Shown here: positions 1-36,893 of the stretch, piece by piece
Numbering within the stretch: position 1 is the stretch's first letter
How the letters are laid out: each line of letters starts with the position of its first letter
NCBI GenBank assembly: GCA_020850475.1
Contig: JADZEO010000021.1
Span: 1 to 36,893, forward strand
From: Bdellovibrionales bacterium
Lineage (GTDB): Bacteria; Bdellovibrionota; Bdellovibrionia; Bdellovibrionales; UBA1609
DNA length: 36,893 bases
Direction of reading: 5' to 3'
Made by a program: the position numbers and the translations under genes
Notes under the pieces: model-generated
What the model saw: only the letters and a program-made list of their open reading frames with translations
Database searches by the model: none
What the model was told of the DNA's origin: nothing

Positions 1-842
1 AGGAAAACCCGGAACTTTATGCAAGCCTTCAATATGAGATTTATTTGAAGGACGGCAACCGGCAGGTGGCCTTGAGTCGCCTGAGCGGCAAGCAATTTGC
101 GAACACGCTTTCGCTGAAGGTTTTGTGGAAAGAAGATTATTTGGCTCGCTATGTAAAGGCCAAAGCAGAGATTACCGGTCACGCGATGAAGGCTGAGACC
201 GAGAAAGTTTTGGGTCGAAGTCTTGAACAAAGAATGAAGATGCTTTCTGGGCTTGAAAAACTCCTCAAAGAAGCGGTTGAGCACGAGGACTGGTCAACCC
301 AGATGTTGACGGTGCAGTTGTTGGGTGCAGAGTCGAATCGCTTTTATCAGGAGCTGTTGTCGTTGCCGATGCCGGAGGGGTTGAGTCCAGAACAGCAAAA
401 CGAGTACTTGCAGGCGCTTTCACAGCAGGCGGGACCTCATCAAATTCGCGCTCAAGAGTTGCAGACAAAGACCCAGGAGTTTTGGGCTCATGAAAACTTA
501 GTGGGCGATTTTGCCAAGAAAATGCCGGTCTTCGCTGGGGCGGAACGTGATAAATATGTGATGGAACTCTCACTCGTTGCGGCCGCGGCACCTGAAGCGC
601 TAAAACCCCAGCTCGAGCAAATTCTTCAAACGCCCGCCCAGCAAAAACTGGTGCCAACAATCGCCGAACTGGAAGGTGCGCGCCAACAGGTGCGTTCACA
701 GCCGTTCAACCGTGGGTCTCTGGAGAATCTCCTCAGCTTAGAAAAGAAAATGGGTCGTGAAGCAATGGTCGTCTATTTGGAAAATCGCCTTGCTAAGTTG
801 GATGAACCGGGAAGTGCGAGTCCGCAGGCGGAGGGAAAATGA
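1..842 (+). CDS. Exported/helical gliding-cluster protein, C-terminal part
   Basis: The reading frame is open from the first bases of the window (in frame from position 3), so only the C-terminal 280 or so residues are seen; a TTG at 45 is internal, not a start. The protein is rich in Glu, Lys, Gln and Leu, predicted almost entirely helical, with no catalytic motif I can recognise. Helix pairs in the middle look like degenerate TPR or HEAT-type repeats. The stop overlaps the ATG of the next gene (ATGA), so the two are translationally coupled. The following genes encode an AgmX-type protein, a beta-barrel and another helical-repeat protein, an order that recalls the Myxococcus glt gliding cluster, where a TPR protein precedes the GltG-type protein. 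A structural role in that envelope complex is inference. Confidence 0.75.
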   Translation, partial: ENPELYASLQYEIYLKDGNRQVALSRLSGKQFANTLSLKVLWKEDYLARYVKAKAEITGHAMKAETEKVLGRSLEQRMKMLSGLEKLLKEAVEHEDWSTQMLTVQLLGAESNRFYQELLSLPMPEGLSPEQQNEYLQALSQQAGPHQIRAQELQTKTQEFWAHENLVGDFAKKMPVFAGAERDKYVMELSLVAAAAPEALKPQLEQILQTPAQQKLVPTIAELEGARQQVRSQPFNRGSLENLLSLEKKMGREAMVVYLENRLAKLDEPGSASPQAEGK

Positions 843-1150
843 CAAAGGGATTTCTTAAGAGTGCTGTGGTCACGGGCTTAATGACCTTGGGCTTGGCGGC
901 GGTCAGTCTGGTTGCGCCGATGATTGCAACAGCCGCAGATAAGACAAGTGGGACGACGGCAGCCGACGAGGCAGCAAAGCAGCAGGGGCTTTCCACCAAC
1001 ATGAGCTTCGAAGACTTGTTGGTGCAAGGTAAGTATCACTTTTCCGACGAGGCGGTTGCAACCGTCGAAGAGGACAAGGTTTTGGATGCCCTGTTGGGAA
1101 TTCGGAAGGACTTTAAAGATCGGATCAAACGCAGCGCGAGTCGACACTGA
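839..1150 (+). CDS. Small exported protein of the gliding-like operon
   Basis: A 103-residue protein with a clear signal peptide: basic start, hydrophobic stretch around residues 8-28 and a likely cleavage after an ATA-A site near residue 32. The mature part is about 70 residues, with a charged helical C-terminus rich in Lys, Arg and Asp. No named domain is recognised. The start ATG overlaps the stop of the upstream gene, and the next gene follows within about 15 bases, so it belongs to the same transcript. Its size and position between a helical protein and an AgmX-type protein make a small periplasmic partner of the same complex likely; this is inferred from context only. Confidence 0.75.
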   Translation: MTKGFLKSAVVTGLMTLGLAAVSLVAPMIATAADKTSGTTAADEAAKQQGLSTNMSFEDLLVQGKYHFSDEAVATVEEDKVLDALLGIRKDFKDRIKRSASRH

Positions 1151-1164
1151 GGTTTGGAGTGAGT

Positions 1165-2316
1165 ATGGCGGAAATGACAAGTCAATTGGTGATGGAAAAC
1201 GAAGAAGGAAAAGTCGTTCGATTTTTTCCCTGGCGGCATGATGAAGCGGTGGTGATTCACCGTGGTGACAACAAGCGGGTGGAGATTCACCCTGATGTTG
1301 AGGCCCTAACCGTGAACAAGATTCCCTTTACGTTGATTCGTAAGATCAATCGTCAAGAGTTGGCTCAACAATCAGTCGCCATGGCTGGAGTCGGGACTCT
1401 CAAGCTCGTTTCACGGATTGCGGAAGTGCAACGAAACGTCGAACATGCCGAGGAAAATGAAACTCGGATGTGGTGGCGGTCCTTAGGGGTTGCGTTTATT
1501 ATGATTGGTGGATTTATTGCGGCGGCCATTAATGCTCCGCTGAGCACACCTAAGCTTCAGCAAGAGCTTCGGCAGCACGTGATTAAGATCGTCAAGAATG
1601 CTCCTAAGAAGGTGGAGCAACAAGTCGTGGCGCAAGCCATGACGTCGCAAAATACCACCAAAGCCGAGCCGACCCCGACTAAAACGGCGACGAGTGTTCA
1701 GCGAATGGGGGCCCTCGGAGTCCTCGGTCGTCTTTCTAAAAGTAAGCAATATGGTGGAGTTAATTTGGGCGCAGTAAAGACCTCACCCGGCCCAGGTTTG
1801 GGGGGCGGAACGGCCGGAAGTGGTGGCGTTCAAACCTCGCTTTATGGAAAGGGAATTGTGGCAGCTCCCTTGGGTGCCGGTGGCAATATTAACGGAGCGG
1901 GCGGCTACGGCACGAAAGGTAAGGGCGGTGGCCAAGACGGCTATGGTGAAATGACTCTGATTGGATCCTCAGGCAGTGCCCCAGTTCCTCTCGGACGCGA
2001 AGCGATCATTCAGGGCGGCTTGGATCGCGACATGATTGCCGCTGTTATTCAAAAGAACATGGGACAGATTCGTTTTTGTTACGAGCAAGGTTTGCAGGGC
2101 GATCCTAAGCTCGCAGGACGTGTGGCCGTTGATTTTGTCATCGACGGCAACGGCTTGGTGAAAATTGCTGGTATTGGTAGCACGACGCTCAACTCGAAGA
2201 GTGTTGAAGATTGTATTTTGCTGCGTTTGAAGTCTTGGAAGTTCCCGCTACCCGAGGGTGGTGTGGATGTTAAGGTTTCCTATCCATTTATGCTGCGACG
2301 ACTGGGTCGTGGTTAA
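1165..2316 (+). CDS. AgmX/PglI C-terminal domain protein (gliding/TonB-like)
   Basis: About 385 residues from the earliest start. Numbering from GTG 1159: cytoplasmic N-terminal part to about 104; one transmembrane segment at about 105-127; a Pro/Lys then Gly-rich linker at 130-280; and a C-terminal domain from about 285. That domain carries the pattern typical of AgmX/PglI tails: IRFCYE around Cys307, a GNG turn, a second Cys at 352, and the closing W-x-FP. The fold is TonB-like, and the architecture suits a protein that spans the periplasm from an inner-membrane anchor. ATG 1165 has GGAG five bases upstream; GTG 1159 is also possible with GAGG six bases upstream. In Myxococcus such proteins (GltG, GltJ) belong to the gliding machinery; a matching role here is inferred from family and neighbours. 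Confidence 0.85.
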   Translation: MAEMTSQLVMENEEGKVVRFFPWRHDEAVVIHRGDNKRVEIHPDVEALTVNKIPFTLIRKINRQELAQQSVAMAGVGTLKLVSRIAEVQRNVEHAEENETRMWWRSLGVAFIMIGGFIAAAINAPLSTPKLQQELRQHVIKIVKNAPKKVEQQVVAQAMTSQNTTKAEPTPTKTATSVQRMGALGVLGRLSKSKQYGGVNLGAVKTSPGPGLGGGTAGSGGVQTSLYGKGIVAAPLGAGGNINGAGGYGTKGKGGGQDGYGEMTLIGSSGSAPVPLGREAIIQGGLDRDMIAAVIQKNMGQIRFCYEQGLQGDPKLAGRVAVDFVIDGNGLVKIAGIGSTTLNSKSVEDCILLRLKSWKFPLPEGGVDVKVSYPFMLRRLGRG

Positions 2317-2328
2317 GGGAGTGAGTCG

Positions 2329-3588
2329 ATGAAAAAACTGATTTTACCTCTGCTTTTGCCGTTAGCCATCGTTGGGTGCAGTGGAGGAACCGGCCAAGAC
2401 CCGTTGCAAAACCAACCGGATAATGTGCGCAAAGGCGTTCCACCGGGTGAGAAGCCCAAAGAGGATCGAAATCCCGTTCCTCGCGAGGCCATGAGACTGG
2501 AAGTTGAGCCTGAAGTTGTTTACTTCGTCGAAGGCAAAGAGGGTTCATTCACGATCAAGACGGATGTTTTGGGCTACGACAAAGAAGAATATACCGTCGA
2601 AATCAAGAATCTGCCGGAAGGTGCCAGCTTTGACTCGGCAACCGGCAAGGTGACGTGGAAGCCACTCACCGACATGGTGATCGGTGATGACTACATGGAG
2701 ACTTACAACCTCATCATTCAGATGAGCACGCTCAAAAAACCGGTGATGTCACTGGTGCGCAGGGTGCCGATCTTTGTTCAGCGAGATTCGCCGCGACCAG
2801 AAATCGTCAAGGTCCATATGCCCAACGAAGTGCAAGAGGGGAGTGAAGTTGAATTTACGGTGCAGGTTCGCGACCTGGATTCAACCGATGGTTCGCTATT
2901 TAGATTCAGGACACCTCATATTACGGTGGTTCAGACTGACGACACCTACCGCGACGGAGCTTCTTTGGTAAGTCTCGTTCCTTCCACCTCGGACAATCCG
3001 AACCCACGTCGCTTGGATCCCTCTGATCCAACCTATGATCCTAATTTGTGGATTTACAAAATGAGGGTTAACGCCCGAAATCGAGAGCTCACCTCGAGTC
3101 GTGACAATTTTAAGTTTGGCTTGATTGCGACCTCTAGGTTTGGCTTGCCCTCGGCCGAAGGGGGAGTTCCTTCACAACCCAAGGGTCTCTCGATTGCGGT
3201 GATCACTAAGGTGCCACGGCCGTTAACTACCTGGGGAGAGGACGTCATCGAGTTCAAAACGGGGGTCGCGGCCGTCTACACGTGGGATATTTATTCACCA
3301 ATGGGCGCACTTAATTTTCGCTCAAGTCCAGAGGGTGATGGCGATCTCGATGCACCGACCATCGCGATCAAGTGCAATGCCGATATGCCGGGGCCGGCGG
3401 AGTGCAAGTGCACCAAGGCTGCATCACAAAGTTGGAGATACAATTGTCGCATGACCTGGACTCCGGGTGCGATAGATCCGGACAAAGAGAAGTATCCAAT
3501 TGCGTTTAGAGCGGTCAATCGTAACCGCTTCAGAAATTCTGATGCGGAGCCGGCTGAGTTTCTTAAGTATGTAAAGATTGTTCAGTAG
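2329..3588 (+). CDS. Lipoprotein with Ig-like (putative-Ig/cadherin-like) domain
   Basis: A 419-residue lipoprotein: MKK start, hydrophobic stretch and an AIVGC lipobox with the lipidated Cys at about 17. A Pro/Gly/Lys-rich linker follows. Residues 50-140 contain a segment ending LPEGASFDSATGKVTWKPL, the signature of putative-Ig/cadherin-like domains. The rest is beta-rich, with a Cys cluster (PAECKC, YNCRMTW) near 350-375 that may form disulfides. It starts 12 bases after the AgmX-type gene with a GGGAG ribosome site. A surface or outer-membrane-linked scaffold for the gliding-like complex is plausible. No enzymatic motif is seen. Confidence 0.85.
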   Translation: MKKLILPLLLPLAIVGCSGGTGQDPLQNQPDNVRKGVPPGEKPKEDRNPVPREAMRLEVEPEVVYFVEGKEGSFTIKTDVLGYDKEEYTVEIKNLPEGASFDSATGKVTWKPLTDMVIGDDYMETYNLIIQMSTLKKPVMSLVRRVPIFVQRDSPRPEIVKVHMPNEVQEGSEVEFTVQVRDLDSTDGSLFRFRTPHITVVQTDDTYRDGASLVSLVPSTSDNPNPRRLDPSDPTYDPNLWIYKMRVNARNRELTSSRDNFKFGLIATSRFGLPSAEGGVPSQPKGLSIAVITKVPRPLTTWGEDVIEFKTGVAAVYTWDIYSPMGALNFRSSPEGDGDLDAPTIAIKCNADMPGPAECKCTKAASQSWRYNCRMTWTPGAIDPDKEKYPIAFRAVNRNRFRNSDAEPAEFLKYVKIVQ

Positions 3589-3607
3589 CACGGGAAAGGG
3601 ATTGAAC

Positions 3608-4291
3608 GTGAAATTATCAAAACAGATCCTAGTGGTGGCGATGGTGGCGGGGTTGGCGGGGCTAGCACAAGCCGGCATCATGGATGACTTTGATTCTTTG
3701 GGAGGTAACGATGCTTTGCTTGAAAAGGCCCAGGCGTTAAATCCCGAGACCAAAATTGAGATCGTGCAGTCGCGAATTGTGAAGCGCCATTCACGGCACG
3801 AATTCTACCCGGAGTACGGAAATATCCTAGGTGGGGACACTTACCTCAACACCCAGTATTTGGCCGGGAACTACCAGTATCATATCAATCCCCGTTGGTC
3901 CGTGGGCTTAAAGTATTCGCACTATTTAAATGAGTTGGGGTCCGAGGGCCGCAACATTATCAGTCAGTTCGGATATATCCCCGAGTTGGATTGGCCTAAG
4001 CAATCTTATTTGGGATTGATCAATTATTACCCAATGTACGGGAAGTTTAACTTCTTCGGTAAAAGCATCATTCACTTCGATTTTTATTTTCTTGCGGGAT
4101 ACGGGAATATCGAACTCAAGAATGGCGAGACCAGCGCGCTGACCGGTGGTGCCGGCGTTGGCTTTTGGTTGTCTCAGCATTTGACGAGTCGATTCGAAAT
4201 TAGGGTATTGAATTACACTTCAGAGCGAATGGCTGGGGCGGCGGACATGAAGTTGACGGTTGCTAACCTCTCATTGGGATACATGCTATGA
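3608..4291 (+). CDS. Outer-membrane beta-barrel domain protein
   Basis: From GTG 3608 the protein is about 227 residues, with a signal peptide (KLSKQILVVAMVAGLAGLAQA, cleavage after AQA). The ORF reaches back to 3578 but that would put non-signal residues in front, and GGGAAAGGG lies just upstream of 3608. The mature part has alternating hydrophobic/aromatic strands (for example YLAGNYQYHINPRWSVGLKYSHY) and ends in a hydrophobic final strand, as in small outer-membrane barrels of the type common beside AgmX genes in Myxococcota and Bdellovibrionota. In Myxococcus, GltA and GltB are barrels of this kind. It overlaps the next gene by ATGA. Confidence 0.85.
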   Translation: MKLSKQILVVAMVAGLAGLAQAGIMDDFDSLGGNDALLEKAQALNPETKIEIVQSRIVKRHSRHEFYPEYGNILGGDTYLNTQYLAGNYQYHINPRWSVGLKYSHYLNELGSEGRNIISQFGYIPELDWPKQSYLGLINYYPMYGKFNFFGKSIIHFDFYFLAGYGNIELKNGETSALTGGAGVGFWLSQHLTSRFEIRVLNYTSERMAGAADMKLTVANLSLGYML

Positions 4292-5937
4292 GCAAGAGCT
4301 TATTTAGTCTAAGTTGGTTAGCAGCATTGGCCCTTACGATTGCGGTCTCGGCTGCAGAGGGTGACAAGGCGGCCCCCACGGGTGAGACCCAAGATGACGT
4401 CCTGAATATTCTTGATGGCAAATCCGATAACGCTGATGCGCTCTTTCAAGAGCGCCAAGAACTGACCATCGCTCTCCGTAAGGAGTTGGGGCAAACGACG
4501 CCAGAGCAGAATATCTTCTTGTCCTTTATGGATCAGAACCAATTTGAAAAGGCCTTGTATCAATGGTGGCCGGCTTTTGAGAAGAAGCCTTTTTTAACGA
4601 CAGCCACCGGCAAAGCCGTGTACGCGTATTTGTTGTTTAAAAACGGCTTAGAATTGAACGGGCTCCAGGCATTGATGGAAATCAAAGAGCCCAAGAAGAT
4701 TCATCCTGATGTCGTTAAGTTGTGGAGGCTCCTCACTCCCGCTGGCCATAGCGCGTGGAGTTTAGTCGATGCTCAATGGACGGACGAGTGGACTGAAGTT
4801 TTTGATGTGGCGACCGAAGTTCAAGTTCGGGCCCGGCAAATGTATGACCCGTCAAATACAGAGAAGATTTTTGAACTTTTGCGCAAGACTAAGCTCGACA
4901 CGCGCGAGCGGGCCTGGCTTGAATGGGAAATGGCTTTGGGGTTGGCTCTGCAAGGAGATATCACTAAGGCAGCGAAGATTTTGTCCCACTTGATGCAAGA
5001 TAAGACGGGCTTAATTTCGCCGGATATTCAGTACGTCACCGCTGCTCGTTTGCTTTATCAGCAAGGCTATTTGGCGCCGGCGATCGGTTATTACCAAAAA
5101 ATCGACAAGAAGTCCGAGTATTGGTTTACGGCTCAAGAAGAGATGGCGTGGTCTTATATTCGTAAGGGTGAGCCACAAAATACCTTGGCTGTGACTCAAA
5201 CCTTGCTGCATAAGGATTTTGCCCCCCATGTGGGACCTGAAGTTTTATTTTTGCGGGCTTTGGCCAACCTCAAGGTTTGTGATTATCCCGCGGTGATCGG
5301 CGCGATTAACTCCTTCCGTGAGCGATTTAAAGAGCGAAGCAAGGTCATGGTGACACTGGCTGAGTCTGGGCAGTCTCCTGATATTGACAAGTTGTTAGCG
5401 GCCTTGCGCAAAGGGCGGGTCAAGCTTTTGAGCCTTGGCCAAAGTGCCGGACGCATTCCCCGGTTTGTCAGCCGCGATGAAGTGTTGCTCGGACTGGTGC
5501 AAGCGCAAATGAGACTGGAGCAAGAGGAAAAGACGGCTGGCGAGATCTACGCTCGGTCGTTGACCGGTGGATCGGATCAAGTGGGCTTTCAGGGGCGCAT
5601 GGAAGAGCTTCGCTTTGGGGCCGAGGCTCGGCAGCAGTCAGCCAAGAGCGCAATTTTTAACCGCATTAAAGACCTCGCCTCAGAAGAGTTGCAGGAGACT
5701 CAGAACATTCTCCAAAAAATGCACATTGTCGAAGCTGAAATGATTCAGCAAATCGCCCAGGCAGAGAGAGTGATTCAAGCCAGTACCAAGCAGCTGATTG
5801 AGAAAAAGGGCTCGACAGGAAGCACAGACAAATTCAGCTTGAAGTTCCCGTTCGATGGGGAGACCTGGTTTGACGAGTTAGCGAACTATAAAGTTGATGT
5901 CAAAAAAGGGTGTCAGGCGAAACGAGGGGGAGAGTAG
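4288..5937 (+). CDS. Exported helical-repeat (TPR-like) protein
   Basis: A 549-residue protein with a signal peptide (about residues 1-22, ending VSA-AE). The mature part is a series of helix pairs typical of TPR-like solenoids, for example around residues 220-330 (WEMALGLALQGDITKAAKIL, LYQQGYLAPAIGYYQKIDKK, AWSYIRKGEPQNTLAVTQTL). A coiled-coil segment follows near 470-515. No catalytic motif is visible. It overlaps both neighbours, the upstream barrel by ATGA and the downstream vWA gene by one base, so all three are coupled. In the Myxococcus glt cluster a TPR protein (GltC) follows the two barrel genes; the same order here supports, but does not prove, an analogous periplasmic scaffold. Confidence 0.8.
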   Translation: MSKSLFSLSWLAALALTIAVSAAEGDKAAPTGETQDDVLNILDGKSDNADALFQERQELTIALRKELGQTTPEQNIFLSFMDQNQFEKALYQWWPAFEKKPFLTTATGKAVYAYLLFKNGLELNGLQALMEIKEPKKIHPDVVKLWRLLTPAGHSAWSLVDAQWTDEWTEVFDVATEVQVRARQMYDPSNTEKIFELLRKTKLDTRERAWLEWEMALGLALQGDITKAAKILSHLMQDKTGLISPDIQYVTAARLLYQQGYLAPAIGYYQKIDKKSEYWFTAQEEMAWSYIRKGEPQNTLAVTQTLLHKDFAPHVGPEVLFLRALANLKVCDYPAVIGAINSFRERFKERSKVMVTLAESGQSPDIDKLLAALRKGRVKLLSLGQSAGRIPRFVSRDEVLLGLVQAQMRLEQEEKTAGEIYARSLTGGSDQVGFQGRMEELRFGAEARQQSAKSAIFNRIKDLASEELQETQNILQKMHIVEAEMIQQIAQAERVIQASTKQLIEKKGSTGSTDKFSLKFPFDGETWFDELANYKVDVKKGCQAKRGGE

Positions 5938-6941
5938 TGAGATTGATCTCGCGTTCTATCGGTGTCCTCTGTGGATTGCTGTTGGTGGCCGCATGTACGC
6001 CGCCAACGAGCAAGTTTTTGATTCCCCGTCCAGATCCCACTCAAAAGGTGAAGGACTCGCACGGGGATATTAAGTTAATTTTTAAACCCACGGTCGATAT
6101 TTTATTTGTCATTGATGACTCCGGCAGCATGGGATCGCATCAGCTCAACTTGTCAGCCAACATCGATCTGTTTACCAATGGACTGGGGAAGACTCAGATT
6201 CTGGATTATCACATCGGAGTGACCACCACTGACTTTCGTGGTCGTCTCTCGGGAAATTTGAAGGGTAACCCCCTGGTCATTGATAAGAACACGCCCGACG
6301 GGCTGATTCGCTTGCGCTCCAACTTACTTGTGGGTACTAGTGGTGACGGGACGGAGAGCGTGTTTAAGCCAACCATCGATGCGCTCAGTGAACCCAACCT
6401 AAGTGGCGCCAACAAAGGATTTTATCGCCAAGATGCCTATTTGGCTCTCGTGTATGTGACCGACGCCCATGATCAGAGCAATATGCAAGCCTCGGACGTT
6501 TACAATTTTCTGATGAATCTTAAGGAATGGGATCGCGAGCGGATTATTACTTATGGTGTGATTGTCCCCTCGGGTGAGGACAACTGTGACCGAGACGAAG
6601 ATAGAACGCCGATTACCACAGAAGAGTTTTTGCACATTACCAAGGGCATCTCGTTTAGCCTTTGTGACCCTGACTTTGGTAAGCGTTTGGCGGAAATTGG
6701 GGATGACCTTGTGCAAAAGGTCGGGATGTTTATTCCGCTGAAGCAAATCCCGGTTGTTTCAACGATCCAAGTGAAATACGGTACCCAGATTATTGACGAA
6801 GACGTTAAAGCTGGGTGGAGTTATGATCCCGGTCGCGTTGGTATTTACTTAGGACAGGAGCTCGACTTGCAACCGCAACCACCGGGCACTGAACTCGAAG
6901 TGACGTTTGTGCCGGCGCTGCTGGAGCCTCCAAAGGATTGA
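5937..6941 (+). CDS. vWA-domain lipoprotein
   Basis: Start chosen at GTG 5937, which overlaps the previous TAG and has an AGGGGGAGA ribosome site; an in-frame upstream start at 5910 would place charged residues before the signal. The N-terminus is a lipoprotein signal (VLCGLLLVAAC, Cys about 20). A von Willebrand A domain starts near residue 55 with the MIDAS motif D-D-S-G-S at 60-64 and a later VTDAHDQS loop. Two cysteines (GEDNC and SLCDP) may pair. About 60 residues of beta-rich sequence close the protein. vWA domains bind ligands or partner proteins through a metal. Its place at the end of the gliding-like operon suggests an adhesin or assembly factor at the outer membrane; this is inference. 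Confidence 0.85.
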   Translation: MRLISRSIGVLCGLLLVAACTPPTSKFLIPRPDPTQKVKDSHGDIKLIFKPTVDILFVIDDSGSMGSHQLNLSANIDLFTNGLGKTQILDYHIGVTTTDFRGRLSGNLKGNPLVIDKNTPDGLIRLRSNLLVGTSGDGTESVFKPTIDALSEPNLSGANKGFYRQDAYLALVYVTDAHDQSNMQASDVYNFLMNLKEWDRERIITYGVIVPSGEDNCDRDEDRTPITTEEFLHITKGISFSLCDPDFGKRLAEIGDDLVQKVGMFIPLKQIPVVSTIQVKYGTQIIDEDVKAGWSYDPGRVGIYLGQELDLQPQPPGTELEVTFVPALLEPPKD

Positions 6942-7678
6942 TGAAGTTAGGCATCGTTGTTCCTTGTTACAATGAGGCGGTTCGCCTCGATCAAAAGGCT
7001 TATGTTGATTTTCTTCGGAGCGAGGGAGATTCCCTTTGCCTTTGTTTTGTCAACGACGGCAGTCGCGATGGGACATCCGGCGTGCTTGAGAAGATGAAGC
7101 AAAGGGCACCTGGTCTACTCATTGTTGATCGGCAACAAAATCGTGGTAAGGCCGAAAGTGTGCGAGAAGGCATCCTTAAGCTGCTGACCGATACTGATTG
7201 TGAGTGGGTCGGGTTTTGGGATGCTGATTTGGCAACGCCGTTGAGTGAGATTGCTTTTTTTCGAAGGGCGATCGCTGAGCACCCCCAGTCAGCCATTGTG
7301 ATGGGTGCGCGGATCCTGCGTTTGGGAGCCAAAATTGTTCGACATTGGTACCGCCACTATACGGGCCGGATATTTGCCACCTTCGCGAGCCTCGCCCTAG
7401 GGCTTCCCGTTTATGATACCCAGTGTGGAGCGAAGGTGATTCGACGCGATCTCGCCTTGCAGATTTTTCGGGAGCCATTTTTGTCTCGCTGGCTCTTTGA
7501 TGTGGAGCTGTTGTTTCGGATTCAGGCCACGGCGCAGTTTGCCCAAGTCGGTACGAATTTAATCTATGAGTTGCCTCTGAATGAATGGGTCGATGTCGCC
7601 GGGAGCCGGGTCCGCCCCGGGGACTTTTTGAAGGCACCTTTTGAGCTTTGGAAGATTCGCCGCCACTATAAGCCCTAG
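6941..7678 (+). CDS. Family 2 glycosyltransferase (dolichyl-phosphate glucosyltransferase-like)
   Basis: About 245 residues from ATG 6941, which overlaps the preceding TGA. The GT2 hallmarks are present: VVPCYNEA near the start, VNDGSRDGT at about 37-45, NRGKAESVREG in the nucleotide-sugar pocket, and DADLATP as the metal-binding DxD. The later W-rich region (WLFDVELLFR) fits the polyprenyl-phosphate sugar transferase group (ALG5-like). No C-terminal transmembrane segment is obvious, so it probably acts at the cytoplasmic face. It is last in the operon and may supply a lipid-linked sugar, or it may simply be a co-transcribed housekeeping gene. Confidence 0.85.
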   Translation: MKLGIVVPCYNEAVRLDQKAYVDFLRSEGDSLCLCFVNDGSRDGTSGVLEKMKQRAPGLLIVDRQQNRGKAESVREGILKLLTDTDCEWVGFWDADLATPLSEIAFFRRAIAEHPQSAIVMGARILRLGAKIVRHWYRHYTGRIFATFASLALGLPVYDTQCGAKVIRRDLALQIFREPFLSRWLFDVELLFRIQATAQFAQVGTNLIYELPLNEWVDVAGSRVRPGDFLKAPFELWKIRRHYKP

Positions 7679-7694
7679 TTATATATCGTATAAC
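7678..7694. repeat. AT-rich inverted repeat just past the operon end
   Basis: GTTATA and TATAAC arms (6 bases each, 5-base loop) start at the last base of the glycosyltransferase stop codon. The arms are AT-rich and lack a T-run, so this is not a convincing intrinsic terminator; it could be an operator. The rest of 7695-7844 holds no gene, and I saw no strong promoter there. Confidence 0.35.
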
Positions 7695-7844
7695 ACCTAA
7701 GTTATTGAACTCACTTGGTTTTGGTAAAACTTTACAGGAACCACCCCTATTTTAGCGCCTAGCGTTGATTGGCCCGGGCGGGCAGGTTACTTCGTTAGGA
7801 AGTGAGTCGCTCAAGCTGGCTGATGAAGGGTAAGGAGTCGGATC

Positions 7845-8648
7845 ATGTCGTTTTCTAGGCATCGCAAAACTCGGCATACCAATGGAGAACTCGTTAAGCT
7901 CCTCTTGGTGTTCTTGGTGCTGTGGTTGGCAACTCAAAGTCGGGCCGAATTTTCGTCTGCGAAGGTGGGCGATTGTGGTTTGAGCTACGTGGAAGTGAGG
8001 TATCGCAATCCCATTGACCTCAAGATTGCCTGTGAAGGTATAGCCCGCGCCCAAAGGTTTTTTTCACATTTTGATTTTGAACCGGCGGGACAGAAGATCA
8101 AAGTTGAGTTTAAAGAAGAAGTGCTGACCCCGCTCACCTCTCCGGATGGAAAAATCACTGAGTACATGAGGGTGTATGGTCAGTACAATCGAAGCACCGA
8201 GCTCATCGAAATGTCGGAGTGGGGAACCGATTATCTCATGGAGCGCAAAGTATTTGATTATCTAAACAACAACATTGAGTACCACTCATCGGTCGTGGCG
8301 CACGAGGTTTCTCACCGCTATCACCATATTTTGAGCGTGCAGCGCAAATTCCATATGGCACATGCCACGAGTGAGTTTATCGCTTACAACGTGCAAATTG
8401 AGACTATGGCGGAGCGAGAAAAAGGCGAGGTCTTAAGTTTGTGGCCGGGCGAAGCACTTGATTTTGAGATGAGTATCAATGGGATGATTTGGGCGAGTGC
8501 CCCACATAAGTTTGGAGTTCTGAGTTATCGCTTTTGGAAGAAAGCGGCTCCTGACATCATTCAGCGGATGCTCTTTGGTAAGTTTGAGGATCCTGATCGG
8601 GTTCTCGACATGATGTTCCCGCCCGCCTATCAGTGTCTGCACCAATAA
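7845..8648 (+). CDS. Exported HEXXH putative zinc metalloprotease
   Basis: A 267-residue protein, ATG 7845 with AAGGAG seven bases upstream. A hydrophobic segment at about 17-30 followed by QSRA-E indicates a signal peptide with a long basic N-region. The motif H153-E-V-S-H157 is the zinc-binding HEXXH signature, and SE177FIAY about 20 residues later matches the third-ligand Glu of gluzincin-type proteases. The few cysteines (44, 63, near the end) could form disulfides in the periplasm. The family is not one I can name; small HEXXH proteins with a distal E-x-I-A-Y motif are common in Proteobacteria as uncharacterised proteins. Monocistronic, with a shared terminator downstream. Confidence 0.75.
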   Translation: MSFSRHRKTRHTNGELVKLLLVFLVLWLATQSRAEFSSAKVGDCGLSYVEVRYRNPIDLKIACEGIARAQRFFSHFDFEPAGQKIKVEFKEEVLTPLTSPDGKITEYMRVYGQYNRSTELIEMSEWGTDYLMERKVFDYLNNNIEYHSSVVAHEVSHRYHHILSVQRKFHMAHATSEFIAYNVQIETMAEREKGEVLSLWPGEALDFEMSINGMIWASAPHKFGVLSYRFWKKAAPDIIQRMLFGKFEDPDRVLDMMFPPAYQCLHQ

Positions 8649-8684
8649 AAAAGGCGCAAGGGGAGAAGTCCACATCTTGCGCCT
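8647..8684 (-). terminator. Rho-independent terminator between convergent genes
   Basis: AGGCGCAAG (8652-8660) pairs with CTTGCGCCT (8676-8684) across a 15-base loop. On the minus strand the hairpin is followed by a run of six T (8647-8652 read in reverse), so it should end transcription of the lipoprotein gene at 8715-9278. It may also attenuate the + strand metalloprotease transcript. Confidence 0.75.
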
Positions 8685-8714
8685 ATCTAGAACTTGAAAC
8701 TCAAAATGAGATTA

Positions 8715-9278
8715 TCAGTCCTTTTGCTTAACCGCTTCGGTGACCATCTCTTGCATTTCGATCATGGTCATGCGCTTTTGCAAACGATCTTTTTCGCGCT
8801 CGAGGCGACGCTGGTCATTGCGCAAGCGAGAGCGATCATTGCTTGACAGCTTAGCGTCCTCAAATTGTTTGTCGATGTTTTCGATGTCGTAGTCGATTTG
8901 CTTCATTTGTGAATCAATATCGTACATTTCTTTGCCAATTTTGTACTTCTTGAGGAAGTCGCGCTCAAGATTTGCCGGGCACACATTGTTGTAGTTGCTG
9001 CCGCTGCGGCCGACGGTCATGCCGTTCTCTGGAGTGCAATAAAGGCTCAGACCGATTTCGCGGCCTTTGTTATAGATTTCCATGTTGGGTTTTACACCGT
9101 ACTCGCCGCAAGCCTTGATGTGCTGTTGGAAGCGAGCCTGGTCATAGCCTTTTTCACCGTCCAAGCGACCGATTTCGTGCCAATCGCCCATTTCACATTG
9201 CTCTTTGGAGAGCGTTGAACATCCAGCCATGACGACCACTGTAGTTACCAATGCCAATAATTTTGCCAAGGACTTCAC
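8715..9278 (-). CDS. DUF2799-type lipoprotein
   Basis: A 187-residue lipoprotein starting at GTG 9278 with AAAGGGG six bases upstream. Lipobox VMAGC places the lipidated Cys at about 20. The first 100 residues carry the spaced C, W, G-x-x-DG and G-Y/F pattern of the DUF2799 family (CEMGDWHEIGRLDGEKGYD, later KACGEYGV, YNKGREIGLSLYC). The C-terminal 70 residues are a strongly charged coiled coil. DUF2799 proteins are predicted outer-membrane lipoproteins of unknown function. The gene is monocistronic, ends at the terminator noted at 8647-8684, and has a perfect palindrome 20 bases upstream of its start. Confidence 0.85.
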   Translation of the reverse strand: MKSLAKLLALVTTVVVMAGCSTLSKEQCEMGDWHEIGRLDGEKGYDQARFQQHIKACGEYGVKPNMEIYNKGREIGLSLYCTPENGMTVGRSGSNYNNVCPANLERDFLKKYKIGKEMYDIDSQMKQIDYDIENIDKQFEDAKLSSNDRSRLRNDQRRLEREKDRLQKRMTMIEMQEMVTEAVKQKD

Positions 9279-9297
9279 GTGATACCCCTTTCGTCTG

Positions 9298-9311
9298 TAT
9301 CGATATCGATA
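9298..9311. promoter_or_regulatory. 14-base perfect palindrome upstream of lipoprotein gene
   Basis: TATCGATATCGATA is self-complementary and lies 20-33 bases upstream of the GTG start of the DUF2799 lipoprotein gene, in the region where its promoter should be. It could be an operator. No clear promoter hexamers were assigned. Confidence 0.35.
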
Positions 9312-9373
9312 AAAGCAATTATCCGCCTAAGTTAGGAAGGAACTTTGAGAGAAGCAATAGAAATGTCAGTCGT

Positions 9374-10384
9374 TTAAGGGTGGGGATAATAGCTCTGATA
9401 CCACGCAAAAAAGCGTTCAAGCCCAGTGCGCAGGGGTGTATTCGGCGCAAACTCAAAATCCATTTGCAGATCGAGGACATCGGCGTAGGTGTCGGCCACG
9501 TCGCCGGGTTGGAGGCCTTTGAGTTGACGCACGGCTCTTTTACCTATGATGGATTCTAAAGTTTCGATGAAGTCTTTAAGCAACACCGGCGAATGGTTGC
9601 CAATGTTGTAGATCTTGTATGGAGCGCGACTGGTCCCAGGATCAGGGCGGTCCCCCGTCCAGAGGGGGTTGGTCACCGGTGGTCGCTCCACCATGCGAAC
9701 CAAGGCTTCGGTGACGTCATCGATGTAGGTAAAGTCACGATGATGGTGACCATCATTGAAAACCTCAATGGGTTCGCCGCTGAGAATTTTTTTGGTGAAT
9801 GCAAATACGGCCATGTCGGGGCGACCCCAGGGACCGTACACGGTAAAAAACCGGAGCCCCGTACACGGCAGCTGGTAAAGGTGAGCTTAACTGTGGGCCA
9901 TCATTTCATTGGCCTTTTTTGTCGCCGCATAGAGTGAAAGCGGATGTTCAGTGCTTTGGTGAACCGAATACGGCATGTGAGTGTTGGCTCCATAGACACT
10001 GCTCGATGAAGCAAACATAAAGTGAGAGCAATTTTGTTGGCGGCAGGTTTCAAGGACGGAGTAAAATCCGTTCAAGTTGGAATGAATGTACTCCTGGGGA
10101 TGATCGATCGAATATCGAACCCCAGGTTGGGCCGCCAGATGCACCACCACCTGCGGAGAAAAATCTCGGTAAGAGCGGCTAAAGTCTTCGATGTTGGCGA
10201 GATCCATTTGCACAAACTGAAATTCCGGCGAAGTTTTAAGGCGGCCCAGGCGAGCTTGCTTGAGATTGACGTCGTAATAGGGGCTCAGATTATCAATCCC
10301 TAGAACCGAGTCTCCTCGGTCGAGTAGCTTTTGAGTGAGGGCGGCGCCAATAAAACCTGCAGCGCCGGTGACCAGGATGTCCAA
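9374..10384 (-). pseudogene. UDP-glucuronate 4-epimerase-like gene broken by an in-frame TAA
   Basis: The 336-codon frame matches the usual length of short-chain dehydrogenase-type UDP-glucuronate epimerases. It has the TGAAGFIG dinucleotide-binding motif near the start, SPYYDVNLK typical of the glucuronate group, SSSSVYG, and the catalytic Y-A-A-T-K. At 9887-9889 (minus strand) the codon after MMAHS is TAA, where family members have Tyr; translation then resumes in the same frame with HLYQLPCTGLRFFTVYGPWGRPDM. There is no frameshift. A single base change (TAT or TAC to TAA) therefore splits the enzyme into 165 residues and a remnant. All later motifs look intact, so the lesion is recent, a sequencing error, or a read-through site. 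Confidence 0.85.
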
Positions 10385-10432
10385 AGTTCTGCTCCTGCTT
10401 TTTGCCCGAATTCCGCATGCTGTAGAACAGCA

Positions 10433-10479
10433 AAGCTATAGCTTGCCTTTACTGCCCATTAGAATAGAAGCAAATGGGC
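10433..10479. promoter_or_regulatory. Paired palindromes in divergent intergenic region
   Basis: Between the epimerase pseudogene and the thioredoxin-like gene lie a 12-base perfect palindrome AAGCTATAGCTT (10433-10444) and an inverted repeat GCCCATT/AATGGGC (10454-10460 and 10473-10479). Both sit where divergent promoters are expected. They look operator-like, but no regulator is assigned. Confidence 0.3.
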
Positions 10480-10519
10480 CGAGAGGCTACGTGATTTCGA
10501 AGTTTGTGGGGAGTTGATT

Positions 10520-11101
10520 ATGTCTCACGCGATCAAAGGGATTCTCGCCGTGGTGCTGGTTGGCATCGTGATGGGGGCTGCCTGGTGGAAATATCAGGAC
10601 TTTCTTAATCAAGGATCGCGTCCCCCAGAAGGCACGCAAAAGCTCAATCAAATGGAAGCGAAGGGTGTGCCTGATTTTTCCTTGACGACCTTAAGCGGCG
10701 AGTCGGTGCAATTGGCTGCGCTTAAAGATCGTGTGGTCATCGTTAGTTTTTGGGCGACCTGGTGCGAACCCTGTGTTGAAGAGTTTCCGTCACTGGTAAA
10801 TTTGATTCGCGAGTTTAAGGGGAAGGTGGTCTTGCTAGCGGTGAGTGCAGATAACAGCGTGGATGAGCTTAAGGCCTTCGTAAAAGCCTTTAAGGCCGAT
10901 GACCCTCATATCAAGATCATGTGGGACAAAGAGCAAAAGGTGGCCAATCTTTATGGCACCGAGGCTTTGCCGGAATCTTACATTTTAGGCTATGACAACT
11001 CGCTCATTCGCAAAATTGCTGGAGTCGACAAGTGGGACACTCCAGAGGCCATCGAATTTTTTCGCGATATCGTTGATAAAAAAATTAAGGCCGCGCACTA
11101 G
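10520..11101 (+). CDS. Membrane-anchored TlpA/ResA-like thioredoxin-fold protein
   Basis: About 193 residues from ATG 10520, which has GGGGAG seven bases upstream; the TTG at 10514 is less likely. An N-terminal hydrophobic segment (about 6-24) acts as anchor or signal. The thioredoxin fold contains SFWATWCEPC with the redox pair Cys82 and Cys85, and a cis-proline region near LPESYIL. This is the pattern of periplasmic TlpA/ResA thiol-disulfide oxidoreductases, which reduce disulfides in cytochrome c maturation or envelope proteins. Upstream is a divergent pseudogene, and no partner such as CcdA is in the window, so the physiological target is unknown. Confidence 0.85.
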   Translation: MSHAIKGILAVVLVGIVMGAAWWKYQDFLNQGSRPPEGTQKLNQMEAKGVPDFSLTTLSGESVQLAALKDRVVIVSFWATWCEPCVEEFPSLVNLIREFKGKVVLLAVSADNSVDELKAFVKAFKADDPHIKIMWDKEQKVANLYGTEALPESYILGYDNSLIRKIAGVDKWDTPEAIEFFRDIVDKKIKAAH

Positions 11102-11164
11102 AGCGTGAGGTCTCTGGGGCGAGCGCCAGGCCGTTCTATGAGATTACGCGTGAGTCCTCGGGTT

Positions 11165-11890
11165 TTACAAATGAGTGTGGGCTTCGTCGTGACAGAGGTA
11201 AGAGCCGCGCTTGTGCGCCTCTATCCGCCATCCGGCAAGCTGGAGTTCTGTTTTAAAATCAATTTCACTCTGATAATAATGAAAGTAGCGCAGTGGTTTT
11301 CGTGGGCGACCAGAGGCCGCGATGGGGCGTAAGGTGTCTCCTTCACTCCAGGCGCCCGGGAATTTGCGCCACTTAATTTTGAGCAATGCAGAACCCACGG
11401 CTTCGCGAGAAAAAGGCCGGATACTGCCAATTGCTGGAGTTACTAAGAGCCCTCCTCGCGGCTTGAGTTTGTCACGCAGGCTTTGGAGAAACTCGATGCG
11501 CCCGCCGACGGTGGGGAGCGAAGCTAGCTGCACTTGTGGCAAATAAATGAGGTCATAGGCTTCACCGGAAGGTGACGAGGACAGGGTGCGTGGTCCATGG
11601 TCGAGAATCAGGGTGTGGGTCAGCGGCTGCGCTCTTTGGAGACGATTGAGAATCTGCAACTCACCCGTGGTGAGTTCCTCAGGCGACACGTCCTCAAGAG
11701 TGCGAGTTAACGGTGGTTGGCCTCGGCGCGGGGCCTTAGCGAGTCGGCTAGCGGACTGGGGAGATTTAAGATCCTGTGTGGTGAGAAGGTAGAGCGCTTG
11801 CTTAAGGCCCGCCTTCCACTTATCCGGCGTAAACATCGGATGAATAGTATTGCCGCCGGGTCGCGGGAGGGCAAGTCGTCGCCCACCCAT
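11165..11890 (-). CDS. Degenerate SAM-methyltransferase-like protein
   Basis: About 241 residues. The C-terminal half resembles class I methyltransferases: YDLIYLPQVQ then a helix and LRDKLKPRGGLLVTPA (the post-III region), and later RYFHYYQSEIDFKTELQLAGW, similar to the end of TRM9/UbiE-like enzymes. The expected SAM-binding DxGxGxG motif is not present; the best remnant is LILDHGPRTL. The N-terminus is Arg/Pro-rich and not family-like. The start is uncertain (ATG 11890 or 11836, neither with a good ribosome site). It may be an inactive homologue, a decaying gene or an unusual subfamily. It is convergent with the TlpA-like gene. Confidence 0.55.
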   Translation of the reverse strand: MGGRRLALPRPGGNTIHPMFTPDKWKAGLKQALYLLTTQDLKSPQSASRLAKAPRRGQPPLTRTLEDVSPEELTTGELQILNRLQRAQPLTHTLILDHGPRTLSSSPSGEAYDLIYLPQVQLASLPTVGGRIEFLQSLRDKLKPRGGLLVTPAIGSIRPFSREAVGSALLKIKWRKFPGAWSEGDTLRPIAASGRPRKPLRYFHYYQSEIDFKTELQLAGWRIEAHKRGSYLCHDEAHTHL

Positions 11891-11910
11891 GAATGGGAGT
11901 GGGGGACACT

Positions 11911-11955
11911 CTTAATAATACGCTGCATTACGCAGCATTTGGCGGCAATATTAAG
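11911..11955. promoter_or_regulatory. Nested inverted repeat upstream of the DUF2089 promoter
   Basis: Outer arms CTTAATA (11911-11917) and TATTAAG (11949-11955) enclose an inner hairpin GCTGC-ATTAC-GCAGC (11922-11936). It lies 18 bases upstream of a near-perfect promoter and may be an operator or a structured 5' region of the divergent gene. Confidence 0.4.
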
Positions 11956-11972
11956 AAATTTAATTAATTTTA

Positions 11973-12001
11973 TTGAAAACTTGAGTTTTATTAATTATAA
12001 T
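11973..12001 (+). promoter_or_regulatory. Sigma-70-type promoter for DUF2089/SHOCT-like pair
   Basis: TTGAAA (11973-11978), a 17-base spacer and TATAAT (11996-12001). The surrounding 60 bases are strongly AT-rich compared with neighbours. The -10 overlaps an in-frame ATG at 12000, which rules out that codon as the start of the downstream gene. Confidence 0.8.
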
Positions 12002-12023
12002 GGCTTTAAATTTGAAGGTATTT

Positions 12024-12386
12024 ATGAAAACAGACTGGCAGGACCTATTGCAATTGGTCAAAGGTGAGGATTTTTCGGTCGAGCGGGTGCGCCTGGAGCG
12101 GACCGGAATCGCGGTGGAGGGGAACTTTGAACTCCCCCCTTTGGCTCGCCTCTCCCAAGAGGACCAGGTTTTTGTCGCTGCCTTTGTGAGTTCTCATGGG
12201 TCGATCAAAGAAATGGAACGCTTGTTTGGCGTGAGCTACCCGACCATCAAAAACCGTCTCAACCAAATTGGCACTCAATTGGGTGGACTGGGGGTCGCGC
12301 CAGTGACTCGAACCGACGAGGTGTTGGAGCGGGTGGAGCGGGGCGAACTCACGGCGGACGAAGCCGTTGAGTTGCTCAAAAGGTAA
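12024..12386 (+). CDS. DUF2089-family protein
   Basis: A 120-residue protein from ATG 12024, which has GAAGG five bases upstream; the longer start at 12000 lies in the promoter. The middle carries the family pattern FELPPLARLSQEDQVFVAAF followed by a helix-turn-helix-like segment (IKEMERLFGVSYPTIKNRLN), suggesting DNA binding. The C-terminal 25 residues (VLERVERGELTADEAVELLK) form a SHOCT-like short helical motif. DUF2089 proteins are typically encoded beside a SHOCT-like protein, as here, and are thought to be transcription regulators. A role for this pair in envelope stress or autoregulation is inference. It is co-transcribed with the next gene. Confidence 0.85.
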   Translation: MKTDWQDLLQLVKGEDFSVERVRLERTGIAVEGNFELPPLARLSQEDQVFVAAFVSSHGSIKEMERLFGVSYPTIKNRLNQIGTQLGGLGVAPVTRTDEVLERVERGELTADEAVELLKR

Positions 12387-12440
12387 ATGAAAATTGAAAA
12401 ACGGTGCTACGCAAACGATGTGCAAAACTGGGAGGAAATC

Positions 12441-12887
12441 ATGAGCGAAGAGCGACGAAAGATTTTGGATATGTTGGCCCAAGGTAAGATCACCGCTGCC
12501 GACGCAGAAAAATTACTGGATGCCACCGCCTCGGCGGGCCCGCGTGCGGAGCCTGACTTGGCGGCCGCGGATGGCGCGAAGCCTTCGGGTGGGCGCAAAG
12601 AGCCTAAGTATCTGCGGATTCAGGTGGATGCCGCCAAAGACGGCGAGGGGACCGAGAAGGTCAACATCAAGGTTCCTTTTAAGTTAATGCGTGCGGGAAT
12701 GAAGCTTGCGGCGCTGATGCCCAGTGGAGCTCGCGATAAAGTGAGTGAGGCCTTAAGTAAAAAAGGCATTGATATTGATCTTTCGAAGGCCAAGGGCGAA
12801 GACCTTGAAGAGTTGATCCAACACCTGGCCGAAATCTCAATTGATGTCGACAGCGATCGCGAAAGGGTGCGGATCTTCTGCGAATAA
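12441..12887 (+). CDS. SHOCT-like domain protein partnered with DUF2089
   Basis: A 148-residue protein from ATG 12441, with GGAGG five bases upstream (the frame is open from 12387 but without a good site). The N-terminus, EERRKILDMLAQGKITAADAEKLLD, is a SHOCT-like helical motif that mirrors the tail of the upstream protein. An Ala/Pro/Gly-rich linker follows. The C-terminal domain has the typical YLRIQV and EKVNIKVPFKLMRAGMKLAALMP segments seen in these partners. No membrane segment is seen. The matched motifs in the two products suggest they bind each other or a shared partner. The gene ends one base from the convergent GNAT gene. Confidence 0.8.
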   Translation: MSEERRKILDMLAQGKITAADAEKLLDATASAGPRAEPDLAAADGAKPSGGRKEPKYLRIQVDAAKDGEGTEKVNIKVPFKLMRAGMKLAALMPSGARDKVSEALSKKGIDIDLSKAKGEDLEELIQHLAEISIDVDSDRERVRIFCE

Positions 12888-12888
12888 G

Positions 12889-13404
12889 TTAGATGTCTTT
12901 GCGGAGTTCGTAGTAGGGCCACCGGGCCATCTTTGGGCCGGTGACGCGATAACCGTGCTTGCGAAACAAGTTTTGAAGTTTATAGTTTTTGACGTGAGTC
13001 TGGGCGAGAAAGTACTGGGCACCCATTTGCTTCATCCACTCTTCGGCCTCTTGGAGCATCCGTGAGGCCAAACCCATGCGCCGGTGCTCGGGTGCAATGT
13101 ACCGAGTAAAAAAGCTGCCATAAGTGAAGTTATCGGCATCTTTCTTAATTGAAAAAATGGAGTGCCCGAGCATCTCGCCGTCGAGATCGCTCGCAACTAC
13201 AATCTTGTGATGTGGGTCATGGGTGGCCCCCATGATTCTCTCCTTCATTTGGTTGAAGGTGAAGTCCTCGATGACCTCGCGAGCCAGCATGGGGTCGTTG
13301 TTAAACTCCGGGACCATTTCCAGAATGGTTTCCATGCAGCGTCCGACAATGAGGTCGACTTCGTTGGGATTGTGGCGATCGACTTCGCGCAAATGAATCT
13401 TCAT
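12889..13404 (-). CDS. GNAT-family N-acetyltransferase
   Basis: A 171-residue protein with the GNAT acetyl-CoA-binding motif A at about 101-115 (RYIAPEHRRMGLASRML, the R/Q-x-x-G-x-G/A region), a preceding beta strand (HKIVVASDLDGEMLGHSIFSI), and the late aromatic motif YKLQNLFRKHGYRV. It transfers acetyl groups to an amine; the substrate cannot be read from the sequence. The start at ATG 13404 gives the normal N-terminus for the family. Its stop is one base from the convergent SHOCT-like gene, so the two share no terminator space. Confidence 0.85.
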   Translation of the reverse strand: MKIHLREVDRHNPNEVDLIVGRCMETILEMVPEFNNDPMLAREVIEDFTFNQMKERIMGATHDPHHKIVVASDLDGEMLGHSIFSIKKDADNFTYGSFFTRYIAPEHRRMGLASRMLQEAEEWMKQMGAQYFLAQTHVKNYKLQNLFRKHGYRVTGPKMARWPYYELRKDI

Positions 13405-13437
13405 TTGTTGTGGCGCCTTCTTTTTGCCCGCGCAAAT

Positions 13438-15399
13438 TTACTTGCCGAGTTTGAACTTCTTTTTCAAATCCTTGAGGCCCTTGCCGAGCTCTTCTTTGGC
13501 TTTTTCCTTTTGACTGCTTTCGGCTGATTTTTTACTTCCTTCGAGCTGGCTCTCGGCCTTTTGCTTTGCCCCTTCGACTTCGCCTTTAACCCGCGCGACT
13601 TCTTTGTCGAGTTGACCCTTGATCTTGTCAAACTCGGCGGTCAGTTTGGCTTTTTCGGCACCAATTTTTTCGTCGACTAAGGCTTTGAGTTTAGCTCGAG
13701 CCTCGTCAATCTTGGCCTGAATTTGCTTTTGAAAGCCCTTGGAGAGTTCTTCGGCCAGGTTAGAACGAAGACTTAGATCCAACTTCTTCCAAGTTCCCGT
13801 TGCCGAGGCGTCCAGGGTAATTTCCGGGATACCTGCCATCACGTTGGTAAGGATTTCCTTGACGGTGTTGGACTTGGCATCAATGTCGTACTTCATTTCG
13901 CGGAAGTAATTTTTAACTCCAACTTTGAGTTGGTCATTCTGCAGAGTCGCGATCATCTGGCTCTGACCTTTGGACTGATTAATCAGGAATTTGACATCGG
14001 AACTGTCGGAGATCTTCTGCGATCCAACCGGGAAAGAGCCAATGGTCAGCTTCACTTCGTCCTTGGGTTGATCAGTCGTGTGATCGAGGGTGACCAAGGT
14101 GTCAAAGCCAAAAATCTGTTGTTTAGGGAACTCGCCCTTAATGGTAGCGATGGTCGGCTTACCCAGCTGCACGGGATTGGTGGTGACATCGCGAATTTCA
14201 CCTTCAATTTTGCCACTGTATTCGCCGTGAGAGGGCTCAGAACTAATTCGCGCTTTTTTGAGCCAAAACAACGGGTAGCCCGTCGTCACCGGGAAGCGGT
14301 AGGTTTTGCCAGAGCCGCGGGGAGTGGGCACGAGCTTTTCCGACTCTTGGGCGGTCTTTTGCTCTTCGGTTTTTTTCGGCGGCATGTATTCGCGCGCAAT
14401 GGCCATGTACTTGTTCAGGGTCACGAGTTTATCGGCGAACATTTTGCCAAAAAGTTTTTTGGCAAAATCACCCATATCGAGTTTAGGAATCTTAAGGCGT
14501 GCCTCTAAGTCCTTGAGGTCTTGCTTAACGAGCTCGTCGAGTTCTTTGAAGGACTTGTCGACCATCTTGACGTCGCTATCGAGGTTGCTGCTGGTGTCCT
14601 TTACCAGTTTGATCTTTTGATCAGCTTCTTCTTTGAGCGCCTTGATTTGTTTGAGTGACTCGGCAAATTTAACCGGGTCTTTGGTGTCGACCTTTACCGC
14701 CTTTAGGCGATTTTCAAAATCCTTAAGTTCTTCACTCTTGGGGAGGGACTTGATGCGCTCGTCCCAGAGTTTTTGTTTTTCTTTGAGAGTTGCTTCGAGT
14801 TCTTTGATGCGCACGCTAGCTTTGAGTTCACTTTCGATATTTTTGATGTGGTCCTTGGGATCAGCACCTTCAACGAGTTGTGAGAGGTCGCCGAGGACGT
14901 TGCCTTCAAAGTCTTCTTTGGTTTGATCGAGAATTCCGGCTTCGAGTTTGGCGAGACCCTCGCCGCCCCCGGCCTTCTCGGGCTCTTTGGGAAGAATACG
15001 ACCTGGCTTTTTACGCGGTACGAGCGCTTGGATATTTTCAATCGTTGCTTCTTCGACTACAAATTTGGCTCGCAAAAGAGCGTCCCACAAAAAGCCAAAG
15101 CGAATCTCGCCGATTTGCACGAGATTTTGCGAAGGAGTTTCTTTGTCCGTGACTTGCAATCCCGCTAGGCGAAACGAACCTCCCAGAAAGCTGGTGCGGA
15201 CACTCGCAACATTCACCTCAGCGCCGTGGATATGGGTTGCGGAAAATTCGATGAGATGGCGGAGGTGGGAGTCAAACAGTAAGGAAAAATAAAGCCCAGT
15301 GCCGACGCAAATGACGACGACGGGAATCACGGCTTCCCAACGGATGGGACCCTTCGCTTTGACTTTCTTGGGTGCTGCTGGTGGGGTTGTCTCACTCAT
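13438..15399 (-). CDS. TIGR03545-type envelope protein
   Basis: About 653 residues from ATG 15399 (AGAGAG upstream), a better start than the first in-frame codon at 15423. One transmembrane segment lies near residues 20-45. It is followed by AsmA-like beta sequence, in which EVNVASVRTSFLGGSFRLAGLQVTD resembles the N-terminal repeat of lipid-transfer AsmA proteins. Long Lys/Glu-rich coiled coils follow in the middle (about 170-330), then a beta-rich part and a final Lys/Glu coiled coil. The pattern fits the TIGR03545 family, which occurs next to TIGR03546, as here. It is probably inner-membrane anchored with a large periplasmic part. Its function is not established. Confidence 0.8.
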   Translation of the reverse strand: MSETTPPAAPKKVKAKGPIRWEAVIPVVVICVGTGLYFSLLFDSHLRHLIEFSATHIHGAEVNVASVRTSFLGGSFRLAGLQVTDKETPSQNLVQIGEIRFGFLWDALLRAKFVVEEATIENIQALVPRKKPGRILPKEPEKAGGGEGLAKLEAGILDQTKEDFEGNVLGDLSQLVEGADPKDHIKNIESELKASVRIKELEATLKEKQKLWDERIKSLPKSEELKDFENRLKAVKVDTKDPVKFAESLKQIKALKEEADQKIKLVKDTSSNLDSDVKMVDKSFKELDELVKQDLKDLEARLKIPKLDMGDFAKKLFGKMFADKLVTLNKYMAIAREYMPPKKTEEQKTAQESEKLVPTPRGSGKTYRFPVTTGYPLFWLKKARISSEPSHGEYSGKIEGEIRDVTTNPVQLGKPTIATIKGEFPKQQIFGFDTLVTLDHTTDQPKDEVKLTIGSFPVGSQKISDSSDVKFLINQSKGQSQMIATLQNDQLKVGVKNYFREMKYDIDAKSNTVKEILTNVMAGIPEITLDASATGTWKKLDLSLRSNLAEELSKGFQKQIQAKIDEARAKLKALVDEKIGAEKAKLTAEFDKIKGQLDKEVARVKGEVEGAKQKAESQLEGSKKSAESSQKEKAKEELGKGLKDLKKKFKLGK

Positions 15400-15456
15400 T
15401 TTGTTCTCTCTTGTTAGTTGCAAATTAGATGGATGTTAGGTGGTCGCTGTCGTCGC

Positions 15457-15987
15457 TTATTGGTTGCCGTAGAGTTCGTCGTACTTGAAGTACCACTTAT
15501 AGAGCGAAGTGGCTTGAATGCCCTTCCAAAGCTTGGTGCCCTTAAAGCGCGCGACGACCTGCTCTCGATATTTAGCGATGAGAATTCGCGCTAACACAAA
15601 AACAATCGGTGAGAGAATGATCGCCACAACACCACTACCCATCACAATGGAATTATTAAAACGGGTGTAGGGAATAATCGGTAAGTTGTAGAGAGTTGTG
15701 TACAGACCTTGCAGCCCGGCGATCTCAAGGACTGCCCGCCCAGCGCTATCAAACACCGGATCGAGGAGATAACCGGCGAAGGCAAAAAATCCCGCACTCA
15801 GCATGGCGGCTCCGGCTTGGATCCGAAAAAAGAAAATGCAGACAAAGACCAGCAGGGTCTGCAGCGAAAAGGCTGGCGTCATACCCAAAACAAAACCTGC
15901 GGCGATTCCCGCGGCAATTTGATTGGTGCCATTCTCCGAGTTCAACAATTTGAGAAATTGAAAAATCTGCTTCAGCAGTAGTCCCAT
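15457..15987 (-). CDS. TIGR03546 (DUF2062-like) membrane protein
   Basis: A 176-residue protein with three to four hydrophobic segments (about 25-55, 58-80, 110-137). It has the conserved start of the family (FLKLLNSENGTNQIAAGIAAGFVLGMTPAFSLQTL), where G-x-x-P follows an Asn-rich turn as in DUF2062 proteins. The C-terminus is basic and cytoplasmic. It sits 57 bases upstream of the TIGR03545 gene on the same strand, the expected pair. They are probably co-transcribed and may form a membrane complex acting on envelope lipids; this is inference. Its ATG lies 11 bases from one arm of a 34-base inverted repeat. Confidence 0.85.
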   Translation of the reverse strand: MGLLLKQIFQFLKLLNSENGTNQIAAGIAAGFVLGMTPAFSLQTLLVFVCIFFFRIQAGAAMLSAGFFAFAGYLLDPVFDSAGRAVLEIAGLQGLYTTLYNLPIIPYTRFNNSIVMGSGVVAIILSPIVFVLARILIAKYREQVVARFKGTKLWKGIQATSLYKWYFKYDELYGNQ

Positions 15988-15997
15988 GGTTCCTCCG

Positions 15998-16175
15998 AAA
16001 GGTGCCTGCTACTTTTTGTCGGTCACGGTGCGTCTAGTGGGGCCATCGATGAAAACATTTTCCTGATGAACCACTAGGGCGTTATTCTAGTTTGGGATAT
16101 TACCTAGTCAACATGGCCAAGAGGGGATAAGAGTTTGTGATGCACCGTGACCGACAAAAAGTAGCAGGCACCTTT
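15998..16175. repeat. 34-base perfect terminal inverted repeat enclosing divergent promoter region
   Basis: The segment 15998-16031 is the exact reverse complement of 16142-16175. Each arm is a copy of the dispersed repeat (core AAAGGTGCCTGCTACTTT) plus TTGTCGGTCACGGTGC. The 110-base interior contains a second inverted repeat CTAGTGG/CCACTAG (16034-16040 and 16071-16077). The whole block is the 5' region of both TIGR03546 and the GT9 gene, and the right arm encodes the first residues of the GT9 protein. The design resembles a small non-autonomous element or a copied repeat pair. Confidence 0.9.
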
Positions 16176-17126
16176 TCGACTCTAGTAGTGCACACGGCCA
16201 ACATGGGCGATGTCGTGTCGGCTGCGGGGTTGGTGCGCGCTTTGGCCGACACTCGAGGCGGGGTGGAAATCTTGGTGCGTTCTCCTTTTCGCGGACTCTT
16301 CGCGGGAGAAGTGGGAATTCGCGAGATTGGTGAAGATCAGCTTAACCAGAGCGGCCCTTATGAACTGTGTCTTGATTTGGACTCATCTCAGACCAGTCGC
16401 AAAATCATCCGCGAAGTAAAGGCGAATCGAAAAGTGGGGCGTTATCTCAACACCCTGAGGCGACTCAAATACTGGAACCTTTATGACCTCCAGGTGCCTA
16501 AGCACCCAGTAGATCACATCGTGCGCGACTATCAGGTGCTCAGTGAGGCGTTGGAGCTCGGGCCATTGGCGTCGCCCCGCCTTACGCCCCTCGATTTGCC
16601 TGCACACTTGAGCGAGTGGCTCCGTCCCCTCCAAAATTCGGGACGCCCCATCGTGGTTCTGGCACCTGAGGCGGCAAATCCCATTCGTCACCTGCCACCA
16701 CTGTTGGTGGATGATCTCATCGATCAGCTGGTGGCGAGAGGTCGCGCGGTGGTGATGGTGGGTTTGGATCAACCGGCCATGCAGAGATGGTGCGCGCGCC
16801 ATCCCGATTGGGCTTATTGGCGCCCGCTTCAGCTAGCAGCAGTGAAGGCTTTGTTTTCGCACGCGCGCGTGTTCATTGGGCCCGATAGCGGTCCTATGCA
16901 TCTTGCCTGCGCTCTGCAAATGCAAGTGGCGGCCCTGTTTGGTCCGGCCTTGACCAGCAAATGCGGGCCACTGCAAATCAACGGCAAAATCATTGAAAAG
17001 TCGTTTCCCTGTCGGCCTTGCAATCAAAACAAACCCTGTCCGTATGATCGTCGCTGCTTAACCACAATCACCGCTACAGAGGTACTGCAGGGTCTGGGTG
17101 TGATTGACGAACCAGGCGAGAATTGA
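16140..17126 (+). CDS. GT9 (heptosyltransferase-like) glycosyltransferase
   Basis: About 328 residues. The nucleotide-binding N-terminus reads LVVHTANMGDVVSAAGLVRAL, and the C-terminal domain carries the GT9 signature FIGPDSGPMHLACALQMQVAALFGP with VLAPEA before it. This matches ADP-heptose:LPS heptosyltransferases and related enzymes that build the lipopolysaccharide core on the cytoplasmic face. A C-x-x-C-x(4)-C-x(5)-C cysteine set near 290-305 (FPCRPCNQNKPCPYDRRC) may bind metal. The first dozen residues (HRDRQKVAGTFS) are encoded by the dispersed repeat, and no start lies closer to the conserved strand, so the repeat supplies the start codon (ATG 16140 or GTG 16137). Confidence 0.85.
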   Translation: MHRDRQKVAGTFSTLVVHTANMGDVVSAAGLVRALADTRGGVEILVRSPFRGLFAGEVGIREIGEDQLNQSGPYELCLDLDSSQTSRKIIREVKANRKVGRYLNTLRRLKYWNLYDLQVPKHPVDHIVRDYQVLSEALELGPLASPRLTPLDLPAHLSEWLRPLQNSGRPIVVLAPEAANPIRHLPPLLVDDLIDQLVARGRAVVMVGLDQPAMQRWCARHPDWAYWRPLQLAAVKALFSHARVFIGPDSGPMHLACALQMQVAALFGPALTSKCGPLQINGKIIEKSFPCRPCNQNKPCPYDRRCLTTITATEVLQGLGVIDEPGEN

Positions 17127-17138
17127 GAGCGTTAGCTT

Positions 17139-17711
17139 ATGGGACTCCCGCAGCTGGTGTACTGGCTTTGTGATTTGCTAATGTTTCGTCTCCTCGGCTG
17201 GCGGGTTGAGGGGCAACTTCCTCAGGTTCCCAAGTATGTGGCCATAGGAGCGCCTCACACATCCAATTGGGATTTTTTTATTGGAATGGCAGCTTACCAT
17301 CGCCTCAAGATACAATTTCGGTGGTACGGCAAACACACCATTTTCATTTGGCCAGTTGGAGTTCTATTACGAGCGATGGGGGGATTTCCCATCGAACGTG
17401 CCCACCATCATGATGTGGTCTCGGTCGCCATTGCTAAGTTTAAGCGCGAGGATCATTTTATTTTGGCACTCGCTCCAGAAGGCACTCGAGGCAAAGTGGA
17501 CAAATGGAAAACGGGCTTTTACCACATCGCCCTCGGCGCGGGTGTGCCGATTTGCCCTTTTGCTCTCGACTTTGAGCACAAGCGCGTGGTGTGCGGGCAA
17601 CTTTTTTATCCGACAGGGGACAAAGAAAAAGATATCGCCCATCTCCAAGATTTTTTTCGCCAATTTCGGGGGCGGCATCCCGAGCTGGGGTTTCCGCCGC
17701 CCAACCATTAA
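17139..17711 (+). CDS. PlsC-like 1-acylglycerol-3-phosphate acyltransferase
   Basis: A 190-residue protein with a short hydrophobic N-terminus. It has the acyltransferase motif H40-TSNW-D45 (HX4D), the acceptor-binding motif APEGTRGKVDKW with E114-G-T-R, and a late PIC-PFAL segment. These are the hallmarks of PlsC/LPLAT enzymes, which add a fatty acid to lysophosphatidate or a related lipid at the inner membrane. This short, single-domain type is often found with lipopolysaccharide genes, and it starts 12 bases after the GT9 gene, so co-transcription is likely. Its TAA stop (17709-17711) shares bases with a dispersed repeat copy. Confidence 0.85.
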   Translation: MGLPQLVYWLCDLLMFRLLGWRVEGQLPQVPKYVAIGAPHTSNWDFFIGMAAYHRLKIQFRWYGKHTIFIWPVGVLLRAMGGFPIERAHHHDVVSVAIAKFKREDHFILALAPEGTRGKVDKWKTGFYHIALGAGVPICPFALDFEHKRVVCGQLFYPTGDKEKDIAHLQDFFRQFRGRHPELGFPPPNH

Positions 17712-17730
17712 AAGGTGCCTGCTACTTTTT
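17710..17730. repeat. Dispersed repeat copy filling a convergent junction
   Basis: A full copy of the repeat (AAAGGTGCCTGCTACTTT plus flanking A and T) spans the whole gap between two convergent genes. Its first A residues are part of the PlsC-like stop (17709-17711) and its last base is part of the TGA stop of the minus-strand gene (17730-17732). Confidence 0.9.
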
Positions 17731-20618
17731 CATCCCGCGACTACGCCCCGGCACGTGAGAGCAGGTGGGAGCAGCGCGCGGTGGAGGAAAGGCACGACGG
17801 TATTCAAGAACTGGGTGGGCGCACTTTGGTGGATGTAGTGATTTGCGCCGGGAATTGTAAAAAGCTGAGCGTCGGGTAAATGCTGCCGCAAGTGAGCCAG
17901 TCCTTCCGCCGAAATCGCTGAGGTCTTGGGGTTGGCTTGCAGGATGAGAATGGGCATTTTTAGACGGCCCAGCTCTTGAGTGAAGTCTTCGCGGCTGGCC
18001 TGTCCGCGATAAAGGACAGAAACTTTGGGATCAAAGCTCAATTTCAGAGTGCCGTCGGCTCGACGGGTTGTCTGATTTTGCAAGATTGACTGTGCCTTAA
18101 GATTGCCAAAGGTGGGCGCGAGAGTCTGTAGCAGAGCTTCGCCGCTTACAAATTCGACGGGCAAGTCGGCGGCAATTCGCGCACGCTTGACAATTTGCTC
18201 ATTGGTTTCTCGCGAGCGCGCGAGGAGTTCCATGTCCTCAATAATCAGGGCTTTGACTCGTTCAGGATAAAGTGCGGCAAAGCGAGTTGCCGTACGAGCG
18301 CCCATCGAGTGGCCGAGCAAAAAAACCGATTGCAGCTGCAAATGATCAAGGAGAGCGCGCAGGTCTAGAGCCATCGTATTCGTCGAATAGTCTTCACCGC
18401 GAATGGCGGTGTTGCCGTGTCCGCGTTGGTCATAAACGATGACCCTAAAATGCTCGGCCAAGTGGTGTACAACACTGTCAAAGGTGGCGAGCGATGAGTC
18501 CATACCGTGAACGAGTACGAGCGCCGGAGCCGATCTTGAACCATACTCGCGGTAGTTGATTTCTTGCGCCACCAGGGGAACCGGTTGGTCGACATAGAGA
18601 CCGCGCGACAAAATGTACTTTTCAACTAGAGGAGGAACCATTCCGCCAATGCTTTCGCCCTTGGCCAGAGTCTGGCGAATCAAAGTTGAAGAACGCGCTT
18701 GTTCGGAATACACAACCATGCTGTTGGTCTGCAAAAAAGAGATTTGCCGCGACTGTTCCGGTTTTAGGGCTGGCATCGCGTAGCCCGCACGAGCGATCAC
18801 TGCGACTTCGTGCCCCTCTCTCGCGTGTTTTTCTAAGTATCCGGCTTCTAAAAATCGTTCGAACGAATCGGCCCCCATGACGTGGACCAGTTGAGCGCCG
18901 GGAGCGAGGGTTCCGAATAGCCGCTGGAGTGTGGGCCCCGTGCCTTGCTGAAGAAGCGAGTAATAATCAGAAGAAAGAGTCTTCACTTTGGGAATTTCTT
19001 GGGTTCCGAGCCGAATCATCTCCTGCCGATCATGCCAGCCAATGGGAGTTTCATTGTGTTTGGTTTTTACGGTCGGAATGACATAAATTTGATCAAGTCC
19101 CAACGACTCAATGGCGGTCACCAGCAACTGTTGATGGCCCGTGTGAAACGGGTTGAGTACTCCAGTAAAATATCCCACTCGCGGGGCGCTCAGCTTCTTA
19201 GTGAGCTCAACCTGTTCAGTGAGTTTGGCGAGAGGATACAAGCGTGCCACGGCTTCGCGCCAGGCGGCGGGATCACTGGTCGCCTGGTCAGTTCCACCGT
19301 TGGCGGTGGTGGTTTGCAAGGCGGCACGGAGTGAGAGCCAGGCCGCAAGGTCGGCTGACATTTGAGGGTTCTGCCAATAGCCTTGAAGTTGTTTGGCATA
19401 GGCCTTTTGAGCGAGGGCCGTGGCGAGTACCGTGCGCAGGGCCTCCGGGTCAATCGGGGTCACCGACCAACGAGTATTGGCGATGGATTCAACGAGCAGG
19501 CCGGCAATCTGTCTGAGAGCCCACTCCGGCTCCACCAGAGTCACATCAACTAGAAACCTTAAGCGGGCATGAATGGGCGCGCTCTTAATCAGTTCACTGA
19601 GTCTCCCCAGACTACTTGCTTGGAGCGCAAACGCCTCCCGCAGGGTCTCGACTTTAACTTTTGCCAGCGCTTGGTCGAGACTCTGGTCAATCATCTTAAA
19701 AACGCCCCAGCGCAAGAGAATCTGAATCTGCTCGGGTGCAGTTTTGTCGTCGAGGAGTTTAAGCAGGTTTCGGACAATTTGAAGACGATTGGTATTAGTC
19801 GCCTGGGCAATACTCGTTTTTATGTGGGCTTCGTCCGCCCGGCTCAAGCTTTGCTTACCGACTTTGGCCATCGTTCGCGCGACCCGAATTCCATTCAACA
19901 CCGGATCGCGATCGATCTCGTCCCAGTGGATGATCGTGAGATTTTGTTTGCGCCAGGCGGAGTAGCCTTGGAACCGATCAAGCACACCGCCCTCGCGTAC
20001 AACCGTGGCGTAGTCTTTGCCGACTAAACTCTGGCGGAGTCCTTCGATGAAGGATCCTCGAACTGGAATCATGACCGTATCGATGTCAAAAATGCCGTTG
20101 AGTTGCAAATCGGTGACTTGGTGAAAGATAGAAATGTCAAAGATATCGGGTGTACCGCCGAGCCAAAAAAATCCAAACCCCGCGTTGTATCTGTGCCTTT
20201 GCGGGAGCGGGAGAGCGGGGTTTCCGCGTGGCCGCGGTCTGAGATCCTTATCGGAAAACTTCCCCAAGGTCGGAGATTCGAGCTTCTGACCGATGCTTCG
20301 AGCCCAGTCTTCGGTCACTTCGCGGCCAGCGACCACAAAAATGTCGAGGTCGCGCATCTCTAAAGGTTTGCCATCGTAAAGGTGATCAAGAATGGCGCGG
20401 GAACTACCTCCGCCGACGAAGATGTCCTTGATGCCAAAATGCTGGGCGAGGTTCGCTCTAAACTCTTCGATTCGATTCGAGATGGCCGTCAGCTCCGGTG
20501 ACGGGGCCAATCGCGTGAGCGTTTGGGCATAGGCCGAGAAGGGCTGCGCAAAAGAAATGGCAGCAAATATAAAAGCCAGCGCGATCATCGACCGGCAATG
20601 GCGGGTCATTGCACCCAC
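17730..20618 (-). CDS. Exported fusion: nucleotidyltransferase + NadD-like + alpha/beta hydrolase
   Basis: About 962 residues from GTG 20618, which has AGGAG seven bases upstream; the frame stays open to 20666. Numbering below counts from 20666. A signal peptide spans about 20-47 (hydrophobic core, FSAYA-Q). Domain 1 (about 55-200) is nucleotidyltransferase-like: GGGSSR 85-90, then RDLDIF 105-110 with the D-x-D pair. A helical region follows (200-490). Domain 2 (about 495-690) is NMN/nicotinate-mononucleotide adenylyltransferase-like: GVLNPFHTGH with HTGH 508-511, MGADSFERF 597-605, and SSTLIR 659-664. Domain 3 (about 705-965) is an alpha/beta hydrolase: VHGMDSS, GHSMG with Ser787, and GANHYIHQ with His943; the acid residue is not certain. 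The key motifs look intact. A secreted protein with an ATP- or NAD-type enzyme is unexpected. The function is unknown. Confidence 0.85.
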   Translation of the reverse strand: MGAMTRHCRSMIALAFIFAAISFAQPFSAYAQTLTRLAPSPELTAISNRIEEFRANLAQHFGIKDIFVGGGSSRAILDHLYDGKPLEMRDLDIFVVAGREVTEDWARSIGQKLESPTLGKFSDKDLRPRPRGNPALPLPQRHRYNAGFGFFWLGGTPDIFDISIFHQVTDLQLNGIFDIDTVMIPVRGSFIEGLRQSLVGKDYATVVREGGVLDRFQGYSAWRKQNLTIIHWDEIDRDPVLNGIRVARTMAKVGKQSLSRADEAHIKTSIAQATNTNRLQIVRNLLKLLDDKTAPEQIQILLRWGVFKMIDQSLDQALAKVKVETLREAFALQASSLGRLSELIKSAPIHARLRFLVDVTLVEPEWALRQIAGLLVESIANTRWSVTPIDPEALRTVLATALAQKAYAKQLQGYWQNPQMSADLAAWLSLRAALQTTTANGGTDQATSDPAAWREAVARLYPLAKLTEQVELTKKLSAPRVGYFTGVLNPFHTGHQQLLVTAIESLGLDQIYVIPTVKTKHNETPIGWHDRQEMIRLGTQEIPKVKTLSSDYYSLLQQGTGPTLQRLFGTLAPGAQLVHVMGADSFERFLEAGYLEKHAREGHEVAVIARAGYAMPALKPEQSRQISFLQTNSMVVYSEQARSSTLIRQTLAKGESIGGMVPPLVEKYILSRGLYVDQPVPLVAQEINYREYGSRSAPALVLVHGMDSSLATFDSVVHHLAEHFRVIVYDQRGHGNTAIRGEDYSTNTMALDLRALLDHLQLQSVFLLGHSMGARTATRFAALYPERVKALIIEDMELLARSRETNEQIVKRARIAADLPVEFVSGEALLQTLAPTFGNLKAQSILQNQTTRRADGTLKLSFDPKVSVLYRGQASREDFTQELGRLKMPILILQANPKTSAISAEGLAHLRQHLPDAQLFTIPGANHYIHQSAPTQFLNTVVPFLHRALLPPALTCRGVVAG

Positions 20619-20810
20619 AATATAACTCCTGTTGATGGAGTACCCAAAATACCTAACCCAGCCCAAAGAAATGAGGGCTCATCGGGCCTCGATTTGCAAA
20701 CCAGGGGCCGCTGAGTGAATCGCCAGCGCCATTGAATGCGGGGCCAGAGCCACTCCGCCCCTGCCAGACCGGGGGGTAAGGTGGATTTTTCAGACGAGGG
20801 TGAAATTTCG

Positions 20811-20828
20811 AAAGGTGCCTGCTACTTT
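20811..20828. repeat. Dispersed repeat copy after sugar transferase gene
   Basis: Core AAAGGTGCCTGCTACTTT, four bases past the minus-strand stop of the sugar-phosphate transferase gene. The T-run after the core is only three here. The rest of 20619-20832 holds no gene that I can support. Confidence 0.9.
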
Positions 20829-20832
20829 CGAG

Positions 20833-22221
20833 CTAGCGGCCGCGGCCGAGGAGGACGACAGTGGCGGTCTTCAGCAGTACCAACCAGTCGAGGAGCAGCG
20901 AGTAGTTTTTGATGTAGTAGAGCTCATACTGGAGCTTTTCTTTGGCGTCGTCGACGGTGGCGCCATACGGATACATCACTTGCGCCCAGCCGCTGAGACC
21001 TGGGCGCACCAAGTGGCGGTAGTTGTAAAATGGAATCTGGGTGGCCAATTCACCCGTAAATTCGGGGCGCTCCGGGCGTGGACCGATGAAACTCATGTCG
21101 CCGCGAAAAATATTCCAAATTTGCGGGAGCTCATCGATGCGCGAGACCCGCATAAAACGCCCCCAAGCCGTCACGCGGGCGTCGCCTTGTTGGGCCCACT
21201 GGGCGCCATTTTTCTCGGCGTCTTGGCGCATGGAGCGAAACTTATAAATGATAAAGTCGTGGCCATTAAGCCCACAGCGGCGCTGCGAGTAAATGATCGG
21301 CCAGCCGCTGGTAATTAAGACCATCAGTGAGGCGATCAACATTAACGGCAGAGCCAGGATCAAGATAATTCCGGCGCAAAAAATATCACCAACCCGCTTT
21401 AGGCGCAGTCCAATGGGGTTGTGAAGGAGGCTAAATCCTTGGCTCAGGGCGAACCAACTATTTTCGAGGTAAAAGACGGGAACTTTGCGCCAAACGGCCT
21501 CGTAAAAATCCGAGAGATCGTAAACGCGCGTGCCGTGAAAGCGTGCATCCATCAATTTCTCGACGAGATTTTCGGGAATTTTTTGGCCCGTGGCAATCAC
21601 GATCCCGCGCCAGGGTTGTTTGAGAAATTCATCGACGTCTTGCCAACTGCCTTTGACGTATTTTTCGAAACCGCTAAAGTTTTCGGCGTCCGGCTCAAAT
21701 CGATTTTGCGTTAGGCAGGTGAGTTGCACGTCGTGCGGGGATTTTTCGTAATCGCGCAAAAAGTGCTGCAAATAATCGCGAGTGCCAATGATGAGCCAAC
21801 GCGACTGCTGTTCAAGTCTTTTGACTCGCGCATGGAGGACAATTCGCCAAAACGCGGACCAAACAAAAAACAAAGCGTACGATCCCATGAGCACACCGCG
21901 ACCGGTGAGACCGCCGAAACCCTTCAAGCCCACGAGGTAGGCGCCCACGACCACCGTTGCCGCTGCGATGACCAGTGCGGCCGCGAGCCGGGCCAGGTCC
22001 CGCAAAAAGTGCAATCGATCTTGAAGTTTGTAAACGTCGAACACGTACATCAGGAGCAGCGTGAAGGCGAGGCAGGGCACCAGCTTAAGCCAGAGATCCA
22101 TCCCCACCCAATGTCCCAGGCGCACGTAGTAAGCCGCCTGAAAGGCCGCAAAAAACCCCACGCCATCAAGTAAGACGAGGATTATTTTGTAAAACGGGGC
22201 CGGGCTAAAGCGGTTGGACAT
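20833..22221 (-). CDS. Polyprenyl glycosylphosphotransferase (WbaP/WcaJ-like)
   Basis: A 462-residue membrane protein. Four to five hydrophobic segments lie in the first 130 residues, followed by a Rossmann-like soluble part (SRWLIIGTRDYLQHFLRDYEKS), a fifth membrane helix near 280-305, and the catalytic C-terminal domain. The catalytic region has YKFRSMRQDAE, SRIDELPQIWNIFRGDMSFIGPRPERPEF and RPGLSGWAQV, all family signatures. It transfers a sugar-1-phosphate from a UDP-sugar to undecaprenyl phosphate, the first step of exopolysaccharide or O-antigen assembly. The UDP-sugar epimerase gene lies upstream on the same strand (267-base gap, with a repeat copy between). This is the priming enzyme for a surface polysaccharide made in this region. 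Confidence 0.9.
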   Translation of the reverse strand: MSNRFSPAPFYKIILVLLDGVGFFAAFQAAYYVRLGHWVGMDLWLKLVPCLAFTLLLMYVFDVYKLQDRLHFLRDLARLAAALVIAAATVVVGAYLVGLKGFGGLTGRGVLMGSYALFFVWSAFWRIVLHARVKRLEQQSRWLIIGTRDYLQHFLRDYEKSPHDVQLTCLTQNRFEPDAENFSGFEKYVKGSWQDVDEFLKQPWRGIVIATGQKIPENLVEKLMDARFHGTRVYDLSDFYEAVWRKVPVFYLENSWFALSQGFSLLHNPIGLRLKRVGDIFCAGIILILALPLMLIASLMVLITSGWPIIYSQRRCGLNGHDFIIYKFRSMRQDAEKNGAQWAQQGDARVTAWGRFMRVSRIDELPQIWNIFRGDMSFIGPRPERPEFTGELATQIPFYNYRHLVRPGLSGWAQVMYPYGATVDDAKEKLQYELYYIKNYSLLLDWLVLLKTATVVLLGRGR

Positions 22222-22248
22222 AGTGAAGCGAATTTACCGCAATCTTTG

Positions 22249-22268
22249 AAAGGTGCCTGCTACTTTTT
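22249..22268. repeat. Dispersed repeat copy upstream of sugar transferase gene
   Basis: AAAGGTGCCTGCTACTTTTT lies 28 bases upstream of the minus-strand start of the sugar-phosphate transferase gene, in its 5' region. Confidence 0.9.
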
Positions 22269-22409
22269 CGCAAAGAGTGGTGCAATGCATCGAGCTCCGG
22301 GAAGCGGACCAACAAGGGATTGAAAACCCGTCCGATGGTTTTTTAAGGATGGCGAAGAACTTGCTCAAGTGGGGAGTCATCACATTCCACTCCTTATTCG
22401 GTGAGCTGG

Positions 22410-22436
22410 TAGGCCCTGGGCGATCCCCGGGGCCTA
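22410..22436. repeat. GC-rich interrupted hairpin between epimerase and transferase genes
   Basis: Arms TAGGCCC (22410-22416) and GGGCCTA (22430-22436) pair, with GGG and CCC pairing inside around a CGAT loop. There is no T-run on either strand, so it is not a typical terminator. The rest of 22269-22488 has no gene. Confidence 0.5.
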
Positions 22437-22488
22437 TCGGCCTATTTCGACCGATCGAGCGCCCCTTAAATTTTTCGGGCACGTAGCA

Positions 22489-23457
22489 TTAGAGCAAAAG
22501 CTCTTTGAGCCCCTCGCGGAGTGAGATGTGGGGGCGAAAGCCCAAGGCCTTCTGGGCCAGTCCTGACGATCCGAGTGAGCGGTAAATGTCGCCAGCGCGA
22601 AAGGCTTGAAATTCGACCTGCGGAGCGGCTCCGCTTGGGTGGAGTTCCTTCCATAATTCCGCCAAAGTCGACGTGAGCAATTTGAGATTTGTTTCAGTTC
22701 CAGAACAAATATTAAAGACCTGACCCTTGAGAGCCTGGCCCTCGGGAGCGAGCCCGACCTGCAAATTGACGGCAGCCACATCTCGAACGTGAACAAAATC
22801 GCGCGTTGAAGTGCCGTCACCATAGACAAGCATCGGTTGACCACCCTTGATCGCGGCCACCCATTTGGGGATGACAGCGGCATACGCTCCCTCGGGATCT
22901 TGTCGGGTACCAAAAATGTTAAAGTAGCGAAAGCCCACCGTCTCCAGTCCATAATGACGGGCGTACTGCTCGGCATAGAGCTCATTGACTCGCTTGGAAG
23001 CCGCGTAGGGTGACAGCAAGGCGCCTAAATCGTTCTCGGTTTTTGTGGCTGCCGGGTGATCACCATAAACGGCGCTGCTTGAGGCATAAACCACGCGCTT
23101 GACTTGATGAGTACGGGCCGCCTCAAGCACATTAAGAAAACCAGTCACATTGACTTCGTGGGCTTCGCGGGGATTTTCAATACTCTTCGGCACCGAGGCC
23201 ATGGCCGCATGATGCAAAATCACATCGGCACCACGCACCACCTTGTCCACTGCTCTGGCGTCACGAATGTCTTCGCAGACAAAGACAAAGTTTTTGCGGG
23301 TGCCGTTGGGGAGGGCGCTCAGAAACCCTTCGAGGTTTTCCCACTTTCCCGACGACAAATTGTCGAGGCCCACCACGTGGTGCCCTTGGCGAATCAGAGT
23401 CTCCACCAAGTGCGACCCCACAAATCCTGCAGCTCCAGTCACCACCCATCGTTTCAT
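22489..23457 (-). CDS. NAD-dependent UDP-sugar epimerase (UDP-GlcNAc 4-epimerase-like)
   Basis: About 322 residues from ATG 23457 (MKRWVVTGAAGFVGSHLVETL). The NAD-binding motif TGAAGFVG is at about 7-14, the SSSAVYG motif and catalytic SPYAASK are in the middle, and RYFNIFGTRQDPEGAYAAVIPK and STRDFVHVRDVA match the WbpP/Gne type. This short-chain dehydrogenase interconverts UDP-GlcNAc and UDP-GalNAc (or the uronates) in polysaccharide synthesis. The frame is open upstream to 23736, but that extension translates a dispersed repeat (KVAGTF) and is not family-like. No good ribosome site precedes 23457. It probably supplies the sugar donor for the transferase downstream on the same strand. Confidence 0.85.
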   Translation of the reverse strand: MKRWVVTGAAGFVGSHLVETLIRQGHHVVGLDNLSSGKWENLEGFLSALPNGTRKNFVFVCEDIRDARAVDKVVRGADVILHHAAMASVPKSIENPREAHEVNVTGFLNVLEAARTHQVKRVVYASSSAVYGDHPAATKTENDLGALLSPYAASKRVNELYAEQYARHYGLETVGFRYFNIFGTRQDPEGAYAAVIPKWVAAIKGGQPMLVYGDGTSTRDFVHVRDVAAVNLQVGLAPEGQALKGQVFNICSGTETNLKLLTSTLAELWKELHPSGAAPQVEFQAFRAGDIYRSLGSSGLAQKALGFRPHISLREGLKELLL

Positions 23458-23480
23458 AAGTTGGGTGTACCGTACGGACG

Positions 23481-23540
23481 AAAAGGTGCCAGCTACTTTT
23501 TGCTTGAAGCGCGGTGTTAATTGAAAGTAGCAGGCACCTT
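23481..23540. repeat. Inverted pair of dispersed repeat copies
   Basis: A + copy with one change (GGTGCCAGCTAC, 23481-23501) faces a reverse copy (AAAGTAGCAGGCACCTT, 23524-23540), 22 bases apart. The transcript of either strand could fold into a stem of about 17 pairs. It lies between the epimerase and carboxypeptidase start regions, which are divergent. Confidence 0.9.
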
Positions 23541-23583
23541 CTAGCATTGGCAGCGGAGGACATTGGCAGTAGGCTCGGCGGCT

Positions 23584-25107
23584 ATGAAAAAAAATTCGTC
23601 GTATCAATCCTTGGTTCGCCATTTTACTAAAATCCGCAATCTTCAACACCTGGGGGCAATTGCCTCGTGGGACGAGGCGGTCATGAGGCCTCAGGGTGCG
23701 GGAGAATACCGGGCCGAGGCGATGGCAGAGCTGCATGTTTTACTCAACGATCTGTTGTGTGACCCGCGACTGCCGGAGTGGCTTGCAGAGGCCCAGCAAG
23801 CAGCTTCTCCGAGTGATTCTTGGCAGGCGGCAAACTTGCGAGAGATGGCGCGTGAGGTAAGTCAGGCAACGGCGGTGGACTCCGCGCTGGTCGAGGCCAA
23901 GACCAAAGCATCCATGCGCTGTGAGCAAACTTGGCGGATTAAGCGGGCGCAAAATGATTGGACTGGGATGAAGCCCTTGTTTCAAGAGGTGGTTCGTCTC
24001 GCTCGCCTGGAGGCTCAACAGCGCGCGGCTCATTCGGGACTTAAACCCTACGACGCCATGATGGATCTTCATGAGCCAGGAATGCGGAGCGATCAAGTCG
24101 ATCAGTTGTTTTTTGACCTTAAGAATTTTCTTCCTGACTTTATCCAACGCGTTCTCGCTCGACAGCGGAGCGAAGGGGTGCTGCGTCCCGATGGTCCATT
24201 TCCAATTCCGCAGCAACGGCAATTGGGTTTGAAGGCGATGGAGGTATTGGGATTTGATTTTCGTCATGGGCGCTTGGATGTGAGTCACCATCCGTTTTGT
24301 GGTGGCGTGCCTCACGACGTGCGAATTACGACCCGTTACCAGGAGCATGACTTCGCCGACAATTTGATGTCGGTGCTGCATGAGACAGGTCACGCCCTTT
24401 ATGAACAGGGGTTGCCGCGAGAGTGGACCCATCAGCCAGTGAGCTCGGCCCGCAGCATGGGCATTCACGAGTCGCAAAGTCTGTTATTCGAAATGCAGGT
24501 GGGGCGAAGCTTTCACTTTCTCCAGTATCTCAGTCCCATAATGAAGGAGTTGTTGCACTTAGGGCCAAACGAGCAGGCCTGGAGCCCTGAACATCTCTAT
24601 CGATCGTTGACGCGAGTTAAGCCGGACTTTATTCGAGTCAATGCCGATGAGGTGACCTATCCCGCGCACGTAATCCTACGATACGAAATCGAAAGGCCAT
24701 TGATCGAGGGCCGTCTGGAGGTCGAAGACATTCCCGAAGTTTGGAACCAAAAAATGCAGCAGTACCTCGGTCTGAGTACGGTTGGTAATTTTAAAGATGG
24801 TCCCCTTCAGGATGTCCATTGGATGGGCGGGACCTTTGGCTATTTTCCCAGCTACACTCTGGGTGCGATGAATGCGGCGCAGATTTTTCAGGCCGTTTAT
24901 CGAGATTGCCCGGGGCTCCTCGACGATTTTGCTCGAGGAGATCTCAGCCGCTTGCGACGTTGGTTGGGCGAAAGAATTTGGTCCCGAGGTAGCTTTCTCG
25001 AGGTGAATGAGCTGCTGCGGCAGGCGACCGGCGAGGTGCTCAATCCTAAGTACTTTAAACAGCATCTCAGCTATCGTTACTTGGAGCGCGACTGGACTCA
25101 AGTCTGA
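23584..25107 (+). CDS. M32 carboxypeptidase (Taq carboxypeptidase family)
   Basis: About 507 residues from ATG 23584. A TTG at 23563 is preceded by GGAGG at only three bases and would add seven residues. The zinc motif is in VLHETGHALYEQGLP (H266-E-T-G-H270), with the downstream MGIHESQSLLFE segment that supplies the third ligand Glu in M32 metallocarboxypeptidases. Other family stretches, such as the ASWDEAVMRP start and the HPFCGGVPHDVRITTRY region before the zinc site, are present. The length matches the family (about 500). It removes C-terminal residues from peptides and is cytoplasmic (no signal peptide). It is probably monocistronic and divergent from the epimerase. Confidence 0.9.
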   Translation: MKKNSSYQSLVRHFTKIRNLQHLGAIASWDEAVMRPQGAGEYRAEAMAELHVLLNDLLCDPRLPEWLAEAQQAASPSDSWQAANLREMAREVSQATAVDSALVEAKTKASMRCEQTWRIKRAQNDWTGMKPLFQEVVRLARLEAQQRAAHSGLKPYDAMMDLHEPGMRSDQVDQLFFDLKNFLPDFIQRVLARQRSEGVLRPDGPFPIPQQRQLGLKAMEVLGFDFRHGRLDVSHHPFCGGVPHDVRITTRYQEHDFADNLMSVLHETGHALYEQGLPREWTHQPVSSARSMGIHESQSLLFEMQVGRSFHFLQYLSPIMKELLHLGPNEQAWSPEHLYRSLTRVKPDFIRVNADEVTYPAHVILRYEIERPLIEGRLEVEDIPEVWNQKMQQYLGLSTVGNFKDGPLQDVHWMGGTFGYFPSYTLGAMNAAQIFQAVYRDCPGLLDDFARGDLSRLRRWLGERIWSRGSFLEVNELLRQATGEVLNPKYFKQHLSYRYLERDWTQV

Positions 25108-25176
25108 GGTCTGCGGCGTCCAGAAATTCCTGAACGGTCTCCTGCATTTAATCTCAAAATCCGAAAAAGAAAGTGG

Positions 25177-26568
25177 ATGGAAGCAACGAATTCAAGCCCT
25201 ATCAGTAAGGGTGGGCGACTGCTCATCAGCTTACTTAAATGTCTCGTGCGAAACGGGGGTTCCGATTTGCACGTTTCATCGAACAATCCAGCGATGATCC
25301 GCGTGCGCGGAGAAATGGAACGCATTGATATTCCGGTGTTCAAACCCGAGGAAGTGCGCAATCTCATTTATCCCATCCTCAACGAGAAACAACGAATCGA
25401 ACTTGACCACAACAAGAGCGTGGACTTTTCCTTTCAATCTCCAGGCATTGGGGTCTTTCGCGCGCATTTGTTCTACCAACGGCACGGTCTGTCGTTTGTT
25501 TTGCGGCTGTTGCCGTTAAAGCCGCCGACTCTGGAAGAACTGCGAATGCCTGCAATCCTCAAGCGAGCTTGTACCTTCTATAACGGTTTGATCCTGATTA
25601 CCGGCCCCACCGGCTCAGGAAAATCGACAACTTTGGCGGCGATGATTGACCACATCAATGACCATCAGAAAGGCCACATCGTCACCATTGAAGACCCGAT
25701 CGAGTACATTCATGAGAGCAAAAAGTCGCTCATCAATCAGCGCTCATTGGGACATGACTTCACGTCATTTGCAACAGCCCTGCGTGCAGCCATGCGGGAA
25801 GATCCCGATGTCATCTTGGTGGGTGAGATGCGCGATCAAGAAACGATGATGGCGGCAATTCACGCCGCTGAAACTGGTCACTTGGTCTTGTCGACCTTGC
25901 ACACGAACTCAGCATCTAAAACGATTGACCGTATCATTAACTCCTTTCCATCAGGTGAACAAACCGAGATTCGCACGGTCCTGGCAGAGACCCTAAGGCT
26001 GGTCGTATCGCAAAAACTGGTGTTGACGATGGATCGGGGTAAATTAAAATGCTTTCAGGACATCTTGGTTAATAACGATGCGGTGGCCAACCTCATCCGC
26101 GAGAACAAGACCTTTCAGATTGAAAACTCAATGTTGGTGGGCAAAAAAGAAGGCATGCAAATTATGGATGTGGAGATTGCCAAAGCAGTTGAAAACGGCG
26201 AGATCCGAGCTTCTGACGCCTACCAAATTGTTAATGATCGTCAGGTCATTGATGGCGCGGGCGGCGCGCTCTTTGATGTTGACGAAGGAATTAAGGACTT
26301 CGTGATCGATGTTAAGGAACGCCTGCTCACGGATAAGATGAAAGTGAGCAAAACCGGGAGCGTGAGCAAAACCGACAGCATCAGTAAGACGGACAGCATA
26401 AGCAAATCGGACTCGGTGCCGACTGAGTCGGCCGATAAGCCGGAACCTAAGGTTAAAAAACTGAATCTTGAGACCAATCAAATTGAAGATGTAGACCAAG
26501 AGGGATCGCGAATTATGAAAGCCTCGACAAGAGTGCGGCGCACGGGTACGGGCAACAACGAGGAATAA
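25177..26568 (+). CDS. pilT: PilT-like type IV pilus retraction ATPase with extended tail
   Basis: A 463-residue ATPase. The N-terminal PAS-like part (GGSDLHVSSNNPAMIRVRGEM) is typical. The core has Walker A GPTGSGKST at 143-151, the Asp box (TIEDPIEY), Walker B (REDPDVILVGEMRD, about 207-220) and the His box (LSTLHTNSASKTIDRI). It drives pilus retraction for twitching from the cytoplasmic face. A PilT usually ends near residue 370; this one has about 90 extra residues, including four near-identical SK(T/S)(G/D)S repeats (389-413) and a charged end. The stop is followed after one base by the receiver gene. It is a PilT paralogue rather than PilB, judging by the core and length. Confidence 0.9.
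   Translation: MEATNSSPISKGGRLLISLLKCLVRNGGSDLHVSSNNPAMIRVRGEMERIDIPVFKPEEVRNLIYPILNEKQRIELDHNKSVDFSFQSPGIGVFRAHLFYQRHGLSFVLRLLPLKPPTLEELRMPAILKRACTFYNGLILITGPTGSGKSTTLAAMIDHINDHQKGHIVTIEDPIEYIHESKKSLINQRSLGHDFTSFATALRAAMREDPDVILVGEMRDQETMMAAIHAAETGHLVLSTLHTNSASKTIDRIINSFPSGEQTEIRTVLAETLRLVVSQKLVLTMDRGKLKCFQDILVNNDAVANLIRENKTFQIENSMLVGKKEGMQIMDVEIAKAVENGEIRASDAYQIVNDRQVIDGAGGALFDVDEGIKDFVIDVKERLLTDKMKVSKTGSVSKTDSISKTDSISKSDSVPTESADKPEPKVKKLNLETNQIEDVDQEGSRIMKASTRVRRTGTGNNEE
26344..26415 (+). repeat. 18-base tandem repeats coding the PilT tail
   Basis: Four 18-base units encode VSKTGS, VSKTDS, ISKTDS and ISKSDS in frame. The unit length is a multiple of three, so copy number can change without a frameshift. 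Confidence 0.85.
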
Positions 26569-26569
26569 T

Positions 26570-27286
26570 TTGAGCTCTGAGAAGATTCGGCTACTGATTG
26601 TGGATGACGAAGTTGATTTGAGCCAATCAATTGCAACTTATTTTGAGATTTTTGGCTATGAGTGCCTGATTGCCGATAGCGGTCAGGCCGCAATCGACAT
26701 CCTCGCCAAAGAGTCGGTGCAGCTGGTTCTGACCGACGTCAGAATGCCCAAGGTCAGTGGAATTCAGCTTCTTGAGACGATCAAAGCTCGCAACGTCAAC
26801 ACTCCAAAAGTTCTCGTGATCTCCGGTTATGCTGATATCTCAACCGAAGAGTTGTACCACAAGGGAGCTGATGGGTTCTTTTGTAAGCCTTTCGATTCGC
26901 GAGGCATGCTGGATGCGATTCGGCGGGCCACCGTTCCTTTAGATGATTTGTGGAAGCGGGCGCCTTCGGTCGATCCGGAGTATGATTTTATCGTTGACGA
27001 AAAGTTGCCGAGCCCGAAAATTCGCTTTGGCCGAGGGGGATTTTCTCTGGTTCACGGCATCGAGGGTTGGGGCGTCGATGATACGGTTCGATTTCAACTT
27101 CGCCTGCATGAAACCGAACTCCCCGATATTCGCGGGACCGGAGTGGTTCGCTGGCGCAAGGCGGGCCAAGCCCCCAATACCAGCAAGTCAGGAATTGAGA
27201 TAAGTTACCTCGACGACCAATGCCGAGGCCCGTTTGTTCTGTGGTTGGAAAAGCGCCTCGGTGTTCCATTTATTCCCGCTCTTTAG
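26570..27286 (+). CDS. Response-regulator receiver protein with divergent C-terminal (PilZ-like) domain
   Basis: A 238-residue protein starting at TTG 26570, directly after the PilT stop, with GAGGAA just upstream. The receiver domain is complete: D12-D13 (IVDDE), phospho-acceptor D56 (LTDVRMP), S85 (VISGYAD) and K106 (CKPF). The C-terminal half (about 130-238) is not a known DNA-binding domain. Patterns such as FGRGGFSLV, the GVVRWRK strand and SGIEISYLD resemble a degenerate PilZ domain (c-di-GMP binding), but the arginine motif is not convincing. Its position after pilT suggests control of twitching or pilus dynamics. No histidine kinase lies next to it. Confidence 0.85.
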   Translation: MSSEKIRLLIVDDEVDLSQSIATYFEIFGYECLIADSGQAAIDILAKESVQLVLTDVRMPKVSGIQLLETIKARNVNTPKVLVISGYADISTEELYHKGADGFFCKPFDSRGMLDAIRRATVPLDDLWKRAPSVDPEYDFIVDEKLPSPKIRFGRGGFSLVHGIEGWGVDDTVRFQLRLHETELPDIRGTGVVRWRKAGQAPNTSKSGIEISYLDDQCRGPFVLWLEKRLGVPFIPAL

Positions 27287-27317
27287 CCGCTCGTAAATCG
27301 CTCGGGTCAGGTGGTCC

Positions 27318-28124
27318 CTAACTTTCCAAGGTTCCATTCCAGTGGCGTTGAAGGGCGGCGCAGAGGGCGTGGCCAAATAAATAAAGAGTCCAGTTGATGT
27401 AAATCCACATCATAAAAACAGGCAAGGTCGCCAAGGACCCGTAGATCCGGTCATAGCGAAACAAAGTTTTGGTCAACTTCAGGTAGACAAACTGCACCAA
27501 GGCGATCGCGATAAAGGTGAGGAGCGATGAAATCATTGCCGCACGGGTACTCACCTGGGTTTTGGGCAAGAGGCGAACGAGTAAGAAGAGCATGATCCAA
27601 CCCAACAACAAAAACATGGTGCGGTCAGGGAGAAATCTCATGACGATCAGTTGCTGCCAACTCAAGAATCCAAACAAGATGGCGGCGGACAAAGGCCCAA
27701 GTGTAATAATTAGGGAATGATAGGTGACTCGTTGCCAGAGGGGACGCAGCTCATGAATGCCCCAGATCTTTTGCACGGCCTTTTCCATATCGTTGAGCAA
27801 TTTGAGCGAAGCCAAAAACAAAAATACCGTTCCCATCACACTTATTGAGCCGCCCTGTAGGCGATGGATCAAGAGCTCGAGTTTGTTGACCGCTTCTTGT
27901 CCAACTCCCTCGGCAAAATAGGTAAAAACCAGTGGTCGAAGTTTCGCCATTGATTCTTCAAAACCACCCAATTTTTGAAACACATAAAGACTGACCGTCA
28001 AGAGAGGCACCAAACTCAGAATCGTCGTAAAGGCCATGCTCGAGGCCAATAGGCGCAACTCCGAATCGCGCAAAAAATGTATCAATTTGCCTATAAATCC
28101 GGTCTTCGAATTAGAATGATTCAT
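27318..28124 (-). CDS. YihY/BrkB-family membrane protein
   Basis: A 268-residue integral membrane protein with about six hydrophobic segments. The first helix region LRLLASSMAFTTILSLVPLL (about 24-43) is the family mark, and GSLATLPVFMMWIYINWTLYLFG near the end is the other. The family was long annotated as ribonuclease BN in error; it is a transporter-like membrane family without established function. The gene is convergent with the receiver gene (31-base gap) and divergent from the zinc-ribbon/TPR gene. Confidence 0.9.
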   Translation of the reverse strand: MNHSNSKTGFIGKLIHFLRDSELRLLASSMAFTTILSLVPLLTVSLYVFQKLGGFEESMAKLRPLVFTYFAEGVGQEAVNKLELLIHRLQGGSISVMGTVFLFLASLKLLNDMEKAVQKIWGIHELRPLWQRVTYHSLIITLGPLSAAILFGFLSWQQLIVMRFLPDRTMFLLLGWIMLFLLVRLLPKTQVSTRAAMISSLLTFIAIALVQFVYLKLTKTLFRYDRIYGSLATLPVFMMWIYINWTLYLFGHALCAALQRHWNGTLES

Positions 28125-28338
28125 GCTCTGAGCCTAGAGAAGGTTTGGATGATATGCAATGTCGATTCTGAGGGATTTCGTCAAATGTTTTTCCAGTGCC
28201 AAAGGCTTGTCGAAAAGTGGTCGCTTTCCTCACCCTGTTGGAAGGTGGCAAGGCACGAACTGTGCGAGACCAAAGTGTGAGGAACTGTTTTTTCAAAATT
28301 CCAAATGAACCAATATGGTACGTTAGAGGGGTTTCAAG

Positions 28339-29085
28339 ATGGATCAAGTATCAAATCACAATTGCCCGGCATGCGGACGAGCAATTGATTCACAACGACT
28401 TTTTCTCGACATGGTAGTCTGTGAGTGCGGGTGGACACGCTCTCAGCGAAGCCAACAGGCGGAGCAGCGGCGCGATATGCGTACCGCGGTAACACTGGTT
28501 TCAATCGCCGTGGCCATTGTCCTCAGTTTTATCCACATTGTTCGTTGGGATAAGTACGCAATCGAGATAACGACTCTTACGGCCAAGGAGTACATGGCGT
28601 TGGCTACGACTCCCGATCTCGAGCGAAAGGTCATTATTTGTCGGGAGCGACTCAATCATGATTGTGTTGCCGCCACCTTAGAGCGGCTCGTTCTGAGGAA
28701 TCCCAAAAAGCTCACCTACTTGGCTGATTTGGGTAAGATTCGGGCGCAGTTGCAATCCTGGGATTTAGCGCAAAAAAGCTTTCAAGCCTACATTGAACAC
28801 GGTGGCCGTGAGCATGAGGTGGTGTACGAGCTGGCTAAGGTCTACGCCGCCCTTGGGCAGGTGGACTTGGCCTCTAAATACTTTGATCTCACCCTTTCGA
28901 TTAAACCCGATGTCCTGCAGGTTCAAGTGGTGCGGGTGTATGTCAGTATGTTGATGGGGTTTGGTCGCTACTCACAAGCGCAGGATCTCATTTATCGTGT
29001 GAGGAGGTCGGGAGTGAATGCCGCCTTCTTTCTCGATGCCGAGCTAAGAGAGATTCAACGCAAGACCGCCTCTCATGAATCTTAG
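28339..29085 (+). CDS. Zinc-ribbon, membrane-anchored TPR protein
   Basis: A 248-residue protein; ATG 28339 has GAGGGG eight bases upstream. The N-terminus carries a four-Cys zinc ribbon: C9-x-x-C12 and C28-x-C30. One membrane segment follows at about 48-66, and a helical-repeat domain of TPR type (about 95-240; AQKSFQAYIEHGG, VVYELAKVYAALGQVDLASKYFD) is then predicted outside the cytoplasm. The combination suggests a membrane sensor or scaffold, with zinc-ribbon binding in the cytoplasm. No partner is evident. The 5' region (28125-28338) has no gene and no clear promoter hexamers. Confidence 0.75.
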   Translation: MDQVSNHNCPACGRAIDSQRLFLDMVVCECGWTRSQRSQQAEQRRDMRTAVTLVSIAVAIVLSFIHIVRWDKYAIEITTLTAKEYMALATTPDLERKVIICRERLNHDCVAATLERLVLRNPKKLTYLADLGKIRAQLQSWDLAQKSFQAYIEHGGREHEVVYELAKVYAALGQVDLASKYFDLTLSIKPDVLQVQVVRVYVSMLMGFGRYSQAQDLIYRVRRSGVNAAFFLDAELREIQRKTASHES

Positions 29086-29111
29086 GCCCGCTTGGCAGTG
29101 AAGTTTGTATA

Positions 29112-29154
29112 GGGTCTGTCAAAGTAAATAGCAGGGCTTTTTGCTGTGAGACCC
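29112..29154. repeat. Nested inverted repeat after the TPR gene
   Basis: Arms GGGTCT (29112-29117) and AGACCC (29149-29154) enclose AGCA (29130-29133) and TGCT (29142-29145). The inner sequence (AAAGTA, AGCAGG, TTTTT) looks like a diverged copy of the dispersed repeat. It could be a weak terminator or a decayed repeat element. I see no gene in 29086-29323. Confidence 0.4.
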
Positions 29155-29323
29155 GATCTCCTGTCGCCTCCATGCTTTGCGCACCTGGTCCGAATTTTGA
29201 AATGTGCGCTCAATAGCGGCTCCGACTTAGAATTGTTTCACTTCGAAAAACTGCCTGGCTGGTTTGGCAAGAAGCAAAATTTCTTGAGCGGGACGCTTTT
29301 ACCTTTTGGCGACTGGAGAACTC

Positions 29324-29590
29324 ATGCGCTTGGGCTCGGCATTGCTATCGTTGGGACTGATGTTTGGTGCTGGGATGAGCTGGCCGGCTCAAGCGCTCGA
29401 TTTTGATGCCGAGTTACGGCGACTCAACCAACAAGTGGATCAGTCAAAGGCGCTCGTTGCCCGCAATGATCAAGCGTCCCAATCAAATGAGAACCAGATA
29501 CTTCGTCGCCCGTCGGCTGCTCATCAGCCCGAAGAGCCTGAAGAATCTTTTGAGGTGAAGTTGATTGCCAAACCCAGCCAGCGCCGATGA
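29324..29590 (+). CDS. Small exported protein
   Basis: An 88-residue protein from ATG 29324, with GGAGAA five bases upstream; the frame is open from 29306. Residues 1-25 form a signal peptide ending AQA-LD. The mature 60 residues are polar and helical (FDAELRRLNQQVDQSKALVARNDQ), rich in Gln, Asn and Glu, and end in basic residues. No family is recognised. It converges with the next exported protein (16-base gap). Confidence 0.55.
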   Translation: MRLGSALLSLGLMFGAGMSWPAQALDFDAELRRLNQQVDQSKALVARNDQASQSNENQILRRPSAAHQPEEPEESFEVKLIAKPSQRR

Positions 29591-29606
29591 CGACGGGGCT
29601 CGATCG

Positions 29607-30224
29607 TTAGTTCTTAAATTCAATATTTACGACTGAGCGCGGGCGGTGGGATCGCTTGGAGCGCGCCTTCTCGACACTGGCGATATCGCGCTGGATTTCA
29701 GTCTTTTCTTGGTCAGTCAAAAGTGGAATTGGTGTGGCGGGCTCGACCACGGCCGGCGCTTTGGCCTGGAGTTGCTTGCGAGAGGTGGCACGCGCTTTGG
29801 TTTTTGCGCTCGCCGGTGGTTTGCTCGTTGCGACTCCTGAAGGTTTGGCCGAATCTGCTGCCGTCGGTGGGGTCTGGGCTTGCTTCGGCAAAGGAGCGCC
29901 CGGCGAGTACTTGCTGCGTTTGGCCTTGGGACTCAGTTTGCCAAATCGATTGAGCTCGGCTTCGGTGTCATCAGCATCGTCGATGCTTTCATTAAGAGCT
30001 TTCACTTCGTCTTTGGTGAGCGGGCGGTTGTCGGGCTCGAGGAGAGCGTCGATTTCAAGTTCGTTTTCATTGAAGTCGATCCCCGGCTCAATTTCGAAAA
30101 TGAGTTTGGCCGGCTTTTGGGCCCAAGCCTCGGGAGGGGTGAGAGCAAAGCCGACGGCGGAGAGGGTGGTGGCGATCCAGATTGCCCTTAGGAGTGGTCG
30201 CTTTCTCGGTTGTTGAAACTCCAT
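29607..30224 (-). CDS. Exported Lys/Ala/Pro-rich protein
   Basis: About 205 residues from ATG 30224, with AAAGGAG eight bases upstream; the frame continues to 30311 but without a signal-like start. A signal peptide spans about 1-35 (hydrophobic core, EAWA-Q). The mature part has an acidic stretch (FEIEPGIDFNENELEIDALLEPDN), then a Lys/Ala/Pro/Ser-rich low-complexity region and a basic end. Such a charge split suggests a scaffold or partner-binding protein in the periplasm. No named domain. Its 5' leader has two hairpins and a possible promoter upstream. Confidence 0.6.
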   Translation of the reverse strand: MEFQQPRKRPLLRAIWIATTLSAVGFALTPPEAWAQKPAKLIFEIEPGIDFNENELEIDALLEPDNRPLTKDEVKALNESIDDADDTEAELNRFGKLSPKAKRSKYSPGAPLPKQAQTPPTAADSAKPSGVATSKPPASAKTKARATSRKQLQAKAPAVVEPATPIPLLTDQEKTEIQRDIASVEKARSKRSHRPRSVVNIEFKN

Positions 30225-30238
30225 CTTCGCATCTCCTT

Positions 30239-30292
30239 TGCCATCCTGGCATACTGAGGTGTTTACTACTGTTGCTGGGGGTGCGTTCCCCC
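30239..30292 (-). promoter_or_regulatory. Structured mRNA leader with two hairpins
   Basis: On the minus strand, a hairpin with GGGGG/CCCCC arms (30277-30292) and another with TGCCA/TGGCA arms (30239-30251) lie just upstream of the start at 30224. The second ends right beside the AAGGAG ribosome site, so folding could affect translation. Confidence 0.45.
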
Positions 30293-30340
30293 TTACCCAT
30301 GACAAGAGCAAATATCAGTCCCACCGCGAGCTCGGGATTT

Positions 30341-30368
30341 TCAATACTTAGTGACTGAGCGTTGTCAA
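30341..30368 (-). promoter_or_regulatory. Possible promoter for the exported Lys/Ala-rich protein
   Basis: Read on the minus strand: TTGACA, 16 bases, TATTGA. The -35 is consensus and the -10 is weak. It would give a leader of about 110 bases, which contains the hairpins at 30239-30292. Confidence 0.4.
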
Positions 30369-30458
30369 AAACTTCGACAGGTGTTTTCAAAATTGAGAGT
30401 CAAATCTTTTTACGATTAATCGCAAATGTGGTGGAAGACGAGGGGTTAGAGGGCTCAG

Positions 30459-32480
30459 TTATTCGCGCCTAAGGGCATCGATTACCTGCATTCGGTCAGC
30501 CTTGAGGGCAGGGTAAAGGCCGCTCAAAATCCCAGTGGCGATCATGGTAGCGGTGGCGGCAAAGATGGCCAGAGGATCAACGACCCAGGCAAATTGAGTG
30601 TTGGGCACAATATGCGAGCCCAAATAAATGAGCAGGTGGTAAACAAGAAACCCTCCCACCAAGCCAAATCCGCCACCGATCAAAGACAAGACCAATGACT
30701 CAGTGAGAACCATCGCGCGAATTTGATGGGCACTGGCGCCGAGCGCTTTGCGAAGGCCAATTTCATTCAAACGGTCAGCAAGATTGACCAACATCATATT
30801 GTTGATGCCAATCCCGCCCACCACCAGGGCAATCACGGCGACAGCGGTCAACAACAAGGAAAAAACGTTCAAAAAGAGCTTCATTTGGTCAACCGTCTTG
30901 GCATTGGAGCTCGCATTAAAAACCGCCGAGGTTCCGTAGCGAGAAACAAAGTAGCCGGAGATTTGCTCCCCGATAGAATCAGGGTCCACGCCCATGCGAA
31001 TTTTCATCCGCAGCTCGCGAATTTCTTTGTCCCAGGGGCGGCCAGCCGCACGTTGAAAGTAAGTGTAAGGGATGTAAACCGCATAATTGGGACTCAAATA
31101 GTCGTCGTCACCAGGTAACAGACGAAGTTGACCCACCACTCGGCAAGGGAGATCGGCATTCAGGGTGTCGCTCACGATCGTCATGATTTTGCCGATCGGC
31201 TGGGAGTAGGGGCTGATTTCATCCGCGACTTTAGTGCCAATCACACACACTGGATTGGCGCGCTCAACATCGACCGTGCTAAACGAACGCCCCCATTGGA
31301 TTTCCTGATTGGCAATCTTAAAGAAGTCGTCGTTGACGCCAATCAAGGTGTTTTTATCCTCTGACTGCGAGAGTCCGCCCAGGTTGAAGGTGGGACTCCA
31401 GGTGACCATGGTGGGAGAAACCAGCTCGACGTCGGTGAAGATCGCCAGCAGGGGTTCAATGTCTTGAGTCCAATTAAATGAGCGAAACACCGCAGGTGAA
31501 AAATCGCGCGAGCTGCGCCGCCAGTTGGGCCACCCCGAAAAACTGAGATTGTTAACGCCAATGGCTTCGTAACTCGAAATGATGCGGTCTTTGGCAAAAC
31601 GAGCCAGACTCATGGTTGAAATCACCGCCGCAATCCCCAGCACCACGCCGAGCATCGTCAGCACCGACTTGGCCTTTGCCCGCCACAGGTTTTGGAGGGC
31701 TGGACGCATGGCCATAAAGTAGGCCAACACCGTCGCCGATTTTTGCGCCAGAGGGTGCCAATCCGTTGGCGAACTGGGCGATGATGCCAGAGGTGGTGTG
31801 GAGTACTTAGAGTCGCTCACAATCTGTCCGTCGCGCAGGCGAATCACCCGCGAGCAAAGGGCTGCCACCTCGGGACTATGAGTGATGATAATAATTGTGC
31901 GGCCCTGGAGGTTGAGGTCCTTGAGAATCGCCATCACCATTTGCGTGGTCTGGCTGTCTAGGTTTCCCGTGGGCTCGTCAGCGAGAATGAGTTTAGGGTC
32001 ACGCATGAGGGCGCGGGCGATGGCCACCCGTTGTTGCTGACCTCCGGAAAGCTCTTGGGGCTTACGGTCCAACAACTCGGCAATACCCAGTCGCTCGGCA
32101 AGCTGAATGGCGCGCGAGTGGTCCGTCGGCGTGGGTTTGGAGTGGGCAAAGGGATAAAATGCCGGCAACAAAATATTGTCTAAAACGTTGGCGCGCGGAA
32201 GTAAAAAAAACTGCTGAAAAATAAATCCTATGGCTTGATTGCGCAATTGCGCCTGTTCCTCGGGTCGCAGCTCCTGGAGCGGACGCCCGTCAAAGCGGAT
32301 GACGCCTTGGTACTGACTTGCCAGCAGTCCTAAAAGGTAAAATAAAGTCGACTTTCCTGATCCCGACTCTCCGGTGATGGCCACCATTTCGCCTTGGCCA
32401 ACACTAAAAGTGAGGTCCTTAAGGACCGGCTCGTGAGGCCGATAACAAAAGGTGAGATTAGAGACGTCGATTTGGGCCAC
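30459..32480 (-). CDS. MacB-like ABC transporter (ATPase and permease fused)
   Basis: About 673 residues from GTG 32480, which overlaps the end of the adaptor gene. The N-terminal ABC domain has Walker [10 protein letters not shown] (about 37-45), signature LSGGQQQR (about 144-151) and Walker [14 protein letters not shown] transmembrane helix near 265-295, a large periplasmic domain and three final helices follow, with [29 protein letters not shown], the FtsX-like MacB signature. MacB works with a MacA-type adaptor and a TolC-type channel to expel drugs, toxins or lipids. All three genes are present and overlap in order, so a complete exporter is likely. Confidence 0.92.
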
Positions 32481-33333
32481 GACTCTTCTCCGCAAAGTCT
32501 TTCATCTCAACTCGAAGACCAACGTCTGCGCCCTTGGTGATTTCAACCAGTTCTTCGTTAGAAAGGCCCACCTCGATATTGTGGCGCTTGCCTTTGAGAT
32601 CTTTCAAAAAATATCCATCTTTATCTCGTTGCAAAAATTCGTGACGAATTGTTGCGACACCTTCGGCCTTAGCCGAAATCACGTCTGCCACGACCGTCAT
32701 GCCGCTCAACAGATCTTTGTCAGGTTGAATGACCTCAATTTCGATCGGGTACTCCACCCGACCACGATCCCACCGATCCTGGGATTCGCGGGGCGAGAGC
32801 GAAATCGTGCGGACCACTCCTTGGTAGAGTTTGTTAGGCAGAGCATTGGCTCGAATTTGAGCGTCAAGACCAATACGAACTTTTGCGATATCCACTTCAG
32901 GGACATTGGCATTAACCCAAATCTGACTGAGATCATCGACGTAAATCAAGGTCCCACTTTCGGAATTCGTCGTGACGTATTCTCCTTCGCGCTTCAAAAT
33001 TTGCGTTACGACACCCGCAAAGGGGGCGCGAATGGGGTACACCTCACTCAGCGGTTGCGAAATCGTTTGAGTGACGCTCACCAAAGGCTGACCGGCCTGA
33101 ACGGTTTGTCCCACTTTTACAAAGATTTTTCCGACATAACCGTTATAGCCAGGCTGCACCTGGGCCTGTCTTTGTCCGCGGACGGTGCCGTTAATGGAAA
33201 TTCGTTGGATCACGTCCTGCTTGGTGACTTCACCGCTGGCCTTGAGACGCTCATTTTCCGAGGTGCAGCCCACTTGAAGGGCCCATAGGAGGAGTGTGAT
33301 CCAGCGGAGTCTAAGGGCGAATCGAGTGAGCAT
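32458..33333 (-). CDS. MacA/RND-type periplasmic adaptor lipoprotein
   Basis: About 291 residues from ATG 33333, with GGAGAAC six bases upstream, better than the starts further up. The signal ends in a lipobox (LQVGC, Cys about 23), so it is a lipoprotein. The rest has the membrane-fusion-protein folds: a lipoyl/barrel-sandwich half (NGYVGKIFVKVGQTVQAGQPLVSV), a matching second half (IRAPFAGVVTQILKREGEYV), and beta-barrel segments, with YVDDLSQIWVNANVPEVDI typical. The usual long alpha-hairpin between the lipoyl halves is short here. It links MacB to TolC. It overlaps the ends of both neighbours. Confidence 0.9.
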   Translation of the reverse strand: MLTRFALRLRWITLLLWALQVGCTSENERLKASGEVTKQDVIQRISINGTVRGQRQAQVQPGYNGYVGKIFVKVGQTVQAGQPLVSVTQTISQPLSEVYPIRAPFAGVVTQILKREGEYVTTNSESGTLIYVDDLSQIWVNANVPEVDIAKVRIGLDAQIRANALPNKLYQGVVRTISLSPRESQDRWDRGRVEYPIEIEVIQPDKDLLSGMTVVADVISAKAEGVATIRHEFLQRDKDGYFLKDLKGKRHNIEVGLSNEELVEITKGADVGLRVEMKDFAEKSRGPNRRL

Positions 33334-34723
33334 AAAGTTCTCCATATAGATGCAGGATTTCTGCCGCGTTAAGGACCGCCGCATTCGACTCTTCCTCGAA
33401 ATCCAGCTCGGCTTGCGTGCGGCGATCCAAGCTTGAAATCAAATCAAGATAACTGGCCTTCCCTTCGCGGTACTCGGCTTCGATGTCACGAAAGGTCTTG
33501 AGTTCGATCTGGTAGATCTCCTGGACGAGTTGAATGCTCTCGGCCAGCCGTCGCTTTTCGCGTTGGAGGCGGGCGAGGGTGGTCTGGTGATCAAGCTGGG
33601 CCTGTTCCAGTTGGCGTTGACTGAGTTGACTGGAGAGTTCAGTCTTTTGGTGTTGGCTCCGTCGACTTTGCCAATCCCAAAGCGTCCAATCAAGTTCCAA
33701 TCGACCATCGGCGGACCACCGCTCTTGCGCGGACCAACTCTGGCTTGAATTAACAAAGTCATCGGAGCCATAGCCAGCAGACAAACTGAGCGAAAGTTCC
33801 GGCCACAGTTGGCGGTGGGTGAGTTTTGTTTGGCTCTGACTGATTTCGACCTCTTTACTCGCCAAAACGACACTCAGGGCCGCATCGGCGCGAGGAAGCG
33901 GCGGCGTGGAAAAACGCTTGAGTAAATCACCAGCAGGAAAGGGGGAGAGTTGGTCCCACCCGAGGGCGAGCGAAAAGCCGAGATAGCGGCCCAATTCCTC
34001 AAGCCGACCAATTTCATCGTTGGTTTGGCGCTCGAGTGACAACTTGGCTCGTTGGAGTTCTGATTGCAGACGTTGGTAGTCCCCACGGGCCTTAAGTCCC
34101 TGGCGAAACTGGCGTTCGGTGATCAGGTGTTGCGCCTGGAGGAGTTTGAGTCGTTGCGTGGTGATTTCTTTTTGGCGACGGGCCACCCAAGCCGCGGAAT
34201 AACGATTGAGAATATTGAGAACAATTTCATCACGCACTTTTAGTTCTTTGGCGCGAGCCAGGTCGGCTTGCAGCCGGTCAATTTGATAGTTGGTCCAACT
34301 GACTCCATTGTCGTACAGAGACCAGCGAGAGCGAATGGCCGCCGAAGAACTGGTTGAGTCTTGACCTCTGGTCGAGGTCTGATAGTCGCGTCCAAGACTG
34401 GATTCCAATTTTAAATCAGGAAGCAGGGCGCTCCGTCCCGAAACGACCTCGAGTCGTGCTTGTTCCGTCGAAAATCGCACGCGGGCGAGGTCAACTTGAC
34501 TCTGCTCCGCAAGGCGAATCAAATCCGGCAGCGCTCTCGGGCCCAAGGGCGCAGGGGTTGGTTCTGCCGCATGAACGCCAAGGGCGACGACGAGGCCGAG
34601 CGAGGCAACGACGAGGCCGAGAGTGGCGTTCACGAGGCCGAGAGTGGCGTTCACGAGGCCGAGAGTGGCGTTCACAAGGCCGGGGAGTGATATTTTGTTA
34701 AGGCTGCCCATGGAGTCGCTCAT
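33311..34723 (-). CDS. TolC-family outer-membrane efflux protein with repeat-expanded signal peptide
   Basis: A 470-residue protein. After an unusual signal peptide (about 1-53, cleavage near HAA-E) come the two repeated TolC units: long coiled coils, for example SQVDLARVRFSTEQARLEVVSG and KLTHRQLWPELSLSLSAGYG, and the second unit ending REGKASYLDLISSLDRRTQAELDFEEE. These are outer-membrane efflux-protein hallmarks. The signal peptide contains three GLVNATL repeats plus GLVVASL and GLVVALG, so its hydrophobic core is much longer than normal. It is first of the three exporter genes, with the adaptor start overlapping its end by 23 bases. Confidence 0.9.
   Translation of the reverse strand: MSDSMGSLNKISLPGLVNATLGLVNATLGLVNATLGLVVASLGLVVALGVHAAEPTPAPLGPRALPDLIRLAEQSQVDLARVRFSTEQARLEVVSGRSALLPDLKLESSLGRDYQTSTRGQDSTSSSAAIRSRWSLYDNGVSWTNYQIDRLQADLARAKELKVRDEIVLNILNRYSAAWVARRQKEITTQRLKLLQAQHLITERQFRQGLKARGDYQRLQSELQRAKLSLERQTNDEIGRLEELGRYLGFSLALGWDQLSPFPAGDLLKRFSTPPLPRADAALSVVLASKEVEISQSQTKLTHRQLWPELSLSLSAGYGSDDFVNSSQSWSAQERWSADGRLELDWTLWDWQSRRSQHQKTELSSQLSQRQLEQAQLDHQTTLARLQREKRRLAESIQLVQEIYQIELKTFRDIEAEYREGKASYLDLISSLDRRTQAELDFEEESNAAVLNAAEILHLYGELYAHSIRP
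34577..34681 (-). repeat. 21-base tandem repeats in the TolC-like signal peptide
   Basis: Five heptapeptide units, three nearly identical in DNA (GLVNATL), two diverged (GLVVASL, GLVVALG), lie in frame within the signal peptide. Units of 21 bases can gain or lose copies without a frameshift. Confidence 0.9.
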
Positions 34724-34816
34724 CTCTCAAATCGGGCCCGTCATCTCAAAAAAGCGCCGGGCGTGGCGAGCATAATACCCAATCCTGGCGCGGGAACCAA
34801 GGCTTGACCTTACCGC

Positions 34817-34882
34817 AACGCACGATCACGCACCTTTAAAAGAAGTAGCAGGCACCTTTACAAGAAGTAACAGGCACCTATC
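34817..34882. repeat. Tandem copies of the dispersed repeat
   Basis: Three 22-base units: one degenerate (ending GCACCTTTA at 34838), one full (AAGTAGCAGGCACCTTT, 34843-34859), one with GTAA (AAGTAACAGGCACCTA, 34865-34880). Arms GCAACGC (34815-34821) and GCGTTGC (34887-34893) flank the array as an inverted repeat. It lies between the small membrane protein gene and the TolC-like gene. Confidence 0.85.
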
Positions 34883-34908
34883 AAAAGCGTTGCCACTATC
34901 GCCCTCCA

Positions 34909-35340
34909 TTAAGTCGCGCAGGAGTGGGTGTGAAGTGGGCAGCCGTAGTATTTGGATCGCCTAAGGGTGATGGCAATGCCCACCCAAACCAGCGACCTTA
35001 AGGCCATGGCTGCCACTGTGCGAACTTCATACGGATTGCCGTTGAAAATATGAAACCCAAAGGCGGCAAAGGTGATGAGAGTTGAAGCCGCAATCACCAC
35101 AGCGACCGGTGTTGACCATTTAACGCCCGCGACAATGCTCGCGCCGCCGAGAACATAAAAAAATCCGGCAATAAAATTAAAAGTCACCACGAAGGGGACA
35201 TAGTTTCCGGCTGCCACGCGGGCTGCGCTGTCTCCAAACAAAACCGCGCCGCCTTCTCGCAAAGTGAGCAACCCAAATACAAGTGCAAAGAGACCGATTA
35301 TTCGATACCCCGTCGGAACATTCTTATTAACCATGTTCAT
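34909..35340 (-). CDS. Small four-helix membrane protein
   Basis: A 143-residue protein with about four hydrophobic segments (roughly 12-32, 48-70, 76-98, 105-126), a short cytoplasmic tail and a Cys-rich end. No family is recognised by name. It starts at ATG 35340 with GGGGG just upstream. It lies 10 bases after the TetR gene on the same strand, so the pair is co-transcribed and the membrane protein may be under TetR control. Confidence 0.7.
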   Translation of the reverse strand: MNMVNKNVPTGYRIIGLFALVFGLLTLREGGAVLFGDSAARVAAGNYVPFVVTFNFIAGFFYVLGGASIVAGVKWSTPVAVVIAASTLITFAAFGFHIFNGNPYEVRTVAAMALRSLVWVGIAITLRRSKYYGCPLHTHSCAT

Positions 35341-35350
35341 CAGTAACCCC

Positions 35351-36001
35351 CTATTTTAGGATTCCGTTTAAAATCAATTGATAGAGATCCTCGGCGATTT
35401 TCTTTCGCCGGTCAGTTGAGCGAACGGAAAAGTTAAAATGCTTGGCCCGAATTGAATCGGTGCGGACCAAATGGTTAATGATTCCCTGAATGGAGTGGGT
35501 CAAAAACCCAGGGTCAACGGCCGAGTTCATGAATCCTTTCTTTTGGGCGTCGGCAAAAAATCGGATAAAACTCTTCGCCATCACGATGAGCGTGTCGCGA
35601 AAAATATCATCGGCAATAGAGTTCTCTGATTCCACTTCGCGGAGTGCGAGTTTGGTTAGGCTGGGGTCTTGAAGTTGAGCTTCGATGATGTCCTCGATCG
35701 CGTAACGAAGCTTGAGTTTAAAGTCGGCAAGTGAAGTCGCCGGTTCCAAAAAACGGCGGGCCGAGTCGAGCCGAGTTTGACCATATTTTTGGATGCAGGC
35801 TCGATAGAGGCCCGTCTTGTCGGTAAAGTAGTATCGAATGAGTCCAAAATTGATATTGGCTTCGCGCGCCACCTCTCGCACCGTGACCGCCTCAAACCCC
35901 TTCTCGGCAAAAAGTTTGATCGCCGCCGCCAGAAGTTGCTCCTTTGATGATGGCGAATTCGTCGGCGAGAGGGACAGTGATCTTTCTGTCTTTGTACCCA
36001 T
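35351..36001 (-). CDS. TetR-family transcriptional regulator
   Basis: A 216-residue protein. The N-terminal helix-turn-helix reads LLAAAIKLFAEKGFEAVTVREVAREANINFGLIRYYFTDKTGLYRACI, the standard TetR DNA-binding region. The C-terminal ligand domain is helical and diverged; RREVESENSIADDIFRD and GIINHLVRTDS suit the TetR_C type of drug or lipid sensors. It starts at ATG 36001 with almost no leader, right beside a perfect palindrome that overlaps its -10. It probably represses itself, the small membrane protein and perhaps the exporter downstream. Confidence 0.9.
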   Translation of the reverse strand: MGTKTERSLSLSPTNSPSSKEQLLAAAIKLFAEKGFEAVTVREVAREANINFGLIRYYFTDKTGLYRACIQKYGQTRLDSARRFLEPATSLADFKLKLRYAIEDIIEAQLQDPSLTKLALREVESENSIADDIFRDTLIVMAKSFIRFFADAQKKGFMNSAVDPGFLTHSIQGIINHLVRTDSIRAKHFNFSVRSTDRRKKIAEDLYQLILNGILK

Positions 36002-36011
36002 ATATCAACAT

Positions 36012-36038
36012 ATTATACAATTGTATAACAAAAAGCAA
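36012..36038 (-). promoter_or_regulatory. TetR self-operator over promoter
   Basis: A perfect 16-base palindrome TTATACAATTGTATAA (36013-36028) overlaps the minus-strand -10 TATAAT (36012-36017); a -35-like TTGCTT lies at 36033-36038 with a 15-base spacer. The transcript would begin only a few bases before ATG 36001. Confidence 0.65.
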
Positions 36039-36071
36039 GGGGTATTTAACTGGGCCGGTCAAGTCGCTCCG

Positions 36072-36261
36072 CCTCTGCACTGTTTGAGCATTGGGCCGTT
36101 TGAGCATAGGGCTGCTCCAGCTCTGTGCTGTTTGAGCATAGGGCTGCTCCAGCTCTGCGCCGCTTGAGGATTGTCTGTCCCCAACTCTGTGCTACTTGAG
36201 CGTTAACTGCCCCCAGCACTGTGCCGTTTGAGCATGAGCTGGCCCCAGGTCTGCACCGCTC
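36072..36261. repeat. Degenerate 32-base tandem repeats upstream of the transposase gene
   Basis: Four full 32-base units in register (36121-36152, 36153-36184, 36185-36216, 36217-36248), with a partial and an interrupted unit before and a partial one after. The unit consensus starts CTCTGTGCYGYTTGAGCAT and ends in TGCYCCAG. Divergence is highest in units 3 and 4. The remainder of 36002-36334 holds only the TetR operator and the transposase promoter; no gene is seen there. Confidence 0.85.
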
Positions 36262-36269
36262 CAAATTGT

Positions 36270-36313
36270 GTAAAATCACAGATTTATGAGTAAAATAATT
36301 TGACATATTTTAC
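36270..36313. promoter_or_regulatory. Operator-like half-sites at the transposase promoter
   Basis: GTAAAAT occurs at 36270-36276 and 36290-36296, and ATTTTAC at 36307-36313. The last two form an inverted repeat around the -35. They could bind a repressor. Confidence 0.4.
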
Positions 36314-36328
36314 GTCTATTACTATAGT
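36300..36328 (+). promoter_or_regulatory. Promoter of the transposase gene
   Basis: TTGACA (36300-36305), 17-base spacer, TATAGT (36323-36328). The predicted start of transcription is about 36335, the A of the ATG, so the mRNA may be leaderless; no ribosome site is visible. Confidence 0.75.
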
Positions 36329-36334
36329 GCCCAT

Positions 36335-36893
36335 ATGAAAGCAAAACAAGCCAACCTTTTTGATTACTTTGATACTCGTCAGACCCGTAAGCGTTATGGG
36401 CGCACCCAACACGGTGGGGTCGAAACCAAAGGGCACCGAAAGCTTGAGAGACCACTTTCAACTACTCGTCCGATACATCTCGTCTTAAAGTCTCATAAGG
36501 CGACTGGATGCCTGAGTTTTCTCACTCATAAGAATAAACCCGTAGTCGAGGGGATCATTCGGGAGAAGGCGAGAAAATTTGGTGTGCGCATCTGTCAGTT
36601 TGCCAACGTTGGCAATCACCTTCATCTGAAAATTCGCATTGCCTCGCGGCCGCTGTTTCAAGCCTTTTTGGTGTCGGTCACCACTTTAATCGCTCGAACC
36701 CTCACGGGCGCCCGGCGGGGTAAAAAGTTTGGCAAGTTTTGGCAGGGCCAGGCTTTTACTCGCGTTTTGGTGTCGCGACGAGAGGAACTCAATTTGTTTG
36801 GCTACATCAAAGCCAATCAAATCGAAGGGCAGGAGTCGAAGGCGGCGAGAGAAATATACTTAGAAAAATTCCACCGCTGGGTGTACCGGGAAC
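36335..36893 (+). CDS. REP-associated tyrosine transposase (Y1/HUH), partial
   Basis: The frame from ATG 36335 stays open to the window end (186 codons), so the C-terminus is missing. NHLHLKI with H95-L-H97 is the HUH metal-binding motif of Y1 transposases, and LFGYIKANQ with Tyr157 matches the catalytic Tyr and downstream Asn of the RAYT/IS200 group. The N-terminus (GRTQHGGVETKGHRKLERPLSTTRPIHLVLKSHKA) resembles that of RAYT proteins, which are single-copy, domesticated relatives of IS200 transposases that act on short palindromic repeats. No flanking IS ends are seen. The gene has its own promoter and 32-base tandem repeats upstream. Confidence 0.85.
   Translation, partial: MKAKQANLFDYFDTRQTRKRYGRTQHGGVETKGHRKLERPLSTTRPIHLVLKSHKATGCLSFLTHKNKPVVEGIIREKARKFGVRICQFANVGNHLHLKIRIASRPLFQAFLVSVTTLIARTLTGARRGKKFGKFWQGQAFTRVLVSRREELNLFGYIKANQIEGQESKAAREIYLEKFHRWVYRE

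Follow-up and report, generated by a model that had tools for sequence, protein, structure and literature searches.

The described systems that come closest to the structure reported here are short dispersed repeats linked to transposases of the RAYT type. In the part of PMC3733652 that concerns them, the TIR repeats of TIRYT genes ("TIRtrons") are inverted repeats that flank RAYT-type genes and form moderately abundant dispersed families; they often occur as dimers and some are self-complementary. For REPINs, the passages of PMC3116915 drawn on here report that singlets are outnumbered by doublets and less well conserved. Measured against these accounts, the locus that we analysed resembles REPINs in having two inverted copies with a short spacer, together making one hairpin, and in its RAYT link, which here runs through relatives of the source genome (PMC3116915), and it resembles TIRtrons in that the repeat is dispersed and its copies are arranged in dimers (PMC3733652). 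It also recalls the GTAG/CGTC REPs, as portrayed in the relevant parts of PMC3733652, PMC6006769 and PMC8266576, being a short intergenic repeat that is palindromic in relatives, carries an extra one-sided motif and has a RAYT neighbourhood. With the ends of IS200/IS605 elements, as far as PMC6006769 outlines them, it shares a hairpin, a linker and a short motif as possible cleavage site, the enzymes being of the HUH Y1 class. We estimate at roughly two in three the probability that the block is a transposase-less, REPIN/MITE-like inverted dimer of a RAYT-linked dispersed repeat.

The window, that is the whole stretch of 36,893 nucleotides that was analysed, is contig C21 of a 3.9-Mb Bdellovibrionales genome assembled in 175 contigs. 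Its relevant features are the following:

15457 to 15987, minus strand: DUF2062 / TIGR03546 gene; by eye, a GGAGG is seen between its start codon and arm 1
15998 to 16034, plus strand: arm 1, a single copy of the repeat with its core at 15998-16017, its spacer at 16018-16029 and a box-like GCGTC at 16030-16034
16035 to 16138, no strand: inter-arm loop of 104 bases
16139 to 16175, minus strand: arm 2, a single copy of the repeat with its core at 16156-16175, its spacer at 16144-16155 and a box-like GCATC at 16139-16143
16140 to 17126, plus strand: glycosyltransferase family 9 (heptosyltransferase-like) gene, with an ATG inside arm 2
17711 to 17730, plus strand: single repeat copy between two converging genes
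20811 to 20828, plus strand: single repeat copy
22249 to 22268, plus strand: single repeat copy
23482 to 23541, no strand: second inverted pair of the window, with copies starting at 23485 (plus) and 23538 (minus)
34842 to 34881, minus strand: two tandem mutated repeat copies

The inverted repeat at 15998-16175 is real and stands far above chance. Its arms, 15998-16034 and 16139-16175, are 37 nt long, complementary at 36 of 37 positions (97%) and 104 nt apart; the outer 34 bases of both arms are perfect and 110 nt apart, which bears out the 34-base perfect inverted repeat of the preliminary description. No perfect inverted repeat of the window whose arms are less than 250 bases apart is longer, and the best value reached by 50 dinucleotide-preserving shuffles of the window was 18. 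When folded as RNA with 10 flanking bases per side, the block gave -95.9 kcal/mol with the arms paired; each arm alone does not fold (-2.2 and -2.5 kcal/mol; z +0.9 and +0.7, no better than shuffles). The inner CTAGTGG/CCACTAG pair that had been proposed does exist (16034-16040 and 16071-16077), but it lies off-centre, beside arm 1, and its two halves, 30 bases apart, do not continue the stem of the arms when read by eye. By eye, the loop has a frame of five codons at 16112 that could recall a RAYT start; it was not used as evidence. The 178-base block, for which a genome search had been suggested, occurs only once in the genome, and no direct repeat longer than 3 bases that could be a target-site duplication was found at its ends, shifts of up to 3 being allowed.

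Both arms are individual copies of a dispersed repeat, and hence the "extra 16 bases" by which the arms had been said to extend other copies are the second half of the repeat copy itself. The extension is unique to the arms within the window, but in the genome a copy at C151:21393-21429, with an 89% match to the arm across 38 positions, has most of it. Nor is the 34-base identity special to this block, as the inverted pairs on contigs C77 and C71 match equally well or better.

The repeat has a 20-base core, AAAGGTGCCTGCTACTTTTT, after which comes a spacer of some 12 variable bases; a subset of the copies then carries a GCRTNA-like box. The 15-base core GGTGCCTGCTACTTT is present in 49 copies in the genome at no more than 1 mismatch, 44 of them exact, compared with one for the reversed control; the core is almost invariant across copies and the flanks are variable. 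Searched as GC[AG]TNA at +26 to +38, the box was found in 14 of these 49 copies, which include related copies within C156 and within C126, the figure for each of seven windows from +40 onward being 0-2 of 49; as written, it is missing from 35 of 49. In relatives it occurs in 10 of 54 rows, a set that includes both strands of perfect palindromes, versus 0-1 of 54 in control windows. By crude open-frame calls, 13 of the 49 cores lie entirely within an open frame. The copies are clustered, with eight on C126 (9.3 kb), six on C156 (11.8 kb) and eight on C21. Literature searches with the exact core strings returned no bacterial-repeat paper by title, which is no proof that the family is unpublished, and searches pairing Bdellovibrio with related terms gave titles on other subjects among the matches listed.

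Reading the copies at no more than 2 mismatches within the fetched stretches yielded 51, comprising eight inverted doublets, seven copies in tandem groups and 28 lone copies, for which no other copy lies inside 250 bases (although at least 5 of them are near a contig end, where a partner may be cut off). The 12 cases of neighbouring copies within 250 bases display a clear orientation bias: in eight the copies are inverted, always core-outside and never core-inside, and in four they are tandem. The pair at 15998-16175 is therefore accompanied by seven further inverted pairs, and the small mobile unit with terminal inverted repeats that had been suggested holds as to form, with the core outside in 8 of 8 inverted neighbours, but mobility was not borne out. 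The balance of the two classes differs from that of REPINs as the excerpted account has it (PMC3116915), since lone copies outnumber inverted doublets 28 to 8 and lone cores are no less conserved (exact in 26/28 lone copies versus 14/16 doublet copies), the doublet criterion being a 15-mer and 250 bases here and a 16-mer and 400 bases there.

Over the 20 bases after the core, identity was 11.9/20 within pairs and 6.5/20 between pairs, the within-pair sum being reached by none of 20,000 permutations; this effect stems from four or five of the pairs. Arm agreement over these 20 bases was 19 for C77, 18 for C71, 17 for the pair at 15998-16175, 12 for C10, 9 for C147, 8 for the second window pair, 7 for C65 and 5 for C29, and in three of the eight (C29, C65 and the second window pair) the arms agree no better than unrelated arms. 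The loops of the eight pairs are mutually unrelated, and no dimer was seen spreading as a unit. Given this locus-specific matching of arms together with unrelated loops, the well-matched pairs look as though they were formed or homogenised at their own sites, and the earlier proposal of a recent duplication or gene conversion agrees with spacers being more alike within pairs than between them. The locus-specific spacers shared in several pairs point to local inverted duplication or to hairpin homogenisation. Outward matching does not decide between the two: the matching runs of the eight own pairs (0, 0, 3, 3, 4, 8, 0, 1) exceed permutations (P = 0.0014; P = 0.06 over 15 outer bases), and symmetry outside the palindromes of relatives is within the shuffle range (41 rows; mean run 2.78, against 2.39 in shuffles, sd 0.23, largest 3.29).

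That the mirrored arm could be an assembly artefact is suggested by the 175 contigs of the assembly and by the ending of C15 and C54 just past a copy; yet there are eight inverted pairs, with different loops and on seven contigs, and other assemblies, too, contain a related dispersed repeat. This explanation is scarcely credible. The two contigs in question, C15 (L066, near 5883-5930) and C54 (L037), end a few bases past a copy with an identical spacer, and these copies may represent both arms of a single pair at which the assembly broke.

With respect to its immediate setting, arm 1 lies directly upstream of the GGAGG that precedes the start of the DUF2062 gene, a start that is kept in relatives. 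The ATG at 16140, within arm 2, is probably the start of the heptosyltransferase-like gene, GTG at 16188 being the alternative. A sigma-70-like match (10/12; 0.3 expected in shuffles) is located in the loop on the minus strand, at 16111-16084, directed toward DUF2062. No terminator-like site was found in 15900-16300, and a comparison of 15400-16800 with Rfam gave no match at E <= 1. These features do not demonstrate regulation of either flanking gene, and any such effect would be conjectural. The stretch from one inverted pair of the window to the other (16137-23541) contains genes of the heptosyltransferase-like, acyltransferase, sugar-transferase and epimerase kinds.

An old hairpin that selection has maintained, for instance as a two-way transcription terminator or as an RNA hairpin of the flanking transcripts, would agree with the strong RNA fold of the block and with the position of four of the eight pairs (C65, C71, C77 and C147) between converging genes. 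By the same crude open-frame calls, however, three pairs, among them the one at 15998-16175, are between diverging genes and one is between genes of the same direction. The lack of a terminator-like site and of an Rfam match in the stretches just given, and the fact that 28 of 51 copies have no neighbour inside 250 bases, also argue against such a hairpin; moreover, transcription starting in the loop would presumably put one arm on each transcript. We consider this explanation unlikely.

Two contigs carry copies of uniform orientation among small toxin-antitoxin-like genes: six on C156 (L065, 7138-11275), all on the plus strand, and eight on C126 (L062, 1490-6296), all on the minus strand. The frames adjoining both arrays read like polysaccharide-synthesis genes. 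In a family search that covered ten chosen frames, 4 of 5 intervals on C156 held a frame over the Pfam cut-off (Gp49 or helix-turn-helix families), while C126 had one GNAT frame over the cut-off and two other frames matching below it. The genome has three Gp49 matches, two of them on C156. Same-orientation copies with such genes between them are what favours integron-like recombination sites of the attC kind bounding gene cassettes. This is nevertheless very improbable, because the integrase model TIGR02249 gave 14 matches in the genome with none over its cut-off, and below-cut-off matches in 14 of 14 control genomes too, because attC end motifs were not seen by eye, and because most repeat copies are outside such arrays. 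It is just as doubtful that the repeat acts as a boundary gathering one toxin-antitoxin module per interval into the uniformly oriented arrays of C156 and C126, integron-like but with an HUH transposase and no integrase.

The reading of the block as an inverted dimer of a RAYT-linked repeat draws on the relatives of this genome. Among 140 genomes searched in the order, the exact 17-base core was found in one, the source genome alone, and the same block with diverged arms was not seen in relatives, the exact core being absent from the 139 others. A scan of named genomes detected the 20-base core on two contigs of one Bdellovibrionales MAG and on one contig of a Chitinophagaceae MAG, with 29 copies and 1 copy, respectively, at no more than 2 mismatches over 18 bases. 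In the former MAG (L104-L112), CTCC and CTAC variants of the core coexist, and by eye the spacer of some copies holds an additional small hairpin. Certain genomes of the phylum carry a palindromic sister core, GGTGCCTGGCACC, in tens of copies. The degenerate core AAGGTGCCTGNNACNTTTT was present in 27 of 368 genomes of the phylum, including the source (reversed control, 0), with the highest counts in G063 (38), the source genome (32), G004 (29) and G073 (21); most of its occurrences, among the places listed, read GGTGCCTGGCAC.

In six genomes carrying the degenerate core we found 19 RAYT-type loci. At four of these 19 (L136, L140, L146 and L149), copies of the sister palindromic form bracket the RAYT match at a distance of about 760-790 bases from each other, which for this form recalls TIRtrons as far as PMC3733652 describes them in the part used; in the remaining 15 of 19 the core was not found on both sides. 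In the three of these loci that were read (L136, L140 and L149), the spacers point inward at the transposase gene, as in the mobile-unit form. Two flanked-locus proteins scored 66.2 and 79.4 bits against NCBIfam REP_Tyr_transpos, just under the cut-off of 80. The palindromic cores of relatives fold strongly, the two tested giving -14.7 and -12.1 kcal/mol. As the core of relatives folds and flanks RAYT genes with its spacer inward, we read the block as a transposase-less derivative of that arrangement. The near-invariant core with varying flanks would also suit a binding site of a host protein (an operator, a chromosome-organising or a DNA-uptake site) multiplied by selection and not by transposition; the clustering of copies on C126, C156 and C21, the absence of the exact 17-mer from the 139 other genomes of the order, and the sister form flanking transposase genes render this quite improbable.

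For an inverted dimer linked to a RAYT, a mover in the source genome was sought. PF01797 gave eight matches there. Seven RAYT proteins used as queries, two of them from kin of unflanked loci, found no good match (best E 1.2e-4). No good core copy lies beside the scanned RAYT-like loci, where there were two weak matches only (L160 and L161), several of these stretches ending at contig ends of the 175-contig assembly; nor was the CTAC-form repeat seen to flank a RAYT in the scanned loci, some of which are cut by contig ends. The repeat in this genome is therefore an orphan, or its RAYT sits in an assembly gap. A weak RAYT-like match on C40 (L154) was considered as a decayed RAYT and rejected, since the frame reads like an RNA methyltransferase. 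Comparison of the pair interiors with 42 RAYT-locus stretches gave two matches, of 13 and 14 bases (E 0.08 and 0.05). A second RAYT-like type is present in several copies in the source genome (L054-L059), one of them running off the end of the window (about 36336-36893); by eye, several have short tandem repeats up- or downstream, different in each.

The search for an empty site used the DUF2062 loci of relatives, of which 14 were fetched and 13 examined (L017 was left out) over about 1.5 kb upstream each. It gave no orthologous empty site, because no upstream frame of at least 80 residues matched the window in these 13 relatives. Since neither a flanked-kind RAYT nor an empty site nor a target duplication was found, and a single copy does not fold, mobility of the dimer is something that we infer.

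On this basis, a RAYT (HUH, Y1) may have bound the folded core in single-stranded DNA and may have cut near the distal box, the putative cut site; the RAYT that served the repeat would presumably be of the kind flanked in relatives. The dimer would have come to rest between the DUF2062 and heptosyltransferase-like genes, so as to lie now beside one ribosome-binding site and over the probable start of the other gene. The arms could be alike because the second copy was made from the first on the spot; alternatively, the two sides of the hairpin may template each other's repair.

Several points set the locus apart from the described systems. The GGGGWSAS of some TIRs reported in the TIRtron part of PMC3733652 is not in the arms, by eye, and the repeat was not found beside a transposase in the source genome. 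In contrast to REPINs (PMC3116915, in the passages concerned), no flanked-kind RAYT was found in this genome. Unlike the GTAG/CGTC REPs of the sources partially drawn on above, no GT[AG]G was seen at the hairpin foot and no such tag is conserved at the core edges (column counts), the box is about 12 bases off the core, and the core here forms no stable hairpin. IS200/IS605 ends, as sketched in PMC6006769, differ in that no transposase lies between the arms here, where cleavage is putative. The difference from classical MITEs is that no target-site duplication of more than 3 bases was found at 15998-16175, the sole pair examined for one. As doublets do not predominate and no cognate RAYT was found, we regard the locus as a variant of the REPIN/TIRtron layout and not as a member.

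Overall, the novelty is modest and lies in a core that is without symmetry of its own here and is yet present in dozens of near-identical copies. The repeat family belongs to the Bdellovibrio phylum, adjoins RAYT-type genes in some relatives and has a distal box set off from the hairpin by about 12 bases. In the source genome the single copy has lost its hairpin, and inverted pairs still form one. The pairs that share locus-specific spacers make the origin of REP doublets a testable question.

What the first reader, a model, noticed from the sequence alone, without database searches (positions are those of the whole stretch)
17730..20618. Exported three-domain fusion: nucleotidyltransferase, NadD-like and hydrolase
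One protein of about 962 residues joins a signal peptide, a GGGSSR/DLD nucleotidyltransferase-like domain, a helical region, a complete NadD-like domain (HTGH, SSTLIR) and an alpha/beta hydrolase (GHSMG, His943). I know of no named family with this order. Nucleotidyl transfer outside the cytoplasm would need an extracellular nucleotide source, such as host cell contents in a predator or the periplasm of prey. It may be a toxin-like or nutrient-scavenging enzyme, or a modifier of a secreted metabolite.
Basis: partly seen in the sequence, partly recalled or inferred. Interest (0 to 1): 0.85.

Follow-up and report, generated by a model that had tools for sequence, protein, structure and literature searches.

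The report
Exported nucleotidyltransferase–NadD–hydrolase fusion protein
A relative of predatory bacteria appears to export a single large protein that joins an RNA-tailing-type enzyme, an altered NAD-making-type enzyme and an ester-cutting-type enzyme; it belongs to a little-noticed set of exported nucleotide-handling proteins in this phylum that may act on prey or host material.

Summary
On the minus strand, 17730-20618 is one open 962-aa gene with a likely ribosome-binding site and a signal peptide. Its N-terminal domain has the class II CCA-adding/poly(A) polymerase fold (AlphaFold model, Z 19.6 over 293 residues). The three catalytic carboxylates are kept, but the base-reading Arg of EDxxR is lost. 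The middle domain is NadD-like: HTGH, Asp584 and SSTLIR are intact, but the nicotinate-stacking Trp is missing. The C-terminus is an alpha/beta hydrolase (Ser771, probable Asp795, His927).
It is not a merged pair of genes. Signal peptide–NTase–NadD recurs in two other Bdellovibrionota genomes, one with no extra C-terminal domain and one with a different one. The hydrolase is so far unique to the window.
A wider pattern emerged. Exported NadD-like domains, all without the Trp and separated from housekeeping NadD in a tree, occur across the phylum alone or fused to SelO-like, siderophore-synthetase-like, HHR-motif or kinase-like domains.
Best reading: an exported, nucleotide-dependent modifying enzyme acting where prey or host nucleotides are available. 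Extracellular NAD synthesis is less likely. The substrate is unknown. Novel as an architecture; no function has been tested.

The parts
17730..20618 (-). whole gene, 962 aa, GTG start
   Evidence: single open frame; AGGAG 7 nt upstream
20626..20630 (-). likely ribosome-binding site AGGAG
   Evidence: sequence
20526..20618 (-). signal peptide, residues 1-31 (...AFIFAAISFAQPFSAYA|QT)
   Evidence: 12-residue hydrophobic core, mean Kyte-Doolittle 2.68, positive N-region; cleavage site by inspection
20034..20486 (-). NTase head domain (residues ~45-195), GGGSSR 69-74, DLD 90-92, third Asp 161
   Evidence: AF2 model + VIA-align Z 19.6 to class II CCA/A-adding enzyme; carboxylates invariant in 8 homologues
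19464..20033 (-). neck/body helical part of the NTase (residues ~196-385), contains RDPVLNGIRVAR 237-248
   Evidence: same model; profile match to Thermotoga tRNA NTase 3h37 E 4e-4 over this part
19185..19463 (-). low-confidence helical linker (residues ~386-478)
   Evidence: pLDDT mostly below 60; mostly absent in L007
18588..19181 (-). NadD-like domain (residues 480-677): HTGH 492-495, Asp584, SSTLIR 643-648
   Evidence: Pfam E 1.2e-8, TIGR00482 E 3e-20 below cut-off, PDB 1yul E 6.8e-9
17775..18566 (-). alpha/beta hydrolase (residues 685-948): Ser771, probable acid Asp795, His927
   Evidence: Pfam E 3.8e-30; aligned to 7c4d and 3kxp
17711..17725 (.). dispersed repeat AAAGGTGCCTGCTAC just after the stop
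   Evidence: 40 copies in the genome; flank only, not part of the gene
20811..20825 (.). second copy of the same repeat upstream of the gene
   Evidence: flank only

Best explanation
A Sec-exported multi-enzyme protein of a Bdellovibrionota bacterium. SHOWN by sequence or model: signal-peptide-like N-terminus; class II CCA/PAP-fold nucleotidyltransferase with an intact carboxylate triad; NadD-like adenylyltransferase with intact ATP motifs but an altered acceptor pocket; alpha/beta hydrolase with an apparently complete catalytic set. INFERRED: the protein works outside the cytoplasm, most likely in contact with prey or host contents, where NTPs are present. There the NTase domain transfers a nucleotide to an acceptor, and the NadD-like domain transfers AMP to a phosphate-bearing acceptor other than NaMN. 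The C-terminal hydrolase is a lineage-specific add-on that cuts an ester or related bond in the same material. It is one version of a modular set of exported NadD-like proteins with different nucleotide-using partners.
For: Start, signal peptide and frame. NTase fold; carboxylates invariant in 8 homologues. NadD motifs. Trp117-equivalent present in 10 of 10 housekeeping domains and 0 of 25 exported ones; its role in nicotinate stacking in E. coli NadD is stated in PMC8035330. Tree: exported and housekeeping domains are separated by one branch, 100/99; window, L007 and L014 group 98/92. Core architecture recurs. Different partners: SelO E 4e-16, IucA_IucC E 2e-5. Exported stand-alone NTase relatives. 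The genome has its own normal NadD and two normal PF01743 enzymes, so this is no housekeeping copy. Use of prey nucleoside monophosphates and a predicted nicotinamide requirement in Bdellovibrio: PMC7529429.
Against: No activity, localisation or lifestyle data. Whether this species is a predator is not known; it is inferred from the phylum. ATP is normally scarce outside cells. In L007 the NadD SxTxIR Arg is lost, so that member may be partly degenerate. The family is sporadic (NTase type in 8 of 369 phylum genomes), so it is not essential to predation.
Confidence: 0.45

Rival explanations
1. Extracellular or periplasmic NAD/nucleotide salvage: the NadD-like domain makes NAD or NaAD from prey NMN/NaMN and ATP, and the other domains help recycle nucleotides.
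For: NadD is the closest family; the Bdellovibrio metabolic model needs external nicotinamide (PMC7529429).
Against: The nicotinate-stacking Trp is missing in 25 of 25 exported domains; the active-site Lys/Arg is Asn in the window sub-group; making a dinucleotide outside would probably hinder import; it does not explain SelO-like or NTase partners.
Confidence: 0.2
2. ATP generator for an exported enzyme: the NadD-like domain runs backwards (dinucleotide + PPi to mononucleotide + ATP) and feeds the fused NTP-using domain, which releases PPi.
For: Several fused partners are from PPi-releasing families (NTase, SelO-like, siderophore-synthetase-like). Reversibility of NMN adenylyltransferases is general knowledge, not tested here.
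Against: Loss of the nicotinate-stacking Trp speaks against NAD as the dinucleotide; kinase-like and HHR-motif partners are not known to release PPi; stand-alone exported NadD-like proteins exist.
Confidence: 0.1
3. Partly dead scaffold: one or more domains keep the fold but act as a binding module.
For: L007 has lost the SxTxIR Arg; the CCA base-reading Arg is lost in all members; L070 has HDNH in place of HxGH.
Against: In the window the catalytic motifs of all three domains are intact, and the NTase carboxylates are invariant in 8 of 8.
Confidence: 0.15
4. Assembly or annotation artefact: the hydrolase was joined wrongly, or the signal peptide is not used.
For: The hydrolase fusion is seen in only one genome.
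Against: One open frame with similar GC and codon usage across domains; the core recurs in independent genomes and relatives also carry signal peptides.
Confidence: 0.05

Closest known systems
Class II CCA-adding enzyme / bacterial poly(A) polymerase (PF01743, PF12627; PDB 3wfp, 3h39, 3aqk)
   Same: Head-neck-body fold over ~290 residues, Z 15.9-19.6; DxD plus third carboxylate
   Different: Exported; no PF01743 match; GGxVRD replaced by GGGSSRA; EDxxR Arg lost; fused to NadD-like and hydrolase domains
NadD, nicotinate mononucleotide adenylyltransferase (TIGR00482; PDB 1yul, 1kam, 1k4k)
   Same: Best sequence match, HTGH, active-site Asp, SSTxIR
   Different: Below the curated cut-off; nicotinate-stacking Trp missing; active-site Lys/Arg replaced by Asn; exported; separate branch from housekeeping NadD
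Alpha/beta hydrolases such as 3kxp (alpha-(N-acetylaminomethylene)succinic acid hydrolase) and 7c4d (putative esterase)
   Same: GxSxG, His, and an Asp that aligns with an Asp of 3kxp after the strand that follows the nucleophile
   Different: Distant by sequence; no equivalog cut-off met; C-terminal part of a fusion
SelO (YdiU) protein AMPylator fused to a NadD-like domain in other genomes of the phylum (L024, L025, L062)
   Same: Same exported NadD-like module behind another nucleotide-using enzyme
   Different: Partner fold differs; no hydrolase

Membership tests
Class II CCA-adding enzyme / poly(A) polymerase | Overall fold | tested here: met
   Z 19.6, 293 residues, rmsd 4.0 to 3wfp_C; 3aqk Z 15.9; profile E 4e-4 to 3h37
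Class II CCA-adding enzyme / poly(A) polymerase | DxD and third catalytic carboxylate | tested here: met
   D90, D92, D161 invariant in 8 of 8; the role of D161 is by analogy
Class II CCA-adding enzyme / poly(A) polymerase | GGxVRD motif | tested here: not met
   GGGSSRA in the window
Class II CCA-adding enzyme / poly(A) polymerase | EDxxR base-recognition motif in the neck | tested here: not met
   Window RDPVLN; Arg absent in all members
Class II CCA-adding enzyme / poly(A) polymerase | Adds CCA or A to RNA | not testable with these tools
   needs enzyme assay
NadD | HxGH and SxTxIR ATP motifs | tested here: met
NadD | Trp that stacks on nicotinate (E. coli W117) | tested here: not met
   0 of 25 exported vs 10 of 10 housekeeping; role from PMC8035330
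NadD | Curated NCBIfam cut-off (TIGR00482) | tested here: not met
   73.1 vs 112.45 bits
NadD | NaMN/NMN adenylylation | not testable with these tools
   needs enzyme assay
Alpha/beta hydrolase fold (PF00561) | GxSxG nucleophile elbow, acid and His | tested here: met
   Ser771, His927; Asp795 aligns with an Asp of 3kxp; acid assigned by alignment only
Anti-phage defence system protein | Match to a PADLOC model | tested here: not met
   no match for window or L014
Sec-exported protein | Signal peptide | tested here: met
   hydropathy and charge heuristic; SignalP could not be run and export itself was not tested

The most novel reading that the evidence does not exclude
Bdellovibrionota own a modular class of exported nucleotidyl-transfer enzymes built on a re-purposed NadD-like domain that, in prey or host contents, either adenylylates a new acceptor or regenerates ATP from a dinucleotide and PPi for its fused partner.
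Probability: 0.25. Interest if true: 0.85.

Novelty: new variant of a known kind. Interest (0 to 1): 0.6.

Why it matters
CCA/PAP-type and NadD-type enzymes are core cytoplasmic machinery; exported versions are unexpected. If the family acts on prey or host material, it would point to nucleotide-based modification as a tool of predatory or host-associated Bdellovibrionota. It also gives a clear set of proteins, across the phylum, on which the substrate question can be tested.

Tried and rejected
Gene merger or frameshift: rejected. Housekeeping NadD or CCA copy: rejected, since normal copies exist elsewhere in the genome. Defence gene: no PADLOC match. Viral origin: no relatives in viral contigs for the core or the HHR-type proteins, and only a weak NadD-only phage match to the SelO-type protein. 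Plasmids: only ordinary Bacillus NadD. Relatives outside the phylum: the two genome-contig scans gave only L016, the same Bdellovibrionales MAG as L014; the scan relies on short conserved peptides, so distant relatives may be missed. The fold of the HHR-motif partner is open: no PDB sequence match, and the fold-search list was filled by the NadD part. ParB/Srx is only my reading of its HHR motif. Paper searches found no report of exported NadD, but the library lacks most subscription journals.

Full report
What is there. The finding's coordinates are correct but the gene lies on the minus strand: 17730-20618, GTG start, 962 aa, AGGAG seven bases upstream. The frame has no stop. It begins with a typical signal peptide (MGAMTRHCRSMIALAFIFAAISFAQPFSAYA|QT; hydrophobic core 2.68 on the Kyte-Doolittle scale against a maximum of 1.55 among the housekeeping NadD set; cleavage site by eye).

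N-terminal domain. No Pfam or NCBIfam model sees it. An AlphaFold model of residues 36-476 from eight homologues (mean pLDDT 78.8, core about 90) matches class II CCA/A-adding tRNA nucleotidyltransferases over 293 residues at Z 19.6, the bacterial poly(A)-polymerase-type entry 3aqk at 15.9 and FAM46 at 12.7. Independently, a sequence profile finds the Thermotoga tRNA nucleotidyltransferase at E 4e-4. D90, D92 and D161 are invariant in all eight, so nucleotidyl transfer is plausible. The Arg of the EDxxR base-reading motif is missing in all, so CCA addition to tRNA is unlikely.

NadD-like domain. HTGH, Asp584 and SSTLIR are intact and NadD is the best match, but the score is below the curated cut-off. 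E. coli NadD uses W117 to stack on the nicotinate ring (PMC8035330), and His19, Arg46 and Asp109 are active-site residues (PMC1249556). In my alignment the Trp is present in 10 of 10 housekeeping domains of this phylum and in 0 of 25 exported ones. The Arg46 position is Lys/Arg in the housekeeping set and Lys in the other exported domains, but Asn in the window, L007 and L014 (read by eye). The acceptor has probably changed.

Hydrolase. Abhydrolase_1 E 3.8e-30; nearest solved structures are 7c4d and 3kxp. Ser771 and His927 are clear. The usual acid site after the later strand is empty, as in 3kxp, and Asp795 aligns with an Asp of 3kxp, so the set is probably complete. Only one moderately close relative of this domain was found in the order (G023, 35%).

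Is the architecture real and shared? In G344 (Bdellovibrionales MAG-397, JAEUWC01) a 685-aa protein has SP-NTase-NadD and stops there. In G014, same family as the window, a 772-aa protein has the same core with a different C-terminus. The two are 36% and 33% identical to the window's core. The NTase domain alone, with a signal peptide, occurs in four more genomes. The NTase type was found in 8 of 369 phylum genomes. GC and codon usage are similar in all domains of the window gene. The hydrolase junction has no independent confirmation.

Wider pattern. A profile of the NadD-like domain over 359 phylum genomes brought out, besides the housekeeping NadD, a second kind: exported NadD-like domains fused to SelO-like (L025, PF02696 E 4e-16), siderophore-synthetase-like (L073, PF04183 E 2e-5, just under cut-off) or HHR-motif domains (14 rows of the tree, two of them with a kinase-like C-terminus), or standing alone. 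Members with a complete N-terminus, except the small NTase-only L015 and possibly L064, show a signal-peptide-like start. A tree separates the exported from the housekeeping domains with 100/99 support and groups window, L007 and L014 at 98/92; it is unrooted, long branches are present, and the label sets were chosen by me. A model of an HHR-type member confirms the NadD fold (Z 19.9).

How it most likely works. I favour an exported enzyme that uses nucleotides available in prey or host contents, transferring nucleotides to acceptors that are not tRNA and not NaMN, with an added hydrolase. Export, catalytic competence and the setting are inferred. The strongest rival is NAD-type salvage; the boldest is a reverse-running NadD that makes ATP for its partner. 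Neither was testable here.

Known or new. Each domain belongs to a known fold; the combination, the exported setting and the altered pockets are not described in any paper I could find. I rate it a new variant of a known kind.

Noticed in passing
15998-16012, 16161-16175, 17711-17725, 20811-20825, 22249-22263, 34845-34859: A 15-base word AAAGGTGCCTGCTAC, 40 exact copies in the genome (none for the reversed control), six of them in this window and one at each end of the fusion gene; some copies elsewhere lie in opposite pairs roughly 70-100 bases apart.
   Followed up: partly
L003:1486-2583: Housekeeping NadD in this phylum is fused to what looks like RsfS (frames of about 330-380 aa).
   Followed up: no
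L025:688-3066, L024:4455-6812: Exported SelO-like plus NadD-like fusions, 785-792 aa.
   Followed up: partly
L066:2347-4887, L067:3047-5098: Exported HHR-motif plus NadD-like plus a C-terminal kinase-like part (weak Fam20C hint in L067).
   Followed up: no
L073:2533-4695: Exported siderophore-synthetase-like (IucA/IucC) plus NadD-like fusion.
   Followed up: no
L068:282-980, L069:2959-3876, L070:2700-3455, L071:2756-3454: Stand-alone exported NadD-like proteins; L070 has HDNH in place of HxGH.
   Followed up: no
window 16137-17711 and 20833-23736: Neighbours are envelope or polysaccharide genes: heptosyltransferase, acyltransferase, sugar transferase, epimerase.
   Followed up: partly
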